Positions 1 to 64,000 of a DNA stretch of 64,000 bases are shown piece by piece; position 1 is the stretch's first letter, and each line of letters starts with the position of its first letter. The position numbers were made by a program, and so were the translations under genes. Source of the stretch: Sediminibacterium sp. Gen4 (GTDB taxonomy: Bacteria > Bacteroidota > Bacteroidia > Chitinophagales > Chitinophagaceae); the NCBI GenBank assembly GCA_013391385.1, contig JACBFI010000010.1, positions 37,686 to 101,685 of the forward strand, given 5' to 3'. The notes under the pieces are model-generated. The model had not been told where the DNA came from and made no database searches. It saw nothing but the letters and a program-made list of their open reading frames with translations.

Positions 1-595
1 TCAGATCAAAGCTCAGATTGAGAATACCACTTCTGATTACGATCGTGAAAAATTACAAGAGCGTTTGGCAAAACTGAGTGGTGGTGTAGCGGTATTGTAC
101 GTAGGTGCTGCTACTGAAGTTGAAATGAAAGAGAAGAAAGACCGTGTAGATGATGCATTACATGCTACTCGCGCTGCTGTGGAAGAAGGTATTGTTCCAG
201 GTGGTGGTGTTGCTTATATCCGTTCAGTAGAAGCATTGGAAAAACTGAAAGGCGCTAACGAAGATGAGCAAACCGGTATCCAGATCGTGAAAAGAGCGAT
301 TGAAGAGCCACTGCGTCAGATCGTTGCTAACAGCGGTATCGAAGGTTCAATCGTAGTACAGAAAATCAAAGAAGGTAAAGCAGACTTTGGTTTCAATGCT
401 CGCACTGAAGTATTCGAAAACCTCCTGAAAGCAGGTGTTATTGATCCAACAAAGGTTAGCCGTGTAGCATTGGAAAATGCAGCTTCTATTGCAGCGATGC
501 TGTTGACCACAGAATGTGTGATCGCAGATAAGCCAAAGCCTGAAGCACCACATAGCCATGCAGGTGCACCTGATATGGGTGGTATGGGTTATTAA
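1..595 (+). CDS. groL: Chaperonin GroEL, C-terminal part (gene begins before the window)
   Basis: This is the 60-kDa ATP-driven cytosolic folding chamber, which works with GroES. The reading frame is open from base 2, so only about the last 197 residues are present. Visible are the GroEL segments [32 protein letters not shown] and [14 protein letters not shown], which belong to the end of the apical domain and to the C-terminal intermediate and equatorial domains. The tail ends PDMGGMGY, a shorter Gly/Met tail than the GGM repeats of E. coli. A strong terminator follows at once, so groL ends its transcript. Identity is certain; the truncation is only the window edge. Confidence 0.97.
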
Positions 596-626
596 TCAAT
601 TAGCGCGAAAGCGTAAGAATACAGGT

Positions 627-655
627 CCCCGTTCGATTTCGAGCGGGGATTTTTT
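627..655 (+). terminator. Rho-independent terminator after groL
   Basis: A 10-bp stem (positions 627-636 with 639-648, CCCCG at its base, one G.U pair) has a two-base loop and is followed by a run of T at 650-655. It lies 32 bp after the groL stop. Its T-run touches the stop of the convergent YhhN gene, so it may be shared. Confidence 0.85.
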
Positions 656-1340
656 ATGATTGGATGTCTTTACTAACCAATGCCACTCCCCTTGCCAATA
701 AATATTGAGCTGATCCATACGTCAACATCACAGCAACATATAAGTTGTGGTATAAAAAGTGAAAGCGATTCAATACTAAAATGGTATTCGATAGTATAAA
801 CACCAGTATCCCAATGAAGAAATACCATCCCGTTTTATGTAATTGCGGATGTTGGGTGGTATTCATCGCTAAAGCAGCTGTAATCGCTACAAACACCATA
901 TAGATCAAAACAGGCAGTTGGAACTGTTTCAATTTCTCGCCCAGGAATCCGTACACAAAATAGCCGATCACACTGAGAACCAATACAACCAATAAAGGTC
1001 TCATCAATTGACGCAGGTATATCTTCTGTAATTGCAAAAAGAAGATACATAAGAAGAACAGATTCACGATATAAGAAATCATACCCGGTAAAAAGAGAAG
1101 ATCATTGATGATGACAAGTAACATATCACCGATGAATGCAAATAAGATAGCAACTAAGTAAAAAAAGTTAATCCCCACCAATACCTCTTCTTTCCTTCTG
1201 GTAAACAGATAGACCAATAATGACGGTATCAGTAATAACTTACTAATGCCTACAAATGGAAGATGTAAAACATGAAATAAGCAATGAATAAAAAGTATGA
1301 CCCAGAATACAATTAGAATGTTTCTCCGTATCCACTCCAT
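654..1340 (-). CDS. YhhN family membrane protein (TMEM86/lysoplasmalogenase-like), copy 1
   Basis: This 228-residue polytopic membrane protein has about seven or eight hydrophobic segments. The pattern fits the YhhN family: a GD pair after the third segment (FAFIGDMLL), the IYMVFVAITAALA helix, and the ending LTYGSAQYLLARG. Animal TMEM86 members hydrolyse the vinyl ether of lysoplasmalogen, but the substrate of bacterial members is uncertain. It lies 47 bp downstream of a second YhhN gene with the same layout, which suggests tandem duplication. It is the last gene of an operon read leftward from the RmlD-like gene. Confidence 0.75.
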   Translation of the reverse strand: MEWIRRNILIVFWVILFIHCLFHVLHLPFVGISKLLLIPSLLVYLFTRRKEEVLVGINFFYLVAILFAFIGDMLLVIINDLLFLPGMISYIVNLFFLCIFFLQLQKIYLRQLMRPLLVVLVLSVIGYFVYGFLGEKLKQFQLPVLIYMVFVAITAALAMNTTQHPQLHKTGWYFFIGILVFILSNTILVLNRFHFLYHNLYVAVMLTYGSAQYLLARGVALVSKDIQS

Positions 1341-1387
1341 AAATCAAGATTAAAGCTATAATAGCAATCTAATCCATTCTGATCAAA

Positions 1388-2065
1388 TTATTCTGAGAAC
1401 TCAGCTGTTTTTTGAAAACCTCTGGTAATAAAGAACTGTGCCAATCCATACGTTAGCATCACCAATACCTCAATAACGATATGTTGCATCTTAAACATAT
1501 TCACGGCAAGCAACGCATCACTGAGAACAAATAAAAGCGCTCCGGGTATAAAAGTATAAAGTGAAAGTGTTTGAATTTTTACATTGGTACGTGTATGAAT
1601 GGCCAATGATGCCATGAGGCTGATAAAGACCATATACAGCAGTATCGGTAATAAATAGCTTCCTAAGTCATCTTTCAAGTAAAAAAATACCAATAAACCG
1701 AACAACAATAGCCCCAAAAGCGGAAATACAAAATAGGAACGGTCTTTAGGTGTTACCTGCTTAATCTTGAGAAACGTAAAGCTGTAACAAACATGTGTCA
1801 TTACAAATGCGATCATACCCGAAAGGAAAAAGGCAGGCTCATCACCCAATAATAAGATATCTCCTATCCAAGAGAACAGTAAAGCGATCAAGGGTAGATA
1901 ACCCAGTACACGAAGTGATCGATTGATCAATAAATGAATCATGAGTAAAGGAACCAATATTATTTTGGTAGTATTCCTTATCTGTGTCATTTCTACTTGT
2001 ATGCTAAGACAATGCATTAACAATACCAACAGAAAGATCACCAATAACATTTTCCTTTTACTCAT
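1388..2065 (-). CDS. YhhN family membrane protein, copy 2
   Basis: This 225-residue multi-spanning inner-membrane protein has the same features as its neighbour at 654-1340: the GD pair in FSWIGDILL, ILLYMVFISLMASLA, and a LTYGLAQFFITRG ending. The start overlaps the stop of the upstream reductase gene by four bases (ATGA), so the two are probably coupled in translation. Catalytic role is inferred from the family only. The two copies have diverged strongly, so the duplication is not recent. Confidence 0.75.
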   Translation of the reverse strand: MSKRKMLLVIFLLVLLMHCLSIQVEMTQIRNTTKIILVPLLMIHLLINRSLRVLGYLPLIALLFSWIGDILLLGDEPAFFLSGMIAFVMTHVCYSFTFLKIKQVTPKDRSYFVFPLLGLLLFGLLVFFYLKDDLGSYLLPILLYMVFISLMASLAIHTRTNVKIQTLSLYTFIPGALLFVLSDALLAVNMFKMQHIVIEVLVMLTYGLAQFFITRGFQKTAEFSE

Positions 2066-2955
2066 GCTAAATCTTTTTTAAAACTCAATTGAACCGCATC
2101 TTCAAAGCGATGTGGCGTATAATTTAATTCACGAATAGCTTTATCAATGTATAACCCAGATCTTTTGGCCCTCCTCACCGGCTCCGGAAATGTATCCGAT
2201 GTTACCGGTTCAATCAGCTCAGTATCCAAATCTAAGACCTTTGCAACAGTTATCGCCATATCATAAGGTGATAAAATATCTTTTCCAGCTATATGATATA
2301 TGCCTGTTTTTTTAAAGGTAAGAATAGTAGTGATAGCATCGCAAAGGTCTTGTACATAAGTAGGTGTTCTTTGCTGATCGGTTACTATTTTTATTTTTTC
2401 TCCATTCAACAATTTTTGTTGTACCCATTGAATAAAAGAAGGTCTGCCCAAGGGTAACAGAGAGCCGTAAATAAACACAGGTCGAACAATAGAAGCCGTA
2501 AGTTCTGACTGAAGAATCAATTTTTCAGCCATCAATTTACTTTCTCCATAAAAATTCAAAGGTGAAGCTGTGTCGTCTTCCCGATGCGGGCCATTCTCAC
2601 CAAAAATAAAATCTGTAGACAAATGAATAAAGTGTACCGGAAAATGGCGACTTGCTTCTAATAGATAACGCGTTACTTCTACATTGTTTTTTATGCATTC
2701 GTCACGATGCATTTCACAAATATCCGGTTTACTCATGGCTGCGGTATGAATCACCACATCGGGCGCAACTTGTTCAAATATCTTCAAAAGTGAACGAACG
2801 CTCGTTAGTTCAATGGGGTGGTATAGCAAATTATCCAATGACGGTAATCGGCATTCTCCTCTTCCCAAAGCATGTACCTCAAACCCTTTCTGAACAAGGG
2901 ATAGACAAAGATGCATACCCGTAAATCCATTGGCACCGGTGATCATGATTTTCAT
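2062..2955 (-). CDS. RmlD-like NAD(P)-dependent sugar-nucleotide reductase/epimerase
   Basis: An extended short-chain dehydrogenase of 297 residues. The N-terminal GANGFTGMHL is the GxxGxxG Rossmann loop. STDFIFGENGPH and FYGESK give the Ser/Thr and Tyr-xxx-Lys catalytic residues. The RmlD-type C-terminal half contains RPVFIYGSLLP and TYVQDLCDAI. RmlD makes dTDP-L-rhamnose from dTDP-4-dehydrorhamnose, but no other rhamnose genes are nearby, so substrate and cofactor are open. It is the first gene of a leftward operon with two YhhN genes. The ATG at 2955 gives the Rossmann strand MKIMITG directly. Confidence 0.8.
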   Translation of the reverse strand: MKIMITGANGFTGMHLCLSLVQKGFEVHALGRGECRLPSLDNLLYHPIELTSVRSLLKIFEQVAPDVVIHTAAMSKPDICEMHRDECIKNNVEVTRYLLEASRHFPVHFIHLSTDFIFGENGPHREDDTASPLNFYGESKLMAEKLILQSELTASIVRPVFIYGSLLPLGRPSFIQWVQQKLLNGEKIKIVTDQQRTPTYVQDLCDAITTILTFKKTGIYHIAGKDILSPYDMAITVAKVLDLDTELIEPVTSDTFPEPVRRAKRSGLYIDKAIRELNYTPHRFEDAVQLSFKKDLA

Positions 2956-3013
2956 GTGACAAGATTACTAAAATGTAATTAGATATACGGATGGTCAATT
3001 AGCCTCAAATGCT

Positions 3014-3021
3014 TATTTTTG
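3014..3021 (+). promoter_or_regulatory. Possible -7 element of the pfkA promoter
   Basis: TATTTTTG fits the Bacteroidota -7 consensus TAnnTTTG and lies 83 bp before the pfkA start. No TTG lies at the expected distance upstream, so this is a weak call. Confidence 0.3.
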
Positions 3022-3104
3022 AGACTCTGTGTAATTGATACACAATTTGTATGTAATTGTATGTCAATAACATCTAACGCTAAACGTCGAACTGCTAAAA
3101 CAAA

Positions 3105-4091
3105 ATGGCTGAAAAAAAAGTAACCAAGATCGGTGTTCTGACTTCGGGGGGCGATTCTCCGGGTATGAACGCTGCAATAAGGGCTGTTGTAAGAACGGGT
3201 ATCTATCATGGCATGGAAGTATATGGTATCATGAGAGGGTATAGTGGCATGATTGAAGATGATATATTCCAAATGGACTCACGCTCTGTTGCGAATATCA
3301 TTCAGCGTGGTGGAACCATTCTCAAAACTGCCAGAAGTAAGGAATTCTTTGAGAAAGAAGGTCGTCAAAAAGCCTATGAGAACTTGAAAAAAAGAGGGAT
3401 CGATGGCTTGGTGATCATTGGAGGAGATGGCAGCTTCAGAGGTGCTCAGAAATTCAGCAATGAATTTGACATTCCTTGTATTGGTCTCCCCGGCACTATC
3501 GACAAAGACATAGCCGGCAGTGATTTTACCATTGGTTTTGATACAGCCGTAAACACCGCCGTAGAGGCCATCGATAAAATTCGAGATACTGCTGATGCAC
3601 ATGATCGTCTTTTTATTGTGGAAGTAATGGGTAGAGATGCCGGTTATATTGCTTTACACAGTGGTATTGCCACCGGCGCTGAAAATATTCTGATTCCCGA
3701 GACCAAAACAGATATCAACGAATTGATCGCTTCTTTATCAGAAAAAGAGAAAAGAAAAAAACTTGTCAATCTAATCGTTGTTGCAGAAGGCGATGATTTT
3801 GGAGGCGGTAATGAAGTGGCGGCTGTGATTAAGGAGCGACTACCCAATGCGGATACCCGTGTTTGTATTTTGGGTCATATTCAACGCGGCGGTTCTCCTA
3901 CTTGCTTAGACAGATTGATCGCCAGCAGAATGGGTTATCATGCAGTTGAAAGTCTGATCTTAGGTCGTTACAATGTGATGGTGGGGATTCTCAACAATAA
4001 AATGAATTATATACCACTCGACAACGCAATCAAAGCAAAGCAAAAAATATCCGAAGACTGGTTAAAGATCGTCAAGATACTAGCCAGTTAA
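3105..4091 (+). CDS. pfkA: ATP-dependent 6-phosphofructokinase
   Basis: Phosphorylates fructose 6-phosphate to fructose 1,6-bisphosphate in cytosolic glycolysis. At 328 residues it has the length of bacterial PFK-A. GVLTSGGDSPGMNAAIRAVV is the ATP-binding start, GGDGSFRGA has the Gly of ATP-type rather than PPi-type enzymes, and VEVMGRDAGYIAL and LGHIQRGGSPTCLDR bind sugar phosphate. The catalytic loop reads PGTIDKDI where E. coli has PGTIDNDI, so Lys replaces Asn next to the catalytic Asp. pyk follows 59 bp downstream in the same direction, pairing two control enzymes of glycolysis. Identity is firm. Confidence 0.95.
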   Translation: MAEKKVTKIGVLTSGGDSPGMNAAIRAVVRTGIYHGMEVYGIMRGYSGMIEDDIFQMDSRSVANIIQRGGTILKTARSKEFFEKEGRQKAYENLKKRGIDGLVIIGGDGSFRGAQKFSNEFDIPCIGLPGTIDKDIAGSDFTIGFDTAVNTAVEAIDKIRDTADAHDRLFIVEVMGRDAGYIALHSGIATGAENILIPETKTDINELIASLSEKEKRKKLVNLIVVAEGDDFGGGNEVAAVIKERLPNADTRVCILGHIQRGGSPTCLDRLIASRMGYHAVESLILGRYNVMVGILNNKMNYIPLDNAIKAKQKISEDWLKIVKILAS

Positions 4092-4150
4092 CAAGTAGCC
4101 CTATACTTGCGGATGTGTACAGATCTTAAACTCAAAACACAGTCAAACAG

Positions 4151-5641
4151 ATGTCAAAGAATCTCGAAAAGTACCTCCACAAAAACATGGACAAAGAAGC
4201 CGGTCTCGCTCACGTGAACCACAAGACCAAGATCGTGGCGACTGTTGGTCCGGCCTGCGACAGCTATGAACAGTTATTGGAACTGGTCAAAGCCGGTGTC
4301 AATGTTTTTCGTTTGAACTTCTCTCATGGTAGTCATGAAGACAAACAAAGAATCATTGAACACATTCGTAACATCAATAAAACCCAACCTTACAATATCT
4401 CTATTTTAGGTGATCTGCAAGGTCCGAAACTCCGTGTAGGTGAAATAGAGAACAATGCACTCGAAGTAAAAGTGGGCGATATTCTCACTTTTACCAATGA
4501 GAAATGTATTGGGAACCTCGAGAAAATTTACGTTTCATACCCCAATCTTGCAGGTGACGTAACTGTTGGAAACATCATTTTGATTGATGATGGGAAATTG
4601 GAAGTAAAAGTTGTGAATATTGAGAAAAATGGAGATGTAAAAGTAGTAGTGACTTTAGGCGGTATTCTCTCTTCCAAAAAAGGAATCAACCTACCCGATA
4701 CCAAAATCTCTTTACCTGCATTGACAGAAAAAGACCTCATTGATCTTGATTTCATCATCGAACAACAATTAGACTGGGTAGCACTGAGTTTTGTACGTAG
4801 TGTAAAAGATATTGTGATCTTAAGAAGTAAGTTGACGGAGAAGAAAAGCAAGACCAAGATCATTGCCAAGATTGAAAAACCGGAAGCATTGGTGAACATT
4901 CGCGATATCATTATTGAAAGTGATGGCATCATGGTAGCACGTGGTGATTTGGGTGTAGAACTTCCGGTTGAACAAATTCCTTTGATACAGAAAGAACTGA
5001 TTCGTAAGTGTATTCACAGAGCTAAGCCGGTAATTGTGGCTACACAGATGATGGAAAGCATGATCGACAGAGTAAAACCGAATAGAAGTGAAATCACCGA
5101 TGTAGCAAATGCTGTTTTGGAAGGCGCAGATGCAGTGATGCTCAGCGGTGAAACTGCAGCAGGTAATCACCCGGCATTGGTGGTGGAGACCATGCGTAAA
5201 ATCATTCTGGAAGTAGAGAAAAAAGAATACCGTTACAATCGTTCAGAAGACTTGAAACCGCAACCACACTCTCCTTCTTTTCACAGTGATGCGATATGCT
5301 ATAACGCATGTAAAATATCAGAAGATGTATCTGCTCAAGCATTGGTAGGCATGACCCAAAGTGGTTATACTGCATTTATGCTCAGCAGCTATCGTCCTTC
5401 TTCCCCACTCTATATCTTCACCAAAGAAAAATCATTGGTGAATCAATTGAGTCTGAGCTGGGGTGTTCGTGCTTTTTATTATGCGGAAGAAGACAGCTTA
5501 GATGATATCATCTTTGACCAGATCAATATTTTGAAAGAGAGAGGTTTTTTACGACCTGGAGATTTTATAGTGAATACCGGAAGTACACCTGTTGAGCAGC
5601 ATCTTCCTACCAATGTCATTAAGTTGACCAAAGTGGTATAA
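4151..5641 (+). CDS. pyk: Pyruvate kinase
   Basis: Makes pyruvate and ATP from phosphoenolpyruvate and ADP. The 496-residue product starts with about 25 extra residues before TKIVATVGPACDSYEQL. The family sequence follows in order: FRLNFSHGSHE, LQGPKLRVGE, the B domain, AKIEKPEALVNI with the catalytic Lys, DGIMVARGDLGVELP, ATQMMESMI, and DVANAVLEGADAVMLSGETA. The C-terminal domain carries the usual regulatory fold. It is co-directional with pfkA and a terminator lies 30 bp after its stop. Confidence 0.96.
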   Translation: MSKNLEKYLHKNMDKEAGLAHVNHKTKIVATVGPACDSYEQLLELVKAGVNVFRLNFSHGSHEDKQRIIEHIRNINKTQPYNISILGDLQGPKLRVGEIENNALEVKVGDILTFTNEKCIGNLEKIYVSYPNLAGDVTVGNIILIDDGKLEVKVVNIEKNGDVKVVVTLGGILSSKKGINLPDTKISLPALTEKDLIDLDFIIEQQLDWVALSFVRSVKDIVILRSKLTEKKSKTKIIAKIEKPEALVNIRDIIIESDGIMVARGDLGVELPVEQIPLIQKELIRKCIHRAKPVIVATQMMESMIDRVKPNRSEITDVANAVLEGADAVMLSGETAAGNHPALVVETMRKIILEVEKKEYRYNRSEDLKPQPHSPSFHSDAICYNACKISEDVSAQALVGMTQSGYTAFMLSSYRPSSPLYIFTKEKSLVNQLSLSWGVRAFYYAEEDSLDDIIFDQINILKERGFLRPGDFIVNTGSTPVEQHLPTNVIKLTKVV

Positions 5642-5670
5642 CCTATTTCAAATCATTTTATTTACAGTGA

Positions 5671-5698
5671 AAAGATTCCTCAACGGGAATCTTTTTTT
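5671..5698 (+). terminator. Rho-independent terminator after pyk
   Basis: The arms AAAGATTCC (5671-5679) and GGAATCTTT (5686-5694) form a perfect 9-bp stem with a six-base loop. A T-run follows to 5698. Confidence 0.85.
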
Positions 5699-5730
5699 AT
5701 ATTGTAGGTTATAAAATATTCACTGCTGCC

Positions 5731-7581
5731 ATGAAGAAAATACTTATACTATTATTGATATGGATCCCCGTTGTAGGCTTTGCACAACAAAACGATTCTA
5801 CATGGATCGTGAACAACTATACCAAAAAGGAAATCTATATCACCATGCGTGATGGTATTAAGTTGTTCACCACCGTTTATATGCCCAAAGATCTTTCAGA
5901 AAAACATCCAATTCTGTTAACGAGAACACCCTATTCCTGCGCCCCATACGGAGAAGATAAATTTTCAGCATTCTGGAATAGTCCACGAACTTACTTCATG
6001 AAAGAAAACTACATCTATGTACAACAAGATGTAAGGGGAAGGTGGATGAGTGGGGGGATATTTGAAGATATTCGTCCATACAATCCCAATAAAAAAGGTA
6101 CTGAAACAGACGAAGCCAGTGATACTTACGATACCATTGATTGGTTGGTGAAAAATCTGCAAAACAACAATGGCAATGTGGGTGTATTTGGTATATCCTA
6201 TCCGGGTTTCTATTCCACGATGGCAGCGCTGAGTAATCACCCCGCATTGAAAGCGGTTAGTCCGCAAGCTCCCGTAACAGAATGGTTTTTGGGTGATGAT
6301 TTTCACCACAATGGTGCTTTTATGTTGATGGATGGATTTGCCTTTTATTCAGGATTTGGTAAACCCAGACCTACACCCACTACTATTGGGGCAAAAGGAT
6401 TTGATTTTCCTACCAAAGACAATTATGCTTTCTATTTAAGAACAGGTGCACTCACCAATTTCACCAAATTGATGGGCGACAGTATCAAATTCTGGAAAGA
6501 CCTGATGAGTCATCCGAATTATGATGCCTGGTGGAAAGCCAGGGATGCACGTGCAAATGTGCAACTCATTTCGCCCAATATCGCCACATTGGTGGTGGGA
6601 GGATTATACGATGCAGAAGACTGTTATGGTGCATGGAATCTGTATAAAGCCATTGAAAAGAAGACCAAGAATAACAATAAAATTGTGATGGGGCCTTGGT
6701 ACCACGGACAATGGGCAAGATCTGACGGCTCTTTTTTGGGGAATGTTCAATGGGGAAGTAATACAACAGAATGGTATGGTAAGAATGTTGAGCTTCCTTT
6801 CTTTAACTACTATTTGAAACAAAAAGGAAACATCGATCAATTACAGGAAGCCACCATTTTTTTCTCCGGTGCTAATGAGTGGAAACACTTACCTAAATGG
6901 CCTGTAGATGAAGTTAAATATGAAAGTTATGCCTTACGCAAAGGAGGATATTTATCGAAAATTGTTCCTTTGATTGCTCCGTTAAGCAGCTGGGAAGAAT
7001 ATACCAGTGATCCTGCAAAGCCTGTTCCCTATACAGAAGATATTCACTTTGGCAGGACACGTGAATACATGACGGATGATCAGCGTTTTGCAGCCAGAAG
7101 ACCTGATGTATTGGTGTTTCAAACTGAACCACTTGAAAATGATCTCACACTGGCAGGTCCGATAACAGCAGATCTGATGGTGGCTATTACTGGTACTGAT
7201 GCGGATTTTGTGGTAAAACTCATTGACGTGTTTCCCGACAATTTCACTTATGAAAAAGACAATGGATATGTCATGAATGGATACCAAATGCTGGTCAGAG
7301 GTGAAGTGATGCGAGGCAAATTCAGGAACAGTTTTGAAAAACCAGAACCATTTGTTCCCAATAAATCCACCCGTGTAAAATATGAATTACCGGACGTGGC
7401 ACACACATTCAAAAAAGGACATCGCCTGATGATTCAAGTCCAAAGCAGTTGGTTCCCTTTGGTAGATCGAAATCCACAACAATTCATGGACATCTACCAG
7501 GCCAAGGACAGTGATTTTAAAAAGGCAACCATACGGATCTATCATAACGATTCAAAAATCATTTTACCTATTTTAAAATAA
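5731..7581 (+). CDS. Exported CocE/NonD-type hydrolase (X-Pro dipeptidyl-peptidase S15 family)
   Basis: A 616-residue secreted or periplasmic serine hydrolase. Residues 1-19 form a signal peptide (Lys-Lys, a Leu/Ile core, then GFAQ). The alpha/beta-hydrolase domain has the oxyanion-side segment LLTRTPYS near residue 62 and the nucleophile elbow GISYPGF with Ser156. VVGGLYDAED and MGPWYHG probably supply the acid and the catalytic His. A C-terminal jelly roll typical of CocE/S15 enzymes runs from about residue 420. Members cleave X-Pro peptides, cocaine esters or glutaryl-amides, and the substrate here cannot be told. It stands alone between two terminator-bounded units. Confidence 0.85.
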   Translation: MKKILILLLIWIPVVGFAQQNDSTWIVNNYTKKEIYITMRDGIKLFTTVYMPKDLSEKHPILLTRTPYSCAPYGEDKFSAFWNSPRTYFMKENYIYVQQDVRGRWMSGGIFEDIRPYNPNKKGTETDEASDTYDTIDWLVKNLQNNNGNVGVFGISYPGFYSTMAALSNHPALKAVSPQAPVTEWFLGDDFHHNGAFMLMDGFAFYSGFGKPRPTPTTIGAKGFDFPTKDNYAFYLRTGALTNFTKLMGDSIKFWKDLMSHPNYDAWWKARDARANVQLISPNIATLVVGGLYDAEDCYGAWNLYKAIEKKTKNNNKIVMGPWYHGQWARSDGSFLGNVQWGSNTTEWYGKNVELPFFNYYLKQKGNIDQLQEATIFFSGANEWKHLPKWPVDEVKYESYALRKGGYLSKIVPLIAPLSSWEEYTSDPAKPVPYTEDIHFGRTREYMTDDQRFAARRPDVLVFQTEPLENDLTLAGPITADLMVAITGTDADFVVKLIDVFPDNFTYEKDNGYVMNGYQMLVRGEVMRGKFRNSFEKPEPFVPNKSTRVKYELPDVAHTFKKGHRLMIQVQSSWFPLVDRNPQQFMDIYQAKDSDFKKATIRIYHNDSKIILPILK

Positions 7582-7729
7582 TTAGCTATCATCAATTACT
7601 CATCAGAAAAGATCCGATAATTGCACAAAATGGCTCTACAATGAGCATATAACTAAATAATAACGCTAAAAATATGCAGGTTTTTGCGTTTTTAGAATTA
7701 TCGGTGTATTTTCGTCTAACTCAAATTTT

Positions 7730-9637
7730 ATGTCAGCCATGGTTGATTCTTTTGAAAAAATACCTGTCAAAATCCACACTAGTTCGAAGGAAGGTTCTAA
7801 GTATGTAGCTACAGAAATTGCCCGACTGATTCGTGAAAAACAGCAAGCCGGACAGAAATGTGTATTAGGATTGGCTACCGGTTCTACTCCTATTAGCCTG
7901 TATGCAGAACTGGTAAGGATGCACAAACAAGATGGGTTAAGTTTTGCGAATGTGATTACATTCAATTTGGATGAATACTATCCAATCGAAAAAGACGCTT
8001 TTCAAAGTTATTGGAGTTTCATGCACAGACACCTGTTCAGCCATGTTGATATTGCTCCGGAAAATATTCACCTACCGAACGGATTATGGCCAAAAGAAGA
8101 GATCAAAAAATATTGTGCGGAGTATGACCAAATGATTGAAGATGCAGGTGGTATTGATCTGCAAATACTGGGAATTGGTAACAATGGACATATTGGTTTT
8201 AATGAACCGGGGTCCAGTATTTTTTCAAAAACAAGACTGGTTAATTTAGATAACAGTACGCGTATTGCCAATGCGTACGAGTTTCAGAATATTTCTAAAG
8301 TGCCCCGACTAGCAGTCACCATGGGCATTAGCACCATCCTCAAAGCGAAAAGAATTTTGTTGATGGGATGGGGCATGAAAGGAAAGATCATTGCCCGTTC
8401 TGTGGAAGGTGATGTTACAGAACAAGTACCGGCAAGTATTCTGCAACAGCATCCGGATTGCACGTTCGTTATCGATGAAGCTGCATCTACAGAGTTAACT
8501 AGAATTAAGTCTCCGTGGCTTACCGGTGAATGTGAATGGACACCCAAAATGATCAAAAGAGCGGTGATTCATCTGGCATTGAAACTCAATAAATCTGTAC
8601 TCAGTCTCACAGAGCATGATTACAATGAAAATGGTTTATCTGATCTTATCGTTGAGAAAGGAGAAGCTTATGAAGTAAATCTGCAGGTGTTTTACATGTT
8701 GCGTGATAGCTTAACCGGATGGCCGGGTGGAAAAGCCAATGCAGTGATTCCTGCACATCCGGAAAGAAGCACACCTTACCCTAAAAAATGTTTGATCTTC
8801 TCTCCTCACCCAGATGATGATATTATCAGTATGGGTGGAACATTTATGCGTTTGCATGATCAGGGGCATGAAGTACATGTGGCTTATCAAACCAGTGGTA
8901 ATATTGCTGTAGCGGATGAGTTTGTTACCCGTTTTATCGATTTTGCTGTTGGATTTGAAGACATGTTTGGTATTGATAACCAAAAAAGTCAGGATATTTT
9001 GCAAGCAGCGAGAAGTTTCATTGCATCCAAACAAAAGAACCAACGAGATACTGCTGAAATACGCGCTATTAAAGGATTGATTCGACGCTGTGAAGCCAAA
9101 GCCACCTGCCGATATGTTGGGTTGACAGATGATCGTTGTCACTTTATGAACCTGCCTTTTTATGAAACGGGAACCGTAGAAAAGAATCCGATGGGAGAAG
9201 CTGACATTCAAATTACGATGGAGCTCCTCAAGAAAATTCAACCACAACAAATCTACTGCGCAGGTGATCTTGCTGATCCACATGGCACACATAAGGTTTG
9301 CCTTGATATCATTTTTGAAAGTTTACGCAGATTAAAAGAAGCTGGAGAACCTTGGATCAAAGATTGTTGGGTATGGTTATACAAAGGCGCATGGCAGGAA
9401 TGGGATATTGCGGAAATTGAAATGGCCATACCGATGAGTCCTGATCAGGTGATGAAAAAGAGATTCGGCATTTTCATCCATCAGTCACAGAAAGATATGG
9501 TACCCTTCCAGGGCAGTGATAGCCGGGAATTCTGGCAAAGAGCTGAAGACCGGAATGCTAATACAGCCAATTTATATGCAGCTTTGGGAATGACCAAATA
9601 CGCAGCGATGGAAGCTTTCGTACGCTGGCATTACTAA
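7730..9637 (+). CDS. nagB: Glucosamine-6-phosphate deaminase fused to a PIG-L/LmbE deacetylase-like domain
   Basis: Residues 1 to about 265 are NagB: LGLATGSTPISLY, FNLDEYYPI near residue 80 and GIGNNGHIGFNEPGS near 148-162. NagB turns glucosamine 6-phosphate into fructose 6-phosphate plus ammonia. Residues from about 345 to 560 are a PIG-L domain, with the zinc-binding PHPDDD near residue 360 and HGTH near 517. These domains usually remove N-acetyl groups from GlcNAc derivatives. The fusion therefore suggests deacetylation and deamination in one chain, though the PIG-L substrate is not proven. NagB enzymes alone are about 260 residues; this doubled form is known from Bacteroidota. No amino-sugar transport genes are adjacent. 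Confidence 0.92.
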   Translation: MSAMVDSFEKIPVKIHTSSKEGSKYVATEIARLIREKQQAGQKCVLGLATGSTPISLYAELVRMHKQDGLSFANVITFNLDEYYPIEKDAFQSYWSFMHRHLFSHVDIAPENIHLPNGLWPKEEIKKYCAEYDQMIEDAGGIDLQILGIGNNGHIGFNEPGSSIFSKTRLVNLDNSTRIANAYEFQNISKVPRLAVTMGISTILKAKRILLMGWGMKGKIIARSVEGDVTEQVPASILQQHPDCTFVIDEAASTELTRIKSPWLTGECEWTPKMIKRAVIHLALKLNKSVLSLTEHDYNENGLSDLIVEKGEAYEVNLQVFYMLRDSLTGWPGGKANAVIPAHPERSTPYPKKCLIFSPHPDDDIISMGGTFMRLHDQGHEVHVAYQTSGNIAVADEFVTRFIDFAVGFEDMFGIDNQKSQDILQAARSFIASKQKNQRDTAEIRAIKGLIRRCEAKATCRYVGLTDDRCHFMNLPFYETGTVEKNPMGEADIQITMELLKKIQPQQIYCAGDLADPHGTHKVCLDIIFESLRRLKEAGEPWIKDCWVWLYKGAWQEWDIAEIEMAIPMSPDQVMKKRFGIFIHQSQKDMVPFQGSDSREFWQRAEDRNANTANLYAALGMTKYAAMEAFVRWHY

Positions 9638-9696
9638 GCTTACCGCTGAAAGAAAAGTCGGGCGTAAATCCGTTGCATTGCTTTTATATTTGCGGC

Positions 9697-10347
9697 ATGC
9701 AGAAGGAGATAACAGGTTTTACGGGTGTGATCGCAGAATGGCAGGATATTTTTTCTACGAATAAAACGTTTCGTAGGAAAATCATCACTACTGTTATCAT
9801 TCTGGTCATCGTCGTTCTGTCACTCCCCTCGTTTTTTGCTTATATCGAAGAAAGAAAAGGTGCATACTTGCACGATCTCATTTTACAGCATATTCCTGCA
9901 GCAGATATGTCTTTATTGACTTTCCTGATTATTTGGTCGGTGAGCGGTTTGGTCATTGTACGATGTATCCAAAGACCATCTTTTGCCTTATTGATGTTGA
10001 TGTCATTTACCCTGCTTTGTTTGGCGAGAATGGTGAGTATTACAATGGTGCCGTTGGATCCTCCTGACGGACTCATTAAACTCAATGATCCGTTGACCAG
10101 TTTGGTGTACGGAGGAAAAGATAAATTCATTACAAAAGATCTTTTCTTCTCCGGTCATACTTCGAATATGTTCATCATGTATTTATGTCTTGAAAAAAGA
10201 TCCGATAAAATATTCGCTTTAATAGCGTCCCTGTTAGTAGCCATCTTGGTACTCATCCAGCATGTGCATTATACAGTGGATGTATTGTTTGCATTTATAT
10301 TCACCTACATTATTTACAGGATCGGAAAATTAACGGCTACACACTAA
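9697..10347 (+). CDS. PAP2_C-type membrane phosphatase/phosphotransferase (sphingomyelin-synthase-like)
   Basis: A membrane protein of about 216 residues from the chosen ATG at 9697; an in-frame ATG lies at 9673. It has five or six membrane segments. The C-terminal half carries FFSGHTSNMF and HVHYTVDVLFAF, matching the SGHT and HxxYTxDV signatures of the PAP2_C branch, which includes sphingomyelin synthases. The His and Asp are the expected catalytic residues. Bacteroidota make sphingolipids, so a role in lipid head-group exchange or dephosphorylation is plausible but inferred. TATATTTG at 9685-9692 is so close to the ATG at 9697 that the mRNA may have almost no leader. The gene ends overlapping the convergent gene by four bases. 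Confidence 0.78.
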   Translation: MQKEITGFTGVIAEWQDIFSTNKTFRRKIITTVIILVIVVLSLPSFFAYIEERKGAYLHDLILQHIPAADMSLLTFLIIWSVSGLVIVRCIQRPSFALLMLMSFTLLCLARMVSITMVPLDPPDGLIKLNDPLTSLVYGGKDKFITKDLFFSGHTSNMFIMYLCLEKRSDKIFALIASLLVAILVLIQHVHYTVDVLFAFIFTYIIYRIGKLTATH

Positions 10348-11438
10348 AAAGCTTCTCCCAACTGGAAATAAAGACCACGGTTCATGCCTTTTCCCAAACC
10401 GTAATCGATTCGAAGATTTAATTTTTCAGATTTATTGAGTGCATACCTGATACCACCCCCTACTGAATATTTAAGGTTACGAAGATTAAGTCCGTCGATT
10501 CGATGTGCCACATTTCCAAAACCGGCGAAAGCAACCAATCCAAAACGTTTATAAATCTCTTTACGGTATTCACCTTGAACGGCATATTGTTGATTATCCC
10601 GAAATCGTCCATGGTAATAACCGCGCATAATATTATCACCCCCAAATGCCGCCTGGCTCCTCAATGGAACCTGAGAGCCAATGTTTCCAAAAAACCAAGC
10701 CTGCGCAGCAAATACTGCATGTTTACCCGCAGGAATGTATTTTCTGAGATCAGCGACCAGATTTGTAAAACTGTATTGTGATGCAGTAACCGAACTAAAA
10801 TGATTAAAATACAATTGAGCAAATAAACCCTTCTCCGGCCAGAAAGCATGATTTCTGGAATCATAGGTCAAACTAAGTCCCAAACCTGAAACATGATAGT
10901 TGGTACGTCCGTACACATTTTGCTGATCAAATAAACCACCGGCTTGATAGTGGATATCCCACACACGCTGGTACTCATATAATAATCCGCCAAAAAGATG
11001 CGGTGCTATTTTTTTCATGAAATGGAGGTAGAGATATGCTTGCTTAAACTCATAATCTTCCTCATCAATATCTTTACTATTCTTTCCCATCCCCCAGAAT
11101 TTATCCGGGAATGAGCTAAAGGAGATTTGCTCATTTAAAATCCAATTTTCATTTCGCAGGTATTGGGTTCCTTTCACGGAAGCCACCAATTGCTTTCGAA
11201 GTGAATAAATGGCCCCCAATTGAATGCTAGAGGTACGGGAAAGGCTATCGTCTTTATAGGGGCGAAAGGTATAGGAAGCTGCTCCACCGGCTGCCCAACT
11301 GGTTTCTATGGAGCGGGTCATAGCCGGAAATGCTACAAACTTGTTCTTTTTTGCTTTACTACTATCCTGAGCATTTAATGTGGAAAAACAAGCGAGAACC
11401 ATTAAAATAATGGATAAGAACCTGATAATTCGTGTCAT
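10344..11438 (-). CDS. BamA/D15-like outer-membrane beta-barrel protein
   Basis: A 364-residue outer-membrane protein. Residues 1-23 form a signal peptide ending LNAQ. The rest alternates short amphipathic strands, and the surface-antigen (D15) hallmarks are GGDNIMRGYYHGRFRDNQQ, followed by a Glu/Arg strand, and GGGIRYALNKSEKLNLRIDY near the end. The last residue is Phe, as usual for outer-membrane barrels. POTRA domains seem absent, so it is a barrel-only relative of BamA/TamA. It may work as a translocator or lipase-type barrel; partner and cargo are unknown. It converges on the PAP2_C gene. Confidence 0.75.
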   Translation of the reverse strand: MTRIIRFLSIILMVLACFSTLNAQDSSKAKKNKFVAFPAMTRSIETSWAAGGAASYTFRPYKDDSLSRTSSIQLGAIYSLRKQLVASVKGTQYLRNENWILNEQISFSSFPDKFWGMGKNSKDIDEEDYEFKQAYLYLHFMKKIAPHLFGGLLYEYQRVWDIHYQAGGLFDQQNVYGRTNYHVSGLGLSLTYDSRNHAFWPEKGLFAQLYFNHFSSVTASQYSFTNLVADLRKYIPAGKHAVFAAQAWFFGNIGSQVPLRSQAAFGGDNIMRGYYHGRFRDNQQYAVQGEYRKEIYKRFGLVAFAGFGNVAHRIDGLNLRNLKYSVGGGIRYALNKSEKLNLRIDYGLGKGMNRGLYFQLGEAF

Positions 11439-11527
11439 ATAAATGCAAAATAAGCCGTTGAACCTTTATATATCAAAAAACTACACCTAAATTGCTTATT
11501 TTTGCTTGTTTCAAAAGTGTAATGATT

Positions 11528-11541
11528 TTACAATATTGTAA
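11528..11541. promoter_or_regulatory. 14-bp perfect palindrome before the PhyH gene (possible operator)
   Basis: TTACAATATTGTAA is a perfect palindrome centred 53 bp before the PhyH start. A -7-like TATTTTTG lies just upstream at 11497-11504, so a bound regulator would sit on the early transcript. AT-rich palindromes can arise by chance. Confidence 0.35.
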
Positions 11542-11587
11542 TAAATAATTAACATTACAGACACATATAAAACTGAACCGGATCAGA

Positions 11588-12400
11588 ATGAAAAAATGGG
11601 AAAGTCATTTTAAGCTTGGCGATACGGTAACCCCCGAGCAACTGGATTTTTTTGATGAGCATGGCGTAATCGTGTTCCGTAATTTTCTGGACAAGGAAAA
11701 GGTAACCACTTATATCAGCGAATTACAGCGACTGGAGAAACAGTGGTTGGATGAGAAAAAGGATAAGATCAATGGTATACCGCTCAAGTTCGGAAAAGAC
11801 GAACATGGCAATTTGACCATTCAGCGTCTCTGCTTTAGCTCATTATTTAGTGACCCACTCCATGCATTACTCAGTGACGATCGCTTAAAAGCACTAACGG
11901 CTTTTTTACATCCCTATGAGGGACGTATTGCTGAGAATGAGAAAGACGGACTGGTGATCAACAATTATATCAATACCCCTAACAGCACTTTTACCCAAAT
12001 GGGATGGCATACGGATAGTCCACGTGACCTGTTCATGGGACAAAAGATCATGCCGATGTTGAATGTGGGTATTCACTTAGACACTTGCTTGTTTGAAAAT
12101 GGAGGCTTACGTGTGTTACCCGGTACGCACAAACAAGGCATGTTTAAACTGCTTTTTGGAAAGAAATATTTTATTGACAACAACGATGATTCTCGTGAAG
12201 TTGGCTTTGATATTTTCTCTGGTGATCTTTCTGTACACGATGGGCGTTTATGGCATCGTGTAAAGCAATCTCCCAAGTTTGGGGAAGAAAGTCGCAGAAG
12301 AGTGATGTATGTACCGATTGTAACAGGTAAGTACAAACCTAAAGATGCAAACAGTAAAACACCTTTCTATCATCGTTTTACAGGGAAGGTACATCACTAA
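11588..12400 (+). CDS. Phytanoyl-CoA dioxygenase (PhyH) family protein
   Basis: A 270-residue non-haem Fe(II)/2-oxoglutarate oxygenase. The facial triad is visible as the HxD pair in GWHTDSPRD near residues 140-142 and the distal His in SVHDGRLWHRV near residue 220. A downstream Arg (SRRRVMYVPI) would bind 2-oxoglutarate. Family members hydroxylate CoA thioesters, halogenate or modify small molecules, and nothing here fixes the substrate. It is a single-gene unit closed by a strong terminator, followed by an SDR gene in the same direction that might act in the same pathway. Confidence 0.83.
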   Translation: MKKWESHFKLGDTVTPEQLDFFDEHGVIVFRNFLDKEKVTTYISELQRLEKQWLDEKKDKINGIPLKFGKDEHGNLTIQRLCFSSLFSDPLHALLSDDRLKALTAFLHPYEGRIAENEKDGLVINNYINTPNSTFTQMGWHTDSPRDLFMGQKIMPMLNVGIHLDTCLFENGGLRVLPGTHKQGMFKLLFGKKYFIDNNDDSREVGFDIFSGDLSVHDGRLWHRVKQSPKFGEESRRRVMYVPIVTGKYKPKDANSKTPFYHRFTGKVHH

Positions 12401-12421
12401 TTGATTAGAACATATATCTTT

Positions 12422-12449
12422 AAAAGGTCAACTCGGGTTGACCTTTTTT
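12422..12449 (+). terminator. Rho-independent terminator between the PhyH and SDR genes
   Basis: The 11-bp arms at 12422-12432 and 12437-12447 (AAAAGGTCAAC with GTTGACCTTTT) enclose the tetraloop TCGG, and T residues continue to 12449. It ends only 17 bp before the SDR start. Confidence 0.88.
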
Positions 12450-12465
12450 ATTCAATTCAGGGAAC

Positions 12466-13245
12466 ATGAAACATGCATTGATCACAGGTGCCAGTAAGGG
12501 AATTGGCAGAGCCATTGCACAGGAATTAGCTGCACGCGGCGTTCATGTAGTATTGGTGGCCAGAGACCGTTTTTTATTGGAAGAATTGGCAGTTGAGTTA
12601 AAAGCGACTCACAAAATTGACGCCCGCTATTTTGCAGTAGATCTCGCCAGTGCAGATGCCATAGCACAAGTCTATCATTGGATTTCAGAACAGCAAATAC
12701 AAATTCATATCCTCGTAAATAATGCTGGATATGGATTGAGTGGTCCTTTTGAATCCTATACAGCAGCGGAACATGAGGAAATGATGCGGGTCAACATGAA
12801 CGTGCCGGTTGCCTTAACATCAGCTTTTTTACCTCATTTAAAAAGAAATCATCCTTCCTATGTACTCAATATTGTGAGTTCGGCAGCATACCAGTCGGTA
12901 CCCGGACTCAGCACCTATGCAGCCAGTAAGGCATTTATGCTGAGTTTTAGTCGCGGATTACGTTATGAATTGAGGAAACAAGGCATTTCGGTAACAGCGG
13001 TGAGTCCGGGTTCCACCGATACAGGTTTTGCAACAAGAGCTAAGGTTGGACAAAAAGGGTTAAAAGCGGCAGAAAAAGTGAATATGACTCCGGAAGCAGT
13101 TGCGAAGATTGCGGTGAAAGCGATGTATGGTAAAAAAGCAGAAGTGATCACCGGTTTTATCAATCAATTGGGTGCTTTTCTGGTATGGCTTTTGCCAAAA
13201 AAATTGGCAGAAAAAACGGCTGCGGGGATTTATGAATTGGATTGA
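12466..13245 (+). CDS. Classical short-chain dehydrogenase/reductase
   Basis: A 259-residue NAD(P)-dependent oxidoreductase. GASKGIGRAIAQEL is the TGxxxGxG cofactor loop, NNAGYG follows strand 4, and the catalytic Ser and Tyr-xxx-Lys are in NIVSSAAYQ and YAASKAFML. AVSPGSTDTGF is the conserved Pro-Gly segment. The C-terminal hydrophobic stretch INQLGAFLVWLLPKK could touch the membrane, as in DltE/YqjQ-like or 3-ketosphinganine-reductase-like SDRs; the exact substrate is unknown. Confidence 0.85.
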   Translation: MKHALITGASKGIGRAIAQELAARGVHVVLVARDRFLLEELAVELKATHKIDARYFAVDLASADAIAQVYHWISEQQIQIHILVNNAGYGLSGPFESYTAAEHEEMMRVNMNVPVALTSAFLPHLKRNHPSYVLNIVSSAAYQSVPGLSTYAASKAFMLSFSRGLRYELRKQGISVTAVSPGSTDTGFATRAKVGQKGLKAAEKVNMTPEAVAKIAVKAMYGKKAEVITGFINQLGAFLVWLLPKKLAEKTAAGIYELD

Positions 13246-13271
13246 TTTTTAGAAAAAAGGTCAATCCCTTT

Positions 13272-13301
13272 TTGAAAATATTCTCACAATTCTTATATTT
13301 G
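13272..13301 (+). promoter_or_regulatory. Promoter of the tRNA-Arg(ACG) locus
   Basis: TTG (13272-13274), a 19-bp spacer and TATATTTG (13294-13301) match the Bacteroidota consensus TTG-N19-TAnnTTTG. Transcription should start near 13308, so the two relic units at 13334-13446 would be part of the tRNA precursor. Confidence 0.75.
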
Positions 13302-13333
13302 CAGCCCGTTAAGGGAATCTCCTTTAAAGGAAT

Positions 13334-13446
13334 GGCTTTGAGCTCAATCCGCCTCAGGCGGAAGCATCAGACGCCGAATGTTTTGAATAGGCTTCACAGC
13401 TCAATCCGCCTTAGGCGGAAGCATCAGACGCCGAATGTTTTGAATA
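13334..13446 (+). repeat. Two tandem tRNA-like 5' relic units with palindromic D-loop replacement
   Basis: Unit 1 is 13334-13389 (56 bp) and unit 2 is 13390-13446 (57 bp). Each begins GGCT like the tRNA that follows, contains the D-arm pieces AGCTCAA and GCATC, and ends GTTTTGAATA. Where the tRNA has the D-loop bases CTGAATAGA, the units have the palindrome TCCGCCTCAGGCGGA (13348-13362) or TCCGCCTTAGGCGGA (13405-13419). The units therefore read as 5' halves of tRNA-Arg with the loop swapped for a hairpin. They lie between the promoter and the mature tRNA. The relation to the tRNA is seen by alignment; function is unknown. Confidence 0.8.
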
Positions 13447-13520
13447 GGCTGCGTAGCTCAACTGAATAGAGCATCTGACTACGGATCAGAAGGTTTTAGG
13501 TTTGAATCCTAACGCGGTCA
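13447..13520 (+). tRNA. tRNA-Arg (anticodon ACG)
   Basis: A 74-nt cloverleaf: acceptor GGCTGCG with CGCGGTC, D-arm in TAGCTCAACTGAATAGAGC, anticodon stem TCTGA/TCAGA around the loop CTACGGA (ACG), T-arm TTAGG/CCTAA, discriminator A. CCA is not encoded. The acceptor contains two wobble pairs (G2.U and U4.G). The 3' strand would match GACCGCG perfectly, so the 5' strand appears to have been changed by the upstream GGCT-starting repeat. All other parts are canonical, so it is probably functional. Confidence 0.92.
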
Positions 13521-13530
13521 CAGAAAGAAA

Positions 13531-13561
13531 GGGTTAACTAGAAATAGTTAACTCTTTTTTT
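13531..13561 (+). terminator. Terminator after tRNA-Arg(ACG)
   Basis: The arms GGGTTAACTA (13531-13540) and TAGTTAACTC (13545-13554) pair over 10 bp with one G.U. The loop is GAAA and a T-run follows to 13561. Confidence 0.85.
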
Positions 13562-13585
13562 ATGCCCCCTACTAAAACAAAAGCC

Positions 13586-13834
13586 ATGTATTACACTTAC
13601 GTCTTACAATCACAACAGAAGAATATCTTGTACAAAGGGTCTACTTCGAATCTTGAGTTAAGAATTATTCAACATAATGATGGACTCGTGGCATTTACTA
13701 AAAAATATAGACCATGGGTTCTCGTTTACCATGAAACATTTTCAACCAGAAGTGAGGCTATGGCTAGAGAGAAATTTTTTAAATCTGGTAAGGGACGTGA
13801 ATGGTTAAAACAAATCATCGATAAATCTGTATAG
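13586..13834 (+). CDS. Small GIY-YIG nuclease domain protein
   Basis: An 82-residue protein from the ATG at 13586; an earlier in-frame ATG at 13562 lies right on the tRNA terminator. MYYTYVLQSQ followed by LYKGSTSNLELR is the GIY-YIG core (here YYTYVL/LYKGST), then the conserved Arg, and HETFSTRSEAMAREKFFKSGKGREWL with the catalytic Glu region. This is the stand-alone YhbQ/UPF0213-like form, a single-domain DNA endonuclease of unknown biological role. It sits between a functional tRNA and a tRNA relic, and its stop codon TAG is formed by the relic sequence at 13832-13834. That suggests it arrived or duplicated together with the tRNA-like sequence. Confidence 0.85.
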   Translation: MYYTYVLQSQQKNILYKGSTSNLELRIIQHNDGLVAFTKKYRPWVLVYHETFSTRSEAMAREKFFKSGKGREWLKQIIDKSV

Positions 13835-13848
13835 CTCAATCCGCCTCA

Positions 13849-14747
13849 GAAGCTGTTTAAATTTTAAGTGTATAGATGGTTGAGCATCTGCCTTATAGCA
13901 GATAATTCTATAATAGTTTCAGCAGTTTGCGGCTGTCTTTCATACAATTTTGCATTTCGCCTGTTAGTTTCAAACCAAGCAAATGTTCTTTCTACTACCC
14001 ATCTTCTGGGAGAGACTTTGCCTTCTTTAAGATCAGAGCGTTTGACGATTTCTAACTCATACCCATTAATTGGAGTATTACTAAGCTGGTTTTTCCCAGG
14101 CAATTGATAACCTCCGTCCACAAATATTTTTTTTACATTCTTCCAATTCCTACTCAAACACGCTGAGAGAAGCCTGCCGCCATGCCTATCGGCTATTGCT
14201 GCCGAGTGTACTTTTACACACAGAAGCATACCTGTAGTATCTACAATAATATGCCGTTTCATTCCTTTAATGCGTTTTCCTGAGTCATATCCCGTATCCA
14301 CCGAACTACTCACTAATGTACTCTTTACAGATTGGGCATCCATTATGCCAGCTGTAGGTTGACTCTTCTTGCCTGATCGTCTTCTGTATCTTTTCACTAA
14401 AGAGCATCTAATACGCTCAAATGTCCCGTCACTCTTCCATTTTGAAAAATAATAATAAACAATTTGCCAGTTGGGAAAGCTCGATGGGAGCATACGCCAC
14501 TGACAGCCTGTTTTTATTAAATAAAAAATTGCATTTATAATTTCTCGAAGACTATATCTACGTTTTCTGTAATCATTCAAAAAAGCTTTAATAACTTGCC
14601 ATTGGCTGTTGTTTAAGTTGGTAGGATAACCTGTCATTTTAATAAGATTTGGTCATCTTCTAAAACGACATTTCCTATTGACAACAACAGCTTTTTTTAT
14701 CCACTTTTACACACAGGTTACTACTAATTAGATTTTTAAACAGCTTC
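13849..14747. mobile_element. IS5-family insertion sequence (IS1031/IS427-like), 899 bp, intact
   Basis: The ends GAAGCTGTTTAAA (13849-13861) and TTTAAACAGCTTC (14735-14747) are perfect 13-bp inverted repeats. The target duplication is TCA at 13846-13848 and 14748-14750, a TNA-type triplet as reported for the IS1031 group. The insertion is exactly in the centre of the palindrome TCCGCCTCAGGCGGA, so the empty site can be rebuilt from other copies in this window. One intact transposase gene fills the element. Confidence 0.92.
13864..14637 (-). CDS. IS5-family transposase
   Basis: A 257-residue DDE transposase in one uninterrupted frame; many relatives need a frameshift. The N-terminal DUF4096-like part contains LNNSQWQVIKAFL and TGCQWRMLPSSFPNWQIVYY. 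The catalytic acids are Asp in IMDAQSV, Asp in FVDGGYQ and Glu in RRWVVERTFAWFE. It cuts and joins the element's inverted repeats. The start at 14637 leaves 110 bp to the right end; the stop is only 15 bp from the left end. Confidence 0.93.
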   Translation of the reverse strand: MTGYPTNLNNSQWQVIKAFLNDYRKRRYSLREIINAIFYLIKTGCQWRMLPSSFPNWQIVYYYFSKWKSDGTFERIRCSLVKRYRRRSGKKSQPTAGIMDAQSVKSTLVSSSVDTGYDSGKRIKGMKRHIIVDTTGMLLCVKVHSAAIADRHGGRLLSACLSRNWKNVKKIFVDGGYQLPGKNQLSNTPINGYELEIVKRSDLKEGKVSPRRWVVERTFAWFETNRRNAKLYERQPQTAETIIELSAIRQMLNHLYT

Positions 14748-14824
14748 TCAGGCGGAAGCATCCCGACTATGTCGGGAAGGTTTTAGGTTTTCCGCCGCGA
14801 CGGATAACGTGGTCACTTTAAAAG

Positions 14825-14852
14825 AAAAGATCAGCAAATGTTGGTCTTTTTT
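14825..14852 (+). terminator. Terminator-like hairpin after the tRNA relic
   Basis: AAAAGATCAGC (14825-14835) pairs with GTTGGTCTTTT (14840-14850) using G.U pairs; the loop is AAAT and more T follow. It occupies the same place relative to the relic as the terminator after the real tRNA. Confidence 0.6.
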
Positions 14853-14882
14853 AATGCCCTAAAAGCACTGGTATTACAAAGT

Positions 14883-14913
14883 AAAAAGGGTTCGTCATCA
14901 CTGACGAACCCTT
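14883..14913 (-). terminator. Terminator of the giant surface-protein operon
   Basis: The perfect 12-bp arms AAGGGTTCGTCA and TGACGAACCCTT (14886-14897 and 14902-14913) enclose the loop TCAC. Read leftward, five T follow at 14887-14883. It lies 29 bp past the stop of the giant gene. Confidence 0.9.
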
Positions 14914-14941
14914 AGTGTATCATTTGAGGGGTTACAAATGA

Positions 14942-17900
14942 CTATCGTTTGATCTTGAGTAGCTGTACCACTCTTCTTCTATTACCTTGAATGAACTCGG
15001 CAAAGTAAGTTCCTGATTGGTAGTTGTGACCTACTTCAACAGTTGCGTTTGAACCCAGTTTCACTCTGTTATCCACTACTCTTCCTAATACATCCACTAC
15101 TCGCATATTAACCGGAGCATCATATTTGCTTTCTAGTTTCAATGTAAAGTAGGTTGCACTTGGATTTGGCATCACAGTTACTTTCAGTTCTTCATCCCTA
15201 GCAGCTTTTGACTCACCTTCAACAACTGCCTTAGAAGTCAGGGCATTCGATACCGTTGTTGGTGCAGGCTCTGCACATGGCGTCATTGCACAGGTTCCAA
15301 GTCTGTCGCCGTCATGTTTGCCAATATGCGTAGCTACTGCATTCACACTGATCTCCAATGTCTGTGGATTGTTTGGATTACCCGGAGGCACATGACAGAT
15401 GTACACTTTAGCCGGACTACCCTTCAATCCTGTTCCAGGCACTCTGATATCTTTCACACAGATCGTAATACTGCAGGTTGAAGTACATCCAAAGTTATTG
15501 GTAACAGTAACTGTGAATGTATAGTTACCCGGTGCTGTTGGTGTGAATACTGGAGCTGCAGCAGTTGTACTACTCAACATTTGTGTTGCAGTACCACTCC
15601 ACTGGTAAGTATAACTACTACCTCCGGTTGCTGCCACATTCAATACCGTACTCTGCGCACCATAACCCAGATAGAGATTATTCGGATTACCACCGGTAAA
15701 CACATTGCTGGTTGGTGCCGAAGTAATAGAACAGCTTGGCAATTGTCCAACTACTGTTACAATAGCTGATCTAGTGTTCGTATTGCCATTCACATCCGTA
15801 ACAGTGAGTATTACAGTATTGCTACCGATATTATTACAGTTGAAATTAGCAGGTGAAACAGTCATGGTAGCAATTCCACAATTGTCAAATGAACCGTTAT
15901 TTACCTGAGCCGCTGTAACAGATGCAGCACCATTTACTAATGAAACCGTAACAGGTTGGGTAATCACAGTTGGAAGTATATTATCCTGTACAGTGACTAT
16001 TGCATTTGCAGAAGCACTATTTCCGTGTATATCTGTTACTGTTAACAATACGGTGTTCTCTCCTACATTACTACAGTTGAAATTCATTTTATCCAATACT
16101 ATACTTGCAATTGCACAGTTATCAGTTGATCCATTATTGATCTGCGACGTAGTAATCGAAGCCTGTCCGTTCGCACCCAACTGAACAACGATATTGTTTG
16201 TCTTCACCACCGGCAACTCGGTATCATTCACTACAACTGTTTGAGTAGTAGTTGCATCATTACCATGTATGTCTGTGACTTTCCAAGTAATTGTTGTTGT
16301 ACCTACTGGATATTCAGCGCTTAATGATGCATTATCACTACGTACACCCACAACAGAAGCAATATCACAATTATCTGCAGTGATTGGTTGTGCGATTGTA
16401 ACACTTGCACCACACTTACCCGCATCATTGTTAACGTTTACGTTTGTTACACTGATGGTTGGTTTTTCATTGTCTACGATTACTACAGTTTGTGTTGCAG
16501 TAGCCTTATTTCCATGAATATCTGTTACAGTCCATATTACCGTAGTAGTACCTACCGGGAATATACCTGTGGTTGGTGCATCATTTGTAACAGATGCTAC
16601 ACCACAATTATCACCTGTTGCAGGTGCACCCAATGTTACAGTTCCTGTACATAGTCCGACTGTATTATTACCCTGAACATCTGCCGGTGCTGTAATGGTT
16701 GGGTTTTGATTATCTACTACTGTTACGGTAAATGAACAGCTTGAAGATCCTACTGCATTGGTAGCAGTAGCTACAACAGTTGTTGTTCCTACAGGGAAGC
16801 TTGCACCAGATACTACTGGATTTCCATTGATAGTATAAGTTATAGTAGATGCCGGAATACCTACTGTTTCTGTTGCAGCGAAATTTACGTTGGCTGCACA
16901 TGTACCAGCAGCTGCGTTCACGGTAATATTAGCCGGACAACTAATTACAGGTGCCACTCCTACTACCGTTACTGTAAATGAACACTGTGTTGATAATCCT
17001 GCCGCATCGGTAACACGATAAGTTACTGTTGTAGTACCGATTGGGAAAGTGGATCCACTGGCCAGACCTGCAGTTCTTTCGGTTGTTGCACCACCACAAT
17101 TATCTGTACCTACAGGTGTCGTATAATTCACCACTGCGCCGGCGGCACTAGTAGCAGTGACATTGATATTTGCAGGACAACTGATCACCGGTGGTTGTAC
17201 ATCACGTACTGTGACTGTAAAGCTGCAAGTACTTTCATTGCCTGATTCATCTCGAGCAATAAACGTATTGGTGGTAACACCCACAGGGAATACAGAACCC
17301 GATGGTAAGCCCGCAGTTTGGGTAATCGTAATTTTTGGTGTAGACATGCTTGTTCCATCTACCCATTTCCATCCTCCATAGTTCTGCGAAGCATTGCCTG
17401 GTTCAATATATTTCGAATCACTAAGATCCTGATATCCCCCTACCCATGCAATACCAGAAGGGGCAACAAAACTGTTTTCAGCCTGTGTATTAATCGAAAC
17501 CAGATCGCCGCCAATGGATTGTGCAGATACACGGGCATTGATCCAAGTAGCTGTACTGGTAGATACATAGTAAGTATGTCCACCAAACTCTCCAATTCTT
17601 GTATAGCCAGGGAAGCTTGTAGTAATGATCGTATTAAATTCTACGATCCATTTATTAAGCGTTGTGTTCTGCAAATCATCCCAGGTACCATCGGTATATA
17701 ACTGCAGGTAATCCTGCAAAGCACCCTGGAATTGATTGGGCTCACCACCACGGAAAGAGGTAAAGGGTATAATACCGCAGTTATCCGTAGCATTAGGAGA
17801 TGTAAAGGTAACCACAGCACCACAGGTGTTGGTTGTCGCATTTACAACAATCGGAGCAGGACAAGTAACTATTGGTCCTGTTACATCTTTCTTCTCAATA

Positions 17901-20900
17901 GTAATCGTACAAGTACTTTCATTGCCTGATGCATCTCTAACCGTGAAGGTCACAATCATGCTACCCTTATTATTGACCTCTGAGCCTGCTGCAGGACTTT
18001 GTGTGATCACTAAAGAACCTGTAGGTGTACAATTATCGCTCACTGTAAGCAGACTTCTGTAATCAGGTAAAGTTGCTTTACAGTTTGCGTCCAGATCAAT
18101 TGTTTGATTTGGAGGACATGTAATGCTTGGTTTAACAGCATCAGCAATGGTTACTGTTATCGCATTCGATAGTGCTGAAGTACACCCAGATGAAATTCTA
18201 GTGGCAGTGTACGTACCGGAAACTGTTGCATTATACGTTCTGGTACTCGTTGTAGAAGTCACTGCTACCCCATCTCTAAACCATTGGTAATTTGCTAAAG
18301 CAACTGGTGCAGTCAAGGTAACCGTATTACCCGGACAAACATTGGTACCCCCAGCCGGTCCGGTAATGGTTGGTGGAATGGTAGAAACAACCCTAACTGT
18401 AACGGTAGAAATACCCCCACATTCATTTTTGTAAGTGATCGTAGTAGTTCCTTCACTCAATGCTGTTACCAAGCCTGTATTAGCATGAATGGTAGCAATG
18501 TTGGTATTACTGCTGCTCCATAAACCTCCAGCAATGGCATTTGATAAAGTACTGGTATTTCCAATTCCACAGATAGTGGTAGTACCAGTAATAGGTGCTG
18601 TAGGTGTACTGAAACTGGTACAAGTACCTGTATTGGTAGAACCTGATGCCACCCAATTCGAATTGGCACCTGTTAATGCAAAACCACTGAGTACTCCATG
18701 ACGGTTATTACCACTCAGGTCTGTCAAACTTGTTTCAGTTGAATTATTGGCACCTACAATACCCTGATTGAAACGATAATATTGTTGTAATCCGTTTTGT
18801 CCAGTAGGATTCAGTTCACAGTTTTTATTATTGTTAATTTCTTCTAAACATAGTGCTCGACTCCATATCCTTACTTCGTCAATGGTCATGTCTGCAAAAC
18901 GGAAGTTGGTATGTCTTGGGTCTTTGCCAATCTGCATGATGGAATTTGGATTATTAAGAATACCTGTACTAACACCAGTTTCTGTCTTCTTCAATACACC
19001 ATCTACATAGAATTTAATACCAAACTCACTCGCCACACCAACATAATGATGCCAGCCTCCCGCTATGATAGGTACGGTTGCCCTTCTCCAGGTTCCGGCA
19101 TCATTCACATAAAAGTCAAGATTCGTACCGCCAAGATCCGGATGCATCAACCATACATCAGTACCCATACCATCCACATTCAATGAAGACTGACCCATTA
19201 TAGAACCTTGAGCCAGTTCACCCGTAGGTGTATTCATCCAGAACTCAACCGTTATTTCTTTGTTGAAAGCTCTAAACGGATTACTGATCGTTACATGATC
19301 ATCCACACCATCTGTTTTTAATGCAGTAGCAGGGGTTGACAATACATTTACATTTACAGAAGCAGTATTGGTGCAACCGGGTCCGGCATCAGTACCTGTT
19401 ACTGTATAAGTACCATTGGCCGCAGCAGTTACATTATTAATTACAGGGTTTTGCAATGAGCTTGTAAATCCATTCGGTCCAGACCAGCTATAATTAGTTG
19501 TACCGTTTGCAGATAACTGCAAGGTATTTCCTAAAACTACAGGACTGTTACTGCTTGCTGTAACGCTTGGTGTAGGATTCACTGTAACAGTTCTAGATGC
19601 TTGTGATGTACATCCAGCAGTATTTGTTAGCGTGACTGAATAAGTTGTAGTAACAGTAGGTGATACAGGAATTGCAAATGTAGTAGCACCTGTATTCCAT
19701 GCATAAGTAGTTCCCCCACCTCCGCCAGTTGCTATTAACGTAGTAGAACCTCCGGAGCAAATGGTATTCGTACCGGATATTGCCGCAGTTGGTGCCGCAT
19801 TGACTGTAACTGTACTAGAAGCTTGATTCGTACATCCCACTGCATTAGTAGCAGTGACAGTATAAGTTGTTGTTGCTGTTGGAGACACATTAATAGAAGC
19901 TGTGGTAGCTCCTGTACTCCATAAGTAAGTCGTTCCAATTGCTCCACTTGCTGTAAGTGTAGTAGTACTGCCTGAACAAATGGTATTTATACCGGATATT
20001 GACACGGTTGGTACCGCATTGACTGTAACCGTACTAGATGCCTGAGCCGTACATCCTCCGGCATTAGTAGCAGTAACAGTATAAGTTGTTGTTACTGTCG
20101 GAGACACATTGATAGAAGCTGTGGTAGCTCCTGTATTCCATAAGTAGGTGGTTCCTGTTCCTCCACTAGCTGTAAGCGTAGTAGTACTACCAGAACAAAT
20201 GGTATTCGTACCCGTGATACTAGTTGTAGGTATCGGATTCACAGATAAGTTCATTGATGATACAGCTCCACAACTTGTAGTATATGTAATGGTCGTTACC
20301 CCTGCACTAATCGCGTTAACCTGACCTGTTACTTCATTAATTGTTGCTACTCCAGGATTACTACTTAACCATTTCCCTCCAGATTTTGCATTCGATAGAG
20401 TAGTACTATTGCCAATACATACATTATTCGACCCAGTGATGGGTGCAGCCGAATTATCATAAAGGGTGTATATTCCTGTACTGGTAAAACCCGAAGCAAC
20501 CCAGTTAGAATTAGTTCCATATAAGGAGAAATTTTTCAACTCACCGTTTCTATTATTTCCACTTAAATCACGAAGAATGGTTTCTCCTGGATTATTTGCA
20601 TTAACAAGACCCTGATTAAAGCTATAATAATGTTGTAATCCGGTTTGTACAGCAGGATTAATTTCTACGTTTTTATTATGTCTGATTTCATCTGCACATA
20701 ATGCACGATTCCAAATACGTACTTCATCTATTGTCATCACTGCATACCTATTCTTCGGGTCATTATTACCAATATTACGAGTGGCATAACGAACATCCTT
20801 ACCAATATGAAGTACTGCATTATTATTTGATAAAAGCCCAGAAGACAATCCACCTCCAACAGCATCATTGAATTGCTGACCATTAATGGTATAGAAGCTA

Positions 20901-22243
20901 ACCTCATTGCCATCAACATAAAACTTTGTACTACCAGCACTTGATGTTGCCGCATAATGATGCCATGAACCTGCTATAATATTACACTTAGCTGTTTTAA
21001 AAGAAGCACCATCACTTACATAAAAAGTCATGGTACCATTCGTTTCAGGATGCATTAACCATACCCAATTTGCATCCACATTATTAGAACCTTGCCCCAT
21101 TATGGAACCAAATGGCATATTTGCCGAGGGCGCGTACATCCAAAATTCTACTGTGATCTCTTTTTGAAATCCACGAAACGGATTATCTACACTAACATAA
21201 TTTAATCGACTATTATCACCTGCAGTTTCACTTGGATCAAACTTCAAGGCAGTAGCCGGAGTAAATGTTTCTGCTGAAGTATATTCATAAAATGTATTCT
21301 TTGAAGACCCCGTTCCAATGTATCCTTTATTACCAATACTGAAGGCGGCGCCTCCTACTGTAGCCCCGTCAGGATAAACTGCCCTTGAAGTCCAGGTGTC
21401 TGAAGCGGGGTTATATTCGTATAAGTTTTGTGCAGCGCCTACTAATCCGGTTAGTCCAACAAAACCTTTATTTCCCAAAACAAAACTAGGTGAACCAAAA
21501 GCCCTGTCACCCGCAAAATCTGCTTTGGCTGTCCAGCTATCAGTAGCCGGATTATATTCATAAAAACCTTTTTTAATACCGCCAGCATTGTCTGTTCCAC
21601 CCCCAACATATCCCTTTCCATTAATAGTAAAGCCAAATGCACCAGCAAGATCAAAAGGTCCACGCGCTTTGTTGGTCCATGTATCTGTTTCAGGATCGTA
21701 CATAGCCACATTTCCTGAACTCCTGCGCGTTAAAGCAAAATTCATATTATCAGCTGAGTAAGAAGCAATACCACCTGTAATAACATACCCCTTTCCATCA
21801 ATGCTAAAAGCCACTGAGCCATAAAAAAGAGGGCCAGAACTAGCTTTTTGTGTCCACGTGTTAGCAAATGAGTTGTACTCCCATAATGAAGAGGTTGCTG
21901 GGTTTTCATCGGCAGCTGAATTACTTCCTCCACCCACATAGGCTTTATTACCCACAACAAAAGCATAGGCCCCACGTCGGGCACCTCCGCCATAATCGGC
22001 TTTCTGAGCCCAAGTATCTGTACTAGGATCATATTCCCATATATCACTGAAAGCTGTAGTGGCATTGGCTCCGGTACCTATATACCCTTTATTACCAATA
22101 TTGAAACCTACGGCATTCAATCGCCCTAACCCGCCAAAATTGGCTTTTTGTGTCCAGCTATCAGGCGTTTGAGCCAATAGCATCGGATGAATAAAACAAA
22201 ATTGTAAAAGCAGTAAGCTTGCAAATCGTAAAAAGGATTTCAT
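14942..22243 (-). CDS. Giant T9SS-sorted surface protein: Kelch, LamG, Ig-like, HYR and C-type-lectin domains
   Basis: About 2430 residues. The ATG at 22243 starts the signal peptide MKSFLRFASLLLLQF; an in-frame ATG at 22273 adds ten residues. Numbered from 22273, the order is: Kelch repeats (about 35-340, YDPSTDTWAQKA type), a LamG/concanavalin fold (345-560), Ig-like and BIG_2-like repeats (600-960), a second LamG fold (985-1145), more Ig-like repeats, a chain of HYR domains (1390-2180, PSITCPPNQTIDL type) interrupted by a C-type-lectin-like domain (about 1558-1644), a PKD-like domain, a Cys/His segment ICHVPPGNPN...HIGKHDGDRLGTC, and a T9SS type A sorting domain (2365-end). It should be exported and anchored at the cell surface, binding glycans or protein. 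It follows the DUF4907 gene in one operon. Confidence 0.88.
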   Translation of the reverse strand: MKSFLRFASLLLLQFCFIHPMLLAQTPDSWTQKANFGGLGRLNAVGFNIGNKGYIGTGANATTAFSDIWEYDPSTDTWAQKADYGGGARRGAYAFVVGNKAYVGGGSNSAADENPATSSLWEYNSFANTWTQKASSGPLFYGSVAFSIDGKGYVITGGIASYSADNMNFALTRRSSGNVAMYDPETDTWTNKARGPFDLAGAFGFTINGKGYVGGGTDNAGGIKKGFYEYNPATDSWTAKADFAGDRAFGSPSFVLGNKGFVGLTGLVGAAQNLYEYNPASDTWTSRAVYPDGATVGGAAFSIGNKGYIGTGSSKNTFYEYTSAETFTPATALKFDPSETAGDNSRLNYVSVDNPFRGFQKEITVEFWMYAPSANMPFGSIMGQGSNNVDANWVWLMHPETNGTMTFYVSDGASFKTAKCNIIAGSWHHYAATSSAGSTKFYVDGNEVSFYTINGQQFNDAVGGGLSSGLLSNNNAVLHIGKDVRYATRNIGNNDPKNRYAVMTIDEVRIWNRALCADEIRHNKNVEINPAVQTGLQHYYSFNQGLVNANNPGETILRDLSGNNRNGELKNFSLYGTNSNWVASGFTSTGIYTLYDNSAAPITGSNNVCIGNSTTLSNAKSGGKWLSSNPGVATINEVTGQVNAISAGVTTITYTTSCGAVSSMNLSVNPIPTTSITGTNTICSGSTTTLTASGGTGTTYLWNTGATTASINVSPTVTTTYTVTATNAGGCTAQASSTVTVNAVPTVSISGINTICSGSTTTLTASGAIGTTYLWSTGATTASINVSPTATTTYTVTATNAVGCTNQASSTVTVNAAPTAAISGTNTICSGGSTTLIATGGGGGTTYAWNTGATTFAIPVSPTVTTTYSVTLTNTAGCTSQASRTVTVNPTPSVTASSNSPVVLGNTLQLSANGTTNYSWSGPNGFTSSLQNPVINNVTAAANGTYTVTGTDAGPGCTNTASVNVNVLSTPATALKTDGVDDHVTISNPFRAFNKEITVEFWMNTPTGELAQGSIMGQSSLNVDGMGTDVWLMHPDLGGTNLDFYVNDAGTWRRATVPIIAGGWHHYVGVASEFGIKFYVDGVLKKTETGVSTGILNNPNSIMQIGKDPRHTNFRFADMTIDEVRIWSRALCLEEINNNKNCELNPTGQNGLQQYYRFNQGIVGANNSTETSLTDLSGNNRHGVLSGFALTGANSNWVASGSTNTGTCTSFSTPTAPITGTTTICGIGNTSTLSNAIAGGLWSSSNTNIATIHANTGLVTALSEGTTTITYKNECGGISTVTVRVVSTIPPTITGPAGGTNVCPGNTVTLTAPVALANYQWFRDGVAVTSTTSTRTYNATVSGTYTATRISSGCTSALSNAITVTIADAVKPSITCPPNQTIDLDANCKATLPDYRSLLTVSDNCTPTGSLVITQSPAAGSEVNNKGSMIVTFTVRDASGNESTCTITIEKKDVTGPIVTCPAPIVVNATTNTCGAVVTFTSPNATDNCGIIPFTSFRGGEPNQFQGALQDYLQLYTDGTWDDLQNTTLNKWIVEFNTIITTSFPGYTRIGEFGGHTYYVSTSTATWINARVSAQSIGGDLVSINTQAENSFVAPSGIAWVGGYQDLSDSKYIEPGNASQNYGGWKWVDGTSMSTPKITITQTAGLPSGSVFPVGVTTNTFIARDESGNESTCSFTVTVRDVQPPVISCPANINVTATSAAGAVVNYTTPVGTDNCGGATTERTAGLASGSTFPIGTTTVTYRVTDAAGLSTQCSFTVTVVGVAPVISCPANITVNAAAGTCAANVNFAATETVGIPASTITYTINGNPVVSGASFPVGTTTVVATATNAVGSSSCSFTVTVVDNQNPTITAPADVQGNNTVGLCTGTVTLGAPATGDNCGVASVTNDAPTTGIFPVGTTTVIWTVTDIHGNKATATQTVVIVDNEKPTISVTNVNVNNDAGKCGASVTIAQPITADNCDIASVVGVRSDNASLSAEYPVGTTTITWKVTDIHGNDATTTQTVVVNDTELPVVKTNNIVVQLGANGQASITTSQINNGSTDNCAIASIVLDKMNFNCSNVGENTVLLTVTDIHGNSASANAIVTVQDNILPTVITQPVTVSLVNGAASVTAAQVNNGSFDNCGIATMTVSPANFNCNNIGSNTVILTVTDVNGNTNTRSAIVTVVGQLPSCSITSAPTSNVFTGGNPNNLYLGYGAQSTVLNVAATGGSSYTYQWSGTATQMLSSTTAAAPVFTPTAPGNYTFTVTVTNNFGCTSTCSITICVKDIRVPGTGLKGSPAKVYICHVPPGNPNNPQTLEISVNAVATHIGKHDGDRLGTCAMTPCAEPAPTTVSNALTSKAVVEGESKAARDEELKVTVMPNPSATYFTLKLESKYDAPVNMRVVDVLGRVVDNRVKLGSNATVEVGHNYQSGTYFAEFIQGNRRRVVQLLKIKR

Positions 22244-22275
22244 AAAGGGTGTATTTAAGTGGATAGAGATCAATT

Positions 22276-22602
22276 TTAAATGGCTTTTATTTTTTTCATT
22301 TCAGGAATTGTAACTGTGGGTGGCATTTCTCCCTGCCTTATTTTCTGTATCATCAATCTGGCTACCTTACCTGCAGCAATTGTATCCTTAAAACCTTGGT
22401 TGCCCTGAAGGGCAGGAATAGATAATTGTTTAATCACAGGTTTTTGATTCACCAGTATTTGAAAGCCCCATGTTTGATTGATGGATGGCACTATACTATA
22501 GGTTATGTTTCCGCTCTTCATATTTGAAGGGAACAAGTTGGATTGTGCCCCAACCGATAAGAAAAATCCGAGTAAAATAAACACCGCTACAATTCGTTTC
22601 AT
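22276..22602 (-). CDS. DUF4907 family secreted protein
   Basis: A 108-residue exported protein with signal peptide MKRIVAVFILLGFFLSVGAQ. The DUF4907 pattern is clear: TWGFQILVNQKPVIKQLSIPA, then GFKDTIAAGKVARLMIQKI and a PPTVTIPEM ending. The family function is unknown. Such genes are commonly found beside Kelch-repeat T9SS proteins, and here the stop lies only 32 bp before the chosen start of the giant Kelch protein. It may be a periplasmic or surface partner of that protein. Confidence 0.78.
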   Translation of the reverse strand: MKRIVAVFILLGFFLSVGAQSNLFPSNMKSGNITYSIVPSINQTWGFQILVNQKPVIKQLSIPALQGNQGFKDTIAAGKVARLMIQKIRQGEMPPTVTIPEMKKIKAI

Positions 22603-22647
22603 TTAGTATATTTTATGATAATATGTATACTATGCAAGGGTTGCTGT

Positions 22648-22785
22648 TTATTGAATGGCTTTTATTCTTGCTTCAAAATACCACCACACTGCCCACATCA
22701 CTATGATCACAATAGCAATGATGATAGCCAATATCAATTGCCAGGGTTTTCCATTTTCAGGCTTTGTATGATTGGATTTTTTCAC
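22648..22785 (-). CDS. Small single-span membrane protein (45 residues, GTG start)
   Basis: A GTG at 22785 directly after an in-frame TAA opens a 45-codon frame ending at 22648. It has a polar head (KKSNHTKPENGKPW), one strong transmembrane segment (LILAIIIAIVIIVMWAVWWY) and a basic end EARIKAIQ. It lies 45 bp upstream of the DUF4907 gene in the same direction. The clean head-helix-tail layout argues for a real gene; no family is recognised. Confidence 0.55.
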   Translation of the reverse strand: MKKSNHTKPENGKPWQLILAIIIAIVIIVMWAVWWYFEARIKAIQ

Positions 22786-22882
22786 TTAGGCGTAAACTTA
22801 TTCCTAAGCATCCCCTTTTTGCAAAAAATAAACGTAGTAAAGCGTTGCAACACTCGTAGCAAAGTGTTACACTCATTGAAAA

Positions 22883-23078
22883 TCAAATAGTTGCAATAAA
22901 TTCTTCGAGTGAGATATCCGGATAAATAGCTTCTACTTTTTTACGCAGGCGATGTATAGAGACCCTTACACTTTCAGTAGATATACCTGTTGCAGCAGCG
23001 ATCTCTTTATTACCCAATTGAAGTTTGAGGAGTATAAGCAGCGTTCATTTTCAATTTTTATCATTGATAAAACAAATT
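22883..23078 (-). pseudogene. Remnant of a LuxR-type (HTH) regulator, frameshifted C-terminus
   Basis: Read leftward, a frame ending at 22883 encodes LLILLKLQLGNKEIAAATG and SVRVSIHRLRKKVEAIYP, the DNA-binding helices of regulators common in Bacteroidota that carry long N-terminal sensor parts. Its natural upstream partner MIKIENER is in another frame, so one base is lost or gained near 23043. The large N-terminal part is missing. It is probably a decayed regulator of the adjacent surface-protein operon. Confidence 0.65.
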
Positions 23079-23144
23079 CCAATACCAATACCAATCGTCT
23101 ATAATTACTGCCACTGAAAGCTCATAGCTCAAAGCCTACTTTCT

Positions 23145-23552
23145 TCATTCAACCGCTAAGGTATCATAGACAATAACTTTTTCCCAAAGATGCGCATACT
23201 GTTTAATGAATGCTTGATGTAAAGGATGATCCTGATAGGTTTTTTGTGCAACAAGATCATTAAAGAACATCAATTCTGAAACATCCCAGCTATTGTCTAC
23301 CACTTCCCTTTTCTCCGTACTAGCCGGAAACCCTATATACAATTGCTGGATCTCAGGTATGGCTGATAGTTTTTGAAGCCCCTCCGCCAATTGTTTTCTA
23401 TCAGTCACAGAACCCGGATTTTTCAGCCAGAAAAAGACCTGATGAATCACTAAAGAAGATGTGTTTACATTGATTTTAGGTTGTGCAACAACAGTAGCAG
23501 CTGTCGCTAAAATAGAACTAGTAAGAAAAAATCGACGTGAACGCTTACGCAT
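23145..23552 (-). CDS. Exported Dabb (stress-responsive A/B barrel) domain protein
   Basis: A 135-residue protein. RKRSRRFFLTSSILATAAT at the N-terminus resembles a Tat signal (SRRFFL), followed by a VVAQ cleavage site. The Dabb fold shows as VIHQVFFWLKNP, a helix LAEGLQKLSAIPEI, and the typical YQDHPLHQAFIKQYAHLWEKVIVYD. Dabb proteins are small dimeric alpha/beta barrels, some catalytic and some of unknown role. It is monocistronic. Confidence 0.8.
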   Translation of the reverse strand: MRKRSRRFFLTSSILATAATVVAQPKINVNTSSLVIHQVFFWLKNPGSVTDRKQLAEGLQKLSAIPEIQQLYIGFPASTEKREVVDNSWDVSELMFFNDLVAQKTYQDHPLHQAFIKQYAHLWEKVIVYDTLAVE

Positions 23553-23700
23553 AAAAATAGCTTGTATGATGGCTTATTTGTAAATTTAAGTGATCAGGTT
23601 GATCCAAATGAGGTTTTGCAGGAAATTAGAATCAGATTAGAGACTCATCAACTAGCGTTGTTTGTGTAAATTGCCGATTGCTTAAGACTATTATTCTAGT

Positions 23701-24393
23701 ATGGAAGAGAGAAAAATATTGATTATTGAAGATGAAAAAAAGATAGCCACTACCCTCAAAAAAGGGTTGACGGAAAATGGTTATCATGTGGATCTGGCCT
23801 TTGACGGATTGATCGGCAAAAGGTTATTTGAGTCAAATAATTATGACTTACTCATTTTAGATATCAATCTACCGGGCATGAATGGTTATGAGTTATGTAA
23901 AGCCATTCGAAATACCAACCAGCATATTCCTATTATTATGCTGACGGCTATGAACACTACAGAAGATAAGATTGAAGGATTTGATAATGGTACAGATGAT
24001 TATATCATCAAACCTTTCGAGTTTAAAGAGTTATTGGTACGTATTCGAGCGTTACTCAAAAGAACCATGAACCAGCAGCTACCAACCGGAAACATCTTAA
24101 AAGTAGCAGATCTGGAAATGAATTTGGATACCAAAGAAGTAAAACGTGCCGATCAACCCATCACTCTCACCGCCAAAGAATTTCAGTTATTGGAATATTT
24201 TATGCGTAACCGAAATCGGGTACTTTCCAGAGCTGATATCGCGGAAAGAGTTTGGGAAATAGATTTTGATACGCAAACCAATGTCATAGATGTGTATGTA
24301 AACTACCTAAGGAATAAAATTGATAAAAAGTTTGATACCAGACTCATCCATACACAGGTTGGTATGGGTTATATCATGAAAGAGAGCTCCTGA
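23701..24393 (+). CDS. OmpR-family response regulator
   Basis: A 230-residue transcription factor. The receiver domain (1-120) has the acidic pair near residues 10-11, the phospho-acceptor Asp54 in LILDINLPGMNG, Thr in MLTAMN and Lys in YIIKPFEF. The winged helix (130-228) has LTAKEFQLLEYFMRNRNRVLSR and VIDVYVNYLRNKID. It is coupled to the kinase gene by a 1-nt TGATG overlap. Nearby direct repeats of TAAT with an 11-bp period (25828, 25978, 27442) look like its targets, because OmpR-type dimers bind tandem repeats. Confidence 0.95.
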   Translation: MEERKILIIEDEKKIATTLKKGLTENGYHVDLAFDGLIGKRLFESNNYDLLILDINLPGMNGYELCKAIRNTNQHIPIIMLTAMNTTEDKIEGFDNGTDDYIIKPFEFKELLVRIRALLKRTMNQQLPTGNILKVADLEMNLDTKEVKRADQPITLTAKEFQLLEYFMRNRNRVLSRADIAERVWEIDFDTQTNVIDVYVNYLRNKIDKKFDTRLIHTQVGMGYIMKESS

Positions 24394-25784
24394 TGAAAAT
24401 AAAATACCGTATTACGATTTTATTCACCTTACTGGTAACGTTCATACTCTTTTTTGTATGTGCTTCTATTTATTATTTCTCAGATCTAAACAGAAAACAG
24501 GATTTTCAGAGAAGGATACGCAACAGGGCTTTATCTACCATTAGTCTATTGGTAAAAGTAGAAGGTATTGATAGAGAACTATTACAACGAATCGATCAAA
24601 ATATGCTGATCTCACTTCTAGAAAAAAGTGTGATTGTTTATGACAATAATGATAAAGAAGTATATCGCTTTAGAGATGAAGGCGCCGCTCTCGAGAGGCC
24701 AGAAAGAGCAGTACTTAGTTATGCGAGAGAAAATGGCGAATATGTGTATACCAAAGGACATAGAGAGGTAATTGCTGTTAAATACCGTGCCGGTGATCAG
24801 GAATATGTATCAGTAGCTGCTGCTTATGATAAGGAGGGGCTTGAAAAAATGAGTGAGCTAAAATTTGTATTGATAGTAAGCTTTATCAGTGGAACATTAA
24901 TTACCCTTTTATCTGGTCTCATTTTTTCATCCAGACTGGTAGTGCCGATTAAAAAAATCACTAGTGAAGTAAAAGAAATATCTTCTCAAAATCTATCCAG
25001 AAGAATTATACTTGATGAAACAAAGGATGAATTGTATGAACTATCATCTACATTTAATGAACTCCTGACAAGACTCCAACAGTCATTCGAAATACAACGA
25101 AGATTCATTGCTAATGCCTCTCATGAACTTTCTACACCACTCACATCCATTTCTAGTCAGTTGGAAATAACCTTACAAAACACCAGAAATGCTGATGAAT
25201 ATAAAACCGTATTACTATCTGTATACGATGATGTGAAAAATTTGAATAGGCTTACCAGAAGTTTATTGGAACTTGCCAAAGCCAGTGGCACTTCAGATGG
25301 CATGGAATTATCGCTGGTTCGTATAGATGAGATTCTAATGAAATTACCCGTAGAACTCCGTAAAACCAATGAACAATTCAAAGTAGAACTACATTTCGAC
25401 ACTTTCCCTGATGATGAAGACAAATTACTGGTATTTGGAAATGGTGATCTTTTGGAAAGTGCTATTAAAAATATTACACTCAATGCTTGTAAATATTCAA
25501 CGGACCATACGGCAAGCGTAGGACTTAACTTCTCCGACAATGAACTTAAAATTGTAGTATCAGATTTAGGTCCGGGCATTAAAGAAGAAGATCAAACACT
25601 TGTTTTTCAGCCATTCTATAGAAGCCATACAGCAACAAATTCAGAAGGGTTTGGACTAGGCCTTTCTTTGGCATCTAGAATTATTAAGTTGCATAAAGGT
25701 GATATTTTATTAACCAATAACAATCCACATGGTAGTGTCTTTACCATTTCATTACCGATTGCACGCAAGTTCCATTTGATCTAA
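24393..25784 (+). CDS. Sensor histidine kinase, partner of the OmpR-type regulator
   Basis: 463 residues. A membrane helix at about 7-29, an extracytoplasmic sensor region, a second helix near 158-178, HAMP (180-232), HisKA with ANASHELSTPLTSI (His near 243), and HATPase_c with NAC (KNITLNACKYS), DLGPGI and FGLGLSLA motifs. The order RR-HK is typical of CusRS/BasRS-like systems. The signal is unknown. The 270 bp after it hold a TAAT site and a hairpin that may form a short RNA. Confidence 0.94.
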   Translation: MKIKYRITILFTLLVTFILFFVCASIYYFSDLNRKQDFQRRIRNRALSTISLLVKVEGIDRELLQRIDQNMLISLLEKSVIVYDNNDKEVYRFRDEGAALERPERAVLSYARENGEYVYTKGHREVIAVKYRAGDQEYVSVAAAYDKEGLEKMSELKFVLIVSFISGTLITLLSGLIFSSRLVVPIKKITSEVKEISSQNLSRRIILDETKDELYELSSTFNELLTRLQQSFEIQRRFIANASHELSTPLTSISSQLEITLQNTRNADEYKTVLLSVYDDVKNLNRLTRSLLELAKASGTSDGMELSLVRIDEILMKLPVELRKTNEQFKVELHFDTFPDDEDKLLVFGNGDLLESAIKNITLNACKYSTDHTASVGLNFSDNELKIVVSDLGPGIKEEDQTLVFQPFYRSHTATNSEGFGLGLSLASRIIKLHKGDILLTNNNPHGSVFTISLPIARKFHLI

Positions 25785-25827
25785 ATTTTATAGTTCAGAA
25801 CAGGTTCATTCTTAAGCATTTACATTC

Positions 25828-25864
25828 TAATCTTATTTTAATCTTGTCCTAATGAATGCTTAAT
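25828..25864. promoter_or_regulatory. Site A: four TAAT boxes at 11-bp period
   Basis: TAAT occurs at 25828, 25839, 25850 and 25861, exactly one helical turn apart. The same arrangement recurs at 25978 and 27442. A weak -7-like TGATATTG follows at 25874. It probably activates the short transcript that ends at the hairpin at 25928-25955. Confidence 0.6.
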
Positions 25865-25887
25865 AGATTGGGATGATATTGCATTCA

Positions 25888-25960
25888 AAATATTTAAGAC
25901 TGTTATTATTTGCTCAGGGTTTAGTTTAAAGCCGCTCTTGTCTAAGAGTGGCTTTGTTTT
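25888..25960 (+). ncRNA. Possible small RNA of about 70 nt between site A and a terminator
   Basis: Site A, a weak -7-like element and a strong terminator (25928-25960) frame about 70 bases without an ORF. The stretch is AT-rich up to the terminal hairpin. It could instead be a leader or just the terminator of the kinase transcript. The start is inferred from spacing only. Confidence 0.35.
25928..25960 (+). terminator. Rho-independent terminator after the two-component genes
   Basis: AAAGCCGCTCTT (25928-25939) pairs with AAGAGTGGCTTT (25944-25955) over 12 positions with one mismatch or wobble. The loop is GTCT and TGTTTTTT-like sequence follows. Confidence 0.8.
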
Positions 25961-25977
25961 TTATATTCCACAAATTA

Positions 25978-26014
25978 TAATCTACTTCTAATTCAACACT
26001 AATTCTCTTTTAAG
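25978..26014 (+). promoter_or_regulatory. Site B: TAAT boxes at 11-bp period before the glycosyltransferase-HAD gene
   Basis: TAAT at 25978, 25989 and 26000, with TAAG at 26011, keeps the 11-bp period. The 15-base core TAATTCAACACTAAT is identical to that in site C. A degenerate -7 (CATCTTCG, 26025-26032) lies at the same distance from the last box as in site C. Confidence 0.65.
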
Positions 26015-26053
26015 AGCCAGCTCACATCTTCGTTTTTCACATAAAACTGATTT

Positions 26054-27436
26054 ATGATAACAGTAATCATCCCCGCCTTAAATGAAGAGAAAACGATTGC
26101 GAGTGTTGTGAAATATTGTCAATCGAAATCTACTGTTACTGAAATAATAGTGGTAGATGATAAGTCATTTGACAATACAGTAAAATTTGCCAGTGAAGCA
26201 GGTGCCAAGGTGATTACCAGTACACGTTTGGGCAAAGGAGCATCTATGCGTGATGGATTGCTCTGTGCAAAAAATGAGATCATAGTTTTTTTGGATGGCG
26301 ATATCAATCCCTACCCTGAACACATGATCGAACAAATGACTGAACCGATACTGAATGATCAATGCGACTTTATAAAAGCGGCTTTTGCGAGAAATAGCGG
26401 CAGGGTTACTGAACTAGTTGCCAAGCCATTACTCAGCATGTTTTTTCCACGTCTCTCCCACTACTTACAGCCACTCAGTGGCATGATTGCTGGCAAGAAA
26501 AAATTCTTTGAAAATATTGAGTTCTTCAATGATTATGGAGTAGACATTGGCATCTTGATTGACATGCATACACAAAATGCCAGAATTGAAGAAGTGTATA
26601 TTGGATACATTGAAAATGATAGTAAGCCATTACATGAGTTAGGGAAAATGAGTAAAGAAGTAGCCAGTGCCATCATCAAAAAAGCTTTTAGCCAAAATAA
26701 TAATGCCATATCCATGGAAGAATTTCAATCCATCAATATCATACGCGATCAGATGGAAATGGCATTTTCGGAACAACTAAAAAATGCTAAGAAAATGGTG
26801 GTATTGGACATGGATGATACCATCTTAAAAGGAAGATTTGTAGACACATTCGCGAAAAAATTTCATTTGACAGAACAACTGGCTGACATAAGAAGCAGGA
26901 TGACAGATAGTACGCTTCGCACGAAAGCAATAGCCAAGTTATTCAAAGGGAAGCATCTTGGAGAGCTTATGGAAACCATTGATAGCATTGATATTATTGC
27001 TGATGCTGCTCTAGTAGTAAAGGAACTGCGTCAGCGTGAATATGTGGTAGGGATCATCACAGATAGTTATGATTTTGTAGCCAATCATATCAAAAACAAG
27101 ATTGGTGCAGATTTCTCACTGGCCAATGAATTGGAATTTTCCAATAGTGTGGCAACCGGAGAAGTAAAAATCCCTTCTTTCTTTTTTCATCATGAAAAAA
27201 GCTCATGCTTACATACCATTTGCAAGTCGAATGCACTTGACCATATTTTACAGAAATACGAAATCAATCATGGGAACTGCATTGCCATGGGCGATAGCGA
27301 GAATGATATCTGTATGGTAAAAAAGGCAGGATTCGGCATTGCTTTTCGTTCCAAAAATGAATACCTAAAACAAACAGCTGATTTATTAATACAGGAAGAA
27401 AAATTTGAACCGCTATTAGCTTATGCAGTTCTATGA
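26054..27436 (+). CDS. Fused GT2-type glycosyltransferase (GpgS-like) and HAD phosphatase
   Basis: 460 residues in two parts. Residues 1 to about 215 form a GT-A glycosyltransferase: VIIPALNEEKTI, VVDDKSFDNT and the metal-binding FLDGDINP, with similarity in layout to glucosyl-3-phosphoglycerate synthase. Residues 250-455 form a HAD-IB phosphatase: DMDDT (motif I, near 252), ITDS (motif II, near 335) and GDSENDICM (motif III, near 412). A synthase joined to its phosphatase could make glucosylglycerate or mannosylglycerate, a compatible solute, in one chain. That is inferred, since no assay or search was done. Site B upstream and the Usp gene downstream suggest a stress regulon. Confidence 0.75.
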   Translation: MITVIIPALNEEKTIASVVKYCQSKSTVTEIIVVDDKSFDNTVKFASEAGAKVITSTRLGKGASMRDGLLCAKNEIIVFLDGDINPYPEHMIEQMTEPILNDQCDFIKAAFARNSGRVTELVAKPLLSMFFPRLSHYLQPLSGMIAGKKKFFENIEFFNDYGVDIGILIDMHTQNARIEEVYIGYIENDSKPLHELGKMSKEVASAIIKKAFSQNNNAISMEEFQSINIIRDQMEMAFSEQLKNAKKMVVLDMDDTILKGRFVDTFAKKFHLTEQLADIRSRMTDSTLRTKAIAKLFKGKHLGELMETIDSIDIIADAALVVKELRQREYVVGIITDSYDFVANHIKNKIGADFSLANELEFSNSVATGEVKIPSFFFHHEKSSCLHTICKSNALDHILQKYEINHGNCIAMGDSENDICMVKKAGFGIAFRSKNEYLKQTADLLIQEEKFEPLLAYAVL

Positions 27437-27441
27437 TATTC

Positions 27442-27496
27442 TAATCTCCTTTTAATTCAACACTAATAACCACCTAATTCGTCACTATTAGGTTTG
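27442..27496 (+). promoter_or_regulatory. Site C: four TAAT boxes and -7 element before the usp gene
   Basis: TAAT at 27442, 27453, 27464 and 27475 repeats every 11 bp. TAGGTTTG (27489-27496) is a full match to the TAnnTTTG -7 element, with the last TAAT box near -30 in place of a TTG. The usp start is only 10 bp further on, so the leader is very short. Confidence 0.7.
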
Positions 27497-27506
27497 AAGT
27501 ATCATT

Positions 27507-28376
27507 ATGATACCCTATAAAAACATATTAATCCCCATTGATTCGGTGCACCAGGCACAGGTAGCAGCTGAAAAAGCACTAGAACTGTCTGATCCGAGTG
27601 AAACTTGCATCCACTTAGTGAGTGTGATACAATTCCAATCATTTTGGCAGCGAATCATTTATACAAAAGCCTACATACAGAAGCAACAATATTTTACAAA
27701 AAAGTGTACCATAGCAGAAAGAAAAATAGATGCTGTAAAGGCTAAAATTATAGACCGTTCTCCTCATACCATCGTTAAAACAAATATTATTATTGAAACA
27801 GCGATGAGTGATCAACTCATCAAGTATGCCATACAACACGATATTGACCTTGTTGTCAATACACACAAATCAACAAGATCTGGATTAAACTGGTTTAAAA
27901 AAGATTGGAGTGAAGAACTGGCAAGAAAAGCAAGTGTAGCTGTTCTTACGGTTACAAAAGGATGTTTGAATCATCCGATCAAATCGATTCTTTTACCGGT
28001 AAAATCTTTTGTACCAGAAAGAAAAATACAGGTAGCATTAGCCTACGCTAAAAAATTCAATGCGCATATCCATCTGGTAACATTGTTAGATAATAATGAC
28101 AGTACAGCTAAGATAAAAGTAGATGCATTTTATCTGACTTATAAAATCTTATCTGAATATGGTCATCCCCCCCAATATAAAATACTGCAGGGAGCAGACA
28201 GTGATGCTGCTCTTTTGCGGTATGCTGATCAAATCAAAGCGGATATGATATTACTCAATCCTAATAAAAAGAAACGGATTCCCGGAATCATGCGACAAAA
28301 AATGACGGATATGCTGAATCCCATTTCCGCCTTACACATTCTGACATTGAAACCCTATTTGAAAAGAACTATCTAA
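27507..28376 (+). CDS. Tandem universal stress protein (UspA family)
   Basis: A 289-residue cytosolic protein made of two Usp folds. The first starts YKNILIPIDSVHQAQVAAEKALELS and the second, near residue 153, starts IKSILLPVKSFVPERKIQVALAYA. The first ends in the usual RKASVAVLTV strand. The ATP-binding G-2x-G-9x-G(S/T) loop is not clear in either half, so it may not bind ATP. It is separated from the TPR gene by one base and shares site C, linking it to the OmpR-type regulator. Confidence 0.82.
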   Translation: MIPYKNILIPIDSVHQAQVAAEKALELSDPSETCIHLVSVIQFQSFWQRIIYTKAYIQKQQYFTKKCTIAERKIDAVKAKIIDRSPHTIVKTNIIIETAMSDQLIKYAIQHDIDLVVNTHKSTRSGLNWFKKDWSEELARKASVAVLTVTKGCLNHPIKSILLPVKSFVPERKIQVALAYAKKFNAHIHLVTLLDNNDSTAKIKVDAFYLTYKILSEYGHPPQYKILQGADSDAALLRYADQIKADMILLNPNKKKRIPGIMRQKMTDMLNPISALHILTLKPYLKRTI

Positions 28377-28386
28377 AATGTACATT

Positions 28387-30051
28387 ATGCAGAAGAAATT
28401 ATGGAATACGGTATGCACACTCATGGCAATAGTACTCACGGCAGGCGCACAAACTGTTGATGAGGGTAAAAAACTATTTGAATATGAAAGATACCGCAGT
28501 GCTATTGAAGTGTTGAAAAAGACAGTTATGGCAAATCCACAGGATGTCAATGGCTGGTATTGGTTAACCAGATCGCAGTTGGCAGCTGGTTATAAAGACA
28601 GTGCCGAATCATCCATCCAACAAATGCCTGCTGATATTAAGACGCAACCCTTAGGAAAAGTGATCCAAGGAGCTTTCCTACTTCAAAAAGAAGATTCGCT
28701 AGCTTCTCTACAACTTTTTATGGAAGCCATTGGTACCAAAAGAAAAAAGGATCCTGCTATTCAGCTGGCAGTTGCCAATGCTATAATTGATGCACCAAAA
28801 GGAAATTTATATAGAGCTATCGAATTATTACAGGATGCAGCTGACAGAGACAAAAAGAATACTTGGATATATTTAAGTATTGGAGACGCCTACCGTAAAC
28901 TATACAATGGATCAGAAGCTGTAAAAGCCTATCAGGAAGCAATTGACGCAGATAGTAGAAACGCAGAAGCTTATTATAAGATCGGTAAGATTTATCAAAC
29001 ACAAAACAATGTAGATGTATTTACCGAATACTACACAAAAGCCATTCAGGCCGATCCTGATTTTGCACCGGTATACTACCCTTTGTATTATTACTATTAT
29101 TTCAGAGATGTCAATAAAGCTTTAGAATACTTACAGACTTATATCAGCAAAACAGACTACAGCATTGACAACGAGTACATGCTTACAGACCTGTATTATG
29201 TATCCAAAAAGTACAATGAAGCCATTCAAACAGCACAACAGGTATTGCAAAAAGAGGGTGATCAGGTGAAACCTCGCATCTATAAGCTTATGGCATATAG
29301 TTATGATGGACTTGAAGACTTGACGAATGCAGAGAAATGGATGAAGGACTATTTTGAAAAGGAAAGTGATACCAACTATGTAGCGAAAGACTTTGATTTA
29401 ATGGGTAAGATCGTTTCTAAAAAAACAGATAATACTGATGGTGTAATTTGGTATGAAAAAGCCTATCAACTTGAAAAAGATACAACTGCCAAAATGGATT
29501 ATGTAAAAAAGATCATGGCATTGTATAAAGGTCAAAAAGACTATGCAAAACAAGCAGAATGGAATGGAGAACTATACAAATTAAATGCTCCATTTACCAA
29601 TGTCGACATCTTTAATTGGGGTGTGGCATATTATAACGCGAAAAATTATCAGATGTCAGATAGTGTATTTGGTATTTATGCTACCAAATATCCTGATCAA
29701 ACTTTTGGATACTATTGGAGAGCCAGAAGTAATGCAGCAATTGATACCTCCATGGAAATGGGTATCGCGATCCCACACTATGAAGATATGATTGACGTAG
29801 CCTTAAAAGACACGGCTAATACAAACAATAAAAAATGGTTGATTGAAGCATATGGCTATATCGCAGCTTATAAAGTGAACGCGGAAAAGAAATATGATAC
29901 TGCTTTACAACTTTATGATAAGATACTGGAACTGGATCCCGCTAATAATGATGCAGAAAAGTATAAAGAGATACTGGAAAAGATTATGGCTGAGCAAGCC
30001 AAACAAACTCCAAAAGAGACTAAAAGCAGCGATTCAAAAAATAGTTTTTAG
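28387..30051 (+). CDS. Exported TPR-repeat protein
   Basis: About 554 residues from the ATG at 28387; another ATG lies three codons upstream at 28378. It has a signal peptide (MQKKLWNTVCTLMAIVLTAGAQ) and then at least ten TPR-like helical pairs, for example NTWIYLSIGDAYRKLYNGSE, AEAYYKIGKIYQTQNNV and FAPVYYPLYYYYYFRDV. The C-terminus is Lys/Ser-rich. Periplasmic TPR proteins serve as assembly scaffolds; the partner is unknown. It is co-transcribed with the usp gene and ends before a strong terminator. Confidence 0.85.
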   Translation: MQKKLWNTVCTLMAIVLTAGAQTVDEGKKLFEYERYRSAIEVLKKTVMANPQDVNGWYWLTRSQLAAGYKDSAESSIQQMPADIKTQPLGKVIQGAFLLQKEDSLASLQLFMEAIGTKRKKDPAIQLAVANAIIDAPKGNLYRAIELLQDAADRDKKNTWIYLSIGDAYRKLYNGSEAVKAYQEAIDADSRNAEAYYKIGKIYQTQNNVDVFTEYYTKAIQADPDFAPVYYPLYYYYYFRDVNKALEYLQTYISKTDYSIDNEYMLTDLYYVSKKYNEAIQTAQQVLQKEGDQVKPRIYKLMAYSYDGLEDLTNAEKWMKDYFEKESDTNYVAKDFDLMGKIVSKKTDNTDGVIWYEKAYQLEKDTTAKMDYVKKIMALYKGQKDYAKQAEWNGELYKLNAPFTNVDIFNWGVAYYNAKNYQMSDSVFGIYATKYPDQTFGYYWRARSNAAIDTSMEMGIAIPHYEDMIDVALKDTANTNNKKWLIEAYGYIAAYKVNAEKKYDTALQLYDKILELDPANNDAEKYKEILEKIMAEQAKQTPKETKSSDSKNSF

Positions 30052-30076
30052 TAGGTTTAAGGTTTATAGAGCACAT

Positions 30077-30102
30077 GGCCGGATAATCATCCGGCCTTTT
30101 TT
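30077..30102 (+). terminator. Rho-independent terminator after the TPR gene
   Basis: GGCCGGAT (30077-30084) and ATCCGGCC (30089-30096) form a perfect 8-bp GC-rich stem with loop AATC, followed by six T. Confidence 0.88.
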
Positions 30103-30131
30103 CTGTAGAAATGGTACCCTACCTTTATCAG

Positions 30132-30605
30132 ATGAAAATTCAGTTATGGTCGGTAGGTAAGCCACATGATGCCTACGTTAAAGCAGGTATTGATGATTTC
30201 TCAAAACGTCTCAACAACTATTTTCCTGTTCAATGGCAGATCATTCCAACGCCTAAGCAATCTGCATCTATGTCAGACCCATTACAGAAGAAAGCAGAAG
30301 CTACTGCTATCATGCAATTGCTGGAAAAAGATGATTTTCTGATCTTATTGGATGAACGAGGTAAACAATTCAGTTCTCCGGAGTTAGCAGACATCTTACA
30401 AAAAAGAGCTAATGAAAGCACTAAGCGACTCATTTTCTTGATTGGTGGGGCTTTTGGGGTCGATGAAACAATCGCTCATAGAGCCAATCTTGTTTGGAGT
30501 CTCTCAAAACTCGTATTCCCACATATGCTAGTCAGGTTAATATTGTCTGAACAACTCTATCGTGCCTGCACGATTTTAAGAAATGAAAAATATCATCATG
30601 TTTGA
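30132..30605 (+). CDS. rlmH: 23S rRNA (pseudouridine1915-N3)-methyltransferase RlmH
   Basis: A SPOUT-class methyltransferase that modifies pseudouridine 1915 in helix 69 of 23S rRNA. The ATG at 30132 gives 157 residues, close to the usual RlmH length of about 155; the in-frame ATG at 30111 would add seven. LLDERGKQFSSPELA, IFLIGGAFGVDE and the knotted end LSEQLYRACTILRNEKYHH bind S-adenosylmethionine. It is followed 19 bp later by a rhomboid gene. Confidence 0.95.
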   Translation: MKIQLWSVGKPHDAYVKAGIDDFSKRLNNYFPVQWQIIPTPKQSASMSDPLQKKAEATAIMQLLEKDDFLILLDERGKQFSSPELADILQKRANESTKRLIFLIGGAFGVDETIAHRANLVWSLSKLVFPHMLVRLILSEQLYRACTILRNEKYHHV

Positions 30606-30624
30606 AAACGCTTAAATTGCGTAT

Positions 30625-31263
30625 ATGTTTTCAATTACCATCATAATATTGATATTAACCTGTATCGTCTCATTCACTGCTTTTTCGAATCAAAAAGTCA
30701 TTGACGATTTGATCTTTTATCCTCCAGCCATCACACAAAGAAATCAATGGTATCGCTTTGTTACCAATGGCGTGATTCATGCTGATATTGCCCATTTGGC
30801 TTTTAACATGTTCTCTTTTTATCTGTTTGGGAGTTTTGTTGAAAAAGATTTTATATCCCTTTTCAATGAAAATGGCAACATACTATTTCTTGCCATGTAT
30901 ATTACAGCTTTAGCTGTATGCTTAATACCTACCTATTTTCAACATAAAGACAATTATCATTACCGAAGTCTGGGTGCATCTGGAGCTGTATCTGCTGTTG
31001 TATTTGCAGGTATTTTCTTAAATCCCACCATTAAAATCGGACTGATCATTATTCCTCCCATCATTCCCGGTTTCGTATTTGGTCCCTTGTATTTAGTGTT
31101 ATCAGCTTATATGGCAAAAAGAGGGGGTGACAATATTAATCATTCAGCGCATTTCTGGGGAGCAGTTTGGGGAATCGTATTTGTGATCGTTACCTGTTTA
31201 CTACTAACAGAATTCAATCCCATCACCCATTTTCTGGTGCAAGTGAGCAACTATTTTTCATAA
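30625..31263 (+). CDS. Rhomboid family intramembrane serine protease
   Basis: A 212-residue protein with six predicted membrane helices. The catalytic Ser is in [13 protein letters not shown] near residue 118 and the His in [11 protein letters not shown] near 173, forming the Ser-His dyad inside the membrane. [18 protein letters not shown] is the conserved HxxxN-type helix 2. It cuts transmembrane segments of unknown substrates. Its last 13 bases overlap the convergent tilS gene. Confidence 0.9.
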
Positions 31264-32603
31264 CGAAATAACACTGCCTTTTGCGTAGAAGGTTTGATAC
31301 GGAAGCGATGGTCGATTCGATAACCAATTACCCAAACGATTCGTCGATCAGACTCTAATACCCATACATTTTCTTTATCTGTCAATGATAATTTTTGATC
31401 GATAAAAAAACGACTGAGTTTCTTTTTCTTCATCATTCCCAATGGATAAAAGTAATCACCTGTTTTCCATTTACGAAGTATCAATGGATAGTGAAGTTCA
31501 GCGAAATCAATAAGCGCTTCATTTTGGTTAGAATGAATGGTAAGATCATCTGTCATTCTTATATGCAGTTTCGCTGATCCAAGATGAATGCTAGTGGTTT
31601 CTTTTTCAATGAGAAAAATAGAAGATTCTTTCGCTGCAAGGGGCGATATAATCATGTGATTCCTATTCTTGATCAAGCGATGTGTTGGAGAATACAGCAC
31701 ACTGCCATTATCTGCATCGAATAGTTTAATGGCTTCAAAGGTTTGTGCAGGTGTAAAGCCATAAGATTTCAATAATTCATACGTAACTGTTACCAATGGA
31801 CTCGCTTTTTTCCATGCGGGTACAGGAATCAATATTTCCTGATTATTGATATTTATCAGCTTTTTGAATTGAACTTGTAATGCCGACTCATACAGTTGAT
31901 AAGCCTCTCGTAGTCGAACCACCGTATGTTGCAAATTTTCATCTGCGGAAGGATATTGGGTTCGAATCATCGGTAATACCTGATTCCGAAAAAAGTTACG
32001 GGTGTAATCATCATGCTGATTTGAAGAATCCTCTACATATTGCAAAGCTTCAGTATTGGCATACAGTTGTAACGCTTGTTTAGTAAAAGAAAGCAGTGGC
32101 CTGATCAATGACTGTTCCGGTGTATAAGGATCCATGCCGGTAAGACCCCCCAATCCCGTACCCCTGAACACATTCATCAGTACTGTTTCATTATTATCGT
32201 CTGCATGATGCGCCGTTACCAGGTATATTTTTTTCGAATGCTGTTGGGAAAGTTCATGACGCAATGTTTCAAACCATTCATACCTAAGTATTCTCGCAGC
32301 TTCTTGGGTAGCAAGTTTTTGCTCTGATGCAAATAATTTCGTGTCAAAATGTTTGACTTCCAAAGGGAGTGACCATTGTTCGGCGAGTTGTCGAACAAAA
32401 GTTTCATCACGACTACTTTCCTCACCTCTCAATTGAAAATTGACATGTGCCAGTACCAAATTAAATCCGGAAGATTTTAATAAATGCGTTAGCACCACAC
32501 TATCAACACCACCACTCACAGCTACGAGTAACTGACAATGTTCGGGAGATATCCACGAAAATCGGGTCTTGAGTATTTGTTGAAATCGTTGGAGCAAACT
32601 CAT
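31251..32603 (-). CDS. tilS: tRNA(Ile)-lysidine synthase
   Basis: Adds lysine to C34 of tRNA-Ile(CAU) so that it reads AUA; essential. The 450-residue protein has the N-type ATP PP-loop [11 protein letters not shown] (near 29-36), the TilS segments [15 protein letters not shown] and [23 protein letters not shown], and a C-terminal TilS domain with [26 protein letters not shown]. It is co-directional with glnS, 11 bp downstream of it. Confidence 0.95.
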
Positions 32604-32614
32604 ACATTCATCTC

Positions 32615-34276
32615 CTACCCTTTTTTAACTTCTTTAGCCCAGGTGTCCTTCAAGGTTACCGTTCTATTGAAAACAAGTTTCTCTGTGGTACTGTCTTTAT
32701 CCAAACAGAAATAGCCTTTGCGAAGGAACTGATATCGGTTGTCACTGGAATCAGCCGCCAGTGCAGGTTCAGCGTACGCATTGTTGATGATTTCCAAAGA
32801 GTCTGTATTGATATGATCTTTAAAATCACCTTCTGCATTCCCTACATCTTCTACTTTGAATAAACGATCATACAACCGAACTTCCGCTTTCACTGCGTGA
32901 CGGGCACTCACCCAATGTAGGGTTCCTTTTACATTGATACCGGAAGTATCAGAACCGCTTTTACTTTCTGGAATATATGTACAATGCAATTCGGTGATGA
33001 TTCCGTTGGCATCTTTCACCACTTCATCACAACGAATGATATAGGCACTTTTCAAACGCACCATTTGTCCGGGTGCCAATCTGAAATACTTCTTAGGCGC
33101 CACTTCCATAAAGTCGTCTCTTTCAATATAGAGCTCTTTGCTAAAAGGGATTTCTCTGTTACCTGCAGTGGCATCTTCCGGATTGTTCTCACTCCACAAA
33201 ACTTCTCCTTCGCCTTCATAATTGGTAAGAACCACTTTTAATGGATCAAATACTACCATTCTTCTGACTGCAATTTTATTCAGGTGTTCACGAACGCAAA
33301 ACTCAAGCAATCCGACATCGATCAAGTTATCTCTTTTGGCAATACCAATACGATCGCAAAACTCACGAATGGCTTCCGCAGTATATCCCCTTCTGCGCAT
33401 ACCACTGATGGTAGACATGCGCGGATCATCCCACCCATTCACATATTTCTCATTTACCAGTTGTAGCAACTTACGTTTACTCATGACGGTATAAGTCATA
33501 TTCAAACGTGCGAATTCATATTGTTTAGAAGGAAATATCTCCAGTTGTTCAATGAACCAATCATACAATGCACGATGTGGAATAAACTCTAACGTACAAA
33601 CCGAATGCGTGATATTTTCAATAGCATCACTTTGTCCGTGTGCAAAATCATACATCGGATAGATGCACCACTGATCACCGGTACGATGATGATGTGCATG
33701 TTTGATACGGTAAATGATCGGATCACGCATGTGCATATTCGGATGAGCCATATCAATCTTTGCACGCAAAACTTTTTCCCCATCTTTGAATTGTCCGGCA
33801 CGCATGGCTTTAAATAGTTCTAGATTCTCAGCAACAGATCGATCTCTAAATGGACTATTAGTGCCTGCTTGGGTAGGTGTTCCTTTTTGTTGTGCAATGG
33901 CTTCACTGGTACTGTCATCTACATATGCCAGGCCTTTTTCAATTAGTTTGATGGCAAACCCATAGAGTTGCTCAAAATAATCAGAAGCATATCTTTCTTC
34001 TGCCCAATTAAAACCCAGCCAGCGAACATCATCTTTGATACTCTCAACGTATTCAGTATCCTCAGTAACAGGGTTGGTATCATCAAAACGAAGATTGGTT
34101 TTACCTCCGTATTTATTCGCTAAACCGAAATTCAGGCAAATACTTTTGGCATGACCAATATGCAGATAGCCATTGGGTTCCGGTGGAAAACGGGTAACGA
34201 TTGACTGGTATTTACCACTACTTAGATCCGCTTCTACGATCTCTTCAATAAAATTCAGGCTCTTTTCTTCAGACAT
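32615..34276 (-). CDS. glnS: Glutaminyl-tRNA synthetase
   Basis: A class I aminoacyl-tRNA synthetase of 553 residues that charges tRNA-Gln. [20 protein letters not shown] holds the HIGH motif in the GlnRS-specific context. VMSKRKL is the KMSKS loop. [16 protein letters not shown] and the C-terminal anticodon-binding beta-barrels are present. It forms an operon with tilS. An imperfect 48-bp inverted repeat separates it from hutH. Confidence 0.96.
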
Positions 34277-34340
34277 ACTACGCTATTAGGGGGACAAAGT
34301 TAAGCTTTGTGTGCTATCCCCGTTTCGCCTATTGAAATGA

Positions 34341-34388
34341 TTTAGCCTCAGATTCATCCGGCCTAAGGCTGATGCATCTGTGGCTAAA
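34341..34388. repeat. 48-bp imperfect inverted repeat between hutH and glnS
   Basis: Left arm TTTAGCC-t-CAGAT-t-CATC pairs with right arm GATG-c-ATCTG-t-GGCTAAA around the centre GGCCTAAGGC. The long hairpin has single mismatches at regular places. It lies 9 bp after the hutH stop. No T-run follows on the minus strand, so it may act as a terminator only with Rho or stabilise the mRNA end. It resembles the CCT(C/T)AGG-centred palindromes of the tRNA relics. Confidence 0.6.
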
Positions 34389-34396
34389 AAATGCGC

Positions 34397-35893
34397 TTAG
34401 TTAATCTGATACGCTTTCACAAATTGAACGGCAGCTTTCATATCATCATGTAAAACCCGATCCTGCTCATTGAAACTGATCTTTTCTCGGAAAGCTTTTA
34501 CCATCCGCTCTACTGTTGATCCACTTTGCAGGGGTCTTCTGAAATCCAATGCCTGTGCTGCACTCATAAGTTCAATAGCCAGTACTTTCTCCACATTTTC
34601 TATCACTCGCAGACATTTGGTAGCTGCATTGGCGCCCATACTTACATGGTCTTCCTGATTATTAGAGGATGAAATACTATCCACTGAAGCGGGTGTACAG
34701 AGTTGTTTGTTTTCACTCACAATACCTGCGGCAGTGTACTGAGGTATCATAAAACCGGAATGTAATCCAGGGTTTTTCACAAGAAATAGGGGTAACCCTC
34801 TCTGCCCACTAATGAGCTGATAGGTTCTTCTTTCCGCAATATTGGCGATCTCACTCATGGAAATGGCTAAATAATCCAATGCTAATGCCAGGGGTTGACC
34901 ATGGAAATTACCCCCACTTAGGATGAGGTCTTCTTCCGGAAATATGTTGGGATTATCTGTTACAGAATTGATCTCTCGGATAAAAACAGATAATACATGT
35001 TCAAAAGCATCTTTGGATGCCCCATGTACTTGCGGAATACAACGAAATGAATAAGGATCTTGTACCTGTTGTTTAGCTTGTGCTACTATGCTGCTATCAG
35101 ATAAGAATACTCTTAATTTAGCAGCCGTAGCCACTTGTCCGGCATGCGCCCTAATGGTATGTATTTGTTCTTTGAGAGGTTCTGTGGTACAATCAAAAGC
35201 ATCAAATGACAATGCACTGATCAGATCAGCCATATTTAATAAGTGTTCTGCTTTTTTGAGGCAGTATAAACCATAGGCACTCATGAATTGGGTGCCGTTG
35301 ATGAGTGCCAGTCCTTCTTTACTTTGTAATTGAATGGGTTTCCATCCCAACTCATTGAGAGCCGCTGATGATGGCATCTTTTTACCTTTGAAATACACAT
35401 CTCCTAGTCCAATCAATGGCAAACTTAAATGACTAAGAGGTGCCAGATCACCGGAAGCACCCAAGGAACCTTGTGTATAAATAACCGGTAATACTTCATG
35501 GTTATACATTTCCATCAAACGCTTTACGGTATCAATTTGCACCCCGCTGTGTCCATAACTGAGGGATTTGATCTTGAGCATGAGCATGAGTTTTACAATA
35601 TCTATTGGTACTTCTTCACCCATTCCACAGGCATGAGATACCAATAAATTGTATTGCAATTGACCAATTTGATCTGCATCGATCTTTACATTTTGCAGAA
35701 ACCCAAATCCGGTATTGATCCCATAGAAAAGACGGTCTTTTTCAGCCATTTTTTTATCCAGGTATTCCCGGCAGGCAAGGATGCGCTCATGGGCATCGAA
35801 AGTGATGGAAACATGCTGGTGAAAGTCCAGCAAATTCTTAATTTGACTAAAATGCAGCCATTTTCTGTCTAAGGGCAAGTAATTATAGCTCAT
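34397..35893 (-). CDS. hutH: Histidine ammonia-lyase
   Basis: Removes ammonia from histidine to give urocanate. At about 498 residues it has the family length. GSLGASGDLAPLSHL contains the Ala-Ser-Gly that cyclises into the MIO cofactor. NGTQFMSAYG, NPNIFPEEDLILSGGNFHGQ and SSNNQEDHVSMGA are active-site loops. The ATG at 35893 (MSYNYLPLD) is preferred; an in-frame ATG lies at 35914. The other hut genes are not adjacent. A few aromatic-amino-acid lyases and tyrosine aminomutases share the fold, but the motifs favour HutH. Confidence 0.92.
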   Translation of the reverse strand: MSYNYLPLDRKWLHFSQIKNLLDFHQHVSITFDAHERILACREYLDKKMAEKDRLFYGINTGFGFLQNVKIDADQIGQLQYNLLVSHACGMGEEVPIDIVKLMLMLKIKSLSYGHSGVQIDTVKRLMEMYNHEVLPVIYTQGSLGASGDLAPLSHLSLPLIGLGDVYFKGKKMPSSAALNELGWKPIQLQSKEGLALINGTQFMSAYGLYCLKKAEHLLNMADLISALSFDAFDCTTEPLKEQIHTIRAHAGQVATAAKLRVFLSDSSIVAQAKQQVQDPYSFRCIPQVHGASKDAFEHVLSVFIREINSVTDNPNIFPEEDLILSGGNFHGQPLALALDYLAISMSEIANIAERRTYQLISGQRGLPLFLVKNPGLHSGFMIPQYTAAGIVSENKQLCTPASVDSISSSNNQEDHVSMGANAATKCLRVIENVEKVLAIELMSAAQALDFRRPLQSGSTVERMVKAFREKISFNEQDRVLHDDMKAAVQFVKAYQIN

Positions 35894-35956
35894 GGAAGCA
35901 ATCCTTTGCCGCAAAGTAAGGAGTTTTGAGAGAAGCCGAATAGAAAGTCATTTGAT

Positions 35957-35987
35957 TTGATGAACTGATGTTTTTTTCTTTATTTTG
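35957..35987 (+). promoter_or_regulatory. Promoter of tRNA-Arg(UCU)
   Basis: TTG (35957-35959), about 20 bp, then TTATTTTG (35980-35987), a one-base variant of TAnnTTTG. The start would be near 35994, so the relic at 36001-36052 is inside the precursor transcript, as at the Arg(ACG) locus. Confidence 0.55.
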
Positions 35988-36000
35988 CGGCTCTGAAAAC

Positions 36001-36052
36001 TGACCGGTAGTCAGTCCGCCTCAGGCGGAAGCAACTGCTACTTGTTTTGAAT
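36001..36052 (+). repeat. 5' relic of tRNA-Arg(UCU) with palindromic D-loop replacement
   Basis: GACCGGTAG-TCAG and GCAACTGC match the first half of the tRNA that begins at 36060. The D-loop bases are replaced by TCCGCCTCAGGCGGA (36015-36029), the same palindrome as at 13348. GTTTTGAATA follows in both loci. The relic copies its own downstream tRNA, not the ACG one. Confidence 0.75.
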
Positions 36053-37643
36053 ATAAATTGGACCGGTAGCTCAGCTGGATAGAGCAACTGCCTTCTAAGC
36101 AGTAGGTCATTGGTTCGAATCCAATCCGGTTCACCCAAGTGGATAAATCGATTTTCTCATCGGTTTGTCCACTTTTTTTTTCTCCAAAACCCTCTCCCAT
36201 ATTGAATATTAACTGAACAGCTTCGTTCACTTTTGTGGTTCGAAAATTCAAACCTTCAAAAACCAATTTTTCAGGAAATATCGAACCAACGACCTTTCTG
36301 CGGTTAGAAACAGTTCCATTCTCAAAAATCTCATTCAAATTAGACAGGTTATGAATCGCTTTTCGTATTTGATTACTGATATTAATCCGCTTCTTGGAAA
36401 GCTCAAAAATTTCAGCTTCCAGTCGTTCTATTTCAGTTTCACACCCTTTTCTTACTTCGTGGTAATCTGTCTTATCAATTTCGTCAATAATAAATTTGCC
36501 TCTTGCCTTATTTATCTGATCCTGTAATTCCGAAACACGGGTATTCAATTTTTGTATCTCAATATTATTTGAAGATGAATTTTTCTTAAACAAGTCATTT
36601 ACAACTTCAGCATAGATGTCTGCCATTCCAGGTTTAGGAATGAACTTTTTTAATTCAGAATTAAACTTTTCGTTTACTTCCAGTGCCTTAAATCTTATTC
36701 CGCATTTACTATTACAATGGTAGTAATGACTATAAGATGACCTGCCTTTTGAAGAACTGGCAGTAAGACTTTTTCTGCAACGGGGACACTCCAAATATCC
36801 ACGCAGGAAAAACCTCTCAGGAGTTTCTTCACTGGTTTTTCTAACCCGCTTACCCCCATTTAATCTATCCTGAACATCAATAAAAAGTTTCTCAGAAATA
36901 ATTGGATCATGATTACCCTTCACGATACAATCCGGCTCATCCTTGTAGCCCCTTAGAAAAATCTTACCATAATAGGCCGGGTTCCGCAATACGTTCCAGA
37001 AATGATTCTTACCACAGCTCAGCCCCTTTTCTTTTGCTAACCTATATACCTCTTCAATATGGAGCTGACGGTTTACAATCGTTTCAAATGCCCATTTAAT
37101 GATTTCTGCTTTTGGAGGATCAACCGCAATGTATTTTTTCCCTTCAGGTGTGGTTCTGTTGATGTATCCAATAGGTGCCCCATTCATATACCTACCCTCT
37201 TTTACCGCCCTTCGCATACCGTTACGAACATTTATTGCACGTCTGTCATTTTCTACTTCGGGTGATGTTAGGTAAATGCCCAACATGATTTTGTTTTCAG
37301 GAATATCAAGGTCTAAAGGTTGTTCAATAGCACAGGGTTCAACGCCTAATTTGCGAAGTAGATTAATCATCTGGAAAGCATCCGCTGCATTTCTGCTGAA
37401 CCGATCCCATTTGGTAAATAAAATCTGCTGGACTTGACCACGTTTTGATCGGTAGGATTCCAGAATCTTTTTCCATGCTGGTCTCTGAAATGTCTTGGCA
37501 GAAAAATCCTCGTAAATAACGTCGCGGATCTGGATATTCTTGTAAGCACAATACTTACGTAATCTTTCTTCCTGGTCTCTTTGGGAATACCCTTTTTCGG
37601 CTTGCTCATCCGTGCTCACCCGGATGTATAGATCTGCCCTCAT
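36021..37643 (-). CDS. Large serine recombinase of the integrative element
   Basis: A 540-residue serine integrase. The resolvase domain has YIRVSTDEQ (nucleophile Ser10), the LFTKWDRFSRN helix and LTSPEVENDRRA. A recombinase domain follows (GAPIGY, HFWNVLRNPAYYGKIFL), then a zinc ribbon (ECPRCRKSLTAS...YYHCNSKCG) and a long coiled coil near 355-440. The last ~37 residues (WVNRIGFEPMTYCLEGSCS onward) are encoded by the antisense of tRNA-Arg(UCU) and the relic, and the TGA stop lies in the relic palindrome. In the excised circle the C-terminus must differ. It integrates and excises the element. Confidence 0.9.
   Translation of the reverse strand: MRADLYIRVSTDEQAEKGYSQRDQEERLRKYCAYKNIQIRDVIYEDFSAKTFQRPAWKKILESYRSKRGQVQQILFTKWDRFSRNAADAFQMINLLRKLGVEPCAIEQPLDLDIPENKIMLGIYLTSPEVENDRRAINVRNGMRRAVKEGRYMNGAPIGYINRTTPEGKKYIAVDPPKAEIIKWAFETIVNRQLHIEEVYRLAKEKGLSCGKNHFWNVLRNPAYYGKIFLRGYKDEPDCIVKGNHDPIISEKLFIDVQDRLNGGKRVRKTSEETPERFFLRGYLECPRCRKSLTASSSKGRSSYSHYYHCNSKCGIRFKALEVNEKFNSELKKFIPKPGMADIYAEVVNDLFKKNSSSNNIEIQKLNTRVSELQDQINKARGKFIIDEIDKTDYHEVRKGCETEIERLEAEIFELSKKRINISNQIRKAIHNLSNLNEIFENGTVSNRRKVVGSIFPEKLVFEGLNFRTTKVNEAVQLIFNMGEGFGEKKSGQTDEKIDLSTWVNRIGFEPMTYCLEGSCSIQLSYRSNLYSKQVAVASA
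36060..36133 (+). tRNA. tRNA-Arg (anticodon UCU)
   Basis: A 74-nt cloverleaf: acceptor GGACCGG with CCGGTTC, D-arm TAGCTCAGCTGGATAGAGCA, anticodon stem ACTGC/GCAGT around CTTCTAA (TCT), T-arm ATTGG/CCAAT with TTCGAAT, discriminator A, no encoded CCA. The recombinase gene of the adjacent element reads across it on the other strand. It serves as the integration site of that element and stays complete. Confidence 0.96.
36110..36140. other. Likely left attachment region of the integrative element (tRNA 3' end)
   Basis: The recombinase gene lies directly beside the tRNA 3' half and element genes follow without a gap. The crossover is therefore probably within the T-arm/acceptor sequence. No second copy of this sequence was found by eye up to 64 kb, so the exact core is unknown. 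Confidence 0.5.
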
Positions 37644-37797
37644 TTTCTACAATTTTCTGTAAAGAAATAGAGGCCAAATTGGCAAGGAATGATAGAATTA
37701 TCTCCGCCTCGGATAAGGTAACAAAATTACCATTTTTAGCTAAAATTTCCATAACCTTTTCAGGGGTCATGTAGATAAAGTTTCCCATACAATTCAC
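37606..37797 (-). CDS. Small protein upstream of the recombinase
   Basis: 63 residues (53 if the ATG at 37770 is used). The core MTPEKVMEILAKNGNFVTLSEAEIILSFLANLASISLQKI is a helical type seen next to recombinases and HTH genes in Bacteroidota elements. Its end overlaps the recombinase start by 38 bp, suggesting translational coupling. It may be an excision or regulatory factor; function is unknown. Confidence 0.65.
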   Translation of the reverse strand: MNCMGNFIYMTPEKVMEILAKNGNFVTLSEAEIILSFLANLASISLQKIVENEGRSIHPGEHG

Positions 37798-37810
37798 TTT
37801 TCATACTCAC

Positions 37811-37838
37811 AAAAAAACCGGCAAAAAATCACCGGCTT
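37811..37838 (-). terminator. Terminator at the left end of the transfer operon
   Basis: Read leftward, two CCGG-containing arms (37832-37838 and 37817-37822 region) enclose an AT-rich loop and are followed by seven T (37817-37811). It lies about 28 bp after the stop of the winged-helix gene, separating the operon from the recombinase pair. Confidence 0.6.
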
Positions 37839-37866
37839 TTATTTCCAGAAAAACTCATAAGAAAAT

Positions 37867-38154
37867 CTATACCAGCCGCTTAAACTCTAACCAACTTTCA
37901 CCCTTCGCTCTTTTAGGAATGTAGTTGATATAGCGAAAAGCGTGGAGATCATGCATACATTTATCATAGGTCTGCCGGGCGTTTATCTTAGCGAGATACA
38001 TCAACCTTGTTCTGTCAACGGGTATTCCAATGGGGCACCCCAGGGTCTGCCATTCGTTCACTAACGCAAGGTATAGGCTGATATGGGTAACAGTAATCCG
38101 CGTATCCTCAGAAACTACCGAGAAAAAGTCCTGCAGTTTGAAATCCGCATTCAT
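37867..38154 (-). CDS. Small winged-helix-like protein of the element
   Basis: 95 residues. ITVTHISLYLALVNEWQTLGCP, then DRTRLMYLAKINARQTYDKCMHDLHAFRYINYIPKRAKG, looks like a replication-initiator or transcription-factor winged helix found in many Bacteroidota mobile elements, often with a longer C-terminus. Here it ends soon after the wing. The start overlaps the previous gene by four bases (ATGA). It is probably a DNA-binding regulator. Confidence 0.65.
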   Translation of the reverse strand: MNADFKLQDFFSVVSEDTRITVTHISLYLALVNEWQTLGCPIGIPVDRTRLMYLAKINARQTYDKCMHDLHAFRYINYIPKRAKGESWLEFKRLV

Positions 38155-38828
38155 GAATTGTTTGTATTTAGACGACGGTTATGGCGAAGCCGTTTCTTTA
38201 GCAGATGACCACCCTGTCTTCCGCTATTGCTTTTCAATAACAGTTTTCTATCAGCGTTCATCCTTCGCTCCAGCCACCGGCTTTGCAAAAAACGCATGGC
38301 ATCACCAAAATTGATGGGTGACTGTTGGTCGATCAGGTAAAACCGCTGACTGATTTCAAACTGAGTTTTCAGGTAGCCGAGATTTGGAACCATTTCCTCC
38401 AGGGATGTTCCTGACCAATGCTTATATCGCACCAATCCATCTTTATCAAAATTGATGGCTTCCTGCAATAGATCAGCAATAATATATGTGTCCTGAACAG
38501 GATCGCCTAACACCAAACCTTCTTTTCCCTGATACAATGCCTGCCAGTCAATCTTGTGCATCGATGCATCTATTCCTGATAGGTCTGAAGGCGTTTCAGG
38601 GAGTTTACGCAAACAGGCAATAAAGTAAATGGCATCATATAAATCCTGATCGCCACGCACACAATGAACGCTGAATTTGCATCTATCTGCTCCAACCAAC
38701 ATTTGATGTTCTATTTCAAAATGTGCGGGCGCAAAACAAACATTGGCCAGTAACCTGTATTGAATGTCTTCTGAAAACCCAAGCTGCCGAAGCCTTCCGG
38801 CAAGCATGTCCATATTTTTACGATTCAT
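38151..38828 (-). CDS. Element protein sharing an N-terminal domain with the 534-residue neighbour
   Basis: 225 residues, no named family recognised. MNRKNMDMLAGRLRQLGFSE parallels MNAENLEYLQKQMLYSGFGE in the next gene upstream, followed in both by a Leu/Lys helix and a Phe-x-Ile strand. It looks like a DUF3945-type domain duplicated within the operon. The C-terminus is rich in Arg/Lys (RLRHNRRLN), so it may bind nucleic acid. It lies in the operon between the large DUF3945-like protein and the winged-helix gene. Confidence 0.6.
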   Translation of the reverse strand: MNRKNMDMLAGRLRQLGFSEDIQYRLLANVCFAPAHFEIEHQMLVGADRCKFSVHCVRGDQDLYDAIYFIACLRKLPETPSDLSGIDASMHKIDWQALYQGKEGLVLGDPVQDTYIIADLLQEAINFDKDGLVRYKHWSGTSLEEMVPNLGYLKTQFEISQRFYLIDQQSPINFGDAMRFLQSRWLERRMNADRKLLLKSNSGRQGGHLLKKRLRHNRRLNTNNS

Positions 38829-38839
38829 AGCACTTCCTT

Positions 38840-40444
38840 TTATCCAATATTTCTTGATTTACTCTTACCGGTTCTGTTTTTATTGAGTTTAACTCCTTGC
38901 CTGGGTTGAACTTCACCTCGGTTGTGGCGCTTAGCTTTTGATCCATTATTTTCGGATAGTGGAAGGCCTTTGTCGTTTTTTTGTTGGTAACCCGCGTTCA
39001 GCGGTTCACCCACTTCCAGCACTGCCCCCTGTTCCACACGCTTCTCGTCCACAGGAGCCTTTCCATACTGCACTTCCTGTTTAGGTGCCGGCACGTACAA
39101 CTTTGTACCTTCTTTATCAAACATCCGGATCGTTTTAAACTTGGGATCAGCAGCAATTTGCACAGCCATTTCTTTTTCTGGTTTCACCATGGTAGCCTGT
39201 ACCATATCACCTCGCTGTAAGGAAGTAAAGAGTGTCGCCATTTTATCAGGGTCGCCCAGTTCTTTAAGTGGAATGCGCGACAGTGCCTCCTTTAAATCAA
39301 AGCCATACTTTTCATTGAAAATATTCAGCTTGGCATTGTTGAATTCATCTCGCTTGCTGAAATCCAGTTTAACCCAGGCCTTGTAGCGCGCGCCCTCCTT
39401 GGGCGTTAACTCCTTGTACACACTTCTGCCGTTCAGCAGATTACAGGCCTCCCGGAATGTGATGCTCTGCCCTTTGTTATTGATAAAAAAAGTTTGTTGA
39501 AACTTGCCATGGTCATTATTTAGTGTAGCATCATATTTATTGAAGAAATACTTATCGCTTCCATCCTGCTTCGACCGGGAAAAATAAAGTACAGCTTCCA
39601 TTGTATCACGCCCAAACTCATGGCTGGCCTGTATCTGAAAATCAGGATGCCCCTCTTTCAGTTTCTTTTCCAGTTGAGCGTTCAAACCCTCCCCAAAACC
39701 TGAATAAAGCATTTGCTTTTGCAGGTATTCCAAATTTTCTGCGTTCATGTTTGTATTGTTTTGTTTGTTATTAATTTGTAAATAGGAATCCCCCTCTTTT
39801 TCTTTGAGTGTCGCAGTACTTTCTTCCGGCAATGTCTTGTATGCTTTTATTTGATCGGCAGCATATTGCCCGGTGAGGACAGGGTTCATATGCATCTCCA
39901 TAGGCGTATGATGCCAATAACCGTATAATATATCTGCCATAATTTCTTTGCCTGAAAGATGGGTAAGAAAAAAAAGAGAGAGCTGGTCAATGAGCCAGTC
40001 AATCCTGTTATAGGCGATTTTTGATTCGATAGTATCAAATTCCTGTCGCCCTCTTTTGTAATCAATGCGGTTCCAGTCAACCTTATCGAGTTCATACACA
40101 AATTGATTAAAAGCATCACCCATCCGTTCACGAAGATTGATTTCATACTGATCCCTTAATGCTAAAAATGTACTTGTTGCATTAGGATTCATGACCAGTC
40201 TTTGCCGAGCAAATTCCTGAATCATATCATGAACAGCAGCAGTTGGAAACAGGTATACTTCCTTTGATTGCGTTTCATTGAACTCGACAAAATTGAGCCC
40301 CTCCTCTCTGAGTTTGAAAGCATGCAAATCAGCCACGGAGAGTTGATCGACATTCAGGTGAATGGCTACAAATGCTTTACCCTCCTCCGCAAAACGTTGC
40401 AAAGTATTCACCACTGCTGGCAACTCACTGAATTGAATGTGCAT
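38840..40444 (-). CDS. DUF3945-like mobile-element protein
   Basis: 534 residues, soluble. The first ~225 residues are a separate part (MHIQFSELPAVVNTLQRFAE...). A domain starting MNAENLEYLQKQMLYSGFGE follows, with ITFREACNLLNGRSVYKELTPKEG and AWVKLDFSK, the pattern of DUF3945 proteins in conjugative elements. The tail is basic (GSKAKRHNRGEV, NKNRTGKSKSRN). Its exact role in transfer is unknown. It lies 10 bp downstream of traN. Confidence 0.65.
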   Translation of the reverse strand: MHIQFSELPAVVNTLQRFAEEGKAFVAIHLNVDQLSVADLHAFKLREEGLNFVEFNETQSKEVYLFPTAAVHDMIQEFARQRLVMNPNATSTFLALRDQYEINLRERMGDAFNQFVYELDKVDWNRIDYKRGRQEFDTIESKIAYNRIDWLIDQLSLFFLTHLSGKEIMADILYGYWHHTPMEMHMNPVLTGQYAADQIKAYKTLPEESTATLKEKEGDSYLQINNKQNNTNMNAENLEYLQKQMLYSGFGEGLNAQLEKKLKEGHPDFQIQASHEFGRDTMEAVLYFSRSKQDGSDKYFFNKYDATLNNDHGKFQQTFFINNKGQSITFREACNLLNGRSVYKELTPKEGARYKAWVKLDFSKRDEFNNAKLNIFNEKYGFDLKEALSRIPLKELGDPDKMATLFTSLQRGDMVQATMVKPEKEMAVQIAADPKFKTIRMFDKEGTKLYVPAPKQEVQYGKAPVDEKRVEQGAVLEVGEPLNAGYQQKNDKGLPLSENNGSKAKRHNRGEVQPRQGVKLNKNRTGKSKSRNIG

Positions 40445-40454
40445 GGAAATTATT

Positions 40455-41228
40455 TTAATGAATCAGAATGGCATTCACCAGGTACCTGTTGACGATGGAG
40501 AGCGAATGATTTCTTTCACCATCCTTTTCAGCAATATCAATTCGAAGCGACCTTGCGTTGGTCAGTGACGGTTTGGGAATGATAAGTGTAAAGACAAGCA
40601 CACCCTTTTCCCGCACAATGGTTTGCTGGGAAAGGGACAGTAGTGGCTCCACGACCCGCTCCTGGGACGATCGGCGCTTGGCAGTAACACGCTCCTTTGA
40701 GTAAACACGTACACCGCCTATTTCATAAGAAAGAGAAGAATTGTTTTCCAGCTTCAGTTTACAAATGATCAGTTCACCCGTTGTATAGATCCCCAGCATA
40801 GAAGCGCGCACGCCCCCTTCCGTATTCCCAATCCCATGCAACAAATTTTTCGCCTGCTGTACCCTTTGTGACAACGCCAGAAGAAAAGTATCCTTATGTA
40901 TTTGCGCACCCTTACTTAAATGAATCGTCAGATCAGAAGACACAACAGAAAAATGAACCAGAAATGCATAGAGTTTTCCGTCTGAAGTGATCACAGTAAG
41001 ACTGGTGGTATCAGTGAAAACAGAATCAGCTTTTACCCGCAGAATATTATGGATAGATTTTTGCACAACAATCCGTTCACTTCCCCGGTCAATGGAAATA
41101 ATGGTGGAAGGGAATATCACGCTCGTCGTTTTATTGGACGAAACAGCAATATAACGGACGCTGTCAGCCTGCTGCGCCTTCGCGCCAAAACAGAAAAAAA
41201 ACAAAAGCACCACAATTCCGTTTCTCAT
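40455..41228 (-). CDS. traN: Conjugative transposon protein TraN (VirB9-like, DUF4138)
   Basis: 257 residues, exported (MRNGIVVLLFFFCFGAKAQ signal). SNKTTSVIFPSTIISIDRGS is the start of the DUF4138 beta domain; a second beta domain begins near 150. It forms the outer-membrane side of the type IV secretion channel with TraM and TraO. It follows traM by 2 bp. The order and motifs match CTnDOT-type tra operons. Confidence 0.88.
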   Translation of the reverse strand: MRNGIVVLLFFFCFGAKAQQADSVRYIAVSSNKTTSVIFPSTIISIDRGSERIVVQKSIHNILRVKADSVFTDTTSLTVITSDGKLYAFLVHFSVVSSDLTIHLSKGAQIHKDTFLLALSQRVQQAKNLLHGIGNTEGGVRASMLGIYTTGELIICKLKLENNSSLSYEIGGVRVYSKERVTAKRRSSQERVVEPLLSLSQQTIVREKGVLVFTLIIPKPSLTNARSLRIDIAEKDGERNHSLSIVNRYLVNAILIH

Positions 41229-41230
41229 AA

Positions 41231-42307
41231 CTATTGCTCTTTTGTATCCCGCAATAAAACCTGGTAACCGGCTTCAACAGTTACCTGCAGGTTTTTAACT
41301 TTTCTGGATAACAGGTTTTTAGCCGCACCGATTCCGGCCATGGCAGCCTGTGTCTTGATAGATGGATCAAGTGAGAGTAGATTGACTGATTGAATAGATT
41401 GATCTGCTGCAGATCTAAGTATTTCCCTTGGTGCTGATCCGGGTATATAAATACCTTCGATCCCATCCAGGTCATACACCGACAGTGAAACAGGCAATAT
41501 TTTTTTGTCAATACGAATAGAGGGAATCAATACCTGTAAGCGTTCATGTTGTATCGAAGCAATGCCGTGCAATAAATGCCCGGAAGGAATGATTATACCT
41601 GCTATATAGAGCGGCTGGTTCAGTAATAATTGTATCGCCGACCCGGATTGTAAAACCTGTCTGAATGGAACCCTCGCACCAAATGAATGTTGAACGGACT
41701 CATTTTCCGGCTGATCGCTTAAAAAACCATTTGACGGTAAAACCATGCGCTTACCAAAATAACTTTCGTCCAGCATGGGTTTCCCACTGACACTAAATAC
41801 GGATTCCTTTACCACTGATTTTTTCTCCACGCTGATACCGGGCCTTTGTAAGGCTGCTAACTTTTCAATGGTTTGATTGATGGCTTCTAGTTCTGGATCA
41901 GGTACAAGAACATTTTTTGAATGGTTCACCGGATGATAGATGGCCTCTTCAACAGTTTCATCAACTGGCACCGATGTTTTTCGGGGAGAATATTTTTCCT
42001 TCGCAGGAGTATAGTCCTCAAATATCATTTCGGAAACTGGTTCGGGACTTTTTAAAATATTCGGATCATTCCGTAAGGCTTCTTCCCGTTTTAGCGAATC
42101 CATACCAGCCTGCTCATAAAAGGAAAGTTTATTCCTCATGCTGTCTTTTTCAACCCTGGCCGATGGCAACTTAAAATTTAAACCAGTTGCCGCATTCGCT
42201 TTACCGGACGGACTGCCACCACCCATCAGCCAGAAAAACCCACTGATAAAGGGTATCACAAATAAAGGCAGCATACCATAAAAGAGAATTGTTCTTCGCT
42301 TTTTCAT
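41231..42307 (-). CDS. traM: Conjugative transposon protein TraM (VirB10-like)
   Basis: 358 residues. One N-terminal membrane helix (TILFYGMLPLFVIPFISGFFWL), a flexible charged stretch to about residue 200, and the C-terminal beta barrel (RQVLQSGSAIQLLLNQPLYI, IPSGHLLHGIASI, SVYDLDGIEGIYIPGS). It links inner and outer membrane in the transfer channel. It overlaps traK by four bases. CTnDOT has a small traL between traK and traM, which is missing here. Confidence 0.9.
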   Translation of the reverse strand: MKKRRTILFYGMLPLFVIPFISGFFWLMGGGSPSGKANAATGLNFKLPSARVEKDSMRNKLSFYEQAGMDSLKREEALRNDPNILKSPEPVSEMIFEDYTPAKEKYSPRKTSVPVDETVEEAIYHPVNHSKNVLVPDPELEAINQTIEKLAALQRPGISVEKKSVVKESVFSVSGKPMLDESYFGKRMVLPSNGFLSDQPENESVQHSFGARVPFRQVLQSGSAIQLLLNQPLYIAGIIIPSGHLLHGIASIQHERLQVLIPSIRIDKKILPVSLSVYDLDGIEGIYIPGSAPREILRSAADQSIQSVNLLSLDPSIKTQAAMAGIGAAKNLLSRKVKNLQVTVEAGYQVLLRDTKEQ

Positions 42308-42921
42308 CGCACTTCAACTTTTAAATCTTTATTCTCTGTTACTTCCCATTTTTCTATCAAAAGACCATGCGGATTATGATCTGTTCTGCTCACATTGCGC
42401 AGATAGCCCTGCGTAACAAGGGATCGCGTAACAAGACTGGTGGAACGAAGTATCTGAACTTTTGCATAACAGGCAAACTGGTAAGGTGCTGCAGTTGTAT
42501 TAACCCTGATACTGTCAATATGTATTTGCTGACTCACATTACCCGAAATAATACCGGAGATATAACCCGTTTCTACCAGGTCATCATATTGGGTTTTAGC
42601 GGAGCCATCCGCCATATACAGGGCGCGGGTAATAGTGGTGGTGATCGCCTGCTCATCGGGATCAAGCGTAAAGAACCAGTGATGAAACATCGCCACATGA
42701 TCGCGCGCCTCCACTTCCAGATTTTCAGTACGACTGCTGGCTACCACCTCCATTGCCTTGCCGTTCGCAAGCACATACACCCGATCCTGCATCCTTGCAG
42801 ACAATTGCACATTTTGGTACAGAGCATACAAACTGATACAAAGACATCCGCCGATTACCACCAACATTACCATCCGCATCGCACGAAAAGCGGTATCAAT
42901 ATTTTGAGTAGGTTGAAACAT
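42304..42921 (-). CDS. traK: Conjugative transposon protein TraK (VirB8-like)
   Basis: 205 residues from the ATG at 42921 (MFQPTQNIDTAFRAMRM), which fits the family length and starts 2 bp after the traJ stop; an in-frame ATG at 42975 would overlap traJ. One membrane helix (MVMLVVIGGCLCISLYALY) precedes a periplasmic domain with HVAMFHHWFFTLDPDE and a conserved YDDLVETGYIS. It is a core assembly factor of the channel. Confidence 0.9.
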   Translation of the reverse strand: MFQPTQNIDTAFRAMRMVMLVVIGGCLCISLYALYQNVQLSARMQDRVYVLANGKAMEVVASSRTENLEVEARDHVAMFHHWFFTLDPDEQAITTTITRALYMADGSAKTQYDDLVETGYISGIISGNVSQQIHIDSIRVNTTAAPYQFACYAKVQILRSTSLVTRSLVTQGYLRNVSRTDHNPHGLLIEKWEVTENKDLKVEVR

Positions 42922-42922
42922 A

Positions 42923-43924
42923 TTATTTACCCCCGATTTTATCTTTGAAATAACCATTGCTGGCACCCGCTTCACTCATCCCATTGTTCATCTTATTAGC
43001 CGCTCCTCCATAAGCATCCCCTGACATGCCTCCCGTTGCTGCACTGGTTGCTGTGCGTGCTGAGCCAACAGTAAGCCGGGTAACTTTATCCATTAGTGCA
43101 TTACCGCCACCCGCATGCACGATATAACCTGCAACAGAAGGAACCGTGAAATACCCGACAATACCAATCAGCAGAAAAGCGATATAAGCCCAATCAGTAG
43201 CAACAAATACGCCCGGATAGCGCACGCCTGTACTCAACGGGTTCACCATATGTTCCTGGATCGTTGCGATAATGGCTCCAAAAATGTTCGCCACCGGCAG
43301 CCACAGAAATACATTGATATACCTGGCCATCCAAACGGTTAACAGGTGTTGAAAACCATCAAAAATCGAAAGCGCAAAAACAATCGGACCGATAATCGCA
43401 AGCACAATTAAATAAAAAGTGCGGATCACATGAATGATCAGTGCAGCCGCCTGGAATATCCATTCCAGAAGCATTTTGATCCCGTCTCGGATCCAGTTCG
43501 CCGGATGCAATGATTCAAGCAGCGTATTATTGCTTTCCTGCATGGAGATATATTTTTCCATAGCCAGGTTGGCATTCTTCACCATCAATGCCGTCCCCGT
43601 TACCGTGGGTTGCAGAAGGGTATTGAGCAATACTATCACGAATGGAAAAAACAGGATACAAAATCCAATGACAAATGGACGAAGCAGTCCATACAGATCA
43701 ACTGGTTCAGCCGCTGCAATACTTTTCCAGACACGAAGAGCGATATAGCAAAGTGTGGCAATAGCAGCAATCCCACGCGCCGCCCCAATCAGTTGTTTAC
43801 ACATCGGCATCATCTGGTGGTATAAATTATCCAGAATGGATTGCATATAAGTTCCATTGGAAATAGACTGCGCTGCAACCAACAAGGGCGAACAAAGGAA
43901 GAATAGACCGATCCACTTTTTCAT
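42923..43924 (-). CDS. traJ: Conjugative transposon protein TraJ (VirB6-like)
   Basis: 333 residues: signal-like N-terminus, then about seven membrane helices, for example IAAIATLCYIALRVWKSIA, PFVIGFCILFFPFVIVLLNTLL and YIAFLLIGIVGYFTVPSVAG. The C-terminal 60 residues are Gly/Ala/Asn-rich. It forms the inner-membrane part of the DNA channel. It lies between the periplasmic coiled-coil gene and traK. Confidence 0.9.
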   Translation of the reverse strand: MKKWIGLFFLCSPLLVAAQSISNGTYMQSILDNLYHQMMPMCKQLIGAARGIAAIATLCYIALRVWKSIAAAEPVDLYGLLRPFVIGFCILFFPFVIVLLNTLLQPTVTGTALMVKNANLAMEKYISMQESNNTLLESLHPANWIRDGIKMLLEWIFQAAALIIHVIRTFYLIVLAIIGPIVFALSIFDGFQHLLTVWMARYINVFLWLPVANIFGAIIATIQEHMVNPLSTGVRYPGVFVATDWAYIAFLLIGIVGYFTVPSVAGYIVHAGGGNALMDKVTRLTVGSARTATSAATGGMSGDAYGGAANKMNNGMSEAGASNGYFKDKIGGK

Positions 43925-43929
43925 GCTAT

Positions 43930-44553
43930 CTACTGAATTTTATTCAATCGTTTAAGACTTTGGATATCCCTGACCTTCTGTTGTCTCTCTGAAAACGTAC
44001 GCAAATAGTTCATGCGCAACGAATCCAGTTTGAGCATATTGGTCTCCATGGATTGACGGATGCTGTTGATGACTTCTTTTCGCTCTCCATCACTCATCCG
44101 GAATTTTCCGGGACTGAGTACCCGGCTCAACACTTCCATATCCGCCTCACAGGAATGAATGATGCGCTTACATTGTCCATCCAATTGAAAAATTTCATCG
44201 GGTCTGAATAGCTGAGTTTTCCTGAACTCTTGTAATAAGCTCACACAAGTAGTCTGAATCTGCTGATGAGAAACCTGGATTTGCCTGATCACTGGATCAC
44301 GTTGCAGTTCCGGACTAACCAGCAGCAGTTTGTCTAACTGTTGCTGATGCAATTGAAAATTAGTCTTGCCTATATCCCGTAAAGCGTCATATCCTTTTGC
44401 AAGGCTCTGGTAACCATTTTTCATTTCACTGAGCATTAGTTTTAACTGCGCCAGTTTTTGCATTTCCACCTTCAGTGTCTCCAACTCCTGTGATTGCGCC
44501 GCCAATCGGCCAAACGCCAGCAGCAGAGAAATAAAAACAAATAGCTGTTTCAT
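43930..44553 (-). CDS. Exported helical protein of the tra operon
   Basis: 207 residues with a signal peptide (MKQLFVFISLLLAFGRLAAQ) and an almost fully helical, Gln/Lys/Leu-rich mature part with coiled-coil character. Similar proteins at this place in Bacteroidota elements are sometimes labelled TerB-like; that label is doubtful. It may be a second VirB5/TrbJ-type periplasmic subunit. It overlaps the TraI-like gene by four bases. Confidence 0.7.
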   Translation of the reverse strand: MKQLFVFISLLLAFGRLAAQSQELETLKVEMQKLAQLKLMLSEMKNGYQSLAKGYDALRDIGKTNFQLHQQQLDKLLLVSPELQRDPVIRQIQVSHQQIQTTCVSLLQEFRKTQLFRPDEIFQLDGQCKRIIHSCEADMEVLSRVLSPGKFRMSDGERKEVINSIRQSMETNMLKLDSLRMNYLRTFSERQQKVRDIQSLKRLNKIQ

Positions 44554-45167
44554 TTTTGCTTGATTAAACTGGACAAATAGCGCAAATCTCTTTGCTTGCT
44601 TTCTTTCAATGCGGCACCCTGTAGATATGCTTGTTGAAGACGTTCAACTTCCTCCACACAGTCGTTCATGGTCGTTCGCAGTTTTTGTACATACAGCAAC
44701 CTGTCTGCATCTTTCATGACCAATTGATCAGAAGACAACAATTGCTTCAAAGACTGCATCAACAAACGGCTTTTGTCGAGTTGCTGCATATAAGCCTGGC
44801 TGGAGCCGGCAGAAAAATAACTGCCAGTCTTTTCAAGTGTGACCTGCAGATCACCGATCTGCTTAACCTGTTGTGAATTTTTCACCCACTGATTCACCTG
44901 CGTCAGTTCCTTAAAATAACCCGCATACAAATCCTGCTGCTTACGCTGCCAATCTGCGATCTCCTGCATCTTGATCTTGGAAAGCCCACGCTCCGCCACC
45001 TGCTGGGCCTGCTGCAATACCATATTAGCGTACTGCATTTTTTTCACCTGTAGTTCAAGTGCACGAATCAATTTGGAAATCAGTAAGGATACCGGATCAA
45101 TACTTTGCGCACGCACGCTCGCATGCAAAACAGACACCAGCAATAAAACAAGCACGACCTTTTTCAT
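44550..45167 (-). CDS. traI: TraI-like periplasmic coiled-coil protein (TrbJ/VirB5-like)
   Basis: 205 residues from the ATG at 45167; an in-frame ATG at 45227 would overlap traG. Signal MKKVVLVLLLVSVLHASVRAQ, then long helices (LISKLIRALELQVKKMQYAN, RLLYVQKLRTTMNDCVEEVE). Position directly after traG and before traJ is that of CTnDOT traI. It probably lies in the periplasm as part of the channel tip or pilus. The symbol rests mainly on gene order. Confidence 0.7.
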   Translation of the reverse strand: MKKVVLVLLLVSVLHASVRAQSIDPVSLLISKLIRALELQVKKMQYANMVLQQAQQVAERGLSKIKMQEIADWQRKQQDLYAGYFKELTQVNQWVKNSQQVKQIGDLQVTLEKTGSYFSAGSSQAYMQQLDKSRLLMQSLKQLLSSDQLVMKDADRLLYVQKLRTTMNDCVEEVERLQQAYLQGAALKESKQRDLRYLSSLIKQK

Positions 45168-45172
45168 GACAA

Positions 45173-47587
45173 TTATTTTTGAAGATGAGCAACCATAGAT
45201 TGAATACCGGCTTCCATACTCCCCCATTCATGAGCAGCTTTGGTAACCATCAGTTTTTCTTTTTCTTCCGTGGTATAGCAATAATATTCTTCAGGAGAAA
45301 CTTCTACACGATAAACCTTACTCTGACGATGGGCGAGGGAAACAAAAACTTCCTTGTATTTTTTATCCGGATCATTCGCCTTATTCAGTGACAAAACCAT
45401 CGTTCGCTCCTTTTCCGTCAGCCCCAGCATGGACTGCACTTCCTGGAATTTATTTTCATAACGCGACAGATCCATCAGGATCATACAATCGCTATTGGCG
45501 ATAATGGTTTGTTTGACAATCGGTGAGGATAAAATATCTTCTACTTCCTGGGTCACCACAATAGCTTCACCAAAATATTTGCGCAGGGTCTTATACACGA
45601 ATTTGATAAATTCAGCCATCCCGGTTCGCATCAGTGCTTTCCAGGCTTCCTCTATCACCAGCATTTTCCGCTCCCCTTTCAACTGTCGCATCTTGGCAAT
45701 AAATACATCCATGATCATAATGGTCACCACCGGCAGCAGGATCGGATGGTCTTTGATCGTGTCCAGTTCAAAAACAATAAAGCGTTCATGTAGCAGATCA
45801 AGATTTTCCTGTCCGTTTAACAGGTAATCAAATTCACCTCCCTTATAATAAGGCCGTAAAACAAAAAGCAGGTTATTCAGATCAAAATCAGATGGGTTGA
45901 TCACTTCAGCTTTCATCTGTATGGAATAATCATTGCTCAGAAATGTGTAGAAAGAATCAAAACAGCGAAACCCGATTTCCTTTTCATAGTAACCCTGCAC
46001 CGCATTGGACAATGCCACATATTCGCTGCGCGTAAAATGCTCATCATCTTTTTTCCAGAGTGCAAGAATGAGTGTTTTGATACTTTCTTTTTTTTCGCCG
46101 TCAGCAGTAACCCCCGCTGGCAGGAAGAACGGATTAAAGCAAAGAGGGCGCTCATCCAAATAAGTAAAATAAGTGCCGTTCACCATGCTACATAGACCAC
46201 GGTAAGAATGACCAATATCAATCAGTACAATATGCGCTCCCTGTTCATGATAAGATCGGGCAATATGATTCAGCGTAAAGGATTTACCACCACCCGATGG
46301 ACTGATAATAACTTTATTTCTGTTCGCTATCAGTCCCTGCTTCATCGGTCCATCCGAAATATCCACCAGTAAGGGCCGCCCGCTAACCCTGTCACCCAGC
46401 CTGATCCCAAAGCCCTGCCCTTTCGTTACCGCGCCGGTCTCTGTATTCAAAAAACAAGCAGCCTGGTTTGCAAAACTGAGAAAGGTTTCGTTGGAAGGAA
46501 GATCAGCCGCATTACCCGGAATCCCCGCCCAGTAAAGTTGCGGCGCACCCACCGTTTCCAGTTTTGGAAAAGCATCAATAGTAGACATCGCAGTTAGACA
46601 TTGATTCCTCAAAGCCTGTAAAACACTTTCCTGTTCCGTCCACGCAAGCAGGTTAAAATGCGCGCTCACAATTTGCCGCTGATCCGCCACCGCTTCCTGC
46701 AAAAAAAGGTTCACTGCATCGCGCGCAAAAGCATTCTCCCGCGAATAAGCAGACAGGGATTGAAGCCGCAACCTCTTTTTCTCCAGCCGCTCCACCAGCT
46801 CGCCCTGGTTTTCTATTTTGATAAATTGCTGGTAGAGATGATTAACAGGCAATAATTGACAAAAACTACTGACAAACCCGATTGGAAATTTACTGGTATC
46901 AGTAGAATACGGATCAAAACGGATACTGGGTCCGCAGTGTGATGGCAGAGCTGCCGTATCACCGATTGTGTATAGCACACAGTGGTTCTCACCCACCCGC
47001 ACACCATCCTGAAAATCTAGATCGCGCCGTAAACCATCTGTATCTAAACTCAAATATTCATTTACCAACTGAACCAGCGCATCTTGCTGTAACCTGCTAC
47101 ACCTGATCAGTCCACTATCCGCCAATAAACGAACTGCCTGTGAACAGACAGATTCAAAACTGAGTGCAAAAGCCGGGTCCATCGTTTCAGCCGGAACAAA
47201 ACGTTTTTGTAAGAGCGATGAATAAAGTGAATTAACCTTTCTGCTTGTATTGGCAGGCATGGTAAGCATCAGGTAACTATGCTGTTGAATAAAAGGCCTT
47301 TCATTAAAATGTCTTTCACTCGACCGTCCCAGAAATCCCTGTGTCTCTTGAAAATCACCGACAAACCTTTCTTCCAAAAACCAGTCCTGCTTATGCAACA
47401 GACAACCATCGGGTAAAAGACGGATTAGCTTTAACCAGCTTTGATGAAGCGTCTCATAATCCGAAACCGAAAGTGTAAACAACTCAGGCAATTCCAGTCG
47501 GTAAGCAATGGTCAGATCACCTCGTTTGGAAAGCAGGATATCATGCTCCACACCATAAAGCGGTAATATATCTGATATAGATTTCAT
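45173..47587 (-). CDS. traG: TraG family conjugation ATPase (VirB4-like)
   Basis: 804 residues from the ATG at 47587 (MKSISDILPLYGVEHD), which overlaps the traF stop by four bases; the frame stays open to 47818 but that would bury traF. The Walker A motif is SPSGGGKSFTLNH near 430 and Walker B is RKMLVIEEAWKALM near 642. VVTQEVEDILSSP and NSDCMILMDLSRYE are typical VirB4 segments. It powers assembly of the transfer channel at the inner membrane. This is not the coupling protein. Confidence 0.93.
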   Translation of the reverse strand: MKSISDILPLYGVEHDILLSKRGDLTIAYRLELPELFTLSVSDYETLHQSWLKLIRLLPDGCLLHKQDWFLEERFVGDFQETQGFLGRSSERHFNERPFIQQHSYLMLTMPANTSRKVNSLYSSLLQKRFVPAETMDPAFALSFESVCSQAVRLLADSGLIRCSRLQQDALVQLVNEYLSLDTDGLRRDLDFQDGVRVGENHCVLYTIGDTAALPSHCGPSIRFDPYSTDTSKFPIGFVSSFCQLLPVNHLYQQFIKIENQGELVERLEKKRLRLQSLSAYSRENAFARDAVNLFLQEAVADQRQIVSAHFNLLAWTEQESVLQALRNQCLTAMSTIDAFPKLETVGAPQLYWAGIPGNAADLPSNETFLSFANQAACFLNTETGAVTKGQGFGIRLGDRVSGRPLLVDISDGPMKQGLIANRNKVIISPSGGGKSFTLNHIARSYHEQGAHIVLIDIGHSYRGLCSMVNGTYFTYLDERPLCFNPFFLPAGVTADGEKKESIKTLILALWKKDDEHFTRSEYVALSNAVQGYYEKEIGFRCFDSFYTFLSNDYSIQMKAEVINPSDFDLNNLLFVLRPYYKGGEFDYLLNGQENLDLLHERFIVFELDTIKDHPILLPVVTIMIMDVFIAKMRQLKGERKMLVIEEAWKALMRTGMAEFIKFVYKTLRKYFGEAIVVTQEVEDILSSPIVKQTIIANSDCMILMDLSRYENKFQEVQSMLGLTEKERTMVLSLNKANDPDKKYKEVFVSLAHRQSKVYRVEVSPEEYYCYTTEEKEKLMVTKAAHEWGSMEAGIQSMVAHLQK

Positions 47588-47886
47588 CCGATAAAAAATT
47601 GATCCTGTTTGATATGTTTGGGCAAAAGACGCGTTGCATATTGTTTCATAAAGCCATCTCTGCCATACTTTCGATTGCACCGATAAATGATATAAAAAAG
47701 AACAACGCCCAGCACCAGTAAACCCAAACTGCAAACAACAAGCGGAACACCCAGCAGATAACAAACAACAAAAACCAAAAACAATGCAACCAGACCACCT
47801 GCCAGATAATGAATCCACTGTCCTTTCAACCCTTTAAACACAATCGGTTGATGAACGCCTTTGTTGATAGCGTAAACACTGTTCAT
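47584..47886 (-). CDS. traF: Conjugative transposon protein TraF (VirB3-like, DUF4133)
   Basis: 100 residues. YAINKGVHQPIVFKGLKGQWIHYL is the DUF4133 start, followed by two membrane helices and RCNRKYGRDGFMKQYATRLLPK. It is a small inner-membrane subunit that works with TraG. Both neighbours overlap it by four bases. Confidence 0.88.
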   Translation of the reverse strand: MNSVYAINKGVHQPIVFKGLKGQWIHYLAGGLVALFLVFVVCYLLGVPLVVCSLGLLVLGVVLFYIIYRCNRKYGRDGFMKQYATRLLPKHIKQDQFFIG

Positions 47887-48323
47887 AAACGTCTGGCTTT
47901 TCCGCTTCTTAATTTTTTCTTTTGAAGTTTAACCGTCCTGGCTAATTGTTTTTCTCGTCTTGCCTCCTCAAGCACCGGCATCATACGTTGGGCCCACTGC
48001 AGTAAAGTATCCAGTGAACGCTGGTGTTCTTCCAGATTATTACAGAGCCATTCAAAACCAATAGGGTCCAGTTTCTCCAGGCTGGGCAGTTCAACAAGCA
48101 CAATCTCTTTATCCTTTCGCTGTTCCAACTCTGCCTGCCCGCCACGAAACACACATTGATGAAATTTATCGTAGAGCAGGTATAATTTGTCCCCTTTTTC
48201 CTGTAGGTCATCATGGATAAAAACCCGGTTCATAAAATTTTCTACATGACGAAACTCATAAAGCCGCAAGTCAATAAAATAGGATTGACCCGCTATATCA
48301 ACGATTGGTAATGCCCTTCCCAT
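47883..48323 (-). CDS. Small tra-operon protein between traE and traF
   Basis: 146 residues from the ATG at 48323, which overlaps the traE stop by one base; the open frame upstream to 48389 lies inside traE. MGRALPIVDIAGQSYFIDLRLYEFR is a pattern repeatedly found at this position in Bacteroidota elements. It is soluble, charged, with a basic tail (LQKKKLRSGKARRL). Function unknown. Confidence 0.72.
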   Translation of the reverse strand: MGRALPIVDIAGQSYFIDLRLYEFRHVENFMNRVFIHDDLQEKGDKLYLLYDKFHQCVFRGGQAELEQRKDKEIVLVELPSLEKLDPIGFEWLCNNLEEHQRSLDTLLQWAQRMMPVLEEARREKQLARTVKLQKKKLRSGKARRL

Positions 48324-48643
48324 CAGATACCAAAGAATGCACGGATAACCGTAGTGACTACTACCAGGAATACACAGGAACCAAACCATGCAGCCGCCAC
48401 CCTTCCTGTATCAGGTTCTCCTGCATTCCATTTATTAAACACTTTCACCGCACCAATCAGTCCGACAATGGCACCCACTGCATAGAGTAATTGCGTGCCC
48501 GCCGCGAAATAGCTTCTCACTTTTTGGTTCGCCTCCAGTAAACCCGCATTCACATCCTGTCCAACAACTGTTACTGAATACAATACCATCACCAATAACC
48601 AAAACATTTTTCGCCGCATGATACAATCGATACACTTTTTCAT
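48323..48643 (-). CDS. traE: Conjugative transposon protein TraE (VirB2-like, DUF4134)
   Basis: 106 residues with a cleavable signal (FWLLVMVLYSVTVVGQ) and two membrane helices (LLYAVGAIVGLIGAVKVFNKW and WFGSCVFLVVVTTVIRAFFGI). This size and shape fit a pilin-like VirB2 subunit. The start at 48643 gives a long basic head; the ATG at 48607 would also leave a signal peptide. Confidence 0.85.
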   Translation of the reverse strand: MKKCIDCIMRRKMFWLLVMVLYSVTVVGQDVNAGLLEANQKVRSYFAAGTQLLYAVGAIVGLIGAVKVFNKWNAGEPDTGRVAAAWFGSCVFLVVVTTVIRAFFGI

Positions 48644-48737
48644 TTCAAAATCATTTTAAAAACATGCCCGCTGTCCAAATTGAATGCACTTGGTTTTCCT
48701 GCACGACAGCGGGACATGCATACTGCAGTTGCCTGAC

Positions 48738-48872
48738 TCACTTTTTTCTTTCCTTCCACCACTGCAATAATTCTTTTCGATAATAAACCAGCAGTACCAG
48801 GTAGTAAATGCCAAAGACAATCACCATTGTCCTGAAAAACTGCAACCAGCTAATCGTGTTGATCATTTTCAT
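48738..48872 (-). CDS. 44-residue single-span membrane protein of the tra operon
   Basis: Starts MKMINTISWLQFFRTMVIVF, continues GIYYLVLLVYYRKELLQWW and ends KERKK. One membrane helix with a basic cytoplasmic tail. The ATG shares a base with the TAA of the upstream barrel gene (TAATG), which implies coupled translation. No family recognised. Confidence 0.6.
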   Translation of the reverse strand: MKMINTISWLQFFRTMVIVFGIYYLVLLVYYRKELLQWWKERKK

Positions 48873-49840
48873 TATTCAAGATGACCGATATTCAGAGAGA
48901 GGGTGAACCCAAAACTGTTTTGAAAGGGAGATACCGCGCCCTGTTTACCAAAGGGGATGAGGTAAAAAAAATCGATCCCATAGTTCTGATCACTGACAAA
49001 CCCTTTATACCCTGCACCGAGTGAGAAAAATTTCCGGTTACCCTTTGTTACATGTTCAAGATGGACACCTCCGCGCATAAAGAACGACTCCGCAACCCCG
49101 TATTCCGCACCGCAGGAAATACGCGTCCCGCGCCAATCCTCTTTCAACAGCTTACTGGCTTCCACTGTCACTGCGAGTGCATTATTATCCGATGAATGAG
49201 ATTGATAAGAAAGTCCAACACCCGCAGCAGTCGGCAGATCAATATCCGCACCCAGGTTATTGACAACAGCGCCAATGGATAGTGTATGTAATGCATCACT
49301 TAAAGGAATGGACTGGTAATAACTGATATCACCACAAACACTACTTCGATTATTCGCGTTCACGCCCGGAACCACCTGCGCAAAATAGCGAAGCGTCGTT
49401 CCAAGAGAAGCCTGGCTGCCAATCTGCAAGCCATAAGAGCCGGCGATACTATACTCACCCGCTTTATACAGCCCCAGCGTGGCACCACCTGCATCCCGGA
49501 TCGCAAGCGTTCCGAAATGCAAATAATGAACACTCAACCCCATCGCAGCACTGCCCAGCGAACTGAGATATCCCGCATGTATCAATTTTGCATCACTGGT
49601 AACACCCGGCAGCCATGGCATAGTATGTAAACTTCCCTGGTGACGGTGCTGCGTAAAAGCAGCTTTCGCAACATTGTACACCAATGATTGATTTGCTATA
49701 GAAGAGGCAATACCACTATTGCCCATCGCCCATCCCCTCGCAGATCCGGGAATGGACAACACATGAAAACTGGTAGGCAAAGGCATCGGTTGTGCCAGAA
49801 CTAAAACGGGGAAAAACAAAAAGATCAGGATCGCTTTCAT
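48872..49840 (-). CDS. PorV/PorQ-like outer-membrane beta-barrel in the tra operon
   Basis: 322 residues, signal MKAILIFLFFPVLVLAQ. SIPGSARGWAMGNSGIASSIANQSLVYN is the start typical of PorV/PorQ-type barrels (LptO-like), followed by alternating beta strands to LSLNIGHLE. PorV shuttles T9SS cargo and PorQ takes part in surface attachment. In this operon it may help bring the giant T9SS-sorted adhesin to the surface, which is inferred from position. A PorP/SprF label is also possible. Confidence 0.7.
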   Translation of the reverse strand: MKAILIFLFFPVLVLAQPMPLPTSFHVLSIPGSARGWAMGNSGIASSIANQSLVYNVAKAAFTQHRHQGSLHTMPWLPGVTSDAKLIHAGYLSSLGSAAMGLSVHYLHFGTLAIRDAGGATLGLYKAGEYSIAGSYGLQIGSQASLGTTLRYFAQVVPGVNANNRSSVCGDISYYQSIPLSDALHTLSIGAVVNNLGADIDLPTAAGVGLSYQSHSSDNNALAVTVEASKLLKEDWRGTRISCGAEYGVAESFFMRGGVHLEHVTKGNRKFFSLGAGYKGFVSDQNYGIDFFYLIPFGKQGAVSPFQNSFGFTLSLNIGHLE

Positions 49841-50511
49841 GGTACAAGAATTGAGTAGTGAAGTGTATCGGATGAAACCCCTAAATCATCGATCACATGA
49901 AAAAAAACTTCCTGCTGCCCCCGGTCGTGGAAATACCATTGCAGGTAAGGAGTACTGGTAATTTGTTGCTGCCCGTTGATCAGAAAATGATAGGAAACAA
50001 TCGCACCATAAGGCTGCTTGCTCGAACCTGCAATAAAATAGTAAAGAAAATTATCCGGACTTTTTTCCAAAGGTTTATAAACAAGCCCCGCCACCGGTTT
50101 AGGGCTGGCCATACATTTAACCACCATTTGTCGGTGCAACACCCGCCCCAGTCTGTCCGTCAGATAAAAATCAGCCGTATAAACACCCGCTGTATCCGCC
50201 GCACAAAATAAAGCACTGCTGTCCGCCGCCACCACAAAAGGCTGCCCATCCGTAAGCGGAACGCCCCGGTAATAAAAACGCACCCGCCCACTCGGCTCAT
50301 TATAACTCATGTTTAGCTGATGTTCCGCCGGTTGACTGAATATCGAAAACAGCCCGTTATTGGTTTGATTGATATTGAAATAATCTTTCTCCCGCACAAA
50401 AATGGTGTCCCTGGAAAACCGGAAACTGGTTTCACCGGCACCTGTCTGCTCCTGCTTTTTATTGCAGGAGAATAGCACCAAAAAAATTAAAATAGCCATC
50501 AATGATTTCAT
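49837..50511 (-). CDS. Lipoprotein of the tra operon
   Basis: 224 residues from the ATG at 50511 (MKSLMAILIFLVLFSCNKKQEQ), a lipobox with Cys16; upstream in-frame ATGs have no signal. The mature part is beta-rich with two Ig/PKD-like folds (YTADFYLTDRLGRVLHRQMV; YFHDRGQQEVFFHVIDDLG). It could be related to TraQ-type lipoproteins but this is not clear. It overlaps the barrel gene by four bases. Confidence 0.65.
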   Translation of the reverse strand: MKSLMAILIFLVLFSCNKKQEQTGAGETSFRFSRDTIFVREKDYFNINQTNNGLFSIFSQPAEHQLNMSYNEPSGRVRFYYRGVPLTDGQPFVVAADSSALFCAADTAGVYTADFYLTDRLGRVLHRQMVVKCMASPKPVAGLVYKPLEKSPDNFLYYFIAGSSKQPYGAIVSYHFLINGQQQITSTPYLQWYFHDRGQQEVFFHVIDDLGVSSDTLHYSILVP

Positions 50512-50521
50512 AGAAATAATT

Positions 50522-53500
50522 TTATTGTTTGACAATGAGTTCACTATGTTTTTGTTGATTGTAATAAGCAGTGAGATAATAGATGGCACCGCTCAACAGA
50601 TGACCCAGCCCTTTGATCTGAAATTCATTATCACCCTTTTGTCCCTTGAAGGTCCATTGCTGTAACCACCTTCCATCGGATGCGAAGAGATCAAACCTCA
50701 CCGTTTCATTTCTTTTCAGCACCGCAGAAACATGTAAGTAGTGGCTAAAGGGAATCGGATATACATTCCAGTCACGAAGCTGTCCGGAAAAAGAATGATT
50801 GGGAATCACGGCAGGCACACGCGCTGCCACTTTCAAGCGTGCCGTAAAATCCGTCGAACAGTTACGCGCACTGATCGCACGCACCCGAATGGGAATACCA
50901 TCACCCTCCTGGTAAAATCGATGCACCATTGTATGACCACTTGTCGTATAAGCTCTTCCATCACCGATCTCCCAGATATAACGAGCAGCGTGGCTAACCT
51001 CAGCCCGCATCGTAACCGCTTCACCATAACCAATCGAATCAGAAGAAAGGATCAGTCTACCCGCCGGGAACTCAGTATCGTTGCTCATCACAACTGCATT
51101 CACACTGTCAGTACAACCCTCTGCACTAACCCATAAACGATACTGTCCGGCATAAGCGAAAAAACTGGAATCCTCCGATAAACTGGGACTGGTAGGTGGT
51201 GATCCCCATCGGTATTTACCACTACCCCTTTCAACACTTGCTATAAGTAATGTTTTACCACCTTCGCATACTTTGAGCCATCCGGTAATAACCGGCTTAC
51301 CAACAGTCCCCGAGGTGATTACCAGCGGATCTGAAACCACTGCACCCACACATCCATTGACAGAAACCGCCGACACGGTATAAGAGCCCGCAGCCTGCAC
51401 CTGGATCGTATCACCCGTTGTCGACCTGATCATCACACCATCTTTAAACCAGGCATAAGTCTGACCAGCTACATAATTGCTGACGCGCAGCACTCCTGTC
51501 TCTCCATTACACAAATGATTATTTACAGTGGAGAGAATCGGTTTTGTAGGTTGCGGATGAACAGTAATCAGCACCGTTCCATTCGCAGCTTGCTGACAGG
51601 CTGTTGCTGATGCATCCTGCACACTGACCAATTGATAGCTAAAGCTGCCCGCAATAGTTGTCGGTGCTTGTATAGAAACAGTATTACCCGTAGTGCTGAT
51701 AGTCAGATCCGTTCCATTATTGATACGATAGGTAAACAGGTAAGGTGCGGTTCCATTCGCTCCGGTAAAACTGATCAGTGGTGCTGTAGCATTTTGACAA
51801 ACCGTTGCCGTTCCGCTGACACTCGCTGTAGGCAGCGGATGCACGACCACCGTCGCCGATGCATTGATAGTAGCCAGACAGGAATTACCACTTGCCTCCT
51901 GCACACTGATCAGCGTATAGGTATAACTACCGGCGTTTTGTGTAGACACTGGCAAACTCACAGCATTACCCGAAGTCGTGCTGATACTTTGCGGACTACC
52001 GCCATTCACACGATACATAAAAGTATAAGGAGCTATTCCACCCGTTCCACTAAACTGAATCAGTGGTGATGACGCGTTCCGGCAGACTACCGCATCACCG
52101 GAAATATTACCAACAGGTAAAGGTTGAACACGCACCGTCACCGAACCACTCGCCGCATTCGCACAAGCCGCGATCCCAGACTCCTGCACACGCACAAGTT
52201 CATACACAAAATCACCCGCCGCAGAAGTAGGCACAGCAAGACTCACAGAACTACCATTCACAGTAGTAATCGTTTGCTCCGATCCACCATTCACACGATA
52301 AGAAAAAATATAAGGGGCAATACCGGCACTTGCCGAGAACACAATAACAGGCGAAGGCGCATTTTGACAAACCGTCGCAGAACCCGTAATACTTGCGGTC
52401 GGAAGTCCATGAACAGTAATGGTTACATCACCCGAAGCAGATGCAATGCACGACCCTGCTTCCTGCACACTAACCAATGAATAAACAAATGCACCGGCAG
52501 TTTGCGTAGGAACAGGAATACTGGCAAGATGACCGGGTCCGCTACTGATAGTTTGTACAGCACCACCATTAATACGATAACTGAAAGTATAAGGTGATTG
52601 ACCACCTGCCGCCGAAAACTGCACCACCGGTGAAGCACTGTTCACACAAACCTGCGTCGTGCCGCTAATCGTAGCAGAAGGCAAAGATTGAATAGTAGCA
52701 CTAACAGCACCACTCGCACTATTGCTGCAGGCCCCACTCCCCGACTCCTGCACGCTCACTAAGGTATAGGTATAATTTCCCGCCGCCGTTGTCGGCACTG
52801 CAACACTGACACTATTGCCAACACTTGATACGGTTTGTAAAACACCACCATTAATACGATAACTAAAAGTATAAGGTGCTGTTCCATTACTGCCCGTAAA
52901 CACAACAGTCGGTGCTGTTCCATTCAGACAGGCATTACCACCGCCGGTGATCGAAGCCATTGGCAAAGGATGCACCGTAACATTGATAGCGGATGAAGTG
53001 GCTGTACAACCATTGGCATCTGTCGTGGTAACAAAATAATTACCGGAAATGTTAACAGTAATAGAACCGGCACTTGAACCATTATTCCATGCATAAGCAT
53101 TGGCTGCACTTGAATAGAGTGTAACGGTTCCACCTGCGCAAAAACTGGTCGCACCCGACGTTGAAACCGTAGGCGTACTGACTGTATAATAACCCACGGT
53201 CACAGGTGCAGAAGTCGCAAAACATCCCTGCTTACTCACCGTCACCGTATAAGTACCGGGTCCAACTTCAATCGTTCTACTGGTCGCACCATTCGACCAT
53301 GAATAGCTATCATAACCCGCACCTGCATCAAGCGTCTTCAGCACACCCGGACAAACAAAGAAAGAACTGCCGGGTAGCGGTGTCGGACAAACAACTGTCG
53401 TTAGATTGACCAGATTACTCTGTCCACTGTTACCACAACTGTTTCGATCAATAGCATAATAATTACCTGCTGTATTCGTACTGATCGAATGACCGATCGC

Positions 53501-55114
53501 ACCTGTCGACCAGATAATATTATTACCCGTTGCACTCAGTGTTACGGATTCACCATTACACAATTGCTGGCTACCCGATGGCGTAACAGTCGGTGCGGTT
53601 GGCGTTGTAGCAGTTTGTATGTTAAATACATTACTGATATTGCCACTACCGCATCCATTGCTTTCATAAGCATAATAAGAGCCTGCCACACTTACCGTCA
53701 GCGAATTTCCCGCCGCTCCATTGCTCCAGAGAATCGTACCACCAAAAGAAGGAGTTGTAGATAAAACCGTACTCGCTCCATTACACAACAAATTGCCGTT
53801 ACTATTGGTAACAGTAGGCGCACCCGGTGTGGATGCCGCAATGATAACAATGCTATTACTCTGTCCACTCGTTCCGCAATCATTTGTTGCCACTGCATAA
53901 TAAACACCTGCACTGTTCACACCAATGGATGCACCTACAGCACCCGTGTTCCAGCTAATCAAACCAGATCCGGAAGCCGTAAGCACAGTAGATGCACCAT
54001 TACAGAGAAGGGTGCCATTGGAAGAACTGATTATGGGCGCTGACGGCACGGAACCGGTAGTGATGGCCATCACGTTACTGGTTCCACTCGTGCCGCAGCT
54101 ATTCGTTTCATACGCATAATAATTACCGGGACTGTTCACCAGGATACTGTTTCCAATGGCACCCGTACTCCAGCTAATAGTTCCGCCATAAGACGGCGAT
54201 GCAGAAAGCGTGGTAGAAGCACCATTGCAGAGTGAACTGCCATTACTGCTGCTCACCACTGGCGGTGCCGGCGTTTGATTGGTGCTGATCACAATTACAT
54301 TACTGTTACCACTCGTGCCGCAACCATTGGTAGCGGATGCATAATAAGCACCAGCCACAGCCGTGGTCATCGATGCACCGCTGGCACCATTACTCCATTG
54401 AATCACACCATCTGTAACCGTGGCATTGAATGTTGTGGAAGCACCATTGCAGAGCAGTGTGCCGCCGCTGCTGCCGATCACCGGAGCGGATGGTGTGGTA
54501 GCCGTACTAATAAAAACAGGATCACTCACCGGTGAAGCCACACCACATTCATTGATCGCATAGACAGTATAAGCACCCTGCGTATTGACAGAAATGGAAT
54601 TGCCTGTCGCACCATTTGACCACACATAACTGTAGAGAGGATCCGTCACGCTCAATGTCGCGGACGCACCATTACAGAGCGTAGTGGAGCCCGTTACCTG
54701 TATAGATGGTTTAGGCGGTGCAGAAACGATATAGGTATCCCTGAATTCCGTAAGTGGTGCTTCATTCTCACGATAACCCTCTGCCGAGCAGATAATATCA
54801 TCTCCGGGTGTGTAGGCACCCGTAAAACTCACTTCTCCATCACCACTCGGAAGCAGTCTGCCGATGACACTGCTATTGCCAAGATCAATGTTCCAGAGTG
54901 TTCTGTAAAATCCATAATTGCCAAACTCATCCATATTGCGGATATGGAAGCGGACGCTTAATTGTCCGGTGGAACAATCATAGGTTTTACTGATCAGGGA
55001 AATCAGGATATTATTATTGCTGGTGTTTTGCGCCCGCACAGATGCAGATACCACCAGAAAAAAAAGCAAAAGCATCCCCAGCCGGCATTGCCGGAAAAAA
55101 TTGAAAGCTGACAT
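50522..55114 (-). CDS. Giant T9SS-sorted adhesin inside the conjugation operon
   Basis: 1530 residues from the ATG at 55114 (MSAFNFFRQCRLGMLLLFF signal, cleavage at RAQ); an in-frame ATG at 55150 adds twelve. Two families of tandem Ig-like repeats follow. Family 1 has eight copies of about 75 residues (LCNGAST, then SWSTGAIGNSI, GNYYAYETNSCG), residues ~155-730. Family 2 has five copies of about 95 residues (VCQNA, APYTFSYRINGG, YTLVSVQE), residues ~730-1205. One more Ig fold, a PKD domain and a T9SS type A sorting domain complete it. It is probably a surface adhesin for mating-pair contact, an inference from operon context. The repeats are DNA-similar and may recombine. Confidence 0.85.
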   Translation of the reverse strand: MSAFNFFRQCRLGMLLLFFLVVSASVRAQNTSNNNILISLISKTYDCSTGQLSVRFHIRNMDEFGNYGFYRTLWNIDLGNSSVIGRLLPSGDGEVSFTGAYTPGDDIICSAEGYRENEAPLTEFRDTYIVSAPPKPSIQVTGSTTLCNGASATLSVTDPLYSYVWSNGATGNSISVNTQGAYTVYAINECGVASPVSDPVFISTATTPSAPVIGSSGGTLLCNGASTTFNATVTDGVIQWSNGASGASMTTAVAGAYYASATNGCGTSGNSNVIVISTNQTPAPPVVSSSNGSSLCNGASTTLSASPSYGGTISWSTGAIGNSILVNSPGNYYAYETNSCGTSGTSNVMAITTGSVPSAPIISSSNGTLLCNGASTVLTASGSGLISWNTGAVGASIGVNSAGVYYAVATNDCGTSGQSNSIVIIAASTPGAPTVTNSNGNLLCNGASTVLSTTPSFGGTILWSNGAAGNSLTVSVAGSYYAYESNGCGSGNISNVFNIQTATTPTAPTVTPSGSQQLCNGESVTLSATGNNIIWSTGAIGHSISTNTAGNYYAIDRNSCGNSGQSNLVNLTTVVCPTPLPGSSFFVCPGVLKTLDAGAGYDSYSWSNGATSRTIEVGPGTYTVTVSKQGCFATSAPVTVGYYTVSTPTVSTSGATSFCAGGTVTLYSSAANAYAWNNGSSAGSITVNISGNYFVTTTDANGCTATSSAINVTVHPLPMASITGGGNACLNGTAPTVVFTGSNGTAPYTFSYRINGGVLQTVSSVGNSVSVAVPTTAAGNYTYTLVSVQESGSGACSNSASGAVSATIQSLPSATISGTTQVCVNSASPVVQFSAAGGQSPYTFSYRINGGAVQTISSGPGHLASIPVPTQTAGAFVYSLVSVQEAGSCIASASGDVTITVHGLPTASITGSATVCQNAPSPVIVFSASAGIAPYIFSYRVNGGSEQTITTVNGSSVSLAVPTSAAGDFVYELVRVQESGIAACANAASGSVTVRVQPLPVGNISGDAVVCRNASSPLIQFSGTGGIAPYTFMYRVNGGSPQSISTTSGNAVSLPVSTQNAGSYTYTLISVQEASGNSCLATINASATVVVHPLPTASVSGTATVCQNATAPLISFTGANGTAPYLFTYRINNGTDLTISTTGNTVSIQAPTTIAGSFSYQLVSVQDASATACQQAANGTVLITVHPQPTKPILSTVNNHLCNGETGVLRVSNYVAGQTYAWFKDGVMIRSTTGDTIQVQAAGSYTVSAVSVNGCVGAVVSDPLVITSGTVGKPVITGWLKVCEGGKTLLIASVERGSGKYRWGSPPTSPSLSEDSSFFAYAGQYRLWVSAEGCTDSVNAVVMSNDTEFPAGRLILSSDSIGYGEAVTMRAEVSHAARYIWEIGDGRAYTTSGHTMVHRFYQEGDGIPIRVRAISARNCSTDFTARLKVAARVPAVIPNHSFSGQLRDWNVYPIPFSHYLHVSAVLKRNETVRFDLFASDGRWLQQWTFKGQKGDNEFQIKGLGHLLSGAIYYLTAYYNQQKHSELIVKQ

Positions 55115-55139
55115 GTAAGTAGGATTTAGTTCACACAAA

Positions 55140-55646
55140 TCAATAGGCACTCAGTCGGTAAGCGAGACCAAGACCAAAACAAAAAGCATTGCTGCCCATC
55201 TGTTTTCGGAAAAAATATTTTTGCTGTCCAAAAAGACTCAGTCGAAAATGTTCAGTGATATTGCAGTCGAGGTTGACTTCACAAAGCAGTCCGTAGTTCA
55301 TGCGTTCCCTAAAAGAAAGTTTTTGATAAAGCCAGGGCTCTTGTTGTACCTGCCAGGTCGCACCCGCCCCCAGTCTTAACCCAAACCAGGGTAAGGGGTC
55401 TGCATTTCTGTTGCTGATATATTCTCCGAGCAGGTCAAGTCCAAAACAGGAATAGTTCAGTCGTTTGTAGTGAGAGCGCTGGTGAAACAGTCCACCGGAA
55501 AAATTGATCTCCCCATTGGTCCAATGTTCATAGCGCAAAGCAATATGATCCGCCGGCCACAAACTCTTCCCCATTTGCAGGCTGATATTTTGCGCTTGCC
55601 CCTGGCTGTTGATGATGACTAAAAGGATCGCGATAATTGTTTTCAT
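55140..55646 (-). CDS. TraO-like outer-membrane protein, first gene of the tra operon
   Basis: 168 residues from the ATG at 55646 (MKTIIAILLVIINSQGQAQ); an in-frame ATG at 55682 lies at the predicted -7 element. Mature part is a small beta barrel (ALRYEHWTNGEINFSGGLFH, FGLRLGAGATWQV) ending in LAYRLSAY, with a C-terminal aromatic residue. Size, signal and place fit TraO of CTnDOT-type elements. The leader is about 25 nt. Confidence 0.7.
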   Translation of the reverse strand: MKTIIAILLVIINSQGQAQNISLQMGKSLWPADHIALRYEHWTNGEINFSGGLFHQRSHYKRLNYSCFGLDLLGEYISNRNADPLPWFGLRLGAGATWQVQQEPWLYQKLSFRERMNYGLLCEVNLDCNITEHFRLSLFGQQKYFFRKQMGSNAFCFGLGLAYRLSAY

Positions 55647-55679
55647 GATCAGTAGTTTAAATGCTGAAAATTGACAACA

Positions 55680-55687
55680 CAAAACTA
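55680..55687 (-). promoter_or_regulatory. -7 element of the tra operon promoter
   Basis: Read leftward, TAGTTTTG matches TAnnTTTG fully. The start would be near 55673. No TTG lies at -33; instead the Crp/Fnr-like box at 55709-55724 is centred near -43, which fits a class II activated promoter. Confidence 0.65.
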
Positions 55688-55708
55688 CCTACACATAAAA
55701 GGGAGTAA

Positions 55709-55755
55709 GTTGACACTCGTCAACAGGAAAGAACATATAAATTGATCATCGTCAA
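55709..55755. promoter_or_regulatory. Two Crp/Fnr-like boxes, 32 bp apart, in the tra/RES divergent region
   Basis: TTGACACTCGTCAA (55710-55723) and TTGATCATCGTCAA (55742-55755) both fit TTGA(C/T)-N4-GTCAA, the symmetric pattern bound by Fnr/FixK-type regulators. They are three helical turns apart. The element encodes one Crp/Fnr protein at 60555-61136, the natural candidate to bind here. Confidence 0.65.
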
Positions 55756-55801
55756 ATTTTGAAAAAAATCAGTTTTGCATTATCTTCTGAAAAATAATTA
55801 A

Positions 55802-56917
55802 ATGATCAAACAAGTTTGTTCTAGACATTTTGAAGACAAAACCTTGCATAATTATGTTACCAGGCATGGAGAGTTAGGAGAATGTGATTATTGCAATGAC
55901 GGAAAAGAAAGAAAAGTGGTGGACATTTCTGATCTGGGGGAGTTTATGCAGGATTGTTTGTTTCAGGTCTACGACGATGCAGCCAACTGGTTGCCTTATG
56001 ATTCCAGAGAAGGAGGTTACCAGGGTGTAACATATGAAACTCGTGAATTGATAGAGGAATATTTGGATGGCGATATAGACGAAAATGTTTTTACTGACCT
56101 GAATTATGAAATTGATGACGTTGCATGGTGTGATTATGATCCATATGGTGAAAGGCACGACGAATTATTAATGCAGGACTGGGAAAATTTCAAAACGATG
56201 ATTCAACACAAACAACGTTTTACCATTTTCCAGCCCAAACCCATAAAGCCAGGTAGGCTTAAATTCTCGGCAGCAGATATTCTGACGGAACTTGGGAAAA
56301 TGATCTTACGCTTTCAAATGACTAAGACAATATCAGCCGGAACAATTGTTTATAGATGCAGGCAACATGAAAAGGATAATATTACTAAAGCGTCTGAAAT
56401 GTGTTCACCTTCTAATGAACACGCAGTCTATCCGAATCGGATGAGCCCTGCTGGTGTGTCGATGTTTTATGGTTCACTGAACCAAAATACTTCAGCTCTT
56501 GAAACAATAAATAAATTGCTTGCAAGTAAACCATATTATTCTATTGCTGCTTTTGCCTTGAAAGAAGATATTTTAGTGGTGGATTTTTCACAGTTGCCGA
56601 AACGCCCCTCAATCTTCAACCCGCATCAGTTTTCAAAATTCCACTGGGTAAGGTTTCTCGAAAATTTTGTTGAAGACCTATCAAGGAAAATAAAAAAAGA
56701 TGATAAAATTGAACATGTAGAATACGCACCTACACAAGCAGTAACAGAATACATCCGATTCATGTTAAAAACAAAAGGCAAAGACCAGATAACAGGCATG
56801 ATCTACCCTAGTTCAAAAGACGCGTCGCAAAATTGTCTGGTTCTATTTTACAATCACGAAGAAAGCCTTGAAAAATTGCGCTTTTTACCCCGCCGTTTGT
56901 TGACTACAAAGATTTAA
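55802..56917 (+). CDS. HEPN/RES-domain protein (putative NAD+ phosphorylase-type effector)
   Basis: 371 residues, cytosolic. CSRHFEDKTLHNYVTRHGELGECDYC at the start has paired cysteines (Cys-x2-Cys near 29-32) typical of the HEPN/RES N-terminal domain, which is acidic here. From about residue 175 a RES domain follows: IVYRCRQHE (conserved Arg), MSPAGVSMFYGSLNQNTSALET with Tyr/Phe and Glu, and AFALKEDILVVDFSQLP. RES toxins degrade NAD+ with phosphate. It precedes a zinc-finger gene by 29 bp, forming a two-gene unit divergent from the tra operon. Whether it is a toxin or an antiphage effector is inferred. Confidence 0.8.
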   Translation: MIKQVCSRHFEDKTLHNYVTRHGELGECDYCNDGKERKVVDISDLGEFMQDCLFQVYDDAANWLPYDSREGGYQGVTYETRELIEEYLDGDIDENVFTDLNYEIDDVAWCDYDPYGERHDELLMQDWENFKTMIQHKQRFTIFQPKPIKPGRLKFSAADILTELGKMILRFQMTKTISAGTIVYRCRQHEKDNITKASEMCSPSNEHAVYPNRMSPAGVSMFYGSLNQNTSALETINKLLASKPYYSIAAFALKEDILVVDFSQLPKRPSIFNPHQFSKFHWVRFLENFVEDLSRKIKKDDKIEHVEYAPTQAVTEYIRFMLKTKGKDQITGMIYPSSKDASQNCLVLFYNHEESLEKLRFLPRRLLTTKI

Positions 56918-56946
56918 GTAAATATATTCTCTCTAAAAAATTAGAA

Positions 56947-57999
56947 ATGAAAAAATGCCCTATTTGTTTGGATAATGACGCTACCAAGACAAATGTTCAC
57001 ATGATACCTTGGTTTTTAATAAAAAAAGTAGTCACACAAGATGGATCAGGATTACGTGAAATGGTCATGTCATTCAGCCTTAGTCCCCGAAGTATGTCCA
57101 AGGTTTATACTGGGCAAGGTATACTACCTGAGAAAATCGCTGATCTAGGTGAATTGAGTGAATTACAAATCGAAAAACATGAACCTTATAGTCGGGACTA
57201 CTTGATTTGTCCGAAATGTGAAGACAAATTATCTAAGTTGGAGGCATTCTTCGCATCTGAATTTAATGATAAGAAAATGCACTTAGCAGTAGCTGTAAAA
57301 AAATCAAAATATTATGACAATACATTACTTACTGCAAATAAGTACAATCCTGCTTTTTTTGAGTTATTAGTTCAATCCATCTTTTTCAGATGTTCAATAG
57401 GCCGATATAGTGGTTTCCGACTCTCAAATGATGTGGAAGTAAAAATTGCGGAAAATTTACGAACTGCTTTTTCAATTCCAGACTTTAGAAAATTGAGCCC
57501 ACTGGACAATTTTTCATTATTGTATAAGTTCCCTGTTATTGTTTCTTCATTTCATATCCCTGAAGGAGTAGATACAACTCGGAGTTTGATTACAATTAGC
57601 CACAGTCGTTTTCCCTATTTTCTGGCTGCTGGAAAGTGGCAGTTTCAAATGTACGAACATGAAAAACATATCAAAAGTGCAATCCAATGGCAGTATGGTC
57701 TCAGTATAACACTTAAAGTTCCAGAAATTTATCCTCACTTAAAAGAAAGTTCAACAGTAATAATTTTAAGTCAAGCGGATGGCGAAAAAATTTCAAATAA
57801 TATCATCCATTATTATGTAGACAAGCGTCTCATTTCGTTAAAAAGCGATATTCAGAAATTGCATAATCAGATATTTAATTTTAAACCTGAATCCGGTATC
57901 GTTGATTATATCCTCAATCAGTATTTTATCCATTTACGAGAAGGGCAAACAGAACATGATGCCTTGGCTCTGGCTTTGTTCGATTTAAAGAAATTATGA
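56947..57999 (+). CDS. Zinc-binding, HNH-like protein paired with the RES gene
   Basis: 350 residues. CPICLDNDATKTNVHMIPWFLIKK holds Cys4, Cys7 and His18, and LICPKCEDKLSKLEAFFASEFN holds Cys88 and Cys91: a treble-clef arrangement like HNH_5-type nucleases, with the His-x-Ile-Pro step. The second Cys pair lacks the usual Asn, so nuclease activity is unsure. The remaining 240 residues are unfamiliar, with mixed helix and strand. Being 29 bp behind the RES gene, it may be its partner or regulator. Confidence 0.55.
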   Translation: MKKCPICLDNDATKTNVHMIPWFLIKKVVTQDGSGLREMVMSFSLSPRSMSKVYTGQGILPEKIADLGELSELQIEKHEPYSRDYLICPKCEDKLSKLEAFFASEFNDKKMHLAVAVKKSKYYDNTLLTANKYNPAFFELLVQSIFFRCSIGRYSGFRLSNDVEVKIAENLRTAFSIPDFRKLSPLDNFSLLYKFPVIVSSFHIPEGVDTTRSLITISHSRFPYFLAAGKWQFQMYEHEKHIKSAIQWQYGLSITLKVPEIYPHLKESSTVIILSQADGEKISNNIIHYYVDKRLISLKSDIQKLHNQIFNFKPESGIVDYILNQYFIHLREGQTEHDALALALFDLKKL

Positions 58000-58129
58000 A
58001 AATATCATGTCGACTACTGAAACAATTCACTTCGCTTTACTTATGCATAGCTTAATTTTATTCAATGATAAACTTAAAATGAATGATAAACCATGTTTGT
58101 TTATTATACACAAATAGGTTTACTATTTT

Positions 58130-58159
58130 GATTATCAATGATTATCAATGATTATCAAT
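58130..58159. repeat. Three direct repeats of GATTATCAAT
   Basis: The 10-bp unit occurs at 58130, 58140 and 58150 without a gap. AATGATAAAC occurs twice just upstream (58064 and 58082). They lie in the 252-bp gap between two convergent genes, where nothing else was recognised. Confidence 0.8.
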
Positions 58160-58251
58160 TCACACAACCCACTTCCAGTAATACAATTAACAAACAGGTG
58201 CGGCAATCACCCAACTTGATAACCCATCTGTAAAATAAATTGAAAATCCTA

Positions 58252-59502
58252 TTAAACCCTAAACGCCCTTTCCATCTCATCCTGCTCTCTCCTACTGATA
58301 CCAATTTTCTCAGCAATGGTTTGCCAGTTCTTGACAGACTGTAGAACTTCGGTAAGGATACCGCCCATATCTGATTCCTTTAACCGGAAATAAACTCCCA
58401 CTGATTTAGCTAATTCATAATCCAGGCTGTTATCATCCATATCAATATTGAGAGATAGTCCTTCTTTGTCAACGGAAGGGTTGATGTCATAAGCAGGTGA
58501 AAGCTGCCAACCATTTTCAGTTAGGATAAACCCATGGTTGCGAAAATGATCGTCAGTGTTGGATATGGCGATATTGAAAACCATCCTCCTCCAGAGCTGT
58601 GCAAGATCTGCTGGTATATATGCACCATAATTCTGTATAGCTTCCGCAATTTCAAGGTAACTACCGGGTTGTTCACGAACCGTATCTTCACTGTTACCAG
58701 TCATAGTCATAGCTGAAGCAAAATGTATTCTTTCACCTCCTGCCCTGTCAAATCGTTTGGTAAAAAATGTATGGTATTTTCCTGCTACTTTTTCGATCCG
58801 GGAAGGAGCCATTTGAATACCTGCATCAATAGCTAGTTGATAGGCTAGGTATTCCCAAGCAGCTTTATCAATAGTATCACTTGCTGAAGGAAATTTAGCA
58901 ATCCATGGGTGCCGCGTATCGTCCAGAATATTCGCCTTCGGTCTGGCCCCACCCAGCGAAGAACCCGGCGCAATTAAAAGAGCGATATGTTTTTTAACAA
59001 CTTCACTATCCTTATCTTCTTCTATTATCCTTGCCGCATCCTGCAGTTCCCGGATATGCGACCAGTGAGGGGTGGGTATTGTATGATTGCTGTCAAGAAA
59101 ATCTCCTACACGATCTGTTTTAAAACGCAAAGCTCCCATCCGGCTCTGATCAAAAACACCCAGTAAAAAATCAAGTTCGTATAATGTTCGTATCGGACGG
59201 TTTCCTTCCCTTGCCAGTTGCGCCTCCCTTCTCTTCATAAGCGTTCGCCCCCAGGTATCCGGCATCGCATCCTGGAACACCCCAAAATTCTCCTTGTTAT
59301 TCGTCGGATATTGCGGTCCGGGATAGTTTGATAAATCAGGATCAAGCACCAATGGTTTAAAGGCGTCCAGCCACTCTTTATGATAAGCAAACCCAAAAGC
59401 CTTTTTACCCCTTGCCTGCTGAGCAGTAAGCACACCGATTTCAACAGGATCCTTCATCCCCTGCCAGTGCGCATAAACGTATATGGAGGTATTGGCTGCC
59501 AT
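58252..59502 (-). CDS. hipA: HipA family serine/threonine kinase toxin
   Basis: 416 residues. The N-terminal subdomain is followed by GSSLGGARPKANI near residue 176 (the Ser loop that becomes phosphorylated, and the ATP-binding Lys). SNTDDHFRNHGF near 314 is the catalytic Asp loop and LSPAYDINP near 337 the metal-binding Asp. HipA of E. coli phosphorylates GltX and causes dormancy. The start shares a base with the hipB stop (TAATG). Confidence 0.9.
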   Translation of the reverse strand: MAANTSIYVYAHWQGMKDPVEIGVLTAQQARGKKAFGFAYHKEWLDAFKPLVLDPDLSNYPGPQYPTNNKENFGVFQDAMPDTWGRTLMKRREAQLAREGNRPIRTLYELDFLLGVFDQSRMGALRFKTDRVGDFLDSNHTIPTPHWSHIRELQDAARIIEEDKDSEVVKKHIALLIAPGSSLGGARPKANILDDTRHPWIAKFPSASDTIDKAAWEYLAYQLAIDAGIQMAPSRIEKVAGKYHTFFTKRFDRAGGERIHFASAMTMTGNSEDTVREQPGSYLEIAEAIQNYGAYIPADLAQLWRRMVFNIAISNTDDHFRNHGFILTENGWQLSPAYDINPSVDKEGLSLNIDMDDNSLDYELAKSVGVYFRLKESDMGGILTEVLQSVKNWQTIAEKIGISRREQDEMERAFRV

Positions 59503-59798
59503 TATTTAGTATTGATCAGATCCAGGTCCTGTAGTTTGCGTCCATATTCATCATCAGCAGCCAGTTTCAGGAAATCCTCCTGTAAACCCAGTACCCGTAA
59601 TGTATTAAAATAAGCCCCCAATGAAACACTAGCACTACCCTTCTCAATCTCATAAAGCGTCGATCGGTCTATCCCTGCCCTTTCAGATACCTGCATAGTA
59701 GTCAGGCGCCTGCGCTTACGCGCCAGCTTAATATTCTCTCCTAGTTGCTCCAGCACACGCTGGTATTTCGGAAAAAGTATCTGTTTTTTAGATTTCAT
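59502..59798 (-). CDS. hipB: HipB-like XRE-family antitoxin
   Basis: 98 residues from the ATG at 59798 (MKSKKQILFPKYQ). The in-frame ATG at 59849 is rejected because the promoter and operator lie between. The HTH is LGENIKLARKRRRLTTMQVSERAGIDRSTLYEIEKG. It should neutralise HipA and repress the operon through the large inverted repeat that ends three bases before the start. Confidence 0.88.
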   Translation of the reverse strand: MKSKKQILFPKYQRVLEQLGENIKLARKRRRLTTMQVSERAGIDRSTLYEIEKGSASVSLGAYFNTLRVLGLQEDFLKLAADDEYGRKLQDLDLINTK

Positions 59799-59800
59799 TT

Positions 59801-59847
59801 GTTGGTTATTTTCCACAAAAATATCAATTTTGTAGAAAATAACCAAC
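59801..59847 (-). promoter_or_regulatory. hipBA promoter overlapped by a 20-bp-arm operator
   Basis: GTTGGTTATTTTCCACAAAA (59801-59820) and its mirror at 59828-59847 match in 19 of 20 bases with a 7-bp spacer. Within it, read leftward, lie TTG (59846-59844), 20 bp and TATTTTTG (59823-59816). The operator thus covers both promoter elements, a layout expected for autorepression by HipB. Confidence 0.8.
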
Positions 59848-59946
59848 ATTTTTTACCATTTAAAATTCACATATGAAAACAAGTAACAAAGGGTTGAAAT
59901 GTATATTTATTATCCAATTTGAAAGAATAAGGAACTAATTGTTCCT

Positions 59947-60399
59947 TTAGCAGGCTGGAGCAGTTTGAGTCATTTCTAGGATATGCCAAACAATAAAGAG
60001 GAAAATACCTAAGTAAAAGCACCAATCCTGCCAATTAGCTAGTTTAGATGCCTTATTCCCATTCTTTTCCAAAATCTCTCTCATCATATTTAAGGCTTGT
60101 GGAATTAACCCTTTATTATAAGCGATCATTTCGCTTGTACCATCCTGTATTTTCAAATACTCAACATTATTATATAGACCTGAAATTTGATACTGTATAA
60201 ACCTAAGCCCACAGAATATACTGATACACCAAGCTGCTACAGCACCTCCTAAAGGGATTTGGATGTACTTGATAGGCTTTCCTATTGTTTGAGTTACAAC
60301 AAAGCCGATGGCAGCAACACATAAAGCAATAATATAATAAGTGTACTTATATTGTTGTTCTCGATACACCTTAATTAGTTCTTCCTTCAAGTCAGCCAT
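59947..60399 (-). CDS. Small membrane protein of unknown function
   Basis: 150 residues: an amphipathic charged head (MADLKEELIKVYREQQYKYT), two adjacent membrane helices near 20-37 and 47-66, a cytoplasmic helical stretch of about 55 residues, and a third membrane helix (WCFYLGIFLFIVWHIL). No family is recognised. It lies alone between hipBA and the Crp/Fnr gene on the element, as cargo. Confidence 0.7.
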   Translation of the reverse strand: MADLKEELIKVYREQQYKYTYYIIALCVAAIGFVVTQTIGKPIKYIQIPLGGAVAAWCISIFCGLRFIQYQISGLYNNVEYLKIQDGTSEMIAYNKGLIPQALNMMREILEKNGNKASKLANWQDWCFYLGIFLFIVWHILEMTQTAPAC

Positions 60400-60554
60400 A
60401 AATACGATTTACAATAAATATATTCATATTCAGTGTTTATGACTTAAAAATCCCACTTGAATTCAATGATCTTGCAATTAACCCTTGACAGACTTCCTCC
60501 AGAACCCTAAAACCACACCACCATATGATCCTGTGGATATATGAGTGGAATCCC

Positions 60555-61136
60555 CTACCGCTTCCACCTGCTCACCGTCGCCCGATCCACACCTAAATAA
60601 TCCGCAATCATATACTGTTTGATACGTTTATCTTTTAGTATCCACCCGCAAAGCGCAGGAAGCCTGGCAAGCCTTTCTTTAGCCGATTCAGCTTGCAGGA
60701 GATAATGTTGTTCAAGTTGCGCAGATTGCAGCTCAGTAATCTTACGTAAATGGGTATGAAAGACAGGAAATTTATCAGCGACCGCCTCCGCTTCTACCCT
60801 GCTGATTTTACGGATCACAGTTTCGTCAAGGGCGACAATGGAAAGTCGGGATGGAGCAAGCGCATGAAAACTACTGGTAGCACAAGTGATTTCACCGGTT
60901 CGCAGAAAACAGATGATACGTTCCTGCCCGCCGGATATATCATAACAGCACTTCACCAATCCTTTTTCAATAAAAGCCATCCAGTCGCAAGGATCTCCGG
61001 TCCTGAGCAGTGGAACATTCTTCCGGAAACTAAACCGATGACACCGCCCGACCAGCGCAGCCCGGATTTCATCTGAAAGCGGGTGCAGCGAAGAGAGATA
61101 TTGAAAAAATTCATCCATCAGCAGTTTTATTTTCAC
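60555..61136 (-). CDS. Crp/Fnr family transcription regulator
   Basis: 193 residues. A cNMP-binding-type beta roll (LVGRCHRFSFRKNVPLLRTG, WMAFIEKGLVKCCY, ERIICFLRTGEI), a dimer helix, and a HTH at the very end (KQYMIADYLGVDRATVSRWKR). It lacks an Fnr-type Cys cluster and the Arg-Ser cAMP pocket, so the signal is unknown. The two TTGA-N6-TCAA boxes upstream of the tra operon are its likely targets. A terminator upstream isolates it from the NarL-type system. Confidence 0.87.
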   Translation of the reverse strand: MKIKLLMDEFFQYLSSLHPLSDEIRAALVGRCHRFSFRKNVPLLRTGDPCDWMAFIEKGLVKCCYDISGGQERIICFLRTGEITCATSSFHALAPSRLSIVALDETVIRKISRVEAEAVADKFPVFHTHLRKITELQSAQLEQHYLLQAESAKERLARLPALCGWILKDKRIKQYMIADYLGVDRATVSRWKR

Positions 61137-61147
61137 GTTACAAAAAA

Positions 61148-61174
61148 GGGACGGGCCAACTAAATGCCCGTCCC
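61148..61174 (-). terminator. Terminator of the NarL-type two-component operon
   Basis: GGGACGGGC (61148-61156) pairs perfectly with GCCCGTCCC (61166-61174). Read leftward, six T follow at 61147-61142. The 100 bp on its right up to the regulator stop contain no recognised feature. Confidence 0.88.
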
Positions 61175-61288
61175 ACCCTAAACCAACTGCGTCTTATGGG
61201 GGGATTAAGACGATATGAAAATACACTCAAAATGACTGCTGCAAATGGCGGCTCTTACAGAAACACTGGCGGCATTCCCTCAAATCTG

Positions 61289-61963
61289 TCAAACACCACT
61301 ATCATCAAGTATCACCAGCTTATTGCGAATCGCATATACTACAATCCCGGCCCTTGTTTTGACACCCATTTTCTCTTTGATCTTTGCCTTATACCTCTCA
61401 ACCGTTCTGTCACCTAAGCAGAGTTCTGCAGCAATATCTTTCATAATCATATCCTTCACGATCAGGGAGATGATTTTCTTTTCGCTGTTGTTGAATAGTT
61501 CTTCATACTTCTGTGGCTTACCGATATGACTGGCCTGTATCATTCGCAGGATCCGCTGAGAAGTCGAGTCGCAATAATGCGGTACACCATCAAGAGAGGA
61601 TTCAAGTGCGGTGAAAATGACCTCCTTCGGCATAGATTTGTTCACGTAACTAAACGCACCCGCCTCCAGCGCATTTAAAATCAAATGATCACTATCAAAA
61701 TTCGTCAGCACCACACAGAGCATATCCGGAGCAAAAACCTTGATTTGCTGAATCGCTTCAATACCATTGACACCCGGCATACTAATATCCGTCAGCACCA
61801 CATCAGGCCGGTTCGCCCGGACACTATTCACCAACTGCTGTCCATTCCGCACCGTATCAACAATCTCATACTCTGGATGGTTGTCAAACACGCGCAGCAT
61901 GCCTTCAATAAATACTTCATGATCATCCGCCAGAACGATCTTTATTTTACCAGTTGTTTGCAT
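61289..61963 (-). CDS. NarL/LuxR-type response regulator
   Basis: 224 residues from the ATG at 61963 (MQTTGKIKIVLADDHEVF). Receiver: acidic ADDHE, phospho-acceptor in VVLTDISMPGVNG, Thr in VVLTNF, Lys in VNKSMPKE. The HTH is SEKKIISLIVKDMIMKDIAAELCLGDRTVERYKAKIKEKM. It overlaps the kinase stop by 17 bp. It may sense donor state for the element. Confidence 0.93.
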   Translation of the reverse strand: MQTTGKIKIVLADDHEVFIEGMLRVFDNHPEYEIVDTVRNGQQLVNSVRANRPDVVLTDISMPGVNGIEAIQQIKVFAPDMLCVVLTNFDSDHLILNALEAGAFSYVNKSMPKEVIFTALESSLDGVPHYCDSTSQRILRMIQASHIGKPQKYEELFNNSEKKIISLIVKDMIMKDIAAELCLGDRTVERYKAKIKEKMGVKTRAGIVVYAIRNKLVILDDSGV

Positions 61964-62720
61964 GGAAAAGTTGTCGATATGGTATAGTAATAAAATAATG
62001 CGTACCGTTTTCAGCGCTCGATTCAACATGAATAATCCCGTTCAGCATGCCAATCCTGGACTGAATATTCTTAAGCCCTGAATGATATTTTTGTTGTAAA
62101 CAATGCTCATAATCAAACCCGGTTCCGTCATCCCTGATTTCCAGGATAAAATGTGAATGATGAACTTCAATACCTACATCAATTACAGAAGCCTTTGAAT
62201 GTTTAATCGAGTTACTAATAATTTCTTGTATCACCCTGAATAGCAGCATGGCTTTTTCTTTGTCTATCTCTTGAATACCTGCAACGGGCAAATAGTTAAC
62301 CTGGACCCGGTTAACCGAATTAATGCGCTCTACAAAACTTTCAATCGCTGCGTTCAGCCCTTCTGTTTCAAGCTCACGCGGTAACAGGTTCAGCGCAATC
62401 TCACGAAGACGCAGAATGGAAGCACCGATCTGCTCAGTTGACGATACCAACAACAGATTGCTCCGGTCCTTTTCAGCGAGCGCAGCAAAAGAAAACTGCA
62501 GCCCGGTGAGTAATGAACCCAGATCATCATGCAGATCCCTGGCTATCCTCGCCTTATCAGCTTCAATCAGACATTCATCCTGGAACAATTTATCTCTTAA
62601 CTGTTTACGCTTCTCCCGGAGATGATAGAAGATGGAAAGGGCAAACACACTAAACAGGACAGCAATAACAGTCAGGCCTGCGAGGAAAGAATAGAATAAG
62701 TCGGTTTGTGTCGGTGGCAT
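61947..62720 (-). CDS. HisKA_3-type sensor histidine kinase
   Basis: 257 residues. One N-terminal membrane helix (LAGLTVIAVLFSVFALSIFY), the HisKA_3 box RIARDLHDDLGSLLTGLQFS with the phospho-His, and a HATPase with ISNSIKHSKA and IRDDGTGFD. No extracellular sensor is present, so sensing may come from the multi-span neighbour whose end it overlaps by 49 bp. Confidence 0.92.
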   Translation of the reverse strand: MPPTQTDLFYSFLAGLTVIAVLFSVFALSIFYHLREKRKQLRDKLFQDECLIEADKARIARDLHDDLGSLLTGLQFSFAALAEKDRSNLLLVSSTEQIGASILRLREIALNLLPRELETEGLNAAIESFVERINSVNRVQVNYLPVAGIQEIDKEKAMLLFRVIQEIISNSIKHSKASVIDVGIEVHHSHFILEIRDDGTGFDYEHCLQQKYHSGLKNIQSRIGMLNGIIHVESSAENGTHYFITIPYRQLFHANNW

Positions 62721-63331
62721 ATAAAAGCTACAGTGATCATTAAATTAGTCAGGATATTGAGCCCATTATCAATCACCCATAACCGGATAAAATAGGATGG
62801 TTCCAGGTGGGTGGTGTATAACTGAAAAGACTCAATAAATGCACGATAGATATAATGAAACAGAAAAGCCAGGCTAATAAGGATATCAGATAAGATAACC
62901 AAGCCGGCTCTGTTCAACAGTGTGGAAACCAGTTGGTCTATACAGATACTCACCAGTAGAACATAACAAACCAGTCTTGACATGGAATTATTGGAGAACA
63001 GTGAATGAACAATTAGATTGTCACCCACCCAAACCAGTACACCGGCAGAAAGAATCAGCAAATGAAAACGATTGTTGCTATATGATGGCCACCCTCTGAA
63101 TAAGAAACCAAACAAAACAAACTCCACCAACAGGTAAATATTCCCGTTCAGTGTATTTTGACCATAGATGGTAATAGTGATATAACTGATCAAATCATTG
63201 AAGGCTCCAATGATTAGTAGCAATACTAAAAATGGATATTTCTTGGAGATACCCGTCCACTTCCAGCCAACCGCTGAAAGTGGAACAAGTATCGAAAAAG
63301 AGGAAAGATGACAAAATTCAAAAGCTGTCAT
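62672..63331 (-). CDS. Multi-span membrane protein, possible sensor partner of the kinase
   Basis: 219 residues with about seven hydrophobic helices (SSFSILVPLSAVGW, FLVLLLIIGAFNDLISYI, LLILSAGVLVWVGDNLIV and others). It looks like membrane proteins often placed before HisKA_3 kinases in Bacteroidota. Its coding end overlaps the kinase start by 49 bp. Function unknown. Confidence 0.75.
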   Translation of the reverse strand: MTAFEFCHLSSFSILVPLSAVGWKWTGISKKYPFLVLLLIIGAFNDLISYITITIYGQNTLNGNIYLLVEFVLFGFLFRGWPSYSNNRFHLLILSAGVLVWVGDNLIVHSLFSNNSMSRLVCYVLLVSICIDQLVSTLLNRAGLVILSDILISLAFLFHYIYRAFIESFQLYTTHLEPSYFIRLWVIDNGLNILTNLMITVAFICHRHKPTYSILSSQA

Positions 63332-63333
63332 AG

Positions 63334-63690
63334 TTAAGGTATTAAGGGCGACTCAGGCGGGCAAGTGTGTGGACACTTATAAGAGTTTTCGAGCACAATT
63401 GCCTCTTCCTCCTCGCCCAGGTTATTAGGTTCAGTTTTGCTGACAGGAGGCAGTATATCATATCCGGCGGCATCAACCGCAACCAGCACAGCACATACAT
63501 CACCATTTTCTTTCTTTCCATAATAAATACGGAATTGTGCTGCACCTTCCACTGCAAGCATGGCAAGCACAGATGCTTTTTCAAATGTTTCACAGATAGG
63601 CATGTCGGCGGGTCGATCAGCCTGGAAATGTGAGGTTAACCGAATCGCTTCAGTTAGTGAAATCGAATGTTGAATGGAATTGTTCTGCAT
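63334..63690 (-). CDS. Small conserved-looking protein at the head of the two-component operon
   Basis: 118 residues from the ATG at 63690; another ATG at 63711 adds seven. LTEAIRLTSHFQADRPADMPICETFEKASVLAML and AQFRIYYGKKENGDVCAVLVAVDAAGYDILPP suggest a soluble alpha/beta fold. The end is Cys/Pro-rich (SYKCPHTCPPESPLIP). It lies 2 bp before the membrane protein. Function unknown. Confidence 0.7.
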   Translation of the reverse strand: MQNNSIQHSISLTEAIRLTSHFQADRPADMPICETFEKASVLAMLAVEGAAQFRIYYGKKENGDVCAVLVAVDAAGYDILPPVSKTEPNNLGEEEEAIVLENSYKCPHTCPPESPLIP

Positions 63691-63755
63691 AGTATTTGTT
63701 TTAGGCAGCAATACTATGCTGAGAACTTACCGTGACTGTGTCGGCATTTGCAGTA

Positions 63756-63941
63756 TTATTGGCGGCTTTCCCGCATTGTTGAACTGCATCCGGGGAATTT
63801 GACCAATCCTTTTGCTAATAAACCGTGAAGGATTCTTAAATAAGTACCCTTAGTAACTGGAAGACGATTATCCATTGAGTAGAGTTCCAACAGGGTTATT
63901 TGTCCTTTTGCTTCGTAAATTTTGAAATTATCTTGTTGCAT
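63756..63941 (-). CDS. Short uncertain ORF
   Basis: 61 residues (MQQDNFKIYEAKGQITLLEL...). The helical part LPVTKGTYLRILHGLLAKGLVKFP could be a small winged helix or a truncated regulator. The end looks non-conserved, so it may be a remnant. Confidence 0.35.
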   Translation of the reverse strand: MQQDNFKIYEAKGQITLLELYSMDNRLPVTKGTYLRILHGLLAKGLVKFPGCSSTMRESRQ

Positions 63942-63960
63942 GATTGGTAGATTCAAGTTT

Positions 63961-64000
63961 TTATCGCAACAATAGTTCTTTAAACTTTTCCTTTGGTGTT
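63961..64000 (-). CDS. Possible C-terminal end of a gene entering from the right
   Basis: Read leftward, the frame encodes TPKEKFKELLLR and stops at 63961. It is open to the window edge, but only 12 codons are visible. Confidence 0.25.
   Translation of the reverse strand, partial: TPKEKFKELLLR

Follow-up and report, generated by a model that had tools for sequence, protein, structure and literature searches.

Introduction

Seg proteins possess a separate C-terminal DNA-binding region besides their nuclease domain. In the main text of a report on SegB of T-even phages, this protein is described as a free-standing, tRNA-linked GIY-YIG homing endonuclease which cuts inside tRNA genes and drives the tandem amplification of tRNA segments (PMC13096335). 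Palindromes, hairpins or pseudogenes in tRNA copies are not mentioned in that main text (PMC13096335). Mobile-looking palindromes are described for organelles: in the passages concerned, the repetitive hairpin elements of sponges have conserved stems and variable loops (PMC2800124), and in Volvox a block of palindromes lies inside an rRNA module, the authors suggesting that endonucleases may move such palindromes (PMC2670323). SLX1 is presented in the respective passages as a structure-specific nuclease (PMC8287910).

Here we describe a tRNA-Arg(ACG) locus of Sediminibacterium sp. Gen4 in which a short GIY-YIG gene lies among palindrome-bearing tRNA copies. The window was the whole analysed stretch of 64,000 nucleotides. 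Among the matches listed from the open-access literature (titles and beginnings of abstracts, with few subscription journals), none described palindrome-bearing tRNA copies together with tRNA-linked genes of the GIY-YIG type.

Results

Structure of the tRNA-Arg(ACG) locus

The locus consists of a promoter motif, copies 1 and 2 of the tRNA, the intact tRNA-Arg(ACG), a terminator-like hairpin, the GIY-YIG gene and copy 3, in this order (Table 1). The original prediction had placed two tandem units of 56 and 57 bp between the promoter and the tRNA and had proposed that a palindrome stands in each in place of the D-loop. Both statements were borne out: the units lie in those positions, they are 93% identical in the 57-nt register, and in each of them 8 nt of the D region are replaced by TCCGCCTYAGGCGGA (the TCCGCC palindrome), flanked by AGCTCAA and AGCATC of the adjacent tRNA-Arg(ACG). 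Shuffles of the window gave an expected TCCGCCTYAGGCGGA count of 0.02 (at most two mismatches). The term 5'-half relics was right in that the units are decayed tRNA copies but proved too narrow: both units keep the T-arm-like remnant GTTTTGAATA (by eye), and we therefore read them as whole tRNA copies minus part of the anticodon/T region. The extent 13334 to 13446 covered both units, but the feature is wider, as a third tRNA copy lies in two parts downstream; this copy and the nuclease gene had been overlooked. A third exact copy of TCCGCCTYAGGCGGA in the window was found in a decayed copy directly before tRNA-Arg(TCT).

Table 1 Features of the two tRNA-Arg loci in the window
Feature	Position	Strand	Evidence
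Promoter-like motif TATATTTGC of tRNA-Arg(ACG)	13294..13302	+	Located before this tRNA in most of 26 relatives
Decayed tRNA-Arg(ACG) copy 1, D-loop replaced	13334..13389	+	Sequence comparison
Palindrome TCCGCCTCAGGCGGA	13348..13362	.	Pattern match
Decayed tRNA-Arg(ACG) copy 2, D-loop replaced	13390..13446	+	Sequence comparison
Palindrome TCCGCCTTAGGCGGA	13405..13419	.	Pattern match
Intact tRNA-Arg(ACG)	13447..13521	+	ARAGORN; letters identical in relative L039
Terminator-like hairpin with T-run, separating the tRNA from the nuclease gene	13531..13561	+	By eye
Gene of the GIY-YIG nuclease, 90 aa, or 82 aa with the more probable start at 13586	13562..13834	+	ORF list, Pfam
Decayed tRNA-Arg copy 3, first part: TAGCTCAA and half of the D-position palindrome	13832..13849	+	Sequence comparison
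IS5-family insertion sequence inside the D-position palindrome of copy 3	13850..14746	-	Ends by eye
Decayed tRNA-Arg copy 3, second part: rest of the D palindrome, anticodon and T palindromes	14747..14816	+	Sequence comparison
Copy 3 anticodon-arm palindrome TCCCGACTATGTCGGGA	14761-14777	+	Replaces 17 nt with 17 nt (by eye)
Copy 3 imperfect T-loop palindrome	about 14791-14804	+	Sequence comparison
Decayed tRNA-Arg(TCT) copy with TCCGCCTCAGGCGGA at 36015-36029	36002..36058	+	Pattern match
Intact tRNA-Arg(TCT)	36059..36137	+	ARAGORN

In relatives, the TATATTTGC motif, which we take to be the Bacteroidota promoter, is followed almost immediately by tRNA-Arg(ACG). As they are located between this motif and the tRNA, the two units are probably part of the tRNA leader. 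We judge it unlikely that the hairpin-bearing copies are functional RNAs which belong to the nuclease transcript or to the tRNA leader and which selection maintains for a role in control or processing or because they shield the copy from the nuclease. The leader together with the tRNA did fold better than shuffles (z -4.3), but palindromic sequence alone raises fold scores, and the fold paired the two palindromes with each other and produced no common shape, and the leader was therefore not read as a cloverleaf or device. The palindromes differ and yet stay perfect at equivalent sites, such as the Val arm in our genome and in L231 or the Asp site in our genome, L161, L168, L171 and L217, and many downstream copies keep the T-arm and the 3' strand letter-perfect, as functional RNAs might; against this, the copies are truncated differently from locus to locus.

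The stop codon of the GIY-YIG gene is located at the junction with copy 3, which has palindromes at the D, anticodon and T positions, the first of them split by the IS5-family element (transposase 13864-14637; CTCAG on both sides). Elements that integrate at tRNA genes would carry an integrase gene next to the rebuilt tRNA; in the ORF list, the interval from the tRNA to copy 3 contains the GIY-YIG gene and the transposase of the later IS, and Pfam was applied to these two ORFs. Some insertion sequences target REP sequences, and this element, sitting in the centre of the palindrome, resembles them.

The nuclease and its locus in relatives

The protein encoded beside tRNA-Arg(ACG) matched Pfam PF01541 (E 1.1e-16), and the columns of the catalytic residues Y, Y, R, H and E were invariant in the alignment. 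The GIY-YIG domain covers the short ORFs of our genome almost wholly; their nearest solved structures, according to profile matches to 1ywl, 1zg2, 7cq2 and others, are UPF0213 and SLX1. Comparison with the near relative L096, whose nuclease is 95% identical, indicated that the protein is under purifying selection (pN 0.020, pS 0.164, 12 differences only). A phage origin was rejected: all 11 phage records showed less than 60% identity, with no close phage homologue among them.

The tRNA-Arg(ACG) loci of 26 relatives (25 from the same genus) are clean empty sites: a GIY-YIG ORF, such a palindrome and a second tRNA copy were absent from all 26. The L096 locus contains copy 3 with the D and T palindromes and a natural-looking anticodon arm at the place of the palindrome of our genome. 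Since L096 has a natural-looking arm there, we infer the direction of the change and consider that the anticodon arm of copy 3 was probably replaced recently in our genome. The Chitinophagaceae MAG L097 (nuclease 64% identical) exhibits the same layout, i.e. copy, tRNA, nuclease and copy, with TCCGCC palindromes in the D-loop of both tRNA copies. The intact tRNA beside the nuclease gene is identical to that of L039, a genome without the nuclease. This counts against a simple cutting model, because sequence-only cutting would also cut the carrier, whose immunity is not obvious.

Short GIY-YIG genes beside tRNA genes

Our genome contained 11 GIY-YIG matches, of which nine were short ORFs of 80-92 aa, and all nine lay beside a tRNA and/or its partial copies. 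Seven were situated between an intact tRNA and its partial copy (Asp, Met, Arg, Met, Ser, Val and Ser) and the remaining two, in the tandem arrays of Asp and Val, had a partial copy on either side. Tandem partial copies were present at the Arg, Val and Asp loci. In general, the short GIY-YIG gene lies immediately behind, or before, an intact tRNA of the same strand, and the partial copy on the far side of the nuclease gene was often accompanied by the terminator of the tRNA and often tandem.

In 89 loci of order-level relatives (29 plus 60 further ones), drawn from the best-scoring matches listed in 120 genomes, so that the fractions describe strong matches, a tRNA was found within 100 bp in 44 of the 60 loci with an ORF of up to 95 aa (same strand in 44/44), in 3 of the 26 with an ORF of 96-130 aa and in none of the three with larger ORFs. 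Five more loci of the shortest class had a tRNA within 700 bp, and six without a tRNA were at contig ends. A search for rRNA or other Rfam hosts at 20 loci of the 96-130 aa class revealed only two distant tRNAs. Four GIY-YIG ORFs of 96-118 aa (L165, L175, L185 and L226) lie between non-tRNA direct repeats and are possibly a sister element with another target.

The layout was also found, among 51 loci collected by protein similarity, in Bacteroidota, in close phyla and in one Patescibacteria MAG (L137). The last locus comprises tRNA-Arg, the GIY-YIG gene and a 5' tRNA copy ending in palindromes. Loci of the Desulfobacteria type had no tRNA within 700 bp among the matches listed.

For 39 of the 62 proteins, the nearest protein was linked to a tRNA of the same isotype, compared with a mean of 7.9 and a maximum of 18 in 2000 shuffles, and the agreement persisted in 27 of 49 nearest pairs with an identity below 70%. 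A quick tree of the 62 proteins required 18 isotype changes vs a minimum of 34 in 500 shuffles. Shared descent at one locus could explain this agreement as well as homing specificity.

Positions of palindromes in tRNA copies

Palindromes were mapped automatically (perfect stem of at least 5, loop of at most 6, both flanks matching the tRNA). A palindrome was thus placed in the tRNA copy in 42 of 70 GIY-tRNA pairs, i.e. in 32 of 56 pairs that were not preselected and in 10 of 14 chosen for a visible tRNA. The nine entries from our genome represent eight distinct ORFs (L031 is the same ORF as L026); the ninth ORF was read separately. Palindromes were mapped with the real flanks in 30 of 54 cases, with reversed flanks in 0 of 54 and with the flanks of another locus in 5 of 54. 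A palindrome count which included terminators was left out of account. Among the 28 pairs without a mapped palindrome, some contained imperfect ones by eye (L030, L034, L186) and some none.

When two entries of our genome which overlapped others (L031, L032) were dropped, 56 palindromes at 40 loci were distributed over the anticodon arm (35), the D region (15), the T region (3), the variable region (2) and the acceptor (1). Exactly 17 nt, which is the whole arm, had been removed in 21 of the 35 anticodon-arm events; 11 further ones had lost 10 or 12 nt, mostly starting just after the base 3' of the anticodon. Clean insertions with 0 nt lost accounted for three D-loop events at two loci. The sequence began with TC and ended with GA in 36 of the 56 palindromes.

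Palindrome families and their hosts

TCCGCCTYAGGCGGA was present in 21 exact copies in the 3.52-Mb genome, whereas the reversed-pattern control gave 0; with up to two mismatches there were 49/44 matches vs 1/3 for the control. At least one exact copy was detected in 10 of the 120 genomes searched, our own included. The hosts, assigned by eye, were tRNA copies (6), 5S copies (2) and RNase P RNA (1), and 12 of the 21 copies lay outside recognised RNA genes, mostly near AT-rich repeats and one in a terminator. Behind the single intact 5S gene found lie decayed 5S copies in which TCCGCC is part of a hairpin (contig ends). A TPP riboswitch carries a palindrome copy with one mismatch.

The genome-wide check for enrichment near tRNA came out positive: five of the 21 exact copies were located within 150 bp of a tRNA match, compared with 0.43% of the genome (binomial 2.7e-8, the tandem copies not being independent). 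The proposal of a mobile palindrome targeting tRNA loops thus largely holds for structured-RNA genes, but the D-loop is not its sole site, the anticodon arm is the commonest one, and the 12 copies mentioned above lie elsewhere. Overall, neither complementarity nor a hairpin was seen in the flanks of these 12 (Fisher p 0.22), the one clear case being L007, the copy in the terminator, and a pure loop-targeting rule was not supported overall by them.

Many intergenic TCCGCC copies (L001, L013, L016, L017, L020 and L021) lie in or adjoin AT-rich TTTTCAAATTTTCAAATT repeats, at times with an apparent duplication of 2-3 nt at the junctions. Two others, L005 (C3:727) and L018 (C52:107626), share an identical context, a repeated sequence with TCCGCC and TCCGCCGCGGCGGA palindromes; it matched no Rfam family at the gathering threshold and gave one chance-level match under the cut-off. 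In another genome (L080, G031:C516), a TCCGCC palindrome was seen by eye in a sequence resembling the 3' part of tmRNA. Neither ARAGORN nor Rfam called a tmRNA there, and this locus was left out of the counts.

Three palindrome families were distinguished in our genome, including TCCCGACNNNNGTCGGGA and CCCCACARTAYTGTGGGG. TCCCGACNNNNGTCGGGA had 24 matches with up to two mismatches (control 5), nine of them exact, and all nine exact ones lie in tRNA copies (five of Val, two of Met and two of Arg), each time in place of the anticodon arm. CCCCACARTAYTGTGGGG was found in five places with up to two mismatches (control 0), all five in RNA genes or tRNA copies: RNase P RNA (2), tRNA-Asp copies (2) and a tRNA-Arg-like copy (1, by eye).

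In the RNase P RNA of our genome (Rfam, 253 bits), two helices contain CCCCACA-type palindromes, a third contains TTCGCCTAAGGCGAA, and TCCGCCTCAGGCGGA lies next to a fourth. Most of the 29 congeners have short tips at these positions and two have TTCCGCC palindromes in two helices, in a comparison in which the pattern for P8 (helix names being our presumed labels) failed in 7 of 30 sequences.

These data bear on the possibility that the palindromes arise in place, template switching perfecting existing hairpins with no mobility, which we regard as very unlikely. It would agree with the replacement of the 17-nt arm by palindromes of 10-19 nt at the same place and with the difference in one arm only between our genome and L096. 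In-place perfecting would not give one sequence in unrelated hosts, and it is therefore disfavoured by the occurrence of TCCCGAC in Val, Met and Arg copies, of CCCCACA in RNase P RNA and tRNA copies and of TCCGCC in tRNA, 5S and RNase P RNA sequences; the three clean insertions also speak against it.

Palindromes and nuclease genes

The association was examined by counting all PF01541 matches, UvrC included. Within the genus, the TCCGCC carriers had more GIY-YIG matches than the non-carriers (6 vs 67 genomes, p 8e-4), with 11, 5, 6, 2, 4 and 1 matches per carrier vs a mean of 1.5. The link was not significant in the other order-level genomes (p 0.16, n=47). G044 had twelve GIY-YIG matches and zero TCCGCC copies; G095 (72% complete) had five palindromes but one GIY-YIG match.

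The genome also contains a single Y1 (RAYT-like) transposase gene (L301/L304, G000:C59:89901-90239), preceded by two palindromes, TCCGGGCTGAAGCCCGGA and TCCGGACTTTAGTCCGGA, with the common tag TTTAAATAGC. The palindromes of this RAYT, TCCGGACTWWAGTCCGGA with an adjoining TAGC tag, are unlike the three families, and the Y1 gene with its palindromes is a separate classical REP system. The RAYT was rejected as the mover of the tRNA-copy palindromes because its flanking palindrome family differs; it is kept only within the following alternative. Two independent things may be combined here, a tRNA-linked GIY-YIG homing gene which duplicates tRNA pieces and unrelated REP-like palindromes which another enzyme moves and which settle in the copies as free hairpin-rich DNA. 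We consider this possible but rather improbable. Palindromes far from any nuclease gene, the case of G095 and the very presence of a Y1 transposase argue for such independence, whereas the distinct palindromes of that transposase and the confinement of two families wholly to RNA genes or tRNA copies (9/9 and 5/5) argue against it.

Discussion

We interpret the locus as a SegB-like, tRNA-linked GIY-YIG selfish element with its debris, in which mobile hairpins enter the loops and arms of structured-RNA genes; the chances for and against this reading seem to us evenly balanced. Much the same balance applies to the two units upstream of the tRNA, which may be footprints of the element rather than a device built into the tRNA leader. 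We infer that the nuclease would be the mover of the hairpins.

Phage SegB offers the closest model of how the element may work. The nuclease might nick or break the tRNA gene, either like SegB or at hairpin and branch structures like its relative SLX1. Repair would then copy the nuclease gene along with a section of the tRNA, with an intact tRNA and a displaced copy as the outcome, and repeated breaks could generate tandem copies, including the two 57-bp units described here. Free of function, the copies would accept hairpins: the hairpin arm in the DNA might be cut at its base and a different hairpin put in its place, the agent being either this nuclease or template switching from hairpin to hairpin. 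In RNA genes that still work, such an exchange would survive only at tolerant tips, as in RNase P RNA, but the TCCGCC copy in that RNA lies at the side of a helix and not at a tip, which counts against our interpretation. Tentatively, and with distinctly less confidence, we suggest that the short tRNA-linked GIY-YIG nucleases could represent new mobile DNA with arm-for-arm hairpin exchange, cut at the hairpin base, the arms serving as cassettes common to tRNA copies and RNase P RNA.

If the interpretation as a selfish element is true, a widespread, unnoticed family of selfish genes in Bacteroidota and their neighbours lives off tRNA genes, and its loci preserve a direct record of hairpin excision and replacement in RNA genes. 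It would provide a testable answer to an old problem, the way in which short palindromes move and in which RNase P RNA and other RNAs gain or exchange their peripheral helices. It would also account for tRNA 'pseudogenes' and odd tRNA leaders near small genes annotated as 'GIY-YIG nuclease family'.

Among described systems, the fungal double-hairpin elements and the yeast GC clusters are comparable mobile-looking palindromes. Like the repetitive hairpin elements of organelles, the palindromes studied here occur within RNA genes, in RNase P RNA, the TPP riboswitch and tRNA and 5S copies. Unlike in those elements, tRNA arms are swapped precisely here; the passages on sponge and Volvox describe no such swaps (PMC2800124; PMC2670323). 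REP-RAYT systems, as far as the parts of the literature consulted describe them, share with this case short dispersed bacterial palindromes in many copies (here 21 exact ones, control 0) and a nuclease, there of the Y1 type, suspected as the mover; they differ in the nuclease fold, and the palindromes here lie inside structured-RNA genes. The Rickettsia palindromic elements are likewise palindromic and inserted within bacterial genes, according to partial sources. They are far longer, protein genes being their best-known hosts, and we know of no tRNA-linked nuclease associated with them. SLX1 and UPF0213 resemble the nuclease in profile, SLX1 being a eukaryotic repair enzyme which needs SLX4 and has no known link to tRNA genes; by analogy, a cut directed by structure, of the kind that SLX1 makes, would agree with the arm-exact replacements. 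With SegB, the nuclease shares the GIY-YIG domain with its conserved residues and the position of the gene beside tRNA genes. Unlike the phage-borne SegB, the genes described here are chromosomal and encode 80-95 aa, essentially the nuclease domain alone. The separate C-terminal DNA-binding region of Seg proteins is absent from the ORFs of 80-92 aa in our genome, and we therefore say that the element 'works like' SegB and not that it 'is' of the SegB type.
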